The position numbers were made by a program, and so were the translations under genes. From NCBI GenBank assembly GCA_019239445.1, contig JAFAZV010000082.1, forward strand, positions 1-47,975: a stretch of 47,975 nucleotides of DNA. Reading direction: 5' to 3'. The notes below the pieces were generated by a model. The model saw only the letters and a list, made by a program, of their open reading frames with translations. It did not search any database and was not told where the DNA came from. Numbering within the stretch: the first letter of the stretch is position 1; each line of letters opens with the position of its first letter. The stretch comes from Solirubrobacterales bacterium. GTDB taxonomy: Bacteria > Actinomycetota > Thermoleophilia > Solirubrobacterales > Solirubrobacteraceae. Of the stretch, positions 1 to 47,975 are shown one piece after another.

Positions 1-207
1 GCCGCCGATGACGATGTCCTCGTAGGGACGGAGCTCGTGCTCGGCGCCCAGCTCTGCCAGCGGTAAGCCTTCGTGGCCGCTGATGCCCAGGCGCATGAGT
101 TCGAGCCCGGCGGCTGCCGTTGTTGCTACGGCGCCGCCCACGCCGACAACGGCGAGTCCGAGGCGAGCAGCCCGGGGCGAAGCGGAATGGGTACTGGAAT
201 CGGACAC
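1..207 (-). CDS. ino1: Inositol-3-phosphate synthase, N-terminal fragment (cut by window start)
   Basis: Reverse-strand GTG at 207 with AGGAGG upstream. Reads VSDSSTHSASPRAARLGLAVVGVGGAVATTAAAGLELMRLGISGHEGLPLAELGAEHELRPYEDIVIGG, like the Rossmann N-terminus of myo-inositol-phosphate synthase (GGAVATT..AGLELM, PYED.V.GG). Confidence 0.72.
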   Translation of the reverse strand, partial: MSDSSTHSASPRAARLGLAVVGVGGAVATTAAAGLELMRLGISGHEGLPLAELGAEHELRPYEDIVIGG

Positions 208-265
208 GGCGGATCCTCCTCGGGAGCCGGCGCCAACCTCGGCGGGATTCAGTTGCTACACACGG

Positions 266-295
266 AGTATAGATAAATCTGCGTACTGCGTTGAA
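266..295 (-). promoter_or_regulatory. Candidate promoter for the inositol-phosphate synthase gene
   Basis: Reverse strand TTCAAC (290-295), 18-nt spacer, TATACT (266-271), upstream of the GTG at 207 in an AT-richer patch. Confidence 0.35.
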
Positions 296-306
296 TAAGC
301 CGGGCG

Positions 307-325
307 GGACCGGATTTGCCGGTCC
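307..325 (-). terminator. Hairpin 3' of the cupin gene, candidate terminator
   Basis: Perfect 7-bp stem GGACCGG-ATTTG-CCGGTCC. No U-tract. Confidence 0.4.
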
Positions 326-418
326 GGCCTGTCGGCGGGGCGCTTAGGGGCGGCCGACCGCCGGTCTGGTCAGCCTGCTCGGCCGCACGCGTTGGAACGT
401 CGAGGTCCCGGGGGCGCG

Positions 419-832
419 TCAGCTGCGAGGCGAAGGGGCGGCGGCATACTCGTCGTCGCTCACGTGCTCGCCCCAGTGCGCGGCGGCGTGCTCGTCGTCC
501 ACCTCGTTCAGAGCCAGGTGGACCATCAAGCGGTTGGCAGTGGCGCCGTGCCAGTGTTCCTCGCCGGGCTCGAAGAACACGCGGTCGCCGGGCCGGATGA
601 GCTCGATCGAGCCGCCACGGCGCTGACAGAGCCCGATGCCCTCGGTGACGTAGATCGTCTGGCCGAGCGGATGGGTGTGCCACGCGGTTCGTGCGCCGGG
701 CGTGAAGTGCACCAGGTTGGCCTGGACGCGCGCCGGCGCTTGCGGGACCGCTACGGCATCGATGTAGACCTCACCGGTGAACCAATCGGCCGGTCCCTTG
801 GCGGTGTCGGTGCTGCTGCGGGTTATCTGCAT
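419..832 (-). CDS. Cupin-domain protein
   Basis: MQITRSS... with FTPGARTAWHTHPLGQTIYVTEG and PGDRVFFEPGEEHWHGA cupin motifs. The ORF-track start (982) looks over-extended. Confidence 0.85.
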   Translation of the reverse strand: MQITRSSTDTAKGPADWFTGEVYIDAVAVPQAPARVQANLVHFTPGARTAWHTHPLGQTIYVTEGIGLCQRRGGSIELIRPGDRVFFEPGEEHWHGATANRLMVHLALNEVDDEHAAAHWGEHVSDDEYAAAPSPRS

Positions 833-935
833 GGTGTGTCTCCGTTCAAGCGGCGGTGCGGGGCTGGTAGCTGTTCCGGCGGGCGCCACGGGCTGTCGCG
901 CGTGCCGCCGGCGCCGCCGGGGTATCGCTCGTGGC

Positions 936-1502
936 ATGTCGGCGGACAAGACGGCGTTGATCGTGATCGACATGCTCAACACCTATGAGCATGAGGACGG
1001 AGAGCCGCTCAAGGCATCGGCGCGCCGCGCGGTGCCGGCGATCGCGTCGCTGCTGGAGAAGGCGCGCGAGCAAGAGGCGTTGATCGTCTATGTCAACGAC
1101 AACCACGGTGATTGGAGCGCCGGTCACAGCGAGCTGATAGAGCAGACGCGGGACGCCGCCGGGCCTGAGCTGGTGGACGACATCGCGCCTCCGAATGATG
1201 TTCCCTTCCTGCTCAAGGCGCGTCATTCGATCTTCTACGAGACGCCGATCGAGTACCTGCTCAACCAACAGGGCGTCCGGCGGATCGTGCTGACTGGTCA
1301 GGTGACCGAGCAGTGCATCCTCTACTCGGCGCTCGACGCTTATATCCGCCACTTCGACGTGGCGGTCGTCCGGGATGCGGTGGCGCATATCGACGAGCGG
1401 CTGGCCGACGCGGCGCTGAAGATGATGCAGCGGAACATGGGCGCCGAGATCGTCGATACGCGATCATGCGACTTCCGGCATCCCAGGCTCGGGAGCGTTT
1501 GA
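936..1502 (+). CDS. Isochorismatase-family cysteine hydrolase
   Basis: MSADKTALIVIDMLNTY, then RRIVLTGQVTEQCILYSALDAYIRHFDVAVVRDAVAHID. Confidence 0.88.
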   Translation: MSADKTALIVIDMLNTYEHEDGEPLKASARRAVPAIASLLEKAREQEALIVYVNDNHGDWSAGHSELIEQTRDAAGPELVDDIAPPNDVPFLLKARHSIFYETPIEYLLNQQGVRRIVLTGQVTEQCILYSALDAYIRHFDVAVVRDAVAHIDERLADAALKMMQRNMGAEIVDTRSCDFRHPRLGSV

Positions 1503-1504
1503 GG

Positions 1505-1876
1505 CTACCCCTTGTCGTCTCGGCGCTGTCGTTCCTCCTGCTCGGGGGTGATGACACCTGACGCCAGTCTCCATTCGCGTACGGACGGCTTGTTGTCTTC
1601 GTCCGGCCAGACGCCGTGCTCGTCGAAGTACCTGCGTGCTTCCTCCTCGCGTTCACGCTCGCGGTCGCCGCTGACGCCGAGCCGGAACAGGAAGTTGATC
1701 AGCAGCACCGAGAGCCCGCCGCCGACGGCCATCGCGAAGCCTTCGACCCCGAACCCTCCCAGGTTGATGATGATCATGACGATCCCGGCGAGGACCATGA
1801 CGGCGCCAATGCCGTAGCGCACGACGAGCGTCCCGAGCGGAGGACGCGAGGGCGCAGGTCCCGGCGTGTCCGCCAT
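1505..1876 (-). CDS. Small integral membrane protein with charged C-terminal tail
   Basis: 123 aa, two hydrophobic segments, charged C-terminus; convergent with the isochorismatase gene. Confidence 0.65.
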   Translation of the reverse strand: MADTPGPAPSRPPLGTLVVRYGIGAVMVLAGIVMIIINLGGFGVEGFAMAVGGGLSVLLINFLFRLGVSGDREREREEEARRYFDEHGVWPDEDNKPSVREWRLASGVITPEQEERQRRDDKG

Positions 1877-1953
1877 GTCGAGCGGCTACCCCCGGCGTCT
1901 CGACGAAAAACGGTGCCTACACCGGAGGGTCGATGGGGTCGAAGAACCCCGCG

Positions 1954-2733
1954 TCAGGCCGGCTTGCGGGCGCGCACCGCGCATGTCGTGACAGTACGTA
2001 CGCGGCTTGCGCTGTCCTCGAGCAGGCTCCGCGCCGCGTCGATCTCTTGGTCCGATGCGCCGAGAGGCAGCATCCGGGGGCGGAGTCGCTCGAGCGTCAG
2101 CGACAGCAGGCGCGAGGTCAACGAGCCGCCGGGCTCACGGTGCGCGAGGTAGTCGGCTTGAACGTCGCCGGCGCCCACCGCCAGCAGGTCGTCGCATAGG
2201 CGGGCGCCGTAGCGTGGATCCCAGCCGCCGGCGATGAGTGCGTCGAGGAAACTCGACCAGGTTCGCTCCCAGGCAGGAGTGCGGGGGACCACGTCGACGG
2301 TCGTGAAGTCCGGATCGATGGCCGCGAACCATCCACCCGGGCGCACGGCGCTCATCAACCTTTCCAGCGCCTGCAGCCGAGCCGGCAGATGCATCAGCAG
2401 CAGCCGGGCGTGCACGAGGTCGAACGTCTCGGGACCGAGGCCGTCGGTCAGGAGGTCGTGGCGGCGGACCTCGACGTGGTCGCTCGCGAGCCGGTCCAGG
2501 AGGTTGGTATCGATATCCAGTGCGAGCACACGGCCGGCCGGACCGACACGCTCGGCCAGCATCCGCGTGACCGAGCCTCCGCCTGCACCGACGTCGAGGC
2601 ACCGCCACCCGTCCGCCACTCCGATCGCATCCAGCTGCCGGATGGTGAGCGGGTCGTGCTTCTCCTGGAGGAGCTCGAGCCGCGCACGCTCGAGCTCAGC
2701 CGCGTCCTGCTGCGAGAGAAGATATTCAGTCAA
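1954..2733 (-). CDS. SAM-dependent class I methyltransferase
   Basis: WRCLDVGAGGGSVTRMLAERVGPAGRVLALDID ... DLVHARLLLMHLPARLQALERLMSAVRPGGW. Confidence 0.88.
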   Translation of the reverse strand: MTEYLLSQQDAAELERARLELLQEKHDPLTIRQLDAIGVADGWRCLDVGAGGGSVTRMLAERVGPAGRVLALDIDTNLLDRLASDHVEVRRHDLLTDGLGPETFDLVHARLLLMHLPARLQALERLMSAVRPGGWFAAIDPDFTTVDVVPRTPAWERTWSSFLDALIAGGWDPRYGARLCDDLLAVGAGDVQADYLAHREPGGSLTSRLLSLTLERLRPRMLPLGASDQEIDAARSLLEDSASRVRTVTTCAVRARKPA

Positions 2734-3141
2734 GGCCGCTCGAGCGGATTCTGCACGTTGTGTACGGGCTCGATCAAGTTGAGCGCGGCGGCGCCGGCGG
2801 ACGACGGCGGGGGCCGCGGGGCCGCGGGGCGCATGGCAGCGTGGGCCAGGCCTCTAACGACGCGTCTCGGCCGTCCGAGAGGACCAAAAGTGACCACACC
2901 CGGAGGGCGATGGGCAAGTGGTCGCGATCGTGGTCCTCTATGGGCAGGATCTGCGACCACTCGTCTTTTGGCGTGCAAGGTGGTCGAATTTTCGCTGCTG
3001 TCCGCCACGTCGGCGCCCGTCCGAGGTGCGTGAGCCGAACCCTGAAGCGGCCGGTAGATCAGCGCGAGATCGTGCGGCTTGCCCGCGATGTTCAGCCGCA
3101 GCGGGAGCCGTACCGTCGCTGTGACCGGATAGGAGACTTCA

Positions 3142-4059
3142 ATGTTCGAGCACATCATCGTCGGGTGCGACGGCAGCGCCGGTGCCCGGGATGCGGTTGC
3201 CCTAGGGGCGAGGATCGCCTCGGTTCTCGGCAGCCGGCTCTCTCTGGTCGGCGTTTTTCCGAGCTCGCTGTTCCCGATTCCGGACAAGACCGACCGCAAG
3301 ACGCTGCGCGCCGAAGCGTTGGGGACGCTGCGGCGCGAGCGCGACCTCCTCGCGCCGGACGCATTGATCGACGCAATCGCAGATTTCTCGGTGCCCCACG
3401 CACTGCGTCATTGCGCGGAGCGGTGGCATGCCGGCCTCGTCATCGTCGGTTCGAGCCAATCAGCTCCGCTCGGCCACGTGGCAATCGGGCGTTTCTCGCG
3501 GCAGCTTCTCTACGACGCCCCCTTCTCGCTGGCGGTTGCCTCTCGAGGCTTGCACGAGCGAGACACGGCGTTGCGTGCGCTCGGTGTTGGCTGGGATGGC
3601 GGCGCGGAGGCGGATGCGGCGCTCGCGGCGGCGACCGAGCTGGCGCGAGCGGCGAACGCGCAGCTGCTTGTCCGGCGTGTCGTCGAGGACCGCGTTCCGC
3701 GCCTGAGCATGGAGGAGTGGATGGCGCGCCTGGATCAGAGCCACGAGGAGATGTGGGAAAGCGCGCGGGAGCCCGCGCTGGCTGAAGCAGAGGCGGCGGC
3801 CTCGCGACTGGAGGTGCAGGCGAAGGTTTCCGCTACGGTCGGCGATCCCGGTTACGAAATGCGCGCGCTGTCCGAGGCCGTCGACCTCATCGTGATCGGA
3901 TCGCGACGCTGGGGCCCTGCGGCGCGGCTCGTGAGCGGGGGAGTGGGAGAGACGCTGGTCAGGGACGCGAGCTCCTCGATTCTGATCGTGCCGCGGCCGA
4001 CGGAGGTGCACGAGCGCGGCGTCGCGACGACAACAACCGCGGCATCGGCACGAGGCTGA
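3142..4059 (+). CDS. Two-domain universal stress protein (UspA family)
   Basis: MFEHIIVGCDGSAGARDAVALGARIA...; second domain ends DLIVIGSRRWGPAARLVSGGVGETLVRDASSSILIVPR. Confidence 0.9.
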   Translation: MFEHIIVGCDGSAGARDAVALGARIASVLGSRLSLVGVFPSSLFPIPDKTDRKTLRAEALGTLRRERDLLAPDALIDAIADFSVPHALRHCAERWHAGLVIVGSSQSAPLGHVAIGRFSRQLLYDAPFSLAVASRGLHERDTALRALGVGWDGGAEADAALAAATELARAANAQLLVRRVVEDRVPRLSMEEWMARLDQSHEEMWESAREPALAEAEAAASRLEVQAKVSATVGDPGYEMRALSEAVDLIVIGSRRWGPAARLVSGGVGETLVRDASSSILIVPRPTEVHERGVATTTTAASARG

Positions 4060-4071
4060 GGGATCGCCTCT

Positions 4072-5127
4072 TCAGTTCGCGCCCGTCACGAATGCCGAGG
4101 TTGCTGCCTCCCGGCGAGAGAACATCTCGAGGCCGATCGACACCGGCCTGCGGCTGACTAGAACGTGGGAGGTGAGACGCTCAATCTCCTCGCGGGTTCC
4201 AGTGCCTAGTCCGCGTCGTGTGGCGTTCAGCGCACCGGCCGCCATCCCGAGCCGAAGGGCGTCGATTGTGCTCTTGCCGGTTGCAAGCCCAACGCCGATC
4301 GCGGCGAACATCGAGTCTCCGGTCCCGTGGTGGTCGACTGCCTCGAAAGCCGGTCCCGCCAATTCGGTGTAGACATGTTCCGCGCCTCCGTCGATCAGCA
4401 CGGCGGGCTCGGAAGCACGCGAGATGAGCACCTGCTGCGCGCCGGCCTCACGGAGCCGTAGCGCTGTCTGCACGATCTCCCCCCTCGAGAAGCCGGCCGC
4501 CAACTGGTCGCCAACCAACTCGTCGGCACTGAGGCGGAGCAGGTCGATCCCGCCCTCGAGAGCGGCCCAGAGCGGCGGGCCGGTGAGGTCGGCGATCACG
4601 AGCTTTCCATTTGTCCGCAGGTCGCTCGCCAGCCGCCGGTAGGCCGATGCCTCCACGAACCCGATTGGCTGACAGCCGGTCAGCAGTGTGACGTCTGCTT
4701 CCAAGCCGGCAGCAAGCGCGATGCCGTAGAGCTCGTCTGCGGCATGTCGACTCAGCGGCCGGCCGTCGACGTTGACAACCTCGACGCGCTCGCCGCTGCG
4801 CCTGTCATGTATGTAGACCCCATTGGCGCTCTGTCCATCGGCGACGCGGAGGCCGAGCGCCTCGGACTCGAGCAGTGCCTTCAGCACCGTTCCGGCCTCA
4901 CCCCCCAGCGAGCAGCACATGGCCACCTGAGCGCCGAGCGTGACAGCGAGCCGCGCGACCCAGAAGCCTTGGCCTCCCGGGTGCAGATGCACTTCGGGCT
5001 GCCCGGATCCGGGTTCGATCGTGATCGTGAGCAGCGGCGAGGGAGCAAATACGGCGAGACGTCCGCGCCGCTCTTGGTTGGCGCGTTGCGTGCGAACCAC
5101 GTTGCGGAGGGGTCGCCGGGCGTTCAT
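4072..5127 (-). CDS. PfkB-family carbohydrate kinase
   Basis: MNARRPLRNVVRT...; HPGGQGFWVARLAVTLGAQVAMCCSLGGEAG and C-terminal DHHGTGDSMFAAIGVGLATG. Start chosen at 5127 rather than the over-extended 5676. Confidence 0.85.
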   Translation of the reverse strand: MNARRPLRNVVRTQRANQERRGRLAVFAPSPLLTITIEPGSGQPEVHLHPGGQGFWVARLAVTLGAQVAMCCSLGGEAGTVLKALLESEALGLRVADGQSANGVYIHDRRSGERVEVVNVDGRPLSRHAADELYGIALAAGLEADVTLLTGCQPIGFVEASAYRRLASDLRTNGKLVIADLTGPPLWAALEGGIDLLRLSADELVGDQLAAGFSRGEIVQTALRLREAGAQQVLISRASEPAVLIDGGAEHVYTELAGPAFEAVDHHGTGDSMFAAIGVGLATGKSTIDALRLGMAAGALNATRRGLGTGTREEIERLTSHVLVSRRPVSIGLEMFSRREAATSAFVTGAN

Positions 5128-5289
5128 CGCTCTTCTCACATCGCTTCTGCCACGATCTTCTGGATTGGCATGGACCATCATGCGCCCACGGGTGGCCCAG
5201 GCGCATCCTGAAATATCCGTCGCGGGTTGCGGGCGATCACGGACGAGAACAAGGCAGTCTCGCCTGGGCGTTCGGTTCACCTGCCAACG

Positions 5290-5530
5290 ATGAGAAGCGT
5301 CGCCGTCGATCTCCACTGCCACATCCTTCCTGGCCTCGACGATGGCGCGCGTGACCTCGACGACGCGCTGGCGATGACGAGGCAAGCTGAAAGAGACGGA
5401 GTCGCGGCTGCCGCACGCGCATCCTCCCAGGCGGTGAGGTGTCCGTGACCACTTTGATCGACCTCGCCGACGGCGATCTGGCTGCGCTCTCGCTTGGGGG
5501 AGGTGGCCGCTGGATCCTGCTCGAGCCGGC
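5290..5530 (+). pseudogene. Decayed CpsB/YwqE-like PHP tyrosine phosphatase remnant with internal deletion and 3' truncation
   Basis: Frame A from ATG 5290: MRSVAVDLHCHILPGLDDGARDLDDALAMTRQAERDGV. Frame B from about 5418: RILPGGEVSVTTLIDLADGDLAALSLGGGGRWILLEPAG. Both resemble successive parts of CpsB-type phosphatases but lie in different frames with the middle missing. Confidence 0.65.
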
Positions 5531-5843
5531 TGGCGACGACGACGCGCCGGCCCAGGCGGCGGTCGACGACATAGCTGCCGCTCGAGCCACCGGTTCGCGC
5601 GACGCGTCGCGATCCCGGCAGCGCGGCCAGGAGCGGCTCCAGCACGGCTCCGGTCTCGCCGCCGAGCAAGCAGCACAGAATCGGCTCGGCGCCCATCTCA
5701 GCGGCCATCCGCGCCACCCACACGCCCTGCCCCGCGGCATGCACGTGTACGTCGTCGTCCCGGCCTCGCGCCTCGATGGTCACGCTCAGAAGCGGGTCGG
5801 GTCCGAAGATAGCCAGCGGCGGCGGTTCCTGGGATGAGCTCAA
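5531..5843 (-). pseudogene. Truncated PfkB-family kinase remnant (N-terminal part only)
   Basis: LAIFGPDPLLSVTIEARGRDDDVHVHAAGQGVWVARMAAEMGAEPILCCLLGGETGAVLEPLLAA...SYVVDRRLGRRVVVASRL aligns by eye with the N-terminus of the intact kinase at 4072-5127. PfkB similarity then ends where the cpsB-like remnant begins. Confidence 0.65.
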
Positions 5844-5995
5844 TCACTGCACGGTTCACCATCCCGCCGGAACTTCGCACCGGGAACGGCGTGCAGACGC
5901 CGCTGCGGTAAAGCCGCGACAACGCTTCCGTCCCGCTCGGATGACGAAGGGTCGACGCGAGACTAGGGTCGGCAGCGTTCCCAAGGAGGTCGGCC

Positions 5996-6454
5996 ATGCC
6001 CCCCACAGCCATCCAGCCGTTCCACGGCAGTTATCTGATGCCGGCATTCGAGCACGCCACCGTTGCGGATGCAATGCACCCCGGGATCCTGTCGTGTCAG
6101 GCCGATGCGTCCCTGACCGATGTGGCTCGGATGATGGCCGCCAACCATGTCCACTGTGTGGCAGTGATGACAACCACGCACGAAGACGGTGGGGCGGCGA
6201 TCGTGTGGGGGATCATCTCCGACCTCGACCTGTTGCGGGCCGGCGTCGTCCGGGGCCGCGACGACTGCGCGGGATCGCTTGCGCAGCAGCCGGTTATCAG
6301 CGTTTCGCCGAGCCTGCCGCTCCGGCAGGCCGGGGAGCTGATGCTCACGCACCACGCGAGCCATCTCGTAGTCGTCGCTCCGGATTCTCAGCGTCCGCTC
6401 GGGATCCTCTCGAGCCTGGATCTCGCCGGCGTGCTCGCTTGGGGGGAGGCGTGA
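5996..6454 (+). CDS. Tandem CBS-domain protein
   Basis: VADAMHPGILSCQADASLTDVARMMAANHVHCVAVM ... PVISVSPSLPLRQAGELMLTHHASHLVVV; AGGAGG upstream. Confidence 0.88.
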   Translation: MPPTAIQPFHGSYLMPAFEHATVADAMHPGILSCQADASLTDVARMMAANHVHCVAVMTTTHEDGGAAIVWGIISDLDLLRAGVVRGRDDCAGSLAQQPVISVSPSLPLRQAGELMLTHHASHLVVVAPDSQRPLGILSSLDLAGVLAWGEA

Positions 6455-6495
6455 GGATGCGCGGCAAATCAACGCCTATCGGACAGGAGACGGAA

Positions 6496-6774
6496 ATGGC
6501 AGCCGGTTCTTTGAATGCACAAACCCGCCGACATGTCTTCCGCGGCTTCGACAGTTCGATCGAGCGGCTGCTCGGCGCGGATATGAGATTGATCTACGGG
6601 ATGGCGGCGCCGATCCTCATGATCATCGGGCTGATCGTGGTGCTCGGCTTGTCGCCCGCGCCCTGGCTGGTCGCGGCGATCCTCGTGATCGAGATCGGCG
6701 GCCTTGGCGTCGTGGTCGCCGGCTTGCTCGAGATGCTGAACGACGAAGACGAGGACGAGCCGGGTGCGGCTTAG
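6496..6774 (+). CDS. Small membrane protein with acidic C-terminus
   Basis: MAAGSLNAQTRRHVFRGFDSSIERLLGADMRLIYGMAAPILMIIGLIVVLGLSPAPWLVAAILVIEIGGLGVVVAGLLEMLNDEDEDEPGAA; AGGAGA upstream. Confidence 0.65.
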   Translation: MAAGSLNAQTRRHVFRGFDSSIERLLGADMRLIYGMAAPILMIIGLIVVLGLSPAPWLVAAILVIEIGGLGVVVAGLLEMLNDEDEDEPGAA

Positions 6775-6800
6775 AAGCTTTCAGCTGGCGACGCCGAGGT

Positions 6801-7085
6801 TCACCTGGTGCTTTCGGAGCGGGAGCCTCGGCTTCGGCGCGGTCCCACGCAGGTCCCTGCGGTCATCTCGCGGGGGCCGTAGAGAGGCGCGGAGGCATCG
6901 CGGCTGATGTGGGAATCGAGCGCCTCGCGCAGGCGCTGGTTCTCCTCGCGCAGTCGAGCGTTTTCGACCTGCAGGCGCTGGACCTCGTCGCGAAGCTGCG
7001 GGTTCTCCGCGTACGAGCCGGGAGGCGAGTCCACGACGGTGCCGAGCATGTCGGTCAGGTTTGCGCGATGGCGGCGGCGCGGCAT
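6801..7085 (-). CDS. Small basic protein with leucine-zipper coiled coil (bZIP-like architecture)
   Basis: MPRRRHRANLTDMLGTVV...; zipper LRDEVQR LQVENAR LREENQR LREALDS in perfect heptads. Confidence 0.5.
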   Translation of the reverse strand: MPRRRHRANLTDMLGTVVDSPPGSYAENPQLRDEVQRLQVENARLREENQRLREALDSHISRDASAPLYGPREMTAGTCVGPRRSRGSRSESTR

Positions 7086-7239
7086 CCGAAAGCGTCGGCG
7101 TCTCGGCCCCGGAGAACTACGGACGCGGCTAGAGCCGGACCGGTGGTCGACCGCAAATCTCTGTGGCGGGACCACGATGTGGCCGAGGCGAAGGTTGCCT
7201 ACGTTCGAGCCAAAACGAGCCGACTCGAGGAGGTCGCCA

Positions 7240-8133
7240 GTGTTTTGGAACGTCTTGGTTGGTGTCGACGGCCGCCAGGGTGGTCGCGACGCCATCGCCC
7301 TCGCCCGGCAGCTCGCGGCGCCTCAGTCGACTCTCACGCTTGGCCACGTCTACGGCGCCGACTGGTTCATGGGTCGCGGCGCGGGGTTGGCGGTCGCCTA
7401 TGAACGCGAGGCAACCGAGCAACTGCTGCGCAGCGAGAGAACGCTCGCAGAGGTGGATGCCGAGCTTGACTGGGCGGCATTCGCGCCGCCCGCTCGCGGC
7501 CTGCACGAGCTAGCCGAGGAGCGAAAAGCCGATCTCCTCGTGGTCGGCTCGTCGCGTCACGCGCTGCTGGGACGAGTTCTCCTCGGCGACGACGCGCGCG
7601 CGGCGCTCGACGGTGCGCCGTGCGCGATCGCGATTGCGCCGCGGGGCTATCTCCAGAGCCAGCACGTGCTGACCAAAGTCGGCGTCGGCTATGACGGCTC
7701 GCCGGAGAGCAAGCACGCGCTCGCCGCCGCTCATGAGCTCGCGCAGCAGCACGCGGCGCAGATCTCCGCATTGCATGTCGTCTCGCTTCAGGACATTCGC
7801 GAGGAGCAGCCGATTCCGGCTGATTGGCCGGCGACCGCCGAAGAGCTCGTCGAGCGTGCGCGCGAAGACCTTGGACGTCTTGACGGCGTAGAGGCACGGG
7901 CGGTCTACGGCGGCCCCCGCGAGGAGCTCTCCCGGTTCAGCGATCGCGTCGATCTTCTGATCGTCGGTTCCCGCGGGTACGGGCCGGTGGGTCGGCTCAT
8001 GCACGGGAGCGTCTCTCGTTATCTCGTCGGCCACGTCGCGTGCCCGCTGCTCGTTCTGCCGCGGGGGGCGGGACGCGGGGTCGATGCTCATGCCGGACAC
8101 GCGGCCGGGACGCGCGTTGGCGCAGACGTCTGA
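7240..8133 (+). CDS. Two-domain universal stress protein (UspA family)
   Basis: GTG start preceded by GAGGAGGT; VFWNVLVGVDGRQGGRDAIALARQLAAPQ ... DLLIVGSRGYGPVGRLMHGSVSRYLVGHVACPLLVLPRG. Confidence 0.9.
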   Translation: MFWNVLVGVDGRQGGRDAIALARQLAAPQSTLTLGHVYGADWFMGRGAGLAVAYEREATEQLLRSERTLAEVDAELDWAAFAPPARGLHELAEERKADLLVVGSSRHALLGRVLLGDDARAALDGAPCAIAIAPRGYLQSQHVLTKVGVGYDGSPESKHALAAAHELAQQHAAQISALHVVSLQDIREEQPIPADWPATAEELVERAREDLGRLDGVEARAVYGGPREELSRFSDRVDLLIVGSRGYGPVGRLMHGSVSRYLVGHVACPLLVLPRGAGRGVDAHAGHAAGTRVGADV

Positions 8134-9547
8134 GGTGTCGGCAAGGGACGAGCGGCGGCGAGTCCTCATCGCCGGTGGCGGCGTGGCCGCCCTCGAGACG
8201 TTGCTCGCGCTCCGCGAGCTAGCGGGACGGCGGGTTCGGCTAATGCTGCTCTCTCCGGAGCGTGAGTTCCTCCTGCGAGCGGTAACGGTCGCGGAAGCGT
8301 TCGAACGCGCGGAAGCCCGCTCCTACGATCTAGAAGACATCGTCGGCGGCGACGAGCACGGCCAGCTGGTGCGTGATTCGCTCCGGGGAGTCGATCCGAG
8401 CGCCCGCATCGCGATCACATCGACGGGCGGGCGAATCGGCTATGACGTGCTGGTGGTGGCGATCGGTGCGATCACGCGCCGGCCGCTGGCCGGCACGCTG
8501 ACGTTTTGCGGGCGGGACGACGTTCCGGCGCTGCGTCGGCTGCTGGATGATCTCGCTGCGGGCATCGCTCGGTCAGTTGCGTTCGCGCTGCCATCCGAGC
8601 GGATGTGGCCGTTGCCGGCTTACGAGCTCGCGCTGATGACTGCGGCCTACGTGCGAGAGCAAGGCGCGACCGCCGAAGTGTGGCTGCTGACACCCGAAGA
8701 GGAGCCGCTCGAGCTCTTCGGTCCGTCCGCGTCACGCGCGATCGAGGCGATGCTGAAGGAGCACGGAGTGCGCCTGCGAACCTCCTCGGCGCCGGCGCGC
8801 GTCCGCGGTCGCGCCCTGGCGCTGGCGGGAGGCGGCGAACTCTATGTCGATCGCGTGGTCACGCTGCCTCAGCTGGAGGCGCCACGCCTACCGGGGCTGC
8901 CGCATGACGCCCATGGGTTCGTGCCGGTCGACGCGCACGGGCGGGTGCGCGGACTCGACGGCGTCTATGCCGCGGGCGACGTGACCGCCTTCCCGCTCAA
9001 GCAAGGTGGCCTCGCGGCCCAGCAGGCGGACTGCGTCGCCGAGGCGATTGCCGCCGACCTTGGCGCTCCAGTGACGCCGTCTCCCTTCAAGCCCGTGCTG
9101 CGTGGGCTGCTCATGACCGGTGGCGCGCCGCTGTACCTGCGGGCCGAGCCTCAACGCCTGCCGCGCCGAACCACCGTCGCGAACGAGGCGATCCCGCTTC
9201 ACCGGAGCGTCCGCGAGCCCTCGGCGGCCAGCGACCAGCCGCTGTGGTGGCCGCCGGCGAAGCTCGCCGGCCGCTACCTGGCGCCGTTCCTGGCCACCGC
9301 GCGCCCGCAGCCGCTGAGCTCACAGCTGCTCGCCGACCGCGTGGCGGTGCCGGGCCGCTCGGCCTCGGAGTCCGAGTTTGCTGACGCGCTCGAGCTCGCG
9401 TTGCTGCTCGCGGACTGTGACGCGCGGTGGGGGGATTACGCTGCGGCGCTGGACGCGCTGGACGCCGCCGAGGCGCTTCAAGGTGCGCTGCCACCTAGTT
9501 ACGAGGCCAAGCGGCGCGACTGGCTTGCTGCGGAACGAGCTCCGTAG
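8084..9547 (+). CDS. FAD/NAD(P)-binding pyridine nucleotide-disulfide oxidoreductase (NDH-2/SQR-like)
   Basis: RRVLIAGGGVAALETLLALRELAGRRVRLMLLSPE ... GVYAAGDVTAFPLKQGGLAAQQADCVAEAIA. A GTG at 8135 just after the usp stop is an alternative start. Confidence 0.85.
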   Translation: MLMPDTRPGRALAQTSEVSARDERRRVLIAGGGVAALETLLALRELAGRRVRLMLLSPEREFLLRAVTVAEAFERAEARSYDLEDIVGGDEHGQLVRDSLRGVDPSARIAITSTGGRIGYDVLVVAIGAITRRPLAGTLTFCGRDDVPALRRLLDDLAAGIARSVAFALPSERMWPLPAYELALMTAAYVREQGATAEVWLLTPEEEPLELFGPSASRAIEAMLKEHGVRLRTSSAPARVRGRALALAGGGELYVDRVVTLPQLEAPRLPGLPHDAHGFVPVDAHGRVRGLDGVYAAGDVTAFPLKQGGLAAQQADCVAEAIAADLGAPVTPSPFKPVLRGLLMTGGAPLYLRAEPQRLPRRTTVANEAIPLHRSVREPSAASDQPLWWPPAKLAGRYLAPFLATARPQPLSSQLLADRVAVPGRSASESEFADALELALLLADCDARWGDYAAALDALDAAEALQGALPPSYEAKRRDWLAAERAP

Positions 9548-9551
9548 GTGA

Positions 9552-10694
9552 TCAGGGCGACGCTTCGCGAACCTGGCGGCTGAGGAGCGAGGCGCCGGCC
9601 GCGCTTGCGCCCAGGCTGATCAGCGCGGCCGCGATGATCGCGCCGGCCTGGGCGGAGGAGAGGAGGCCCTCGCTCAGGCCGAGCGTCACGACCGCCGACG
9701 GTACCCCCAGCTGAGCGCTGGCCAGAAGACCCGCTCCTGGAGACTGCCTCGCCGCGATCGCGACAAGGAGATGAACGACGAGAGTCAGCGACGCAAGTGC
9801 GAGGGCGAGGGCAACCATGCTCGGGTGGGTGAAAACGCCGCGGAGGTCGAGCCGGGCGCCGAGGACGACGAAGAACAGCGGGACGAAGAAGCCGCCGGCC
9901 ATCCCCAGCACCTCAGTCGAGAGCCGCTTCGGGCCGCCGATCGCGGCGACCATCAGGCCGGCGCCGAAGCCTGCGATCAGCACGCTGGCGCCCGTGCGGC
10001 GCGCGATCCACGCAAGTCCGAAGAGCACGATCAGGGCCAGGCGTAGATCGATCGCCCAGCCCCGCTGCTTGCCCGTCCGCCGCAGTCGCCGGACAGCGTC
10101 GGCGTCTCGGGTTCGGCGAGCGGCCACGTAGACGGCCAGGAGGGCGACGGCGACGAGCGCGCTGCCCGCCAGCGCCTCGCCGGCCTTGACGGGACGCAAC
10201 ACGAACGGGATAGCAACCGTTGCCGCTATGTCCGCCACGGTCACCTGGGCGACCACGCTGAGGACCTCTTGGCCGCGGAGGCGGCGCTCCTGGACGATCG
10301 GGAGGACGACGGCGGCGGATCCGGAGGCGATCAGCAGCGCGTAGATCGCCGGATGTCCGACGCCGTGGATCTGCGCGACGAGGAACCCGGCGCCAATCGC
10401 AAGCCCGGCGACTGCGAGCGCGCAAGACGCACCATGCGGCAACGCCGTGCGCACGCTCGCGTCGCGCAGGGGGACGTTCATGCCGGCGCTCAGCATCAGC
10501 ATTGCGAACCCGACGTCGCTGAAGAACGACAGCGTCGGGTTCGCGGTGTGGATCAGATTGAAACCGGTGCGGCCGATGACGATGCCGGCGAGGATCTCGC
10601 CCACCACCGCCGGCACGGCGCCACTCCCAAACGACGACAGCAGCGGCCCAGCGAGGCCACAGATGCCGATCAGCGCGAGCGTGCCGAAACTCAT
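9552..10694 (-). CDS. Cation:proton antiporter (CPA2/Kef type)
   Basis: Polytopic; VVGEILAGIVIGRTGFNLI ... FSDVGFAMLMLSAGMNV ... FFVPLFFVVLGARLDLR. Confidence 0.88.
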   Translation of the reverse strand: MSFGTLALIGICGLAGPLLSSFGSGAVPAVVGEILAGIVIGRTGFNLIHTANPTLSFFSDVGFAMLMLSAGMNVPLRDASVRTALPHGASCALAVAGLAIGAGFLVAQIHGVGHPAIYALLIASGSAAVVLPIVQERRLRGQEVLSVVAQVTVADIAATVAIPFVLRPVKAGEALAGSALVAVALLAVYVAARRTRDADAVRRLRRTGKQRGWAIDLRLALIVLFGLAWIARRTGASVLIAGFGAGLMVAAIGGPKRLSTEVLGMAGGFFVPLFFVVLGARLDLRGVFTHPSMVALALALASLTLVVHLLVAIAARQSPGAGLLASAQLGVPSAVVTLGLSEGLLSSAQAGAIIAAALISLGASAAGASLLSRQVREASP

Positions 10695-10758
10695 GGCACG
10701 TCCCGAACGCGTCGAGTCCTAGCGCATCGTCAGCGTGGCCACATGACTTCGCGCCGAG

Positions 10759-12129
10759 TCAGCCGCCTACTCGGATCATCTTCTTGTTCACGAACTCGTC
10801 CGCGCCGAAGCGCCCCAGCTCCCGCCCGAAGCCTGAGCGCTTGACGCCACCGAATGGCAGCTCGGCGCCCTCGGCTCCGACGGCATTGATGAACACCATG
10901 CCGGCCTCGATGCGATCAGCGACGCGGAGCGCCTGCTCGCGATCGTTCGTCATCACGTAGGAGCCCAGGCCGAAAGGCGTGTCGTTGGCGAGCTCGATCG
11001 CCTCGTCCTCCGAACCGACCCGATACACCGAGGCAACCGGGCCGAAGAACTCCTCGCGGTACGCGTCGTTGTCGGGGCTGATCCCGGTCAACACCGTGGT
11101 GGCGAAGAAATTGCCCTCACGTTCGCCGCCGGCGATCAGCTCGGCGCCCTGATCGATGGCGCGCCGCACCTGATCGGCGAGGCGCTCGGTGGCCGTCGAG
11201 GACGAGAGGGGGCCGATCGTCGTGTCGGGCGAGCTTGGGTCGCTCGGCTTCACTGCAGTCAGCGCGGCGGTGAACTTCTCCAGGAACGGCTGGTAGAGCT
11301 CATCGAGGACGATGAAGCGCTTTGCGGCGTTGCAAGCTTGGCCGGTGTTCTCGAGCCGGGCGCCGACGGCGGCCTCGACGGCAGCATCGAGGTCGTCCGT
11401 GCCGAGCAGGATGAACGGATCCGAGCCACCTAGCTCGAGCACTACTTTCTTCAGGTTTCGACCGGCGACCTCAGCTACCGCCGCGCCGGCGCGCTCTGAG
11501 CCGGTGAGCGACACGGCACGGACGCGCGGATCGGCGATCACGGTCTCGATCTGCTCGTTGGTGGCATAGATGTTGATGTAGGCGTCGGGGGGGAATCCGG
11601 CTTCGTGGAAGATCTGCTCCATCGCTTCGGCCGATTCGGGGCACTGCGGCGCGTGCTTGAGCAGGATCGTGTTGCCGATCACCAGGTTGGGGCCGGCGAA
11701 GCGAGCGACCTGGTAATAGGGGTAGTTCCACGGCATGATCCCGAGCAGGACGCCGAGGGAGCTACGGCGGATGAAGGCTGAGCCTTCGCCGTCGAGGAGC
11801 TCGATCGGCTCATCGGCGAGGAGCTCTTCGCCCCGCTCCGCGTAGAAGTCGTAGATCGCCACGCAGAAGTCGACTTCGCCGAGGGCCTGTTCGATCGGCT
11901 TGCCCATCTCCCGCACGATGATCTCGGCCAGGCGCTGGCGCTGCTCGTTGTACAGCTCGCCGACGCGGTGGATCAGCTGGGCTCGCTCTTTGACCGTCGT
12001 CGTCGCATTCAGCTCGCGATGGGCGGCATCGGCGCGGGCGATGGCGTCTTTCAGCTCGTCGTCGCCGATCGTGGGGTAGGTCTTGACTGTCTCGCCGGTG
12101 GCTGGGTTGATGACTGCGTAGTCGCTCAC
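10759..12129 (-). CDS. Aldehyde dehydrogenase family (succinate-semialdehyde dehydrogenase-like)
   Basis: YAVINPATGETVKTYP; GIMPWNYPYYQVARFAGPNLVIGNTILLKHA; VVLELGGSDPFILL; NTGQACNAAKRFIV; PFGGVKRSGFGRELG. Confidence 0.92.
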   Translation of the reverse strand: MSDYAVINPATGETVKTYPTIGDDELKDAIARADAAHRELNATTTVKERAQLIHRVGELYNEQRQRLAEIIVREMGKPIEQALGEVDFCVAIYDFYAERGEELLADEPIELLDGEGSAFIRRSSLGVLLGIMPWNYPYYQVARFAGPNLVIGNTILLKHAPQCPESAEAMEQIFHEAGFPPDAYINIYATNEQIETVIADPRVRAVSLTGSERAGAAVAEVAGRNLKKVVLELGGSDPFILLGTDDLDAAVEAAVGARLENTGQACNAAKRFIVLDELYQPFLEKFTAALTAVKPSDPSSPDTTIGPLSSSTATERLADQVRRAIDQGAELIAGGEREGNFFATTVLTGISPDNDAYREEFFGPVASVYRVGSEDEAIELANDTPFGLGSYVMTNDREQALRVADRIEAGMVFINAVGAEGAELPFGGVKRSGFGRELGRFGADEFVNKKMIRVGG

Positions 12130-12227
12130 CTGAAATCTCGCTCCCTTGTCGAGGCTTACAGACGTTTGCTGGGGAAGATTGCACATCGGTAAAGGACTCG
12201 CCGCGGACCCGGCGAACGCTCACGCGT

Positions 12228-12914
12228 ATGTCCCGGGACGGCGAAGGCGAGACTCGTTCGGTCTACGTGGTCCAGCGTCACTTCCGCCGTGTGCGGCGCG
12301 GCTATGACCCCGACGAGGTCGACCGCCACCTGCAGCTCGTGAGCGAGTGGTTCCGCGAGAGCCGCGCCGGCGAGCGGGCGCGCAAGCTCGAGGCGCAGCT
12401 TCAGGCGCGCGAACGCGCGGTGGCCGAAAAGGAGGACCGAGCCGAGCAGCTTCTGCAGACCAGTCGCTTGGAGGCCGACGCGATCTTGGAAGGGGCGCGG
12501 CTGCGCGCTCGGGCCGACACCGCTGCCGCTGAGCGAGCGGCCCAAGACGCCGACTCGGCGCTCGAGGCGCAGAAGGCCGAGATCGCGCGTGAAGGGCGGG
12601 CGGCGGCCGCCCAGGTGCTCGCCGAAGCCGAGCGCAAGGCGCAGCAGATCGTCGCCGCGGCCGAAGCTCACGCGGAGCGCGTGACCGGGGAGAGCGAGGA
12701 GCGCCGCGAGCAGGAGCTCGCGAGCGCCAGGACCGCGGCCGAGCATCTGCTGGCGGCGATGCGCGCGGAGGCGGCCGAGGAGGTACGCGCTCTGCGGACG
12801 CAGGCCGAGCTGGAGGTGAGGTCCTACGTGGAGCGCCGGCACCGCGAGGTGGACCGCTTGGTCGATGCGGCGCGCCGTGAGCGTCAGCGTGTCAGCGGTG
12901 ACTCCGACGAATGA
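12228..12914 (+). CDS. DivIVA-like coiled-coil protein
   Basis: HFRRVRRGYDPDEVDRHLQLVSEWF motif followed by a long Ala/Glu/Arg coiled coil. Confidence 0.78.
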   Translation: MSRDGEGETRSVYVVQRHFRRVRRGYDPDEVDRHLQLVSEWFRESRAGERARKLEAQLQARERAVAEKEDRAEQLLQTSRLEADAILEGARLRARADTAAAERAAQDADSALEAQKAEIAREGRAAAAQVLAEAERKAQQIVAAAEAHAERVTGESEERREQELASARTAAEHLLAAMRAEAAEEVRALRTQAELEVRSYVERRHREVDRLVDAARRERQRVSGDSDE

Positions 12915-13033
12915 GTCACCTGGGCGTACGCTCACTCGGCAGACTGGCGCAGTACGAACTCTGACGTTGATCGCGAAGCACACCTCGGGCAAGATCTCGA
13001 CCTTCACGCGGGTGGGCGCTAGGCTGCCGACAG

Positions 13034-13447
13034 ATGCGCTTCGTCCACACGTGCGTCCGGGTCCGGGATCCCGAGGCATCGACCCGCTTCTACGGTCTGC
13101 TCGGCTTCGAACCCCGCGGGCGGCTCAACTTCGAGACGGCGTACAACCTGTACATGGGCCTGCCGGGCGACGGCGACACCTTGGAGCTGACGGTCAACCA
13201 TGACCGTAAGAAGCCGTATGAGCTAGGCGAGGGCTACAACCACATGGCACTCGTCGAGGACGACCTCGACGCACTGCTGGGGACGCTCGAGCGGGAGGGA
13301 GTCAAGCCTGAGAAGCCGCCTTACTCGCCCGGCGGGCGCGAGGACGTGGGACGGATCTGTTTTGTGGCGGATCCCGACGGTTACCGGATCGAGCTCATCG
13401 ACCGCGCCTTCCCGACGCCGCAGGATCCAGCTCCGACCGCAGGATGA
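13034..13447 (+). CDS. VOC/glyoxalase I-like protein (lactoylglutathione lyase family)
   Basis: MRFVHTCVRVRDPEASTRFYGLLGFEPRGRLNFETAYNLYMGLPGDGDTLELTVNH ... GRICFVADPDGYRIELIDR. Confidence 0.88.
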   Translation: MRFVHTCVRVRDPEASTRFYGLLGFEPRGRLNFETAYNLYMGLPGDGDTLELTVNHDRKKPYELGEGYNHMALVEDDLDALLGTLEREGVKPEKPPYSPGGREDVGRICFVADPDGYRIELIDRAFPTPQDPAPTAG

Positions 13448-13536
13448 CGGAGTGTACGCGCCTTTTCCGCGTGACCCGGATGCGCGGGCGCGCGCTGCTG
13501 TTTGTTGCTGTCACACCTCGAGAGGGGAGCATCTAG

Positions 13537-14589
13537 ATGTATGAGAAGGATGGAGAGAGCTACTTCGTCGTAGATAGTCACCTGCACTTCTGGGACGCGA
13601 GCCCGGAGAACTGGGTTCAGGGGCAGGAGCAATACGCCAAGGGTTGGATCGAGTGCTTCCACGCTTACCAGGGACTCGGTCCGGCGGAAACCCACTGGCC
13701 GATCGAGAAGTTCCAGCGCTACAGCGAGGAGGACTTCGTTCGCGACGTGTTCGAGGAGGGACACGTCGACTTCGGCATCTTCCAGTCCACCTACCTGAAG
13801 GCGTGGTACCGCGAGGGGTTCAACACGGCGGAGAAGAACGCGACGCTGGTGGAGAAGCACCCGGACAAGCTGATGCTCAATGGCCGCTTCGATCCGCGCG
13901 AGGGCGAGGCTGGATTGCGCCAGCTCGAGGAGGACGCCAAGCGCTACAACCTCAAGGGCGTCAAGGTCTACACGGCGGAGTGGTACAACGGCTCGCGGGG
14001 CTGGACGCTCAAGGATCCCGAGGCGCATCGCTTCCTCGAGAAGTGCCAAGAGCTTGGGATCAAGAATGTCCACGCCCACAAGGGTCCAACGATCTGGCCG
14101 CTCGACAAGGACGCCTTCGATGTCAAGGACATCGACGTGGCTGCCACGAGCTTCCCTGAGCTCAACTTCATCATTGAGCACGTCGGCCTGCCGCGGATCG
14201 AGGACTTCTGCTTCATGGCCACCCAGGAGCCGAACGTCTACGCGGGTCTGGCCGTCGTGATCGGCGCTCTGATGCACGCGCGGCCGCGCTTCTTCAACAA
14301 GGTCATGGGCGAGCTGCTGTTCTGGGTCGGCGAGGACAAGATGCTGTTCTCGAGCGACTACGCGATCTGGGAGCCGAAGTGGCAGGTCGAGGGCTTCGTC
14401 GACTGGAACTTCCCCCAGGAGTCGGACTACTCCGACTATCCCGAGGTCACCACGGCGACGAAGAAGAAGATCATGGGTCTCAACGCCGCCAAGCTCTACG
14501 ACATCGAGGTGCCGCAGGAGCTGCGCCTGCCGGACGAGGCCGGGGAACCGGCGGCGCGGGACGCCGCGGTGGCTGTCGAGTCGGCATGA
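13537..14589 (+). CDS. Amidohydrolase-family metal-dependent hydrolase (propane-monooxygenase-operon type)
   Basis: VVDSHLHFWD, TIM-barrel motifs (NVHAHKG, IIEHVGLP, MLFSSDYAIW). Gene order with the next two CDSs matches the accessory genes of mim/prm operons as I know them. Confidence 0.82.
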   Translation: MYEKDGESYFVVDSHLHFWDASPENWVQGQEQYAKGWIECFHAYQGLGPAETHWPIEKFQRYSEEDFVRDVFEEGHVDFGIFQSTYLKAWYREGFNTAEKNATLVEKHPDKLMLNGRFDPREGEAGLRQLEEDAKRYNLKGVKVYTAEWYNGSRGWTLKDPEAHRFLEKCQELGIKNVHAHKGPTIWPLDKDAFDVKDIDVAATSFPELNFIIEHVGLPRIEDFCFMATQEPNVYAGLAVVIGALMHARPRFFNKVMGELLFWVGEDKMLFSSDYAIWEPKWQVEGFVDWNFPQESDYSDYPEVTTATKKKIMGLNAAKLYDIEVPQELRLPDEAGEPAARDAAVAVESA

Positions 14590-15341
14590 GCGCCGGCCTG
14601 GCTCGTGTGGCCGGCGCCGACCTTGGCGGGAAGGGCCAGCTCAGCGCGACCCATGTCCTCGACGCGCTCGCCGAGGTTCATGACCCAGAGCTGGATGAGC
14701 CGATAACCGCCCTCGGTTTCGTCGCCTCGTGCGAGGTGACGGCCGAGGGTGCGGTCGCCGTGTCGCTGCGACTGCCTACGCCGCAATGCGCGCCCAACTT
14801 TGCCTTCCTGATGGCAGCCGACGCGCGCGCCGCCGTGAGTCGGCTGCCCGAGGTTCGCGCAGTGTCGATCCGGCTCGAGGACCACTACACCGGCACGGAG
14901 ATCAACGCCGCGCTGCAGCGTGGCGCCGGTTTCTCAGGCGCTTTTCCGGGCGAGACCGACGACGACGGGCTCGACTCGCTACGCGAGCTGTTCCTGCGTA
15001 AGGCGCTGGTGGCGCGTCAGTCGCGGCTGTGCGAGTCGCTGCTCGCGGCCGGCGCGAGCGCCGACGAGGTGACCGGCCGGCGCGTGGCGGATCTCCCCGA
15101 CGTGCCCGACGTCCGGCGCTGCCTCGAGCTGCGGCGGACGCTCGGGCTTCCGGCCGACGGGGACGCGCCGGCGTTCATGCTTCCGGACGGATCGGTTCTG
15201 GGGCCTGAGGATCTGAAGCGATGGCTGCGCACGGCGCGGCTCGTGCGGATGAGCCTCGAGGTTAACGGCGGCATCTGCCGGTCACTGCTGAAAGTCCGCC
15301 ACGGAGTGGTGATCGAGGATCCTGAGGAGGTTGTGAGATGA
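14586..15341 (+). CDS. DUF59/MIP18-type metal-sulfur cluster assembly factor with C-terminal extension
   Basis: VLDALAEVHDPELDEPITALGFVASCEVTAEGAVAVSLRLPTPQCAPNFAFLMAADARAAV; ATGA overlap with the preceding CDS. Confidence 0.82.
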   Translation: MSAGLARVAGADLGGKGQLSATHVLDALAEVHDPELDEPITALGFVASCEVTAEGAVAVSLRLPTPQCAPNFAFLMAADARAAVSRLPEVRAVSIRLEDHYTGTEINAALQRGAGFSGAFPGETDDDGLDSLRELFLRKALVARQSRLCESLLAAGASADEVTGRRVADLPDVPDVRRCLELRRTLGLPADGDAPAFMLPDGSVLGPEDLKRWLRTARLVRMSLEVNGGICRSLLKVRHGVVIEDPEEVVR

Positions 15342-16369
15342 GGGCCGCCAGGCTGCACAGCTACCACGAGGCGCTGAAGCTCGATGAGATCGACGAGCCG
15401 AAGCCGCTCGAGCCCTTGGACGTCGTGGTGCGGATCGGAGCCGCGGGACTCTGCCGGACCGACCTGCACATCCAGGAGGGGCAGTGGGCCGAGAAGTCGG
15501 GCGTGGAGCTGCCGTACACCCCTGGGCACGAGAACGCGGGATGGGTGCACGAGGTTGGCTCAGCGGTAACCAACGTGGAGCCCGGCGACACGGTGATCGT
15601 GCATCCGTACATCTCGTGCGGTCTCTGCGGGCCGTGCCGGCGCGGCGACGACATGCACTGCCTGACCGGCTCGTTTCCGGGAATCGATCGTGACGGCGGG
15701 TTCGCCGACTTCCTGCTCACGTCGGCGCGGTCGGTGGTCAAGCTCGATCCTGTCCTTCAGCCTCAGGACATCGCCGCGCTGGCGGACGCGGGGCTGACCG
15801 CGATCCATGCCGTCAAGAAGGCGATCCCGGTCCTCAGCGCCGGCACTCACGCCGTGGTGATCGGTGCCGGGGGGCTCGGTCACATCGGCATTCAGTGCCT
15901 CAAGGCAATGACTCCCACCAACGTGATCGTCATCGACCCGTCCGAGCCTGCGCTCGCCCTGGCCAAGGAGCTGGGCGCCGATGACGTCGTTCAGGTCGAC
16001 GGGCGGCACGTGGACACGGTCAAGGAGATGACCGATGGTCTCGGCGCCGAGGCGATCATCGACTTCGTCGGTGAGAAAGGAGCGATCGAGGACGGGATCG
16101 CGATGGTTCGCGACGGCGGCTTCTACTACGTCATCGGCTACGGCGAGAACATCAACATTCCGACGATCGACGTGATCTCGCGCGAGATCTCGTTCATCGG
16201 AAACCTCGTCGGCACCTACACGGACCTCGAGGAGCTGATGACGCTGACGGCCCAGGGGAAGGTAAGCTTGCACACGAGCACGTACCCGCTCGACGCGATC
16301 AACGACGCCATGGCGGACCTCGACGGCGGCCGGCTCCAGGGGCGCGGGATCTTGATCCCCGCGACCTAG
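15338..16369 (+). CDS. Zinc-dependent alcohol dehydrogenase (MDR)
   Basis: GLCRTDLHIQEGQW..GHENAGWVHEVG, structural-Zn cysteines CGLCGPCRRGDDMHC, VVIGAGGLGHIGIQCLKA; ATGA overlap with the upstream DUF59 gene. Confidence 0.92.
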   Translation: MRAARLHSYHEALKLDEIDEPKPLEPLDVVVRIGAAGLCRTDLHIQEGQWAEKSGVELPYTPGHENAGWVHEVGSAVTNVEPGDTVIVHPYISCGLCGPCRRGDDMHCLTGSFPGIDRDGGFADFLLTSARSVVKLDPVLQPQDIAALADAGLTAIHAVKKAIPVLSAGTHAVVIGAGGLGHIGIQCLKAMTPTNVIVIDPSEPALALAKELGADDVVQVDGRHVDTVKEMTDGLGAEAIIDFVGEKGAIEDGIAMVRDGGFYYVIGYGENINIPTIDVISREISFIGNLVGTYTDLEELMTLTAQGKVSLHTSTYPLDAINDAMADLDGGRLQGRGILIPAT

Positions 16370-16548
16370 CGCGACCCGCTGCCGCGTCGCGCCGGCGCGC
16401 GGCAAGCGGGAAAAATTCACAGTTATCGGTTGACCGGGTACGGGATGCTCTGCGTAGCGCCGATGCGCGCGCGGGCCGCGAGTCAACCGCTTCGATACCT
16501 GAGGACTTCGGGCCTGCGCGCGCGGCGGCGCACCTGTCACGTGGAACT

Positions 16549-16809
16549 TTGGAGTGGGACGTGATCGACGCCGATCCGAGACTGCAGCAGGGCGCATACA
16601 TCACCGACGGCACAGACCTCTACGAGGTCCTCGGCAGCCGGCGCGGACCCGGTACGCTCGGCGTCTCGACGGTCCGGATCCTGGTCGAGAACTGCCGCAA
16701 CCTGCGAGGGCGCGAATTGCTGCCCGACAAGGTCCGGCGGGGATTCGAGCTTGTCAAGGGCGCGCCTCTGGCCGTGTGTCCCGACCTGGTCGAGGAGATC
16801 GTTTGGTGA
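16549..16809 (+). CDS. Small conserved-looking hypothetical protein
   Basis: Compact ORF (VIDADPRLQQGAYITDGTDLYEVLGSRRGPGTLGVSTVRILVENCRNL...) with start TTG 16549 or GTG 16561. Confidence 0.55.
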   Translation: MEWDVIDADPRLQQGAYITDGTDLYEVLGSRRGPGTLGVSTVRILVENCRNLRGRELLPDKVRRGFELVKGAPLAVCPDLVEEIVW

Positions 16810-16886
16810 AGCCGCCGCACGCCGGCGGCGGGGAATAATGATCAGCCGACGAGTTCCCTTCTCTAAAGAAAGGATGCAGGCTGAGC

Positions 16887-17402
16887 ATGGAGACCTGGGA
16901 TGCCATCACCTCGCGTCGGAACGTCCGTCAATTCGCCGACCGCGCGATCGGCGAAGAGCTGCTCGACCAGATCCTCGAGGCAGGCCGGCGAGCCCCCTCG
17001 TCGCGCAACTGGCAGCCGTGGGACTTCGTCGTCGTCAGCGACCGCGAGCAGTTGCGGGAGTTGTCGAAGGTGTGGCGCGGAGGCGGTCACGTGGCTGACT
17101 CGGCGGCCACCGTCGCGCTCGTGGTGGAGAAGCGCGACGAGCAGCGCCGGCGGGAGACAGCGCAATTCGACCTTGGTCAGGCGACTATGGCGATGATGAT
17201 CGCGGCGGCCGACCACGGCATCGGCAGCGGACACTCGGCGGTCGAGGACCAGGCGAAAGCGCGCGAAGTGCTCGGCCTCCCGGAGGACCGCGAGGTCGCC
17301 TACCTGCTCGACCTCGGCTATCCCGCCGACCGCCCGCTGAAGCCGATCAAGCGGCCTGACCGCCGTGCGTTCGACGAGGTGGTTCACAAGGGGCACTGGT
17401 AG
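16887..17402 (+). CDS. Nitroreductase-family protein
   Basis: METWDAITSRRNVRQFADRAIGEELLDQILEAGRRAPSSRNWQPWDFVVVSDREQL ... LGLPEDREVAYLLDLGYPAD. Confidence 0.9.
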   Translation: METWDAITSRRNVRQFADRAIGEELLDQILEAGRRAPSSRNWQPWDFVVVSDREQLRELSKVWRGGGHVADSAATVALVVEKRDEQRRRETAQFDLGQATMAMMIAAADHGIGSGHSAVEDQAKAREVLGLPEDREVAYLLDLGYPADRPLKPIKRPDRRAFDEVVHKGHW

Positions 17403-17566
17403 TACGGCGCGGATTTGGCGCGGCGCCGGATCTCGGGCGGCGCGCCACGAGCAGACATCGTCGAGCCGCCTGAGAACTCGTCGCTGCGCGGGTGATGAGG
17501 TTCTTGCGCTGAGCGGCTCGCGGGGTGCGGTGAGCGCGCGAGCCTAGTTCGGCCCAATGGTCGGGT

Positions 17567-17714
17567 GATCGGCTCCGCGATCGCCATGACGTTCGTGAGC
17601 GCGCCCGAAACTCGGCGCTCACGAACCGAACGGTACGTCGATGTTTTCGCCGTGGTGCTCGTCAGCGGCTGAGATCGTCGTCGCTCACGAACGTTACGGC
17701 GATCGCCGCCGATC
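17567..17714. repeat. Nested inverted-repeat element in a convergent intergenic region
   Basis: Left arm 17567-17601 (gatcggctccgcgatcgccatgacgttcgtgagcg) is inverted-complementary to right arm 17682-17714 (cgctcacgaacgttacggcgatcgccgccgatc). A third inverted copy cgctcacgaac lies at 17616-17626. Confidence 0.8.
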
Positions 17715-17752
17715 TCGCGTGCGGCGTCCTGTCGAACGTGCGTCGTCGCGGA

Positions 17753-18532
17753 TCAGCCGCCCGACGCAGGCTGCATGATCGTGAACGCCGCACCCTGGGG
17801 GTCGGTCATCGCTGCAAAGCGGCCGATCGGCATGTCCACGGGTTCAGCCACGATCGTCGCTCCGAGCTCGCGCGCCTTGGCGACCGTGGCGTTGCAGTCC
17901 TTGACCGCAAAGCACACGCTCCAGTGAGGCGGGACCTCGGGTGGGAAGAAGTCGTCCGTCATCTGCATCATCCCGCCAACCCGCTTGCCCGCCAGCTCCC
18001 ACATCGTGTAGCTCGCAGGCCCGCCTTCGAACGGTGGCGGCGCCGGCGTCCAGCCGAACACGGTGGAATAAAACGCCTTGTCCGTCTGCGGATCGCGTGT
18101 GCGGATCTCGTTCCACACGAGCGAGTTCGGTTCGTTGACGACATCGGCGCCGGTGAACGCCTTCGGCTGCCAGACGCCGAACACCGCGCCCGTCGGGTCG
18201 GCGAACAACGCCATCCGGCCCAGGTCCATCACGTCCATCGCCTCGACCAGCACCGTCCCGCCGGACGCCTTGACCTTCTGCGCCGTCTCCTCGGCGTCGG
18301 CGACGCTGACGTACGTCCCCCACGCCGTCGGCTGGCCCTCCTGCATGTGACCCATCAGGCCGGCGACGTTCTTGCCCTCCTGCTGAAACATCCGATAGCC
18401 GCCGGTCTCCTCGACCGGTCCGGTCTCGGTTGCGTCCCAGTTCATCAGCTGGCGATAGAACGCCGCCGAGGCGTCGGTGTCAGGCGATGACAGTTCGACC
18501 CAAGATGGGGTTCCAGGTGCGTACTCGGGCAT
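17753..18532 (-). CDS. Two-domain VOC-family protein
   Basis: MPEYAPGTPSWVELSSPDTDASAAFYRQLMNWDATE ... GRMALFADPTGAVFGVWQPKAF; second VOC repeat ends FAAMTDPQGAAFTIMQP. Confidence 0.88.
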   Translation of the reverse strand: MPEYAPGTPSWVELSSPDTDASAAFYRQLMNWDATETGPVEETGGYRMFQQEGKNVAGLMGHMQEGQPTAWGTYVSVADAEETAQKVKASGGTVLVEAMDVMDLGRMALFADPTGAVFGVWQPKAFTGADVVNEPNSLVWNEIRTRDPQTDKAFYSTVFGWTPAPPPFEGGPASYTMWELAGKRVGGMMQMTDDFFPPEVPPHWSVCFAVKDCNATVAKARELGATIVAEPVDMPIGRFAAMTDPQGAAFTIMQPASGG

Positions 18533-18651
18533 GACTCTCCTCTCGCGGCCCCAGGGTGAACGTCGCGAACGTACCACCAGTCGCCGAGCGCCCGCAACCT
18601 CGACGCGAAGGGGCCGCCCGCAGGGCGCCTGGGCCGTCCGGAAGTCGCCGA

Positions 18652-19416
18652 TCAGGCGACGGCAAACTCGTGCACGACGTACGGGGTGTGTACGAGAAAC
18701 GCGTCCGGATCCTCGTTGGCGTCGCGCAGAACGGCGCTCATCGCCTCTTGCACCTCGTCCATCACGCCGGCGCGCTCGATGATCGGCGCCGTCGCCACCG
18801 CCCTCGGGTCCAGCCGGGCGCGCGCGAGATAGGCCTCGGGCGAGCTGCCGCGGATTGCGAGGGTGCTCGCCTGCGTCGAGCGTAGTTCCAGGCCTGCTGC
18901 GCGCGCCACGGGCGCGAGCGCATCGGGGTCATACCAGGGAAAGCGGTTTGCCGGCGGCCCGGGCGCCACGCGGGGCACCTCGCGTAGACCGGCCACAGGA
19001 TCCGAAACGAAGATCACGCCGAACACCGAGATCACGACGTCGGCCGCAGCCTCGCGGAGCGGCAGATGAAGCAGGTTGCCATCAAGAAAGTCGACCTCCA
19101 GGCGCTGCTCGCGTGCACGCTGGCGGGCGACCTCGATCAGCCGGCCCGCGCCGTCGATCCCGATCACCCGCGCCCCGCGCTCGGCGGCGAGCAGCGCGGC
19201 GTTTCCGGTGCCGCAGGCCAGGTCGATCACACCCTCGCCCGGCGAAAGTCGCGCCATGTCGACGACCAGCTCGGCTACGGGTTCAAGTTCGACCGCTGTC
19301 TGCTCGTATTCGCCGACGCCCCAGTCGAGCATGGGGCAGGTCAGCGCGCACGGCGCAGCAGCCGGCGTCCTGTCGTTACGCCGCGACGCCAGCGGGTAGG
19401 GGGCCGACAGTGGCAA
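18652..19416 (-). CDS. SAM-dependent methyltransferase, shortened in the core
   Basis: GVIDLACGTGNAALLAAERGARVIGIDGAGRLIEVARQRA ... DVVISVFGVIFVSDPVAGLREVPRVAPGPPANRFPWYDP; likely true start at the internal MLDWGVGEYEQ. Confidence 0.75.
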   Translation of the reverse strand: MPLSAPYPLASRRNDRTPAAAPCALTCPMLDWGVGEYEQTAVELEPVAELVVDMARLSPGEGVIDLACGTGNAALLAAERGARVIGIDGAGRLIEVARQRAREQRLEVDFLDGNLLHLPLREAAADVVISVFGVIFVSDPVAGLREVPRVAPGPPANRFPWYDPDALAPVARAAGLELRSTQASTLAIRGSSPEAYLARARLDPRAVATAPIIERAGVMDEVQEAMSAVLRDANEDPDAFLVHTPYVVHEFAVA

Positions 19417-20141
19417 ATCCGACCATCAGCCGCCGCGAAAGCCCGGTCACGCCGCAGGGTGAAGGCCGCTCGTTGTGGCGCAAGACGCTCGAGGCCGGCG
19501 CCGCGGTCCTGCAGGACACGCCGCCGCTGAAGGACTTCGACATCTACGTCGTCGGCCTGCACTGCGCCAAGCACGAGGCCGACATGCAGATGGAGGCGCA
19601 CCATTTCTGCCGGCAGGTCAACCAGGACTTCCTACAGTGCGTCCTGTTCGACGGCAACGCGAAGGATGCCAACCTGATCGGCATCGAGTACATCGTCTCC
19701 GAGCGAGTGTTCGATGGCCTGCCGGAGGCGGAGAAGCCCTACTGGCATCCCCACAACTACGAAGTCCTATCGGGCCAGCTATGCGCCCCGGGACTGCCGG
19801 ACGTGGCCGAGCGGGCGTTCCTCAAGGAGCTGATGAATAGCTACGGCAAGACCTGGCATACGTGGCACACGGGTCGCCACGACGGCGAGCCGGGAGACAC
19901 GCTGCCACTGGGCGACCCGAAGCTCATGTGGTCGTTCAACCGGGACGGCGAAGCCGACGAGCGGCTGAAGACCAACTTCCAGCAGCATATGGGCATCGAT
20001 GAGGCGGACAAGCGCGCGCAGCGCCAGCAGTTCGTCGGGCTTGCGCATCCGCAACGCGGCGTGAACGAGATGGCGGATGAGTTCACCGGGACCACTCCGA
20101 TCCCCGGAGTCGTCGACGCTCAGAGCCGAGGCTCGATGTAG
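19410..20141 (+). CDS. DUF1264 / oil body-associated protein (OBAP) homologue
   Basis: GTG start; FDIYVVGLHCAKHEADMQMEAHHFCRQVNQDFLQCVLFDGNAKDANLIGIEYIVSERVFDGLPEAEKPYWHPHNYEVLSGQLCAPGLPDVAE closely follows the plant OBAP/DUF1264 signature. Confidence 0.85.
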   Translation: MANPTISRRESPVTPQGEGRSLWRKTLEAGAAVLQDTPPLKDFDIYVVGLHCAKHEADMQMEAHHFCRQVNQDFLQCVLFDGNAKDANLIGIEYIVSERVFDGLPEAEKPYWHPHNYEVLSGQLCAPGLPDVAERAFLKELMNSYGKTWHTWHTGRHDGEPGDTLPLGDPKLMWSFNRDGEADERLKTNFQQHMGIDEADKRAQRQQFVGLAHPQRGVNEMADEFTGTTPIPGVVDAQSRGSM

Positions 20142-20150
20142 GTTGCGCAG

Positions 20151-20534
20151 ATGAGCTACTCCAAGACGAACCTACTCGAGGTTGAGGACTCAGCCGCCAA
20201 GCACGGAATCTCGGAGCACCAGGAGGCACGCTTTCCGCGTCGCGAACTGGGCGCCGAGCAGACCGGGTTCAACTACCTGAAGGTCAAGCCGGGTCAACGT
20301 GAGCCGTTTGCTCACCGCCACAAGCAGGCCGAGGAGATCTACGTCGTCATGGGCGGCTCCGGGCGCCTCAAGCTCGACGACGAGCTCGTCGACCTGGCCC
20401 CACTCGACGCCGTGCGCGTAAGCCCAGGAACCGCGCGCGGTCTGGAAGCCGGGGCCGAGGGCTTGGAGGTGCTCATCTTCGGGCCGCATGTCGAGGGCGA
20501 CGGTGAGGTCGTCTCCGATTTTTGGAGCGACTGA
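20151..20534 (+). CDS. Cupin-domain protein
   Basis: LKVKPGQREPFAHRHKQAEEIYVVMGGSGRLKLDDELVDLAPLDAVRVSPGTARGLEAG. Confidence 0.87.
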   Translation: MSYSKTNLLEVEDSAAKHGISEHQEARFPRRELGAEQTGFNYLKVKPGQREPFAHRHKQAEEIYVVMGGSGRLKLDDELVDLAPLDAVRVSPGTARGLEAGAEGLEVLIFGPHVEGDGEVVSDFWSD

Positions 20535-20535
20535 C

Positions 20536-20552
20536 CGGCCTCCCGAAGGCCG
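20536..20552. terminator. Candidate bidirectional terminator between convergent genes
   Basis: CGGCCT-CCCGA-AGGCCG perfect hairpin in the short gap between the cupin (+) and EamA (-) genes. Confidence 0.45.
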
Positions 20553-20582
20553 CGCGCGTGAACGGACCCCATCCGCCGGCTT

Positions 20583-21503
20583 TCAATGTTCGCTGCGTCC
20601 CACGACCAGGGCGCCGAGGGTGACGAGAGCAACGCCGACCAGCGCGACCGGACTCGGACGCTCGTCGCGAAACAACACCCCAAGGGCGATCGCCACCACC
20701 GGGACCAGGTAGATCGCCACTGCGCCACGGGTGGCGCCGGCGCGGCCGACGAGGGTCGTGAAGCTGACATAGCCCGCTCCGGTACAGATCACGCCGAGCG
20801 GCAGGATCGCGGCGATGCTTCCGACCGTGGGCGTGCTCTGCGCCAGCGCGACGACGCCGGGCACGAGCAGTAGGACGAAAGCCACGAGTTGCGCCCGCCC
20901 GATGACCGCCAGCGCCCCGTAGCGTTGCTGCAGCGGCACCGCGAGGTTCGTGGCCAGCGCGTAGCAGGCCACGGCGACGAGGATCAGGACCGTTCCCCCG
21001 ACGCTCGCAGACTTCGCGCCCTTGGTTGACGCCGAGACGACGAGTAGAACGCCTACGAACCCCACCGCGAGGCCGCCGGCCGCGGCCTGCCGAGGACGGC
21101 GCCGAAGCAGAACGGCGGCCATCGCCGCGACCATCAACGGCTGCGAGCCGGTGATCATGCCCGCCACCGATGAGCTCACGTGCCGCTGGGCAATCGGATA
21201 GAGAACCAGAGGCAGCGCCAGCCAGGAGACGCCGAGCAGCGCCAGGCGCGGACGATCAGAAGCCGCAAAGCGGGCTCGGCGCGCGGCGGGCAGGGTCATG
21301 ACGAAGACAAGCCCGAGGCTCACGCGCACGAACGTCACCGCCAGCGGCCGGAAGCCTTCCAGCGCGAACGCGATGAGCAGAAACGACGAGCCCCACATCA
21401 GCGCCGTTGCACTGAGCAGCAACCACTCCGTCGCGCCGAACGCCGAGCGCATCGTGCCTTCGGCGGTGCTGATCAGGCGCTCTTCAGCGGCCACCGGCGT
21501 CAA
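20583..21503 (-). CDS. EamA/DMT-family transporter
   Basis: About ten hydrophobic segments; LLLSATALMWGSSFLLIAFALEGFRPLAVTFVRVSLGL start and two EamA-like repeats. Confidence 0.88.
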   Translation of the reverse strand: MTPVAAEERLISTAEGTMRSAFGATEWLLLSATALMWGSSFLLIAFALEGFRPLAVTFVRVSLGLVFVMTLPAARRARFAASDRPRLALLGVSWLALPLVLYPIAQRHVSSSVAGMITGSQPLMVAAMAAVLLRRRPRQAAAGGLAVGFVGVLLVVSASTKGAKSASVGGTVLILVAVACYALATNLAVPLQQRYGALAVIGRAQLVAFVLLLVPGVVALAQSTPTVGSIAAILPLGVICTGAGYVSFTTLVGRAGATRGAVAIYLVPVVAIALGVLFRDERPSPVALVGVALVTLGALVVGRSEH

Positions 21504-21522
21504 GATGCATTACTGATCGCGC

Positions 21523-22578
21523 TCAAAGCTCGATGATGGCGCGACCGAGAATTTGTCCCTGCTCCAACGCATCTCGGGCCTCGTCGATCTGCTCTAGAGA
21601 ATATCGGTTGGTCACCAGCTTCCCCAACGGGAACTTATCTTCACGCATCCACTCCAGGAAAAGCGGGAAATCGGTATCGGGTTCTGTCGCGCCGAGGCTC
21701 CCGCAATAGTGGCGCTGGTGAAGCAGAATTGTGTTCAAGTCGACCGAGACGTCGGTGAAGGGAATCCCGACGAGCACCGCCATGCCACCTTGGTTATCAG
21801 CCCGTGGCCCCCCTTCCTTGACTGCGGCCAGAATCTGGAGAGCCGTCACCGGCGCGCCGACCGCGTCCAGGGCATAGTCAACTCCGCCAGGGTTGATCTC
21901 CCAAATCGCAGCTACAGCGTCGGTACTCGACGCATTGACGCCATGGGTAGCACCGAACTCCTTGGCGAACTGCAACTTGCGGTCGTCCAGGTCAATCGCG
22001 ACAATCGGATCTGCGCCGGCAATAGCGGCGGCTCCCACCGCCGACAATCCGACGCCTCCAACTCCGAACACAGCCACCGACTGGCGAGACTCGACTTTCG
22101 CGGTATGCAGCACCGCGCCAGCTCCTGTCAACACGGCGCATCCAATGAGGCAGCTGATGTCCACAGGGTCCGATGGTGACATGGGGACGACCTTCTCCGC
22201 GAATGTCACCATGAGCTCGCTCCAGGTATACACGTCGCCGTCAGCGATGAGGGGCTGACCTCGGAAGGTGGCGCCTGTGGGCCTCGAAACAGGTAAACCG
22301 CTTATCGGGCTCCGGGGAACCCATGTCGTGATGACGTGATCGCCTTCTTTTACGTGGGTGACGTCCTTTCCTACCTGCGTGACGACGCCGCTACCCTCAT
22401 GTCCGAGGCCCATCGGCCGGGGCAGCTCGGCGCTTCGCAACTGGTGTAACTGGGAGTAGCAGACACCACTCGCGAAGTTGCGGACCGTGACCTGGTTTGG
22501 AGCAGGATCCGGTAGGTCAATTTCGTCAACCACCAACGGCCCTCCAGGCTCTACCTGTAAGGCGGCCTTGCTCTTCAT
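21523..22578 (-). CDS. Zinc-type (MDR) alcohol dehydrogenase lacking the structural-zinc cysteines
   Basis: GVCYSQLHQ..GLGHEGSGVVTQVGKDVTHVKEGDHVITTWVP, VAVFGVGGVGLSAVGAAAIAGADPIVAIDL. No CxxCxxC lobe. Confidence 0.87.
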   Translation of the reverse strand: MKSKAALQVEPGGPLVVDEIDLPDPAPNQVTVRNFASGVCYSQLHQLRSAELPRPMGLGHEGSGVVTQVGKDVTHVKEGDHVITTWVPRSPISGLPVSRPTGATFRGQPLIADGDVYTWSELMVTFAEKVVPMSPSDPVDISCLIGCAVLTGAGAVLHTAKVESRQSVAVFGVGGVGLSAVGAAAIAGADPIVAIDLDDRKLQFAKEFGATHGVNASSTDAVAAIWEINPGGVDYALDAVGAPVTALQILAAVKEGGPRADNQGGMAVLVGIPFTDVSVDLNTILLHQRHYCGSLGATEPDTDFPLFLEWMREDKFPLGKLVTNRYSLEQIDEARDALEQGQILGRAIIEL

Positions 22579-22841
22579 GACCGTCTCCTTCGATCGATCA
22601 AGCTTGTCGGAGATTCTATGGTGGGCGATCGCGCGGGGCCGGTCCGATGTTTAGCTGAAAGCGCGGGCTGGAGGAAGGGATCAATGCGGCGGCGTTAGCG
22701 TCGAACCCCGACGCCGACGGTTCGCGGGATTGCTCCGTTGGGCGCGGTTGTCGCTGGAGGATGGCTGTGGCAGACTCCGACTTCACCGGGCGCTGGACGA
22801 AGACCCGGCTGACCGTCTTCCGATCGCGGGGAGGAACGACC

Positions 22842-24695
22842 GTGTTTGATGCTGATCCGTCGTTTCGCCCAGTGCACCGACGCGACGGTTACCTCGCGCT
22901 CGAAGATATGGGTCTACTCGGTGACGGCACGACGTCGGCGCTGGTCGGCCTTGACGGCAGCGTCCAGTGGCTGTGCCTTCCACGCTTTGACTCCGAGCCG
23001 TTGTTCTGCGGCCTACTCGACCATGCCAGAGGTGGCTGTTTTACTGTCGGTCCCGATGATGTGGTCGAGGCTCGCCAGCGCTACGAGCCCGATACCGCCG
23101 TCCTAATCACCGAGCTGCGGAGTCCCACTGGCTTGGTGGCTGTCACGGACGCGTTGGCGCTGCGTCCCGGAACCGATTTGAGCGACGATGCGCCGGCCGG
23201 CCGACGAGAGCTGATCCGCTCGGCGGTCGTCCTCGATGGCTCCGTCCGGCTTCGGGTCGAGCTCGAGCCTCGCGGGGGCGGGTTGGCGCACCGCGCTGCG
23301 GGCGGCTTGTCCGTGGAAGCAATGGGTCGGCAGGATCTCGACCTGCACGTTCGTTGCAACCGGCCGCTAGAGGCGTTGCGCAGCGTCCACGAATTGCATG
23401 CCGGCGATCGCCTCGCCGTGGTGCTGTCATGGGGGGGAGCTCACCGCCGTCATCGGTTCGACGAGGAGGAGTTGCTGGCGGCCACCGGCCGCGCGTGGCG
23501 GCATTGGATGGAGGGGTTTCACTACGACGGGCCCGAGGCGGCGTTGGTTCGCCGCGCCGCGCTCACGCTCAAGTTGTGCGATCACTGGAGCAATGGGGCG
23601 CTGGTCGCGGCGCCGACCGCGTCGCTCCCAGCACCGATTGGGGGGGTGCGGAACTGGGACTACCGCTACACCTGGATCCGCGATGCCTCCTTCTCGGTGT
23701 ACGCGCTGCGTCGGATCGGGTTCGAGGAGGAGGCCGGAGCCTTCCTCGGCTGGGTGCTGGATACGTTCGAGCACGGCAGCGTGCCGAAGATCATGTACGA
23801 CCTCGGAGGCGACTCTGTGCCCGATGAGCGTGTTGACCTCGAGCTTGAGGGCTACCGTCGCTCAGCCCCGGTGCGCTGGGGCAACGGCGCGGCCGATCAG
23901 CGACAGCACGACGTGTATGGCGAGATACTGGACTGCGCCTACCAGTGGGTCCGCGGAGGCGGTCGTATCGACGAGCACCTTTGGACCCGGTTGGCATCCT
24001 TGGCCGACCTGGCGGTGGATGCGTGGCGCCTTCCCGATCAGGGCATCTGGGAGGTACGTAGCGAGGGCCGGGTGTTCACCTACTCGGCGGGGCTGTGCCA
24101 GGTGGCGCTGGACCGCGCCACGCGTCTCGCGGAGCTGCTGAACCTGCCAGGAGCTGTTTCGAAGTGGCGGCGAGCTGCCGAGGAGCTACGCGACACGGTG
24201 CTGGAGCGATCCTGGGACGAGGGCGCTCAGACGATCAGCGAGCACCTCGACGGCGGAGGCGGACTTGACGCCAGCCTGCTGGCGCTACCCCTGCGCCGGG
24301 TAGTGCCCGCCGAGCATCCCCGGATGGTGGCTACCACGGCGGCGGTGGCCGAGCGGCTGTCCGCCGGCGACGGGCTGCTGTACCGCTACCTGCACGAGGA
24401 CTCGCCCGACGGGATACCGGGCGAGGAGGGCGCTTTCGTGCTCTGCAGCTTCTGGCTGGTCGAGAACCTGGCCAGGCAGGGCCAACTGGACAGGGCCGTG
24501 GAGCTCTATGCCTCATTGTGCGCGCGCGCGAGCACGCTCGGGCTGCTGCCTGAGCAGATCAACCCCTCTTCGGGTGAGTTCTCAGGAAACTTTCCCCAAG
24601 CCTTCAGTCACATCGGGGTGATCGCCGCAGGCGTCACGCTTGCCAGGGCACTCGCTGCTTCGCGAGCCCCCGGCACCGCGCCCACGGGCCTGTGA
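22842..24695 (+). CDS. Glycoside hydrolase family 15 protein (glucoamylase/trehalase-like)
   Basis: YLALEDMGLLGDGTTSALVGLDGSVQWLCLPRFDS ... RNWDYRYTWIRDASFSVYALRRIGFEEEAGAFLGW. GTG start after GGGGAGGAACG. Confidence 0.88.
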   Translation: MFDADPSFRPVHRRDGYLALEDMGLLGDGTTSALVGLDGSVQWLCLPRFDSEPLFCGLLDHARGGCFTVGPDDVVEARQRYEPDTAVLITELRSPTGLVAVTDALALRPGTDLSDDAPAGRRELIRSAVVLDGSVRLRVELEPRGGGLAHRAAGGLSVEAMGRQDLDLHVRCNRPLEALRSVHELHAGDRLAVVLSWGGAHRRHRFDEEELLAATGRAWRHWMEGFHYDGPEAALVRRAALTLKLCDHWSNGALVAAPTASLPAPIGGVRNWDYRYTWIRDASFSVYALRRIGFEEEAGAFLGWVLDTFEHGSVPKIMYDLGGDSVPDERVDLELEGYRRSAPVRWGNGAADQRQHDVYGEILDCAYQWVRGGGRIDEHLWTRLASLADLAVDAWRLPDQGIWEVRSEGRVFTYSAGLCQVALDRATRLAELLNLPGAVSKWRRAAEELRDTVLERSWDEGAQTISEHLDGGGGLDASLLALPLRRVVPAEHPRMVATTAAVAERLSAGDGLLYRYLHEDSPDGIPGEEGAFVLCSFWLVENLARQGQLDRAVELYASLCARASTLGLLPEQINPSSGEFSGNFPQAFSHIGVIAAGVTLARALAASRAPGTAPTGL

Positions 24696-24696
24696 C

Positions 24697-26061
24697 GTGA
24701 TCGACCGGCTCGTCGTATTCGGCGGCACGGGCGACCTCACGGGCCGCTACCTGCTCCCAGGGCTGGCCGCTCTCCGGGCTCGCGGGCACCTCTCTGACGG
24801 CTTCGAGCTCGTGGGCGCCAGCCGCGAGGACTGGAACGACGAGCAGTTCCGAAGCTGGGCCACCGACTGGCTAGAGCGCGAGGCCGCCGGCGTGGACGCC
24901 AACACGACAAGCACGCTGGTTAGATCCTCGCGTTACCAGCGGCTCGATCTCGGCGATCCGGCCCGTGTCACGGCGTGCTTGGCCGGTGAGGGACCGGTCG
25001 CTGTCTACCTCGCGCTACCCCCGGCTGTCTTTCCGATTGCGGTCTCGGCGCTACATCAGGCGGGGCTTCCAGCGGAGAGCCAGGTGATTCTCGAGAAACC
25101 GTTTGGAGAGGACCTCGAGAGCGCGCGGGCGCTGAACCGACTCCTGGCGCAGCTGGCGGACGAACGCCATGTGTTTCGCGTCGACCACTTCCTGGCCATG
25201 ACCACCGTGCAGAACGTGCTCGGAACACGGCTGGCCAACCGCGTGCTCGAGCCGATCTGGAACAGCGCCCACATCGATGAGGTCGAGATCATCTGGGAGG
25301 AGTCGCTCGCCCTCGAGGGAAGAGCCGGCTACTACGACCACGTGGGGGCGCTCAAGGACATGTTGCAGAACCATCTCTTGCAGGTGCTCTGCCTGGTGGC
25401 GATGGAGCCGCCGATCACCCTCGGGGAACGAGATCTGCGCGACCGCAAGGTCGACGTCCTGCGATCGGTGCGCCCACTCGAGGACGATGATGTGGCCACC
25501 CGCACCCGCCGCGCTCGATATCGGGCGGGACGAGCTGGTGATCGAGACATCCCGGCCTACGCCGAGGAAGACGGGGTAACGCCTGAGCACCGGACCGAGA
25601 CCTTCGCCGAGGTGGCGCTGGAGCTCGACAGCTGGCGCTGGCCGGACACCACCTTCCGGCTGCGCACGGGCAAGGCGATGCGCCAGGATCGCAAGGAAGT
25701 AGTGGTGCACTTCCGGCCCGTCCCGCACCTTCCCTTCGAACATCCAGCGGGGCCCCTCTCCAACCGGCTGCGCTTCAAGCTGGAACCGGAGGGCCTCACC
25801 CTCGAGCTGACCGGTAGCGGCCCCAGCGTGTCATCGACGCTCGTGCCGCTGACCCTGGACGCCGAGATGGTGCCGCCCGAGCTACCCGCCTACGGGCGGA
25901 TCCTGCTCGACGTGCTAACCGGCAACAGCGCCCTGTCGATCCGCGCGGACGAAGCCGAGGAGGCGTGGCGAGTCCTCACGCCTGTCGTGGATGGGTGGTC
26001 GCGCGACCTCGCGCCGCTGCAAGAGTACGACGCTGGTTCAGATGGTCCGTCGCGACGCTGA
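24697..26061 (+). CDS. zwf: Glucose-6-phosphate dehydrogenase-like protein with variant substrate site
   Basis: VIDRLVVFGGTGDLTGRYLLPGLAAL, EKPFGEDLESARALN, RVDHFLAMTTVQNVLGTRLAN, EERAGYYD-equivalent EGRAGYYDHVGALKDMLQNHLLQ, FRLRTGKAM. The symbol reflects family only; specificity is doubtful. Confidence 0.82.
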   Translation: MIDRLVVFGGTGDLTGRYLLPGLAALRARGHLSDGFELVGASREDWNDEQFRSWATDWLEREAAGVDANTTSTLVRSSRYQRLDLGDPARVTACLAGEGPVAVYLALPPAVFPIAVSALHQAGLPAESQVILEKPFGEDLESARALNRLLAQLADERHVFRVDHFLAMTTVQNVLGTRLANRVLEPIWNSAHIDEVEIIWEESLALEGRAGYYDHVGALKDMLQNHLLQVLCLVAMEPPITLGERDLRDRKVDVLRSVRPLEDDDVATRTRRARYRAGRAGDRDIPAYAEEDGVTPEHRTETFAEVALELDSWRWPDTTFRLRTGKAMRQDRKEVVVHFRPVPHLPFEHPAGPLSNRLRFKLEPEGLTLELTGSGPSVSSTLVPLTLDAEMVPPELPAYGRILLDVLTGNSALSIRADEAEEAWRVLTPVVDGWSRDLAPLQEYDAGSDGPSRR

Positions 26062-26132
26062 ACCTCAGGCTTGAACTCCGCATGAGCCCCGCTAGCACCC
26101 GCGTCTTACCGCCTCGAGCCAACCACGGGTTG

Positions 26133-27170
26133 TCAGCCTCCAGGCTGGACCTTCGGTGAGCGCGACCAGCGCGCCTCGACCAGCTCGCCAGCATTGACTG
26201 GCGAGAGCGGAGGCTGCCAGGTGAGGACACGTACTACCTCTTCGGCAGCGAATCGTCTCACCGTGCCGATCGCTTCTTCTGAGTAATAGGCGGCGTGTGG
26301 CGTGATGACCACGTTGTCCAAGCCGAAGAGCGGATTATCGGGCCGCCAGTCCCTGACCTTGGCCGGCTCCTCCTCGATGTCGTCGAGGCCGGCACCAGCG
26401 ATCCAGCCCTCGCTGAGCGCCCGGTAAAGGGCACGATCATCGATTATCGGTCCGCGAGCGGTGTTGATCAGGGTCGCGGTCGGCTTCATGCGTCGCAGCT
26501 GGGCCTCGTCGAACAGGTGGTGCGTCTGGGATGTGAGTGGAGCTTGGATCACCAGGCAGTCGGACTCGGTGACCAACTCGTCGAACGACACGCCCTTTAC
26601 GCCGGCGGCGGTTATCTCCTTGGCCGACAGGTACGGATCGTGGGCGGTGATCAGCATGCCGAACCCGGCGGCGCGGGCGGCAATCGCTCTGGCGATGGCG
26701 CCGAATGACAGCAGCCCGAGGACGCTCCCGCGCAGGCGGTGCATCGGAGCTCCGGATTGCCACTGCCAGGTGCCGCCTCGGGTCGCCCGGTCGTAGACGT
26801 TGATCTTGCGGGCTACCGCCAGCAGCAGAGCCATCGCATGATCGGCGACTTCGTTCTCGCACCAGTCGTTGGGAACGTTGGTCACCAGCACGTTGTGCCT
26901 GGTGGCGGCGTCGACGTCGACAATGTCGACGCCGGTTCCGTAGCGCGCGATCACGCGACAGTCGGGCAGCTCGGCGATCACGCGGGCGCTGATCGTCGCG
27001 TACTGGGCCACCACAGCGGCGGCATCGTGCGCAACCTCGATCACCTCCTCCTCGGTCTTGCACTGCGCGGCGATCAGCTCAAAGCCCGCCTTCTCGATGA
27101 TCGCGCGCTCGATGTCGACGTCGCCGTAGTCGTAGTCGGCGATGACGACCTTTTCACGTGTTTTCGCCAT
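26133..27170 (-). CDS. D-isomer-specific 2-hydroxyacid dehydrogenase (CtBP/PGDH-like)
   Basis: MAKTREKVVIADYDYGDVDIERAIIEKAG ... VIARYGTGVDIVDVDAATRHNVLVTNVPNDWCENEVADHAMALLLA ... TATLINTARGPIIDDRALYRAL ... VVITPHAAYYSEEA. Confidence 0.9.
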   Translation of the reverse strand: MAKTREKVVIADYDYGDVDIERAIIEKAGFELIAAQCKTEEEVIEVAHDAAAVVAQYATISARVIAELPDCRVIARYGTGVDIVDVDAATRHNVLVTNVPNDWCENEVADHAMALLLAVARKINVYDRATRGGTWQWQSGAPMHRLRGSVLGLLSFGAIARAIAARAAGFGMLITAHDPYLSAKEITAAGVKGVSFDELVTESDCLVIQAPLTSQTHHLFDEAQLRRMKPTATLINTARGPIIDDRALYRALSEGWIAGAGLDDIEEEPAKVRDWRPDNPLFGLDNVVITPHAAYYSEEAIGTVRRFAAEEVVRVLTWQPPLSPVNAGELVEARWSRSPKVQPGG

Positions 27171-27184
27171 CGAGCTCTCCGGTT

Positions 27185-28993
27185 TCAATACGCGCGACTC
27201 GTCGGTAGGTGGCCAGGCGCGGCGACGCCGTTGCCGAACAGCGCGGCGCCGTGCGAGGCGCTGCTCGCGACCTGGGAGTAAAGCGAGAGGATGCCTCGGC
27301 TGTGGCGAGAGGGCCGCGGTGACCACTGAGTTCGGCGCCGGCCGAGGGTCTCGGTCACCTCGTCTTCTGACCGCGGTTGGCCGCCGATGCCGACGATGGC
27401 GAGGCGCCGCTCTGGCACGTTCAGCTCAATCAGGTCATTCTCCTCGACCAGCGCGATCGGACCGCCGTCGAGTGCTTCGGGCGTGACGTGCCCGATGCAC
27501 GGGCCCTGCATCGCGCCGGAGTAGCGGCCGTCCGTAACGAGTGCGGTCGTGCTGTTCAGCACCGGATCGGATGACAGGATCGCGGCGGCGAAGTACATCT
27601 CGGGCATCCCGTGGGCGCGAGGTCCTTCATAGCGGATGACGAGTACGTCGCCGGGGATGATCTTCCGCTTGACCAGGGCATCGATCGCGTCGGGCTCGTC
27701 CTCGAAGACCCTCGCGGGACCGATATGCACGTGCATCTCCTTCGGCACCGCGAAGATCTTCACCATCGCGCCGTCAGGAGCGATGTTGCCCCGCAGGATG
27801 GCGATGCCGCCATCTGCACCGAACGGATCGCGGCGAGGGCGGATGATCTCATCCCTGTCGATTCGGAAGTTCTTCAGGTAGCCGAGCCGTTCGCGCATGA
27901 AGAACTTGCTGTGCTCGATCTCCTCGAGGTTCTCACCCAGAGTCTTGCCGGTGACGGTGAGGCAGTCCAAGTGCAGCATGTCGCGCAGCTCCAGCATCAC
28001 CGCGGGGACGCCGCCGGCGTACCAGAAGTACTCGACTGGATAGCGGCCGGTCGACTTCACATTGGCGAGGACCGGGACCTGCCGATGGATGCGATCGAAG
28101 TCGTCGATCGTGACCTTGACGCCGGCCTCCTGAGCGATCACCGGCACGTGGAGCAGGGCGTTCGTCGAGCCGCCGATCGCCGCGTGGATGACGATCGCGT
28201 TCTCGAACGCCTCGCGGGTCAGGATCCGGCGTGGCGTGAGCTCCTCGGCGAGTAGGCGCAGGACCTGCTTGCCCGCGGCCCGAGCGTAACGCAGCAGCTT
28301 CGTCAGCGGCTGGGGCACGAGCGCCGAGCCAGGAAGGGCGAGACCGAGGGCCTCGGCCAGGACCTGCCCGGTGGCGGCGCTGCCCATGAACTGGCACGCC
28401 CCGCAGGTGGGGCACGCTCCGCGCTGGGCCAGCTCGAGCTCGTCCTGCGTCAACTCACCGCGTTTGAATGCCGCCCCCATCGACCACAGCTTGTTGGACG
28501 TGACGTAGTCCGGAGCATTCAGCTGGGTCCCGCCGGGGACGTGCACCGCGGGCAGATCGCAGCGCGCGATCGCCAGCAGATGCGCCGGGACAGACTTATC
28601 GTTGCCGGAGATCAGCACCATCGCATCGTGTGGATGGCCGAGCGCGTGGATCTCGACCATCGCCGCCATGATGTCCCGGGAGATCAGGGAGTAGCTCATT
28701 CCATCGGTCGCCTGGACGACGCCGTCGCAGATGTCGGAGACCACGAAGTCCGCCGGCTTGCCGCCCACCTCGAACACGCCATTGGAGACCTCCTCGATCA
28801 GGTCGCGGAAGTGAAACGTGCCGGGGTGACCCATCCCGTACGCGCTTTCCACCAACACCTGCGGCTTCCGAAGGTCATCCTCGGTCCAGTTCATGCCCAG
28901 CCGCAGCGCGTCCCCCTGGAAGTTGACCTCGCGCAGGCGCTGGCTGCGAAGCCGCTTGCGGTCGATCGGAGCATGTGTCGGTTCAGTTGCCAT
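27185..28993 (-). CDS. IlvD/Edd-family dehydratase (dihydroxy-acid or sugar-acid dehydratase)
   Basis: VVSDICDGVVQATDGMSYSLISRDIMAAMVE, SGNDKSVPAHLLAIARCDLPAVHVPGGTQ, RGACPTCGACQFMGSAATGQVLAEALGLALPGSALVP (Fe-S cysteines), VTDGRYSGAMQGPCIGHVTPEALDGGPIALV. Confidence 0.9.
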   Translation of the reverse strand: MATEPTHAPIDRKRLRSQRLREVNFQGDALRLGMNWTEDDLRKPQVLVESAYGMGHPGTFHFRDLIEEVSNGVFEVGGKPADFVVSDICDGVVQATDGMSYSLISRDIMAAMVEIHALGHPHDAMVLISGNDKSVPAHLLAIARCDLPAVHVPGGTQLNAPDYVTSNKLWSMGAAFKRGELTQDELELAQRGACPTCGACQFMGSAATGQVLAEALGLALPGSALVPQPLTKLLRYARAAGKQVLRLLAEELTPRRILTREAFENAIVIHAAIGGSTNALLHVPVIAQEAGVKVTIDDFDRIHRQVPVLANVKSTGRYPVEYFWYAGGVPAVMLELRDMLHLDCLTVTGKTLGENLEEIEHSKFFMRERLGYLKNFRIDRDEIIRPRRDPFGADGGIAILRGNIAPDGAMVKIFAVPKEMHVHIGPARVFEDEPDAIDALVKRKIIPGDVLVIRYEGPRAHGMPEMYFAAAILSSDPVLNSTTALVTDGRYSGAMQGPCIGHVTPEALDGGPIALVEENDLIELNVPERRLAIVGIGGQPRSEDEVTETLGRRRTQWSPRPSRHSRGILSLYSQVASSASHGAALFGNGVAAPGHLPTSRAY

Positions 28994-29019
28994 CCGCGTG
29001 ATCCTCCCTGCGCTGTCAG

Positions 29020-30048
29020 TTAGGCGGTTTCTCCGGTTCCGATCGGCTCTTTCCCCTGAGTCTCGACCCACTGGTTGAGCCGCTGCCACCAGTCATAAAG
29101 CCACTCGGTCTGCCGCTCGGGATCCTTCGGACGCTCCGGGGCCGGCGCCAGCCACATGCGAGTGTGCAGCGTCCGGCCGATCGGCGGGTGGCGCCACATC
29201 TCGCGCGGGAACGCCGCGAGGCCGAGACCAGTGTGAGCGGCGAAGATCACGTCGGTCTCGCCGCTGCCGCGGAAGGCGGCGATCGCCCCCGCCGGGTGCG
29301 GCGGCATCATGTGCGACATCGATTCGCCCGCAGCCGCCTCGCGCCGCCGGCCCTTGCGACGGAGCCGACTCAGCGCCTCTCGCCGGCGCTTCGGCGTGAA
29401 GTTTCCGCCCTCGGGGAACAGGACCAATACGCCGCGCGCGCCCATCTGCGCCGTCACCTTGCGGATTTCGGCCTCGGAGCGCTCGCCGTCGGACGTGTCG
29501 AGAATCGCGTGCGGGAGCCGGTGGCCGATCAGATCGACGCATGGATCGAGAGTCAGCGCCTGCTTGAAGACAATGCTAGGCCGCCGGTCGTACCGCCACA
29601 GCAGCTCGTCGATGAGCAGCAGGGTGTCGGCCGGACCAGCGTGCCGGCTCAGGAAAAGCAGCGGCCGCTCGGCGGCCAGTGCGCGCGCAGCCTCGGCCGT
29701 GGCACCTGGCGCCACCCGGATGTCGAGCAACTCGACCACACGCTGGGCTAGTCCGTGAACGAACCACCGCAGCAACCGGTAGTGCAGGCGCTTGATCCGA
29801 GGCGTGTGCATCGCCGCGCCGAACCCGCTGAGCAACCACAAGCCGGCGCACGCGATGAGCACGCCGAGCTCATAAGCGAAGTACGAGGTGGCCAAGCGCG
29901 CGGCGATCAGCGGCTGCGGCCGGCGGATGACGGCGGCCGCTGCGGCGGCCAGCGCCAGGAGGAGCGGACTCAGCAGGAGCCACAACGCGGACACGACAAC
30001 CCACGCCGTGACCGTGAGCGGGCGCCGAATCGGCGCGGGAGGGATCAT
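29020..30048 (-). CDS. PlsC-like 1-acyl-glycerol-3-phosphate acyltransferase family protein
   Basis: LLFLSRHAGPADTLLLIDELLWRYDRRPSIVFKQALTLDPCVDLIGHRLPH ... MGARGVLVLFPEGGNFTPKRRREAL. Confidence 0.82.
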   Translation of the reverse strand: MIPPAPIRRPLTVTAWVVVSALWLLLSPLLLALAAAAAAVIRRPQPLIAARLATSYFAYELGVLIACAGLWLLSGFGAAMHTPRIKRLHYRLLRWFVHGLAQRVVELLDIRVAPGATAEAARALAAERPLLFLSRHAGPADTLLLIDELLWRYDRRPSIVFKQALTLDPCVDLIGHRLPHAILDTSDGERSEAEIRKVTAQMGARGVLVLFPEGGNFTPKRRREALSRLRRKGRRREAAAGESMSHMMPPHPAGAIAAFRGSGETDVIFAAHTGLGLAAFPREMWRHPPIGRTLHTRMWLAPAPERPKDPERQTEWLYDWWQRLNQWVETQGKEPIGTGETA

Positions 30049-30896
30049 CGCGCCTCCAGATATTGCCGCGAAGCGTCGTAGGCGGCGTCGATCTGGCTTT
30101 GCACCGTGCGCGCGACGCGCCGGCGACGGAGCTGTCCCGAGATGTCGTTGTAGGCAGGCGCGGCCGAACCTCCGGTCGGGAGGACGTGCAATTCGACGCC
30201 CTCCGGCAGGGACTGCAGATCGTGAGCGAAACGATGACGCCGCGCGACTTCGAATGCCACCAGGCCGACCTCCCACGGCCAGCGCGGAGGTTGCAGCGGC
30301 TTCTCGAGTCGGCCTACCTGGAGCACGTAGATGACCGACGCGCCGAGAACGACCGCACGCGCGACCGGAATCGAATTCACGATCCCGCCGTCGATGAAGT
30401 GCTCATCGCCCACTTCGACTGGCGGCAGAATGCCCGGCACCGCGCAGGACGCGAGCACGACGTCCGCCAGCACGCCGCTGTCGAACCAGTGCTCGGCGGC
30501 GCGCTCGATCGAGGCGGCGACGCACTGGAACGGGATCTCGAGATCCTCGACCCGCTCCACGGGTAGTGCGCGCGCGAGTCGTGCCCGGGCCGCCTCGAGC
30601 GACTCCAGGTGGGTGCCGGTGCGTGCGAGCGTCCCCAGCTTGCGCAGCACTCCGGCCGCCGTCACCTCCGAGAGATCGGACTCCTGCCAGAGCTCGGTCA
30701 GCCGCTCGACGCCGAGCAGAGTCGGCTCGGCGGCGTACAGAGCTCCATTTATCGCGCCGACGGACGTGCCGAGAATCATGTCGGGCCGGATAGCACAGTG
30801 CGCCAACGCACGCAGCATGCCGACCTCGTGCGCACCGAGAACCCCGCCGCCTCCCAGCACGAACGCGACCCGGCCGGAACCATCCGTGTCTCGCAT
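30045..30896 (-). CDS. Patatin-like phospholipase family protein
   Basis: VAFVLGGGGVLGAHEVGMLRALAHCAIRPDMILGTSVGAINGALYAAEP (GXSXG) and HFIDGGIVNSIPVARAV (DGG catalytic Asp); overlaps plsC start by 4 bp. Confidence 0.92.
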   Translation of the reverse strand: MRDTDGSGRVAFVLGGGGVLGAHEVGMLRALAHCAIRPDMILGTSVGAINGALYAAEPTLLGVERLTELWQESDLSEVTAAGVLRKLGTLARTGTHLESLEAARARLARALPVERVEDLEIPFQCVAASIERAAEHWFDSGVLADVVLASCAVPGILPPVEVGDEHFIDGGIVNSIPVARAVVLGASVIYVLQVGRLEKPLQPPRWPWEVGLVAFEVARRHRFAHDLQSLPEGVELHVLPTGGSAAPAYNDISGQLRRRRVARTVQSQIDAAYDASRQYLEAR

Positions 30897-30969
30897 GTCA
30901 GGCTGCTACCCGGTCCAGCCCAGGCGCCTTATCGCAGCTTGGTGTAGCCGCGCGTCGAAGCAGTCGGGG

Positions 30970-31614
30970 TCAGACCGCCGTGACGGCCTCGCGGATCGGC
31001 GTCCGACCGCTGATGAGGTCAAACGCCTTGCCGATCGTGTTCGGTGCGTGCAGCACCGCCACGAGCGTCCGCGCCACGTCCGCGCGCGGGATCGACCCGC
31101 GTTCGAGCTGCGCCGCGAGCGCGACTTTCTCCGTCGGCGGGTCGTCAGTCAGGCCGCCCGGACGAACGATCGTGTAATCGAGGCCGCTCGCCTCGAGCGC
31201 CTCGTCGGCCTGCGTCTTGGCCTCGAGATAGGCACCGAAGACACCGCCGCCAAAGTCGACGCCTGGGCGGGCGCCCATCGCGCTGATCATCACGTAACGC
31301 CGCACCCCCGCCTGACGGCAGGCGTCAATCAAGCGCACCGCGCCATCCCGATCCATCGTCACTTTGCGCGCGGCGCCGCTACCCGGGCCGGCGCCCGCGG
31401 CGAATACCGCCGCTGTCGCCCCGCGAAGGTGGTCTGCCAGGCGCGGATCGTCCTGCTCGAGATCGCTGATCACGGGACGGACTCCGATCGCCTCAAGATC
31501 CGGGGCGTGGTTTGCGTTGCGGATCAGTCCACGCACCTGCGAGCCATCCTGGGCAAGCAGCTGCCCGAGCGCTAGCCCAATCTTGCCGTGTGCACCAGCG
31601 ATAGCGACGATCAT
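30970..31614 (-). CDS. Atypical SDR / NAD(P)H-binding protein
   Basis: MIVAIAGAHGKIGLALGQLLAQDGSQVRGLIRNANHAPDLEAIGVRPVISDLEQDD ... TIVRPGGLTDDPPT. Confidence 0.88.
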   Translation of the reverse strand: MIVAIAGAHGKIGLALGQLLAQDGSQVRGLIRNANHAPDLEAIGVRPVISDLEQDDPRLADHLRGATAAVFAAGAGPGSGAARKVTMDRDGAVRLIDACRQAGVRRYVMISAMGARPGVDFGGGVFGAYLEAKTQADEALEASGLDYTIVRPGGLTDDPPTEKVALAAQLERGSIPRADVARTLVAVLHAPNTIGKAFDLISGRTPIREAVTAV

Positions 31615-31911
31615 CTGCAGCTAGCTTACGACGTGTCGGCCGCGCGGCAGCGACCGCCGCCTCCGCGGAACCATTACCGGCGAGCGTCGGCGATCACACG
31701 CGGAGAGCGCGCCGAGCGCGGGCTCACGCCCCAAAGCGTAAACAGCAGCCGCCGCACGCCTCCGGTACAACGTGGTAGGAAGTTCATCGCAATTTCAGTT
31801 TCGTGGCCGGGCCGGCGGGAACTGTTTCCAGTCTGAGAAGTGCCTGTAAACGAGTTGTGACCGATCGTCGTTAGGCCCGGCTCGCCGGGTTGTTCGGATA
31901 AGGAGGATGCA

Positions 31912-32256
31912 GTGGGTGTAGACGACTACATGGACCGTGAGGCTGGCGTGGTCGCGGCGGCTACTGCCGCCGCGGTGTCCCCTCAGGCGCGGGAGCTGTT
32001 CCGCCGCGCCGCGGTATACGGGATTGCCGGAGTGCTGAAGGCCGGGGACGTGGCCGTCGCCGCCGCCCGAGGCGCCGTGCGCGGAGCCAGAGACGGAGTC
32101 GCGGCGGCCTCGAATGGTGCCGGTGAGCAGCCGCAGCCAGCCGCCCCAAGCGCGCCACTCGGCACCTCGGCTCGCGGCGGGCGCCGGCAGCCCTCCAGCT
32201 CAGGGACGCAGCGCCGAGCTCGGGAGCCGCAGGGCTCGACCGGCGACGACAGCTGA
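31912..32256 (+). CDS. Small Ala-rich protein preceding the P-type ATPase
   Basis: GTG start with AAGGAGG upstream; VSPQARELFRRAAVYGIAGVLKAGDVAVAAARGAVRGARDGVAAAS plus basic disordered tail. Confidence 0.65.
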   Translation: MGVDDYMDREAGVVAAATAAAVSPQARELFRRAAVYGIAGVLKAGDVAVAAARGAVRGARDGVAAASNGAGEQPQPAAPSAPLGTSARGGRRQPSSSGTQRRAREPQGSTGDDS

Positions 32257-32264
32257 CCTGACGC

Positions 32265-35200
32265 TTGAGCGTCTTCTCGCCTGCGCGCGACGCTCCGCGG
32301 ATCGTCCACTCACTGCCGGGCCGGATCCGAGTCCACGTGCCTCGCTGGCGCGGCGCGGATTTGACCGCCCTGGAGCGGCGGCTCACCTCCGTCACGGGCG
32401 TCCGGCGCGCGCGGGCGAGCGCCCAGACGCAGAACGTTCTGGTCGAATTTGATCCGGATCTCATCGACTCCGATTCGATCCTTGTGGCGATGCGGAAGCT
32501 GCAGCCTGCCGCGCGCGGGGCTCGGCGCGGCGAAGGGTTCAGGCGTCGCCGGGCCGAGGATTCGAGCGGGACCGGTGCCGCGCGCGGAGAATCGGGGACG
32601 GGAAGCGATCAGGCGCCGAGCCCACGCGAGCACCGCGAGCCACACCGGCGCGCTCGCATCGCGGTGCGCGGCATCGATCGCGATCCCGAGCTTGCGCGGC
32701 GCGTGGTCGAGCGCCTTGGTCGCCTGCCGGGCATCTCGCAGGTGAGCGCCAGCCAGCTCACAGGGCGCGTCCTCGTCGAGTACTCCGAGCATCTCCTCGA
32801 CGTCGAAGACCTCCTCGGCCAGGTCTCGAACCTCGAGCTTCCGGAACTCCCGGGGGAGGACACGCCCTCGCACCCGCTTGACCCGGCGCCGCTGATTCAG
32901 AGCACGGCGAGGGTCGTTGGGTCCGCCCTCGGGCTCGGGCTCATTGCCTTGCGCCGGGCAACGTCCGGAACTGACGCGCCCGCTGGGAGCGGTCCCGGCG
33001 CTGGAGTTGCCGGTGCCATCGGGATCATCGAGGGGCTTCCGCCGGTCGAGCGCCGGCTGGAGGATCTGCTCGGGCGCAATGGGGCCCAGCTCGCGCTGAG
33101 CGGCATGACGATTGTCGGCCTGAGCTTCGCCGGGAGCCCGCTCGGTCTCGCGGTCGCAGGCGCCGGCGCACTACGACTGATGACCACCGTCCGTGCCCGA
33201 CGCAACACGTGGCGCCGCTATGAGGAGCGCGTGAGTGGAGCCGAAACGGCCGTTCCGGGCTGCCAGGTCGAAATCGAGCCGGGGGAACGACTGCCGCTTG
33301 CGGGCACTGTGCTGAGCGGCTTCGGGACCGCGATCTCAGCGAGCGGAGAAGTTGTGCAGGCGGCACCGGGCGAACGCCTCGACGCCGGAACGCGACTCTC
33401 GGGTGGTCCGGTGACCGTCGTACTCGAGGCCGAGCCGGCGTTCACACCGGCCCGGCGGCCGACGCCACCGACGCCCACGGTCTACGACCGCTACCTCTCG
33501 GCGCTGCCGCCGATCTCGCTCGCCTACGCCGCGCTGAGCGCCCTGTTGACGAGATCGCCGGCGCGGGCGCTCACCGCGCTGCTGCTGGTGAACCCGAGGG
33601 CGGCGATCATCGGCGCCGAGAGCGCCGACAACGGCGCCGCGGCTCGCGTGCTTCGCCAGGGCGCGACGGTGGTGGGCTCGCGCGAGCGGCGCGCCATCAC
33701 GCGGCCCGATGCTCTGCTCCTCGATTCCCCGCGGGTCGTCGCGAACGGGCTGAGCGTGCATGGGGTAAGCGCCGGCCACCTTGATTACAACGAGGCAGCA
33801 GTCCTGGCGCTCGCCGCTGGGGTGTCTGCGGCGGCCGGATCGCCGTGGGGCCCAATCTTCGAGCGAGAAGACGCCGCCGAGGCGGTTGATGGGACGTTCG
33901 ACGGACGCGGCGCGAGCGCCGAGATCAAAGGCGAGCGCTGGCTGCTGACGCCGGCCCGCCAGCGCCGCGACCCCGCCGAGCGCGCCGCGTGTCATGTGCT
34001 CGAGCTTCGACCGGCGCGTGCGCGGAGCGCCGTCGGGCGGATAGCGCTTGCGCTCGCGCCGGCGCCTGGACTGGATCAGCTGCTCGACACCTGTCGAAGA
34101 CTCGAGGTGCCGGTGGAAGTCCTCGGAGGTGCCGCTCCGGGAGCCGCAGCGCTGCTCAGCGCGCACGACATCCGCGCGATACCCGGCGACGCCCTCGAGC
34201 GGCTGCGCGAGCTGCAGCGCCAGGGCGCGATCGTGTTCATCGTCTCTGATGCCTCTCATGCGGCCGAGGAGTTTGCGGAGTGCGATTTGGCGATCGGTTT
34301 AAGTTCGGGTCGGAGCGGCGCGTTTGCCGCCCGCGCAGACCTGCTCGCGGCCGATCTCTCGAGCGTGGCGGCGATCGTCGAAGCCGGAGCGCGCCGGGAC
34401 CTGGCCGTACGCGACGGCGTCGTCGCCTCGGCGCTGTCGAACCTTGCCGGCGCCGCCTGGGGCCTGGGCGGCCAGCCCCGCTTCGAGCGCGGCTCGCAGG
34501 CGACCTACGTCGCCGCGCTCGCCGCGATCGGCGACGCTTACGTGCGCCTGCGTGGCGGCCGGCGCACCCGGTCCGTAACCGAGCGGCTGTTTGATCCCGA
34601 GCCTGAACGGTTCGGGCGGTTGTCGGTCTCGGAAGCGCTCTCCACGCTCTCCAGTGGCAGGGCTGGTCTCAGCACGGAGGAGGCTGAGCTGAGGCACACG
34701 CCCGATCCCGCGCAGCGCCAGCGGGGCGCCTTGCGCGGTGCGATTCTCGATCAGCTCAGCTCGCCCCTGACCGCGGTTCTCGCTGCGGGCGCGGGCATAT
34801 CGCTGGCCCTCGGGGCGGGAGCGGACACGGCGATGATCGCGGCGGTGATCGGCGTCAACACCCTTGTGGGAGCCTGGCAGGAGCGGCAAGCGGGTCGGGC
34901 CGCGGAGGCGCTGGAGCAAATGAGCGCCCGCACGGCGAACGTGCTGCGCGACGGCCAGGTCGTCACGCTCGACGCGTCTGAATTGGTCCCAGGTGACGTG
35001 ATCACGCTCGCCGCCGGCGATCGCGTGGCGGCCGACGCGCGGCTGATCGAGGCGGAGGAGCTCGAGGTTGACGAGGCGGCGCTGACCGGTGAGTCGATGC
35101 CGGTGGCCAAGTCCGCCGACGGCGGAACGGACGCGACCCGGATCGTCCTTGAAGGCAGCGACGTGACGGTCGGAACCGCGCGCGCAGCCGTGATTGCGGT

Positions 35201-37127
35201 CGGGCGCGGTACGCGCATTGGTGCCACCGCGGCCGCGGTCGCGCTCGAGGAGACAAGGGCGAGCCCGCTCGGCCAAAAGCTTGGGCGGATGTTCGCGCAA
35301 GGGATCCCGGTGATCATCGCCGGCGGACTGCTGGTCACTGCCGCTGGTGTCCTGTGGGGCCGGCCTCTGGTGCCGCAGCTCGCGCTCGGGGCGAGCACGG
35401 CGATCGGCGCGGTGCCGGAGGGCCTGCCGCTGCTCGCCGGTGTCGCGCAAGCAGCGATTGCGCGGCGGCTCGCCTCCAGGAACGCGCTAGTGCGACGGCT
35501 CTCCGCCGTCGAAGCCCTAGGCCGGGTCGACGTCGCCTGCAGCGATAAAACCGGCACCCTGACAGAAGGAAAGCCGGCGCTGACCTACGTTGGCGATGCA
35601 ACCGGCGATGGCCGGCGCCCCGAGCGCTTGAGCGAGCCCCTGCGCTTCGTCCTCGAAGCCGCCGCGCTGGCCAGCCCTCCGGCCGACGCGCCCAGCCTGG
35701 ACTCGCATCCGACCGACGTCGCCGTCGTCGAGGGCGCACGTCTCGCCGGCCTCGATGTGATCGACGCGCCGCCGCGCGACGAGGAGGCGCCGTTTGAGCC
35801 CTCGCGTGGCTTCCATGCCACGCTGACCCGCGGGCAGCTGTTCATCAAGGGCGCGCCCGAGGTGCTCGTGGGGCGCTGTAACCGCATTCGCCGCGAGAAT
35901 CGCGACGAGGAGCTCACCCACGGCGACCGACAGGCCTTGCTCGATACGGCTGAGACCTTGTCGGCGCGCGGACTGAGGATTCTCATGGTGGCGGCCGGCG
36001 CGGGGGATGAGGACGCGGTCGACGATCCACGCGGGCTCACGGCGCTGGGCTTCGTGGGCATCAGCGATCCGCTGCGGCCGGGGGTTCTCGCGGCCGTCAG
36101 CCGGTGCGAGGCGGCCGGCGTGCGCGTGGTGATGCTCACCGGCGATCACCCGGCCACGGCCAGCGCGATCGCGCGAGAGGCCGGCCTCTCGCGCAACGGC
36201 CTCGATCTGCTGACTGGAGACGAGCTCGCGACGCTCGACAATTCGGAGCTCGAACGGCGCCTCGATACCGCACGCGTGGTCGCGCGCATCACCCCGCTCG
36301 ACAAGCTGCGCATCGTCGAGGCCTTGCAGCGCCGCGGCCACGTCGTCGCGATGACCGGAGACGGGGTCAACGACGCTCCCGCCCTTCGGCTGGCAGACGT
36401 CGGCGTGGCGATGGGCCGCAGCGGAACCGACGTGGCGCGGGAGGCGGCTGACGTCGTCCTCGCCGACGACGATTTCGCCACCCTGGTCGAGACGCTGGTC
36501 GAAGGGCGAGGCTTCTGGCACAACATCCGCCGCGCGCTGGGGCTCCTGTTGGGCGGCAACGCAGGCGAACTAGGCCTGATGATCGCGGCGGGCGTGAGCG
36601 GCCTCGCCGCCCCGCTCACAACTCGGCAGGTGCTGGCCGTCAACCTGGTGACGGACGTGCTGCCGGCGCTGTCGGTCGCGGTCCAGCAGCCGGAGCACCG
36701 GAACCTCGCAGCACTGGCGCGCGAGGGAACCGAGGCTCTCGACGCGCCGCTTCGGCGCGGCATCCTCAACCGCGCGGTGGCAACCGCGCTCCCGAGCTTC
36801 GGCGCCTATGCCCTGTCCGCACGCGGTGCCGCGCCCGCGCGCCAGCGAGCGGTCGCGTTCACCAGCATCGTCTCGACGCAGCTTGCGCAGACGCTCGATC
36901 TCGGCTACGCCGAAGGTCGCCTCAGCCCGGAAGTGCTGAGCGCCGTCGGCGGCTCAGCAGCGTTCGTCGGCGCCGCGCTGACCGTCCCGCCGGTGCAGAG
37001 CTTCCTTGGGCTCGCGCCGCCCACGCCGTTCGGCCTGGTGCTGTGCGCCGCCGCCGCACTAGCGTCGGTCGCGATCAGTCGCGCCCTCGGCGCGGGAAAC
37101 GGGAAGTATCGGACCACAGCGACATAA
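32265..37127 (+). CDS. Giant (1620-aa) cation-translocating P-type ATPase with N-terminal HMA-like and degenerate P1B-like regions (CtpI-like)
   Basis: TTG start. Two HMA-like repeats near the N-terminus; EAALTGES, AIGAVPEGLPLLAGVAQAA, DVACSDKTGTLT (Asp codon 35544-35546), MTGDGVNDAPALRLADVGVAMG. Confidence 0.93.
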   Translation: MSVFSPARDAPRIVHSLPGRIRVHVPRWRGADLTALERRLTSVTGVRRARASAQTQNVLVEFDPDLIDSDSILVAMRKLQPAARGARRGEGFRRRRAEDSSGTGAARGESGTGSDQAPSPREHREPHRRARIAVRGIDRDPELARRVVERLGRLPGISQVSASQLTGRVLVEYSEHLLDVEDLLGQVSNLELPELPGEDTPSHPLDPAPLIQSTARVVGSALGLGLIALRRATSGTDAPAGSGPGAGVAGAIGIIEGLPPVERRLEDLLGRNGAQLALSGMTIVGLSFAGSPLGLAVAGAGALRLMTTVRARRNTWRRYEERVSGAETAVPGCQVEIEPGERLPLAGTVLSGFGTAISASGEVVQAAPGERLDAGTRLSGGPVTVVLEAEPAFTPARRPTPPTPTVYDRYLSALPPISLAYAALSALLTRSPARALTALLLVNPRAAIIGAESADNGAAARVLRQGATVVGSRERRAITRPDALLLDSPRVVANGLSVHGVSAGHLDYNEAAVLALAAGVSAAAGSPWGPIFEREDAAEAVDGTFDGRGASAEIKGERWLLTPARQRRDPAERAACHVLELRPARARSAVGRIALALAPAPGLDQLLDTCRRLEVPVEVLGGAAPGAAALLSAHDIRAIPGDALERLRELQRQGAIVFIVSDASHAAEEFAECDLAIGLSSGRSGAFAARADLLAADLSSVAAIVEAGARRDLAVRDGVVASALSNLAGAAWGLGGQPRFERGSQATYVAALAAIGDAYVRLRGGRRTRSVTERLFDPEPERFGRLSVSEALSTLSSGRAGLSTEEAELRHTPDPAQRQRGALRGAILDQLSSPLTAVLAAGAGISLALGAGADTAMIAAVIGVNTLVGAWQERQAGRAAEALEQMSARTANVLRDGQVVTLDASELVPGDVITLAAGDRVAADARLIEAEELEVDEAALTGESMPVAKSADGGTDATRIVLEGSDVTVGTARAAVIAVGRGTRIGATAAAVALEETRASPLGQKLGRMFAQGIPVIIAGGLLVTAAGVLWGRPLVPQLALGASTAIGAVPEGLPLLAGVAQAAIARRLASRNALVRRLSAVEALGRVDVACSDKTGTLTEGKPALTYVGDATGDGRRPERLSEPLRFVLEAAALASPPADAPSLDSHPTDVAVVEGARLAGLDVIDAPPRDEEAPFEPSRGFHATLTRGQLFIKGAPEVLVGRCNRIRRENRDEELTHGDRQALLDTAETLSARGLRILMVAAGAGDEDAVDDPRGLTALGFVGISDPLRPGVLAAVSRCEAAGVRVVMLTGDHPATASAIAREAGLSRNGLDLLTGDELATLDNSELERRLDTARVVARITPLDKLRIVEALQRRGHVVAMTGDGVNDAPALRLADVGVAMGRSGTDVAREAADVVLADDDFATLVETLVEGRGFWHNIRRALGLLLGGNAGELGLMIAAGVSGLAAPLTTRQVLAVNLVTDVLPALSVAVQQPEHRNLAALAREGTEALDAPLRRGILNRAVATALPSFGAYALSARGAAPARQRAVAFTSIVSTQLAQTLDLGYAEGRLSPEVLSAVGGSAAFVGAALTVPPVQSFLGLAPPTPFGLVLCAAAALASVAISRALGAGNGKYRTTAT

Positions 37128-37136
37128 GGAGCAGCA

Positions 37137-37424
37137 ATGGCAGCAGATTCAGTTCACACCGTCGCGTCCGCCGGCCAGTCCGCCGGCCGGGCGATGGGCG
37201 ACGCGCTCAACGACGCCGGAAGCCTGGTCGCAAAGGCGGCGGCTCGCACGCGTGAGGAGGCTGAGGACATCTGGGCCGAAGCCAAGGACGTCGCGGGTAA
37301 GGACTCCGGGCAGGACGCGGCGGTGTACGTCGCGCTGGGCGCGACGGCGGCGACGGGCGTCGTCGGCTTACCGATGGCCGCCGCGCTTGGGGCCGGTTAT
37401 GCGATCCTGCGGCGCCGTCGCTGA
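37137..37424 (+). CDS. Small Ala-rich protein with C-terminal hydrophobic segment, downstream of the ATPase
   Basis: MAADSVHTVASAGQSAGRAMGDALNDAGSLVAKAAARTREEAEDIWAEAKDVAG...AAVYVALGATAATGVVGLPMAAALGAGYAILRRRR; AAGGAGC upstream. Confidence 0.72.
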   Translation: MAADSVHTVASAGQSAGRAMGDALNDAGSLVAKAAARTREEAEDIWAEAKDVAGKDSGQDAAVYVALGATAATGVVGLPMAAALGAGYAILRRRR

Positions 37425-37436
37425 CGTCTTTGCGCA

Positions 37437-38084
37437 TCAGTCAGAGGCTCGGGGCTCCTCGACGCAGTCGGCGTTGACATAGCCCGAGCGGAACGGCCTC
37501 GGCTCACCGGTCTGTTCGTCGTAGGTGTGGCGCCAGACACAGCCGGTGTCGTTTGCCAGCAGATGCACGGAGACGGAGGTTTCCGGCGAGGTCGTGCGTA
37601 CGCGGTGGACGTCGTCGCGCGGCGGTAGCAGCGCGTAGAAGTCACCGGGTTCGAGCGGCCGCCGGCGCAAGACCTCGAGGCCGCCGGTGACCGGCCGGTA
37701 GAACTCCTCATCCTGGTTTCCCCGGTATACGCCGACAAGTCCCCAAGCCAGGTGATCGTGCACCGGCGTCATCGCGCCGCTCGGCACGACGAGGCTGAAC
37801 AGCGATAACGACCGGTCGGCGGCGCGGAACGCGAGCCACTGCCCGATGCCGCCGCCCATGCCGCTCGCGCTCGAGGGCGCCTGGTGCTCGGAAGGGAGCC
37901 AATCCGGATCCGCGAGCAGCTCGGCGAACACGGGGCTGACGAGCTCGCAGGCCTGGCGGGGCGATTCTGCAGCGCGAATGCGCTCGCGCACGGCCGCGAC
38001 GAAGCTGCGCACGCGAGGCGTGTCCAACGCATATTGATCCTCGGCAAGTGGTGGCAGGCTCTGGTGCTCGTCGAAGTCACACAT
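37437..38084 (-). CDS. Cysteine dioxygenase-like (thiol dioxygenase) cupin
   Basis: LFSLVVPSGAMTPVHDHLAWGLVGVYRGNQDEEFYRPV ... EPGDFYALLPPRDDVHRVRTTSPETSVSVHLLANDTGCVWRHTYD. Confidence 0.82.
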   Translation of the reverse strand: MCDFDEHQSLPPLAEDQYALDTPRVRSFVAAVRERIRAAESPRQACELVSPVFAELLADPDWLPSEHQAPSSASGMGGGIGQWLAFRAADRSLSLFSLVVPSGAMTPVHDHLAWGLVGVYRGNQDEEFYRPVTGGLEVLRRRPLEPGDFYALLPPRDDVHRVRTTSPETSVSVHLLANDTGCVWRHTYDEQTGEPRPFRSGYVNADCVEEPRASD

Positions 38085-38238
38085 CGCAGGTCGTTCTCCT
38101 CAGCTCGCTGGCCGTTGCCTTTGGACCGTCGCCCACGCCAGAAGTGGCTGTTAGCTTATGCGCGCAGCGGCGGCCTGGAAGACGTTAGCTGCTGACCATG
38201 GAGGCGCCGGCGCCGTTCAATCGTGCGAGGACAGCGGA

Positions 38239-39051
38239 ATGTTTGACTGGTTGCATGCGCTCATGGGGCATCGGCGAGTTGTCGTGCCCGCCCTCGTGGT
38301 CTCAGGCGTCGTGCTGGTGCTCGCCGGGTGCGGCGCGAGCAGTCACGTCTCGAGCTCGGCCTCGGCGTCGGCCGGCGCTGGGTCGGCGGCGGCCGGCGGC
38401 GGCGCTTCGGCCAGCTCGGCCAGCTCGGCCAGCTCCGGAAGCGCTCAGTCGGACTCACCGCGCAGAGCACGGCCGCAGGCGATTGAGCCGGTCGCCGGCG
38501 ACCAGGGCGTGGCCGTCCAGCCAAACGCGCCGGTCGGGGACGTGAACGCGCACGCGCCGTCGCTCGAGCAGATCAGGTCCGAGCTGCGATTGGAGCTGGT
38601 CGCGGTGCGAACGACGAACGCGCGCTATATCAACCCGCTGCAGTACGTCAGCGTCTGGGGCCGGACCGACCAGGGCATCGACGCGACGATGCCGGTCGGG
38701 GCGCCGATTCTGGCGCCGTGCCGGGTCAAGATCCTTGGCGTGCTCCCGGACTGGTACGCCGGGCAGCCGCTCGTTTACTACGAGTTGCTCGAGGGTCCAG
38801 ACGCGGGAAAGATGCAGTACGTCTCCGAGCAGATCACCGGCATCGCACCCGTGGGGAGCGTGGTCCAGCAGGGTCAGCCGATCGCCCGTTATGCGGCGTC
38901 CGGGACCGCCATCGAGTTCGGGTGGGCGACGCTGTCGGGCGTGACGCTGGCGAAGGCTACGACTGGATACACCGAGGGTCAGGCCACTCCCGCGGGTCTT
39001 GCGGTCCGGGCGTGGCTGAACAGCCTCGGCGCGAACGCCGGCAACGGATGA
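38239..39051 (+). CDS. Putative secreted lipoprotein with Ser/Ala-rich linker
   Basis: MFDWLHALMGHRRVVVPALVVSGVVLVLAGCGASSH lipobox (LAGC), then SSSASASAG... linker and a folded C-terminal region. Confidence 0.75.
   Translation: MFDWLHALMGHRRVVVPALVVSGVVLVLAGCGASSHVSSSASASAGAGSAAAGGGASASSASSASSGSAQSDSPRRARPQAIEPVAGDQGVAVQPNAPVGDVNAHAPSLEQIRSELRLELVAVRTTNARYINPLQYVSVWGRTDQGIDATMPVGAPILAPCRVKILGVLPDWYAGQPLVYYELLEGPDAGKMQYVSEQITGIAPVGSVVQQGQPIARYAASGTAIEFGWATLSGVTLAKATTGYTEGQATPAGLAVRAWLNSLGANAGNG
38408..38434 (+). repeat. 9-bp tandem repeat x3 (cggccagct) encoding Ala-Ser linker
   Basis: cggccagct cggccagct cggccagct read directly. Confidence 0.9.
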
Positions 39052-39096
39052 TGGTTCGACGCTGACGACGACGCCGGCCGCGGACGCGGCTGGCGC

Positions 39097-39603
39097 CTAC
39101 TGGGAGGGTGCGTCGAGGAGCGGCCGCGAACCGTCGTCGGCGAGCGCGCTCAGCGCCGCCGCCGTCCGACGCACGTCGTCGATCAGACGCTGGCGGGCCT
39201 GCGAGAGGGACATCATTTCCGCCTCCAAGGCCTGTACCTGGAGCTTCGCCTCCTCGCTGAGTGCGGCTGCGTAGGAGGCGGCATCCGCGATAACCGTGTT
39301 GGCGTGCGTCTGGGCGAGCCGCATCGTGTGCTGGGCCTCGTCGTGCGCGGCGACCAGGATCGAGGACGTCTGCTCACCGATGCGATCGATTTCGACCGCG
39401 ACCTCATCCCGCGCGGAGGCCTGCGCCCGTGCGCCGGCAAGCTGCCGCTTGAGGTCGGCAAGCTCCGCCTCGAGGTCGGCCACGTGGGCGTCGACGGAAT
39501 CGCAGTCGTAGCCCTGCCGGTTGATCGGAAACCTCGGCAGGACCCGGTTGCCGTTGGGCCTCGGGTCGTCTTCGGCTGGCCGCGCGCGGCGATGGCCGAG
39601 CAT
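39097..39603 (-). CDS. DivIVA-like coiled-coil protein
   Basis: FPINRQGYDCDSVDAHVADLEAELADLKRQLAGARAQ ... VAAHDEAQHTMRLAQTHANTVIADA. Start uncertain (39603 or 39714). Confidence 0.68.
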   Translation of the reverse strand: MLGHRRARPAEDDPRPNGNRVLPRFPINRQGYDCDSVDAHVADLEAELADLKRQLAGARAQASARDEVAVEIDRIGEQTSSILVAAHDEAQHTMRLAQTHANTVIADAASYAAALSEEAKLQVQALEAEMMSLSQARQRLIDDVRRTAAALSALADDGSRPLLDAPSQ

Positions 39604-40037
39604 CGAGAACTGCGTGCCGGGCGAGCGCCGCTTGGGATGCCGATCGACGGTAGGACGGCCTGGTTCGAAGCTTTCCACTCGTTCCACTCCTTGCGCCAGT
39701 TGCGAACGAACCACGAACTGTTCGGCGGCTTGGGGCGAAACCCTGGGGCGCCGTCCGGGTGCCAGGGATCGTGCAGGTCGGACGTCCGCAGGTCCTCGTC
39801 GGCGTGCGCGTCACGCCGCCGGCGTGCGGCGGCGCCGACTCAGATGGCTGGCGGGTTCGGGTTTGGTGGAAGCGGCGCCGGGCCGGGCGTGGGCGTCGGA
39901 GGCGCCGGGTCGGGGCCTGGCGCGGGTGGCGCCGGGCTCGGCGGCGCGGGCGGCGGAGTGCCTGGCCCGGGCGGAGGCCCAGGGATCGAGCCGATGGACA
40001 TGAGGGCGGGCTTCCCTGCGCTGAAGACGTCAAACCC

Positions 40038-40082
40038 GCCGGTCAGCAGAACGCAAACCAGCCGGTCAGCAGAACGCAAACC
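40038..40082. repeat. 23-bp tandem direct repeat x2
   Basis: gccggtcagcagaacgcaaacc at 40038-40059 and again at 40061-40082. Confidence 0.9.
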
Positions 40083-40176
40083 CGTCGGCCAATGGCGAGC
40101 TGCGCGCTCACGAGCTCGGGCGCAACCCGGCAGCCGTCCCTGGCTCGCCGGGCTAGCGCTCGAGAAGAATCGACTG

Positions 40177-40785
40177 CTACTTCAGCGTCGGCTTGACCGT
40201 GGCCGTGCCGAGCGTGGCGCCGGCCGAGACCACGTGCTTACCCGCGAGCTGGTTGACCAGCCCCGCCGTCGCCGCGGTGATCTTCACCGTACCGGTGGCG
40301 GTGCCGTTGCTGAGGCTCACGTTGGTGATCCGCGCGACGCGAACCGTCGCGAACCGAGTGACAGAAATGCACCGCAGACGCAGGTGACGCGCACCGTAAC
40401 GGTGACAGACCTTGATCGTGCGCCCCCGCACGAGCGCCAAGAGTGAAACACCGCTGCGGTCAGAAACGATTGTCGGCCGGCGGACGTTGACGGTCCGCGT
40501 GCCGTTTGACAGTGAAAGCCCGCCCGAGTGACGAATCACGCCGCGCAGAGTATTCGTGTTGAGGAATCCGCCCGTGATGGGGAACGTGAAAGTCGTTCCC
40601 GACGCGGTGGCCGGTGCCAGCGGCGTAGCCGTGATGTGGTTGTCACTGAGCACTTTCGCGGCCGCGGCCGAGACACTGATCTGGGTCGTTCCACCCGTCA
40701 CCTTCGACGTCGCCGCGCTGGCAACACCGGGCACGGCAAGAGCCATCGCTGTGATTACAGCGACGATCGTTCGGGTGCGAGTCAT
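40177..40785 (-). CDS. Secreted protein with signal peptide, possibly HtaA-like
   Basis: MTRTRTIVAVITAMALAVPGVASAATSKVTGGTTQISVSAAAAKVLSDNHITATPLAPATASGTTFTFPITGGFLNTNTLRGVIRHSGGLSLSNGTRTVNVRRPTI, a repeated beta-strand pattern like HtaA-type domains. Confidence 0.75.
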   Translation of the reverse strand: MTRTRTIVAVITAMALAVPGVASAATSKVTGGTTQISVSAAAAKVLSDNHITATPLAPATASGTTFTFPITGGFLNTNTLRGVIRHSGGLSLSNGTRTVNVRRPTIVSDRSGVSLLALVRGRTIKVCHRYGARHLRLRCISVTRFATVRVARITNVSLSNGTATGTVKITAATAGLVNQLAGKHVVSAGATLGTATVKPTLK

Positions 40786-41000
40786 AAGCCTCCCTTTTCC
40801 CGAGGTTGGATTGTCGAGGGCACAGAACACGGCGTAGGTACAGGAGTTGCGGCGCGTGAGGCGGGCAAGCCAGGCCGCCGCCGGCGTTCGACGACCGTGC
40901 GCGCTCGTGGTGGCGCCGGCGCTCGACGACCGTGGGCGCGCGCCGTGGCACTCGCGTGCAACGTGCGCCGCTGCTGCCCGCCCAACTAGCATCGACGCAG

Positions 41001-41633
41001 ATGGCGGACTGGGTGACGATCTCCTCCCTCGCCACCGCTGGTGGAACGCTCGTGCTGGCGGTGGCGACATTCAGCTCGGTGAGGTCGGCTAACCGTTCGG
41101 CGCGCGTGGCGGAGCGCTCGTTGCTGGCTGGACTGCGGCCCCTCTTGATTCCGTCGCGCGAGGACGATCCCGTCGAGCGCGTGGGCTTCGGCGACGGGGA
41201 GATACTGACCGTGCCGGGCCACGGCGGCGCAATTCGCTACGCGCAGGGCAACGTCTACGTCGCCATCGCGGTTCGCAACGGCGGAAACGGACTGGCCGTG
41301 ATCCATGGCTGGCGTGCCCAGACGGTGCCGGGTTCAAGTAACGAACGCCCCGACTTGGGCGATTTCCGCCGGCAGCAGCGTGACCTGTACATCCCGGCCG
41401 GAGACTCGGGCTTCTGGCAAGGAGCGATTCGCGACCGGGGGGACCGCGACTACGACGCGTTGCGCGTGGCGGCCGGCAAGGGCGAGCGCATCTTCGTGGA
41501 CCTCCTCTACGGCGACCACGAAGGTGGCCAGCGCACGATCACGCGCTTCAGCGTCTCGCCCTGGCCAGATGTGGAAGGCGAACGCGCCGAAGTCCTGCGG
41601 TACTGGAACGTCGACCGCGAGGATCCGCGCTGA
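41001..41633 (+). CDS. Hypothetical protein with N-terminal TM segment
   Basis: MADWVTISSLATAGGTLVLAVATFSSVRSANRSARVAERSLLAGLRPLLIPS..., consistent coding over 210 codons. Confidence 0.75.
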   Translation: MADWVTISSLATAGGTLVLAVATFSSVRSANRSARVAERSLLAGLRPLLIPSREDDPVERVGFGDGEILTVPGHGGAIRYAQGNVYVAIAVRNGGNGLAVIHGWRAQTVPGSSNERPDLGDFRRQQRDLYIPAGDSGFWQGAIRDRGDRDYDALRVAAGKGERIFVDLLYGDHEGGQRTITRFSVSPWPDVEGERAEVLRYWNVDREDPR

Positions 41634-41685
41634 TCGTTCACGCTGTTGCACCGTCGGCCCCGGTCGGGCGGGTAACCTCAGGGCG

Positions 41686-42144
41686 GTGTCGTATACGACC
41701 GCGCAGGCGCGAGAGCGCATCCTTCGTGAGTTGGGACTGGCTGCAAGCCAGATCGGGCTAGCGCTCGACTACCTGAGTGAGGCGTACGAGCAGGTGGACG
41801 CGAACCTCGCCGACCAGCTCGAAGAGACGCTGTTCGCTCCAGTGCAGGCCGCCTACGCCCGCGCCCGGCGAACCGCCACCGAGTTCGTTTCGCGCCACGC
41901 GCTGGCCGAGCGGGACGGGAGCCTGCCCGCTGCACCCTCGCGCCCGCATGGCCCGGCGGCGCTGATCGAAGCCGCCAGTCACGCGGTCGAACGGGCCGAT
42001 CAATGGATCGGTGAGCTGCAGGATTCCATGCTCCCGGTCGAGGTCGGCGACGAGGCGCTGCGAGCCGGCCTCGCCGACACACGCTCGCTGCTGAGCGCTT
42101 TGCCGACGCGTGCGCGCGAGCTTGTGCGAATCCTCGGGCGCTGA
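41686..42144 (+). CDS. Hypothetical alpha-helical protein
   Basis: VSYTTAQARERILRELGLAASQIGLALDYLSEAYEQVDANLADQLEETLFAPVQAAYARARRTA... Confidence 0.72.
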   Translation: MSYTTAQARERILRELGLAASQIGLALDYLSEAYEQVDANLADQLEETLFAPVQAAYARARRTATEFVSRHALAERDGSLPAAPSRPHGPAALIEAASHAVERADQWIGELQDSMLPVEVGDEALRAGLADTRSLLSALPTRARELVRILGR

Positions 42145-42201
42145 ATCCGTCGCTGTCGCTCGAGGCCCGCTTCGCCCCAAGCCGCTCGCGCGCTCGCGCG
42201 G

Positions 42202-43086
42202 TCAGGCTCTCAAGACGCTGAGCGCCGCGACGCCCAGGATCACGGTGCAGACGCCGGCCAGCTGGATCCGGGTGAGACGTTCGCCGAACAACCAATACGC
42301 CCCGATCGCGGCCAGCGAAGCGAACTGGGAGGACACGACGGCGGTGATCGCGATCCCGTGCCTGGAGCCCAGGATGAAGGAAAAGAAGCCCACAACCTCG
42401 CCCACCGCTGCCGCCAGCACGAGCGGGACGGCGCGTCTGGGCAGCCGGAGCTTGCCCGCGAGGCCGAGTGGCAGCGCGAGCGCGACCGTCCCCACGAGAC
42501 GCGCGGCCAGGACCACCCACGCGGACGGCACCTCGGCGCCGGCGCGGGCAGTCGCGTAGAGGCTGGCCCCGAACGACAATGCGGCGATCAGCGCCAGGGC
42601 CGCCGCGCGTGTGTGGCGTAGGCGGCCGGCGACGTCGCGTGTGCGGCCGGCAGCGTCGCTCGCGAGGTCAGCCTCGGCGGTCGGCAGCGAAGACAGGACG
42701 ACCCCGAGGACGATTACGGCGAGTGTCACGCCGACCGCCGGTTGGAGCGTCTCACCCGCCAGCAGCGCAATCACCGCCGCAATAGCGCCCTCGGTCGAGG
42801 TCAGCGGCACGACCAGGGAAACCTGGCCGATGCGCAGCGCAGCGTAGGTGAGGATCAGGCCGGCGACATTGCCTGCGCCGGCGAGGGCGAGCCATCCAGC
42901 CGCGGAGCCGGTCACGCGCGACGGGACGCCGTGGACGAGCGCGATCGGCGCAGTCAGCACCAGGCCGATTGCCATCACCCACGCAACCACGCAGACGGGT
43001 TCCATCATCCGGCTCGAGCGCGACGAGCAGAGCATCGATATGGCCCAGGCTGTGGCGGCGCCGAGGCCGCCGAGCACCGCGATCAC
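42202..43086 (-). CDS. EamA/DMT-family transporter
   Basis: MIAVLGGLGAATAWAISMLCSSRSSRMMEPVCVVAWVMAIGL ... two EamA-like halves. Confidence 0.87.
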   Translation of the reverse strand: MIAVLGGLGAATAWAISMLCSSRSSRMMEPVCVVAWVMAIGLVLTAPIALVHGVPSRVTGSAAGWLALAGAGNVAGLILTYAALRIGQVSLVVPLTSTEGAIAAVIALLAGETLQPAVGVTLAVIVLGVVLSSLPTAEADLASDAAGRTRDVAGRLRHTRAAALALIAALSFGASLYATARAGAEVPSAWVVLAARLVGTVALALPLGLAGKLRLPRRAVPLVLAAAVGEVVGFFSFILGSRHGIAITAVVSSQFASLAAIGAYWLFGERLTRIQLAGVCTVILGVAALSVLRA

Positions 43087-43198
43087 GACGACGCCGCCGG
43101 GAGCTTGCGGCGCGGACGGCGCCTGGCTTCGCGCCGGGTTGGGCTCATGCCGGCTTTCCGATTCGCGGCACTAGACTGCTCCGTGTGGAGAGGGACCC

Positions 43199-44725
43199 TT
43201 GCGCCAGCTGACCAGCCTCGACGCGCAGTTCCTTGCCCTCGAGAGCTCCCGTCAGGCGGGCCACGTCGGCGCCGTCGCCGTGCTGGACCCAAGCACGCGT
43301 CCCAATGGACGGCTCGAGCTGGCCGATATCCACAACATGATCGCCGAGCGGCTGCCCCTGCTGCCGCCGTTCCGCTGGCGCCTCAAGCAGGTTCCGCTCG
43401 GGCTCGACTACCCGTACTGGATCGACGATCCCGACTTCGATCTCGAGTATCACGTGCGCGAACTGGCGCTAGCGCCGCCGCCGACGGACGAGAAGCTGGC
43501 CGAGCAGGTGGCGCGGATCTTCTCGCGCCCGCTCGATCGCACTCGTCCCCTGTGGGAGGTCTACGTCATCCATGGCCTGGCCGACGGGCACGTGGCCGTG
43601 ATGACCAAGATCCATCACGCCGTGATCGACGGGATGTCGGGAGCGGAGATCATGGGCGTGCTGCTCGATCTCTCGCCCGAAGGTTGGGAGCTCCCGCCCG
43701 AGCCACCGGAGACGATGGGCCTTCCGGAGCGCGATCCCGGTGAGGCCGAGATGCTCGTGCGCGGGGTGCTCGGGGCGCCGCGCTACGGCCTGCGCGTGGC
43801 TCGCGCGCTGCCCTCGACGCTGCCGAACATCGAGGATGTCGCCGTGTTCGCGCAGCTGCCGGGAGTGAAGACGCTCGGGCGCACGTCGGCCCGGCTGGCG
43901 CGGCTGCTGCGCGGCGGTGAGCCGCGCGTGCTCGAGCACACCGATCTCACGCCTCCGCGCACGTCGTTCAACGGCCGTGTGTCCCCGCACCGGCGCTTCG
44001 CCTTCGGAGCGCTCGGGCTGAGCGAGGTCAAGGCGGTCAAGAATGCGCACGGCTGCACGGTCAACGACGTCGTCTTGTCGGTCTGCGCCGGCGCGCTCAG
44101 GCGCTGGCTGATCGAACACGACGATCTGCCCGACGCACCGCTCGTCGCGCAGGTACCCGTGTCGGTGCGGAGCGAGGAACAGGCCGGCACCTATGGCAAT
44201 CGAATCGGCATGTTGAGCGTGCCGCTGTTCACGAACGTGGATGATCCAGTCGAGCGCCTGCGGCGCACGCACGAGGCGATGCTGCTGGTCAAGGAGCGCC
44301 ACAAGGCAATGCCGGCCGACCTGCTCCAGGACGCAACCCAGTTCATCCCGCCGGCGGTGTTCGCGCGGGCCTCGCGGATCACGTTCTCGCTCGCCGCCGC
44401 GCGCAAGCCGATCTGGAACCTCGTCGTCTCCAACGTTCCTGGGCCGCAGCTCCCGCTCTACATGGCGGGCGCCCGGCTGGTGGCGAACTACCCGGTATCG
44501 GTGATCACCGACGGCATGGGGCTCAACATCACGGTCATGAGCTACGAGGGCCACCTCGATTTCGGGATCGTGGCCGACCGTGAACAGATGCGCGATGTGT
44601 GGAAGCTGATCGGCTGGCTCGGCGAGAGCCTGGAGGAGCTGTTGCCGGTCGACGAGGTTCCCGCGGCTCCGGCGGAGGCCCGCGCCGCCGCCGCACACGA
44701 CACCGAGGACGCGGCCGCTACCTGA
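43199..44725 (+). CDS. Wax ester synthase/diacylglycerol acyltransferase (WS/DGAT)
   Basis: LTSLDAQFLALESSRQAGHVGAVAVLDPS ... TKIHHAVIDGMSGAEIMGVLLDLSP (HHxxxDG) ... NLVVSNVPGPQLPLYMAGARL. Confidence 0.94.
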   Translation: MRQLTSLDAQFLALESSRQAGHVGAVAVLDPSTRPNGRLELADIHNMIAERLPLLPPFRWRLKQVPLGLDYPYWIDDPDFDLEYHVRELALAPPPTDEKLAEQVARIFSRPLDRTRPLWEVYVIHGLADGHVAVMTKIHHAVIDGMSGAEIMGVLLDLSPEGWELPPEPPETMGLPERDPGEAEMLVRGVLGAPRYGLRVARALPSTLPNIEDVAVFAQLPGVKTLGRTSARLARLLRGGEPRVLEHTDLTPPRTSFNGRVSPHRRFAFGALGLSEVKAVKNAHGCTVNDVVLSVCAGALRRWLIEHDDLPDAPLVAQVPVSVRSEEQAGTYGNRIGMLSVPLFTNVDDPVERLRRTHEAMLLVKERHKAMPADLLQDATQFIPPAVFARASRITFSLAAARKPIWNLVVSNVPGPQLPLYMAGARLVANYPVSVITDGMGLNITVMSYEGHLDFGIVADREQMRDVWKLIGWLGESLEELLPVDEVPAAPAEARAAAAHDTEDAAAT

Positions 44726-46295
44726 TCACCCGGAACACGCCTCGCATGAAGGGGTGGATCCGGCAGAAGTAGGTGTAGGTGCCCGGCTTCAGGCTCGTCG
44801 GCGTGCTCCAGCTCAGTTTGCCCACGGCGGGCGTGTCGGGCCCGAGCTGACCGGAGTCGTAGTTCCCGGCGCCGTTGGCGAGCGGATACGAGATGCCGGT
44901 GTCCAGGCCGCACGGGTACTGGCACGCCGTGACGCTGTGGAAGATCGAGTGGATGTAGTCGAGGAACGTCGCTGGTGCCGGCTGCCCCGGCAGCGGGAAC
45001 CCCAACTTGCCGTCTGCGAGCGAATCGTCGTTGACGAACGTCAGGGATTGGCCGCGCCGGATCGTCGGCGTGCAGCGATCGCTGCCGGTCGAGGCGAAGT
45101 CGCCGGGGGTGTAGCGGAACCCCCCGATCACGACCTTGTGGGTGAAGCAGGTGCGGAACTTGCTCAGCTTCACGTTCAGCTGCTGGGAGCCACCATGGTG
45201 GTTGTTCTCGGCCAGGTGACCGTGGGTGACGTGGTCCTTCTGGTCGAGGCGATGGCTGAATGGATCCGTGCCGCTCTGATCGTCCCACGCCTCCCAAGCG
45301 ACCATGATCCCCATCGACTCATACCAGGAGGCGCGCTTGGTCTCGTACGTGGCGCTGATTCGCAGCGTGTCGCCGGCATTCAGATGGGGGCGCCAGTCCG
45401 GCGCCGTTGCGCCCATCGCCATGTCCCACGAGATCGGCCCGCGGGGATCGAAGTAGTGCGCAAAGGAGCGGAACAGGCGGACCGAGTTGGCAACGGGTCC
45501 GCGGATCGCGCCGCCACGCGGCGTGGCACCGGGACGGATCAGGTCGAGCTCGTCGTAGAGCCCGCCGGGATGCACGTGCCCTGCGGTCCCCACCAACGTG
45601 CCGGGGTGGTCGACCGTGAACTGGTTCAGCGGCGGGCCGCCGTGGTAGGGGTTCTTCGCCATGTCCGGGTAGGTGAACTTGCCGTTCTGGCCGCTGTAGC
45701 GGTGGACGTCGAAGACCGGGTAGATGTGGTGCGATTGGACGTCCATCCAGATCGGGTGGACGGGCTTGATCCTCGCGGCGTCGGGGGAAGAGGCGGGGAC
45801 GAAGTCGATGTCATAGGTGATGTAGACCCGCGCCGGCTGCGATGTCAGGTCGTGGATCATGTAGTTGAGGACCCAGAAGTCGTTCTTGCCGATCGGATAG
45901 CCGTAGCCGCGCGGCATCTCGTAGACCGTCTTCTCCTCGCCGGCCGCCATGAACGGGTAGAAGCTCCGCGTGTAGCCGTTGCCCTCGCCGGCGCCGGCCT
46001 GCCCGTTGCTCAGCCACACGCCGTGGTGGAGGTGGACCACGTCGACCCGGGGGATCGAGCCGCAGCACTTGCCGTTCGGCAGTGCGTAGTGGAGGTTCGG
46101 CGCCATCCGGACCATGAACCCGTCCTGATGCGGCTTGGGCACCTGGTTGGTGTCGAGCAGGATCAGGTTCGCGCCTGGCGTGATGTTGTACGGGCCGGCG
46201 TGGAAGTGCAGATGCTGGACGCTGCCGGCGGCACTCGCGAGCGACGGGATCGCCAGGGCGATTAGGACCACGGCACCGACGACGACTCGTTTCAA
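44718..46295 (-). CDS. Secreted copper-binding-type protein with C-terminal cupredoxin-like region
   Basis: TTG start with GGAGGAAC upstream; signal peptide LKRVVVGAVVLIALAIPSLASAA; VVHLHHGVWLS; C-terminal LKPGTYTYFCRIHPFMRGVFRVIR resembling a type-1 Cu site. Confidence 0.75.
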   Translation of the reverse strand: MKRVVVGAVVLIALAIPSLASAAGSVQHLHFHAGPYNITPGANLILLDTNQVPKPHQDGFMVRMAPNLHYALPNGKCCGSIPRVDVVHLHHGVWLSNGQAGAGEGNGYTRSFYPFMAAGEEKTVYEMPRGYGYPIGKNDFWVLNYMIHDLTSQPARVYITYDIDFVPASSPDAARIKPVHPIWMDVQSHHIYPVFDVHRYSGQNGKFTYPDMAKNPYHGGPPLNQFTVDHPGTLVGTAGHVHPGGLYDELDLIRPGATPRGGAIRGPVANSVRLFRSFAHYFDPRGPISWDMAMGATAPDWRPHLNAGDTLRISATYETKRASWYESMGIMVAWEAWDDQSGTDPFSHRLDQKDHVTHGHLAENNHHGGSQQLNVKLSKFRTCFTHKVVIGGFRYTPGDFASTGSDRCTPTIRRGQSLTFVNDDSLADGKLGFPLPGQPAPATFLDYIHSIFHSVTACQYPCGLDTGISYPLANGAGNYDSGQLGPDTPAVGKLSWSTPTSLKPGTYTYFCRIHPFMRGVFRVIR

Positions 46296-46396
46296 CTGTT
46301 CCTCCAGCAGCGTAGGAAGCGCCTCCGGCGGGGATTGAAGCACGTTTGCCCGCGGCCCGGCGGAGGTGAGCGAGGATGAGGTTTGCGTAGGTCTTC

Positions 46397-46430
46397 GGAT
46401 CTCGCTGTGCGTATACCGCGAGTGAGATCC
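46397..46430. promoter_or_regulatory. Inverted repeat upstream of the secreted cupredoxin gene
   Basis: GGATCTCGCT (46397-46406) - 14 nt - AGTGAGATCC (46421-46430), 9/10 complementary. Confidence 0.55.
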
Positions 46431-46474
46431 AAACACCCCTCGGGGGAAGCGTGGCCTCCCGGCTCTTCGAGCGG

Positions 46475-46723
46475 TTACCAGGCCTGGGTGTCGCCGCAGA
46501 GCGGGCAGCCGACCGAGGTCGAGACCGGCGCCTCGAACACGAAGCCGCAGCCGCAGGTGTAGAGCGCCTGGTCCTGCGGCGAGCCGAGCTCGCGCCGGCG
46601 GCCGTGGGGATGCTTCGCGGCCGGCGCCTGGGCCGGAGCGGTGGACCCCGGCAGCGCGCGCCCTGGGTGCTGCCGCGGCCGGCGGCCGGTCCGCATCTCC
46701 GCTGGTTTCGTTTTGAGCCTCAC
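46475..46723 (-). CDS. Small zinc-ribbon-like protein
   Basis: C-terminal YTCGCGFVFEAPVSTSVGCPLCGDTQAW (CxC...CxxC) after a basic low-complexity N-terminus. Confidence 0.6.
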   Translation of the reverse strand: MRLKTKPAEMRTGRRPRQHPGRALPGSTAPAQAPAAKHPHGRRRELGSPQDQALYTCGCGFVFEAPVSTSVGCPLCGDTQAW

Positions 46724-46892
46724 GTCGCTTACCTCTAACGCCCGTTCTAGGGAGTGGTTTCGCGCGCGCGGCGCTCACTCCTGGCTCCTAACCTGACGCT
46801 AATCCCCGGCGCTTCCTTCCGCACCGATGAGCCCGCGCTCAGCGGGGAGCTGCGCGGAACGGCGGTGAGCCTGTGGGAAAATCGGAAAAGAC

Positions 46893-47297
46893 ATGGACCC
46901 AAGTCGCAAGCGTGTGATCCGCCTCGTCGTCGCCCTGACGGCGGCGCTTCTGCTGGCCTCGGCGCTCGTGTGGACGAGTTTCAGCGCCGGGCGGGACGAG
47001 GTCACGGCGTCACAGCTGCTGGCGCGGGCGCACCCAGGCCAGTCCTACATCCTCGCCGGAACCGTGCTCGACGGCTCGGTGCGCCATCAAGGCGAGGCCC
47101 TGCTGTTCCGGGTCCGCGACCCCAAGCTCAAGGTCTCCGTCCCGGTGCGCTACACAGGTGTGGTGCCAGATCCGTTTCGCGCCGGGCGCGGGGTCCTGGT
47201 GACCGTCCATCAACAGGCGAGCGGCTTAATCGGTGAGCAGGACTCGCTGACGACGAAGTGCCCGTCGAAGTATCAAGCCGCGAGCTCGTCCTACTAG
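46893..47297 (+). CDS. ccmE: Cytochrome c maturation protein CcmE, CxxxY variant
   Basis: N-terminal TM; SYILAGTVLDGSVRHQGEALLFRVRDPKLKVSVPVRYTGVVPDPFRAGRGVLVTV...SLTTKCPSKYQ; immediately followed by ccmF. Confidence 0.88.
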   Translation: MDPSRKRVIRLVVALTAALLLASALVWTSFSAGRDEVTASQLLARAHPGQSYILAGTVLDGSVRHQGEALLFRVRDPKLKVSVPVRYTGVVPDPFRAGRGVLVTVHQQASGLIGEQDSLTTKCPSKYQAASSSY

Positions 47298-47975
47298 ATG
47301 GCGCTGGTCGGTAGAGCACTGCTGATCCTGGGGCTGCTGGTGGCCTTGTACGGGATCGGCGCGTCGCTGTACGGCGCGCGGGCGCGCCGGCCGGAATGGG
47401 TCGACTCGGGACGACGGGCCGTGTACGCGCTGGCGGGCGTGACGGTGCTCGCCTTCGCGATCCTGGAGGCGGCGTTCCTGCGCTCTGACTTCTCGTTCAA
47501 CTTGGTCGCCGGCCACTCGTCGACGACTACGCCGGCGTTCTACAAGGCCACCGCCGCCTGGTCCTCCCAGGAGGGGAGCCTGCTCCTGTGGGTGTTCCTC
47601 CTCTCGCTGTGGTCGAGCTTGATCCTGTTCCTGACTCGAAATCGCGTACGCGAGATCGCGCCCTACGCCACCGCGGTGCTGCTCGGCTTCGGCGCGTTCT
47701 TCACCGCCCTGATGGTGTTCCTCGCCAACCCGTTCGCGACCAGCGCCAATCCGCCGGTCCAGGGTGCCGGCCTGGATCCGCTGCTACTTCACCCGAGCAT
47801 GATGTTCCACCCCCCGATGCTCTACTCGGGCTACACGCTGCTGACGGTGCCATTCGCGTTCGCGCTCGGCGCGCTCGTGAGTGGACGGCTCGGCTCGGAA
47901 TGGATCTCCGTCACCCGGCGCTTCGCGCTCGCGGCGTGGCTGTTCCTGGGGATCGGGATCCTGCTCGGCGCGCGC
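47298..47975 (+). CDS. ccmF: Cytochrome c-type biogenesis protein CcmF, N-terminal part (cut by window end)
   Basis: ATG directly after the ccmE stop; MALVGRALLILGLLVALYGIGASLYG...FYKATAAWSSQEGSLLLWVFLLSLWSSLILF...LDPLLLHPSMMFHPPMLYSGYTLLTVPFAFALGAL. Confidence 0.93.
   Translation, partial: MALVGRALLILGLLVALYGIGASLYGARARRPEWVDSGRRAVYALAGVTVLAFAILEAAFLRSDFSFNLVAGHSSTTTPAFYKATAAWSSQEGSLLLWVFLLSLWSSLILFLTRNRVREIAPYATAVLLGFGAFFTALMVFLANPFATSANPPVQGAGLDPLLLHPSMMFHPPMLYSGYTLLTVPFAFALGALVSGRLGSEWISVTRRFALAAWLFLGIGILLGAR

Follow-up and report, generated by a model that had tools for sequence, protein, structure and literature searches.

The window analysed here (the whole stretch of 47,975 nucleotides, positions 1-47,975 of the forward strand of contig JAFAZV010000082.1, Solirubrobacterales bacterium assembly GCA_019239445.1) encodes a giant P-type ATPase that almost certainly joins a dead P1B-derived pump to a live P2-type pump in one polypeptide. 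The gene (32265-37127, on the + strand like all features of the window given below unless marked otherwise) is a single unbroken frame of 1620 aa with a TTG start, this choice of start codon being unproven. A pair of HMA_2-like domains, which begin at about residues 12 and 129 (32298-32687), is followed by a pseudo-P1B ATPase with membrane helices and pseudo-A, pseudo-P and pseudo-N domains (residues ~205-765, 32877-34559) and then by the live P2-type pump, delimited by Pfam and a family profile (residues ~777-1616, 34593-37112). In a Pfam search of the giant ORF, the N-terminus matched HMA_2 and residues 786-1604 a P2-type pump, and no family was matched by residues 190-785. We think it probable that the protein is a P2-type exporter, most likely of Ca2+, which carries a complete dead P1B6-like (CtpC-type) pump at its N-terminus as a built-in regulatory or assembly subunit.

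A preliminary description of this DNA had proposed that a CtpI-like giant combines a degenerate P1B-like portion with an intact P2-like one, and family profiles, a confident structural model matching ZntA, CopA and KdpB and the motif-by-motif register all agree with this. Residues 196-792 taken alone matched the NCBIfam models ATPase-IB2_Cd (E 5e-7), ATPase-IB_hvy (E 8e-4) and copper-type (E 0.03). When 13 N-halves were compared with 13 intact P1B pumps using hhalign, the match extended over 566 columns (probability 99.9, E 4.6e-32) with every motif position in register, whereas the N-half aligned more weakly with its own C-half family (E 3e-12, 405 columns), and therefore the N-half is P1B-derived rather than the product of an internal duplication. 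The alternative of a P2 pump duplicated in tandem, with later decay of the first copy, was considered because the two halves are both P-type ATPases and can be aligned (E 3e-12), but these hhalign scores rule it out and, as the N-half also ends after M6 like P1B and is preceded by HMA_2 as in P1B6-like pumps, we regard such an origin as extremely improbable. A profile of 47 N-half sequences matched ATP7B (3e-13), KdpB (5e-12) and LpCopA (7e-12) among PDB sequences, and an AlphaFold2 model of the N-half, for which degenerate N-half sequences were the only input, had a pLDDT of 85.3 and a pTM of 0.86. With this model the top Foldseek match was ZntA (4umw, E 6.5e-21), the matches comprising ZntA in E2P-like states, CopA, ATP7B, a Cd2+ pump and KdpB. 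Profile, model and Foldseek together place a P1B fold (8 TM plus A, P and N domains) in residues 205-765. The pseudo-ATPase had earlier been put at residues 400-800, where the resemblance to P-type ATPases and the loss of their motifs both hold, but this extent is too small, as the unit reaches back to about residue 205, so that the first membrane helices and the pseudo-A-domain belong to it. For residues 350-800, the stretch on which the earlier proposal was to stand or fall, matches to P1B profiles and structures were found.

Among the intact P1B pumps at hand, L026 and L041 scored best, and no others were matched all the way from residue 18 to the end; both have HMA_2, CPC in M4 and HN in M6, and a PacL-like gene precedes L041. 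CPC in M4 with HN in M6 is the signature given for CtpC, a P1B6-like pump (PMC9374683). Judged by sequence, the nearest intact relatives of the dead half are CtpC-like ‘P1B6-like’ pumps with HMA_2. CtpC-type pumps with PacL are like the window's dead half in having HMA_2, in the end-to-end match and in the gene for a small membrane-associated protein directly upstream, whereas they pump metal and possess CPC, DKTGT and GDGxND, all of which the dead half has lost (PMC9374683).

The motif changes in the dead half were counted in 36 full-length relatives and follow one common pattern. In the pseudo-A-domain (33327-33392) TAISASGEVVQAAPGERLDAGT stands in place of the P1B pattern ITGES..PV....V..GT, and the lost TGES has become GRDG-like in the relatives. 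In pseudo-M4 (33579-33605) LLLVNPRAA replaces the metal-binding ACPCAL, the change from ACPC to VNPR being nearly constant (N 35/36, P 30/36, R 33/36). The pseudo-phosphorylation loop (33705-33740) has PDALLLDSPRVV in place of DTVVFDKTGTLT; its LLLDSPRVV, with the Asp codon at 33723-33725, was located by motif scan exactly where it had been described, as were the C-half motifs TGES, PEGLP, DKTGTLT and GDGVND. FDKTGTLT has become LDGPRxLTD, in which the Asp is D in 31/36, E in 3 and H in 2, the Lys of DKTGT is found in 0/36 and Arg occupies the Gly position in 35/36. The pseudo-N-domain (33825-33860) has SAAAGSPWGPIF in place of SEHPLAxAI, with loss of the ATP-binding His, and among the relatives SEHPLA has become AGSPWG with invariant P and W (both 36/36). 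At the P1B hinge position lies a pseudo-hinge (34188-34310, GAIVFIVSDASHAAEEFAECDLAIGLSSG, with VSDASHAAEE at 34242), VGDGxNDAPA having become VSDxAxAAAA with the first hinge Asp kept in 36/36; N-halves likewise lack the TGD Thr and the Lys of the hinge region. TGES, CPC, DKTG and GDGxN occur in no N-half of the window protein or its relatives, and DKTGT, TGES, GDGxND and the nucleotide HP motif were absent from the same N-halves except for one HP-like match (L095). In HAD chemistry the joint loss of such residues, including the DKTGT Lys, TGES, GDGxND and the HP His, abolishes phosphoryl transfer, and we infer that the dead half would neither hydrolyse ATP nor transport metal.

The changes in M4 can be followed into a second subgroup, the giants of ‘CtpH/I type’, a label assigned by size, motifs and phylum to the actinobacterial proteins of 1438-1905 aa that were compared here. 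The M4 metal site (CPC, SPC or TPC) is absent from both, with NPR in the window type and a TPK-like sequence in the CtpH/I type; thus the M4 Pro is retained and the second Cys of Cys-Pro-Cys is basic in both subgroups (Arg and Lys respectively). The Arg or Lys fixed at the former site may take the metal's place as a tethered cation. Residual binding of Mg2+ or phosphate by the N-half is possible, because one HAD-centre Asp never varies and most sequences have Asp at the phospho-Asp position. These retained Asp residues (the first HAD Asp in most sequences, the hinge Asp in all) and an M4 that looks as though a cation were tethered in its old site are what would be expected if the N-half kept a non-canonical activity, either as a sensor of Mg2+, nucleotide or phosphate or with its membrane bundle as a passive or gated metal pathway for the live pump. 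We consider this unlikely, since the HP-motif His, the TGD Thr, the DKTGT Lys and the hinge-region Lys have all been lost and the CtpH/I type is without the hinge Asp and the A-domain as well.

The two HMA-like repeats reported ahead of the pseudo-ATPase were recovered as Pfam HMA_2 (PF19991, E 3e-12) in two stretches, the best at 129-190. Their earlier designation as ‘metal-sensing’ has no basis in the sequence, because Cys-x-x-Cys is missing from the N-terminal HMA-like domains of the window protein and of 35/36 relatives; the HMA_2-like region of the window protein contains no Cys at all.

The fusion of dead and live pumps is conserved across several bacterial phyla. The same N-half is present in relatives from the window's genus, its family and another family of its phylum, and the 58 named loci come from Solirubrobacterales, Conexibacter, Rubrobacteraceae, Ktedonobacteria (Ktedonobacter, Dictyobacter), Thermomicrobiales and other Chloroflexota. 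Further matching records are labelled Armatimonadota, Gemmatimonadota, Planctomycetota, Trueperaceae, Abditibacterium and Chthoniobacterales, and as several of these are metagenome bins the lone outlier taxa could be mis-binned. A plasmid search gave matches solely in Streptomyces and Thermomicrobium. No separate, unfused pseudo-half was found among the loci; the shorter ORFs, checked individually, run into the C-half in another frame, end near a contig end or, in L092, retain part of the C-half. Copies frame-shifted between or within the halves were seen in Conexibacter sp. S30A1 (L078, a complete chromosome) and Ktedonosporobacter rubrisoli (L108), and these are either true pseudogenes or sequencing errors.

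An alignment of 47 N-halves has 26 invariant columns, and the dead half has conserved signatures of its own (NPR, DGPR, SPWG and VSD). Pairwise dN/dS, calculated for seven pairs of which the more distant are near saturation, lay between 0.11 and 0.22 in the N-half and between 0.07 and 0.18 in the C-half. The loss of every catalytic motif, the somewhat faster evolution of the N-half and the complete disappearance of the pseudo-A-domain from the CtpH/I-type group might be taken to indicate a decaying, functionless relic of the fusion that is merely tolerated. This is improbable given that purifying selection was found in 7/7 pairs, that new invariant residues replace the old motifs (the P and W of SPWG and the D of the hinge in every relative, the R of the phosphorylation loop in all but one), that the AlphaFold2 model keeps the full fold and that the fusion has been retained across several phyla. 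The purifying selection and the new invariant residues lead us to regard the N-half as a maintained pseudoenzyme.

The C-half was matched by Pfam E1-E2_ATPase (2e-41) and Cation_ATPase_C (9e-17) and has an intact catalytic set (35085-36383), with TGES at 35085, PEGLP at 35415, DKTGTLT at 35544-35564, TGDH at ~36138 and GDGVND at 36357. TGES, PEGLP, DKTGT, TGDH and GDGxND are invariant in an alignment of 19 C-halves, the fourth residue of GDGxND being V or A. The closest solved protein is LMCA1, the Listeria Ca2+-ATPase (family profile E 1.3e-174, whole length), followed by SPCA1 and SERCA; the C-half aligns with these pumps over the whole length and has catalytic and TM4/TM5/TM6 cation residues in common with them, but none of the three has a second, dead P-type ATPase. 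The cation-site helices (36543-36677) read LLLGGNAGE in TM5 and VNLVTDVLPA in TM6. In the alignment to LMCA1 the TM5 motif GGNxGE (36/36) and the TM6 motif VNLxTD of the pattern VNLxTDxxPA fall at positions which we take to be SERCA N768/E771 and N796/T799/D800, and the C-half has Gln where SERCA site I has its TM8 Glu. As the TM5/TM6 Ca2+-site residues are retained, the live half is most likely a Ca2+ export pump. The P2A equivalog cut-offs of NCBIfam were missed both by the top match of the C-half, TIGR01522 (449.7/798.3 bits), and by TIGR01116 (388.4/703.4 bits). Export of a different cation (Mn2+, Mg2+ or a metal handed over by the pseudo-half) would suit the heavy-metal pump descent of the pseudo-half and the presence among the best matches of SPCA/PMR1-type pumps, which also carry Mn2+ (TIGR01522 as top NCBIfam match, SPCA1 next after LMCA1). 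It seems to us unlikely, in that PEGLP in TM4, N/E in TM5 and N-T-D in TM6 fit SERCA and CtpH is reported to take part in Ca2+ handling (PMC9180918, which cites earlier work), although both points are compatible with Mn2+ too.

The N-half of the CtpH/I type is homologous to that of the window protein (E 2e-32), and its homology extends to P1B pumps (E 1e-15). Giants of this type from the same phylum as the window align with the window protein over nearly its full length, L062 being 32% identical to it over 125-1591, and one matches a Streptomyces plasmid copy. The pseudo-A-domain of ~60 residues is kept in the window type but lost in the CtpH/I type, which also lacks the hinge Asp. It was because the window-type N-half keeps this domain that the P1B ancestry became visible, and on present alignments the window type is the less eroded form, revealing the ancestry of the whole group. 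The FUPA24 family is said to have been defined by Chan et al. (2010) and TCDB. Mycobacterial CtpH and CtpI (FUPA24, TC 3.A.3.24) are, like the window protein, of double length with catalytic motifs confined to the C-half; in print their N-half is described, and not identified further, as an exceptionally long segment that contains two TMS, and topology programs disagree on the number of helices (PMC3573892). According to a 2023 review (PMC10654040), CtpH and CtpI stand isolated and uncharacterised. If the N-half is a complete dead P1B pump, this would account both for the doubled length of these proteins and for their odd predicted topology, and the tuberculosis pumps CtpH and CtpI appear to share this previously unrecognised build of a dead pump joined to a live one. 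In the open-access literature we found no earlier recognition of a P-type pseudoenzyme, and nothing relevant on pseudoenzyme, catalytically inactive or tandem P-type ATPases; the work defining the TCDB group lies outside this scope and priority is to that extent uncertain.

Directly upstream of the giant gene in the window lies small1 (31912-32256, 114 aa, family HMM E 4e-23), which is probably co-transcribed with it. The core of small1 is SPxxRELxRRxxVYGxAGxLKAGD (also written SPRxRxxLRRGxVYGxAGxLxAGD), and that of a second small and likewise unannotated protein, small2, is ERAEELVDR...AREEAEDIWAEAQSIRR. At loci with enough upstream sequence, small1 precedes the giant gene in 46/49 cases and small2 in 41/49, the pair being located there at L066-L123 and L128; no small2 was recognisable in the window. 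In Thermomicrobium roseum DSM 5159 genes for hypothetical proteins of 79 and 155 aa, in this order, precede the ‘HAD-IC family P-type ATPase’. We infer that small1 and small2 are partners of the giant pump, and their conservation upstream makes them two further candidate components. For small1 no Pfam match was obtained up to E 10, and neither protein matched a Pfam family or DUF1490 apart from an E3-binding domain ending some small2 proteins. Kinship with PacL/DUF1490 was rejected on the lack of any such Pfam match and a non-significant hhalign comparison with PacL, although the gene order resembles that of pacL-ctpC; DUF1490 itself gave no match in 14 control genomes. The E3-binding (peripheral subunit-binding) domain is C-terminal in small2 of Rubrobacteraceae (L085:4921-5340, with PF02817 at E 9e-12; L113:517-912; L116:4880-5338). 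This domain normally belongs to the E2 subunits of 2-oxoacid dehydrogenases and is odd for the partner of an ion pump.

As to how the dead and live pumps might work together, we suggest that an HMA_2-P1B6 pump was fused to a P2 pump and that the P1B half then lost its activity. The dead P1B-like membrane bundle would pack alongside the live bundle and the pseudo-A/P/N head would touch the live head, thereby setting pump activity or holding the pump together with the two small upstream proteins, an overall logic like that of a pseudokinase-kinase tandem. KdpB, a P1A pump, works with other membrane subunits in KdpFABC and is also matched by the pseudo-half profile, but KdpB is itself active, whereas in the giant protein the extra unit is inactive and covalently fused. 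For a regulatory role of the dead half we see the chances as about even. Slightly more tentative is the fullest form of the proposal, that no P-type pseudo-ATPase was recognised before this one, in which an entire dead P1B6-like pump would act as built-in regulator of a live Ca2+ pump, conserved from Ktedonobacteria and Thermomicrobiales to mycobacterial CtpH/CtpI, with a basic residue fixed in the old metal site and with small1 and small2 completing an uncharacterised three-gene transport module. The anatomy suggests that pseudoenzyme partners have arisen among P-type pumps as they have among kinases, and the division into dead and live halves gives clear constructs.

Two other features were noted near the giant gene. 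A 215-aa protein encoded at 37437-38084 (- strand) looks cupin/cysteine-dioxygenase-like, with no Pfam match up to E 1. At 29020-30896 (- strand) a patatin-like phospholipase gene (PF01734) overlaps an acyltransferase-like gene (PF01553), and the two are probably a lipid-remodelling pair.
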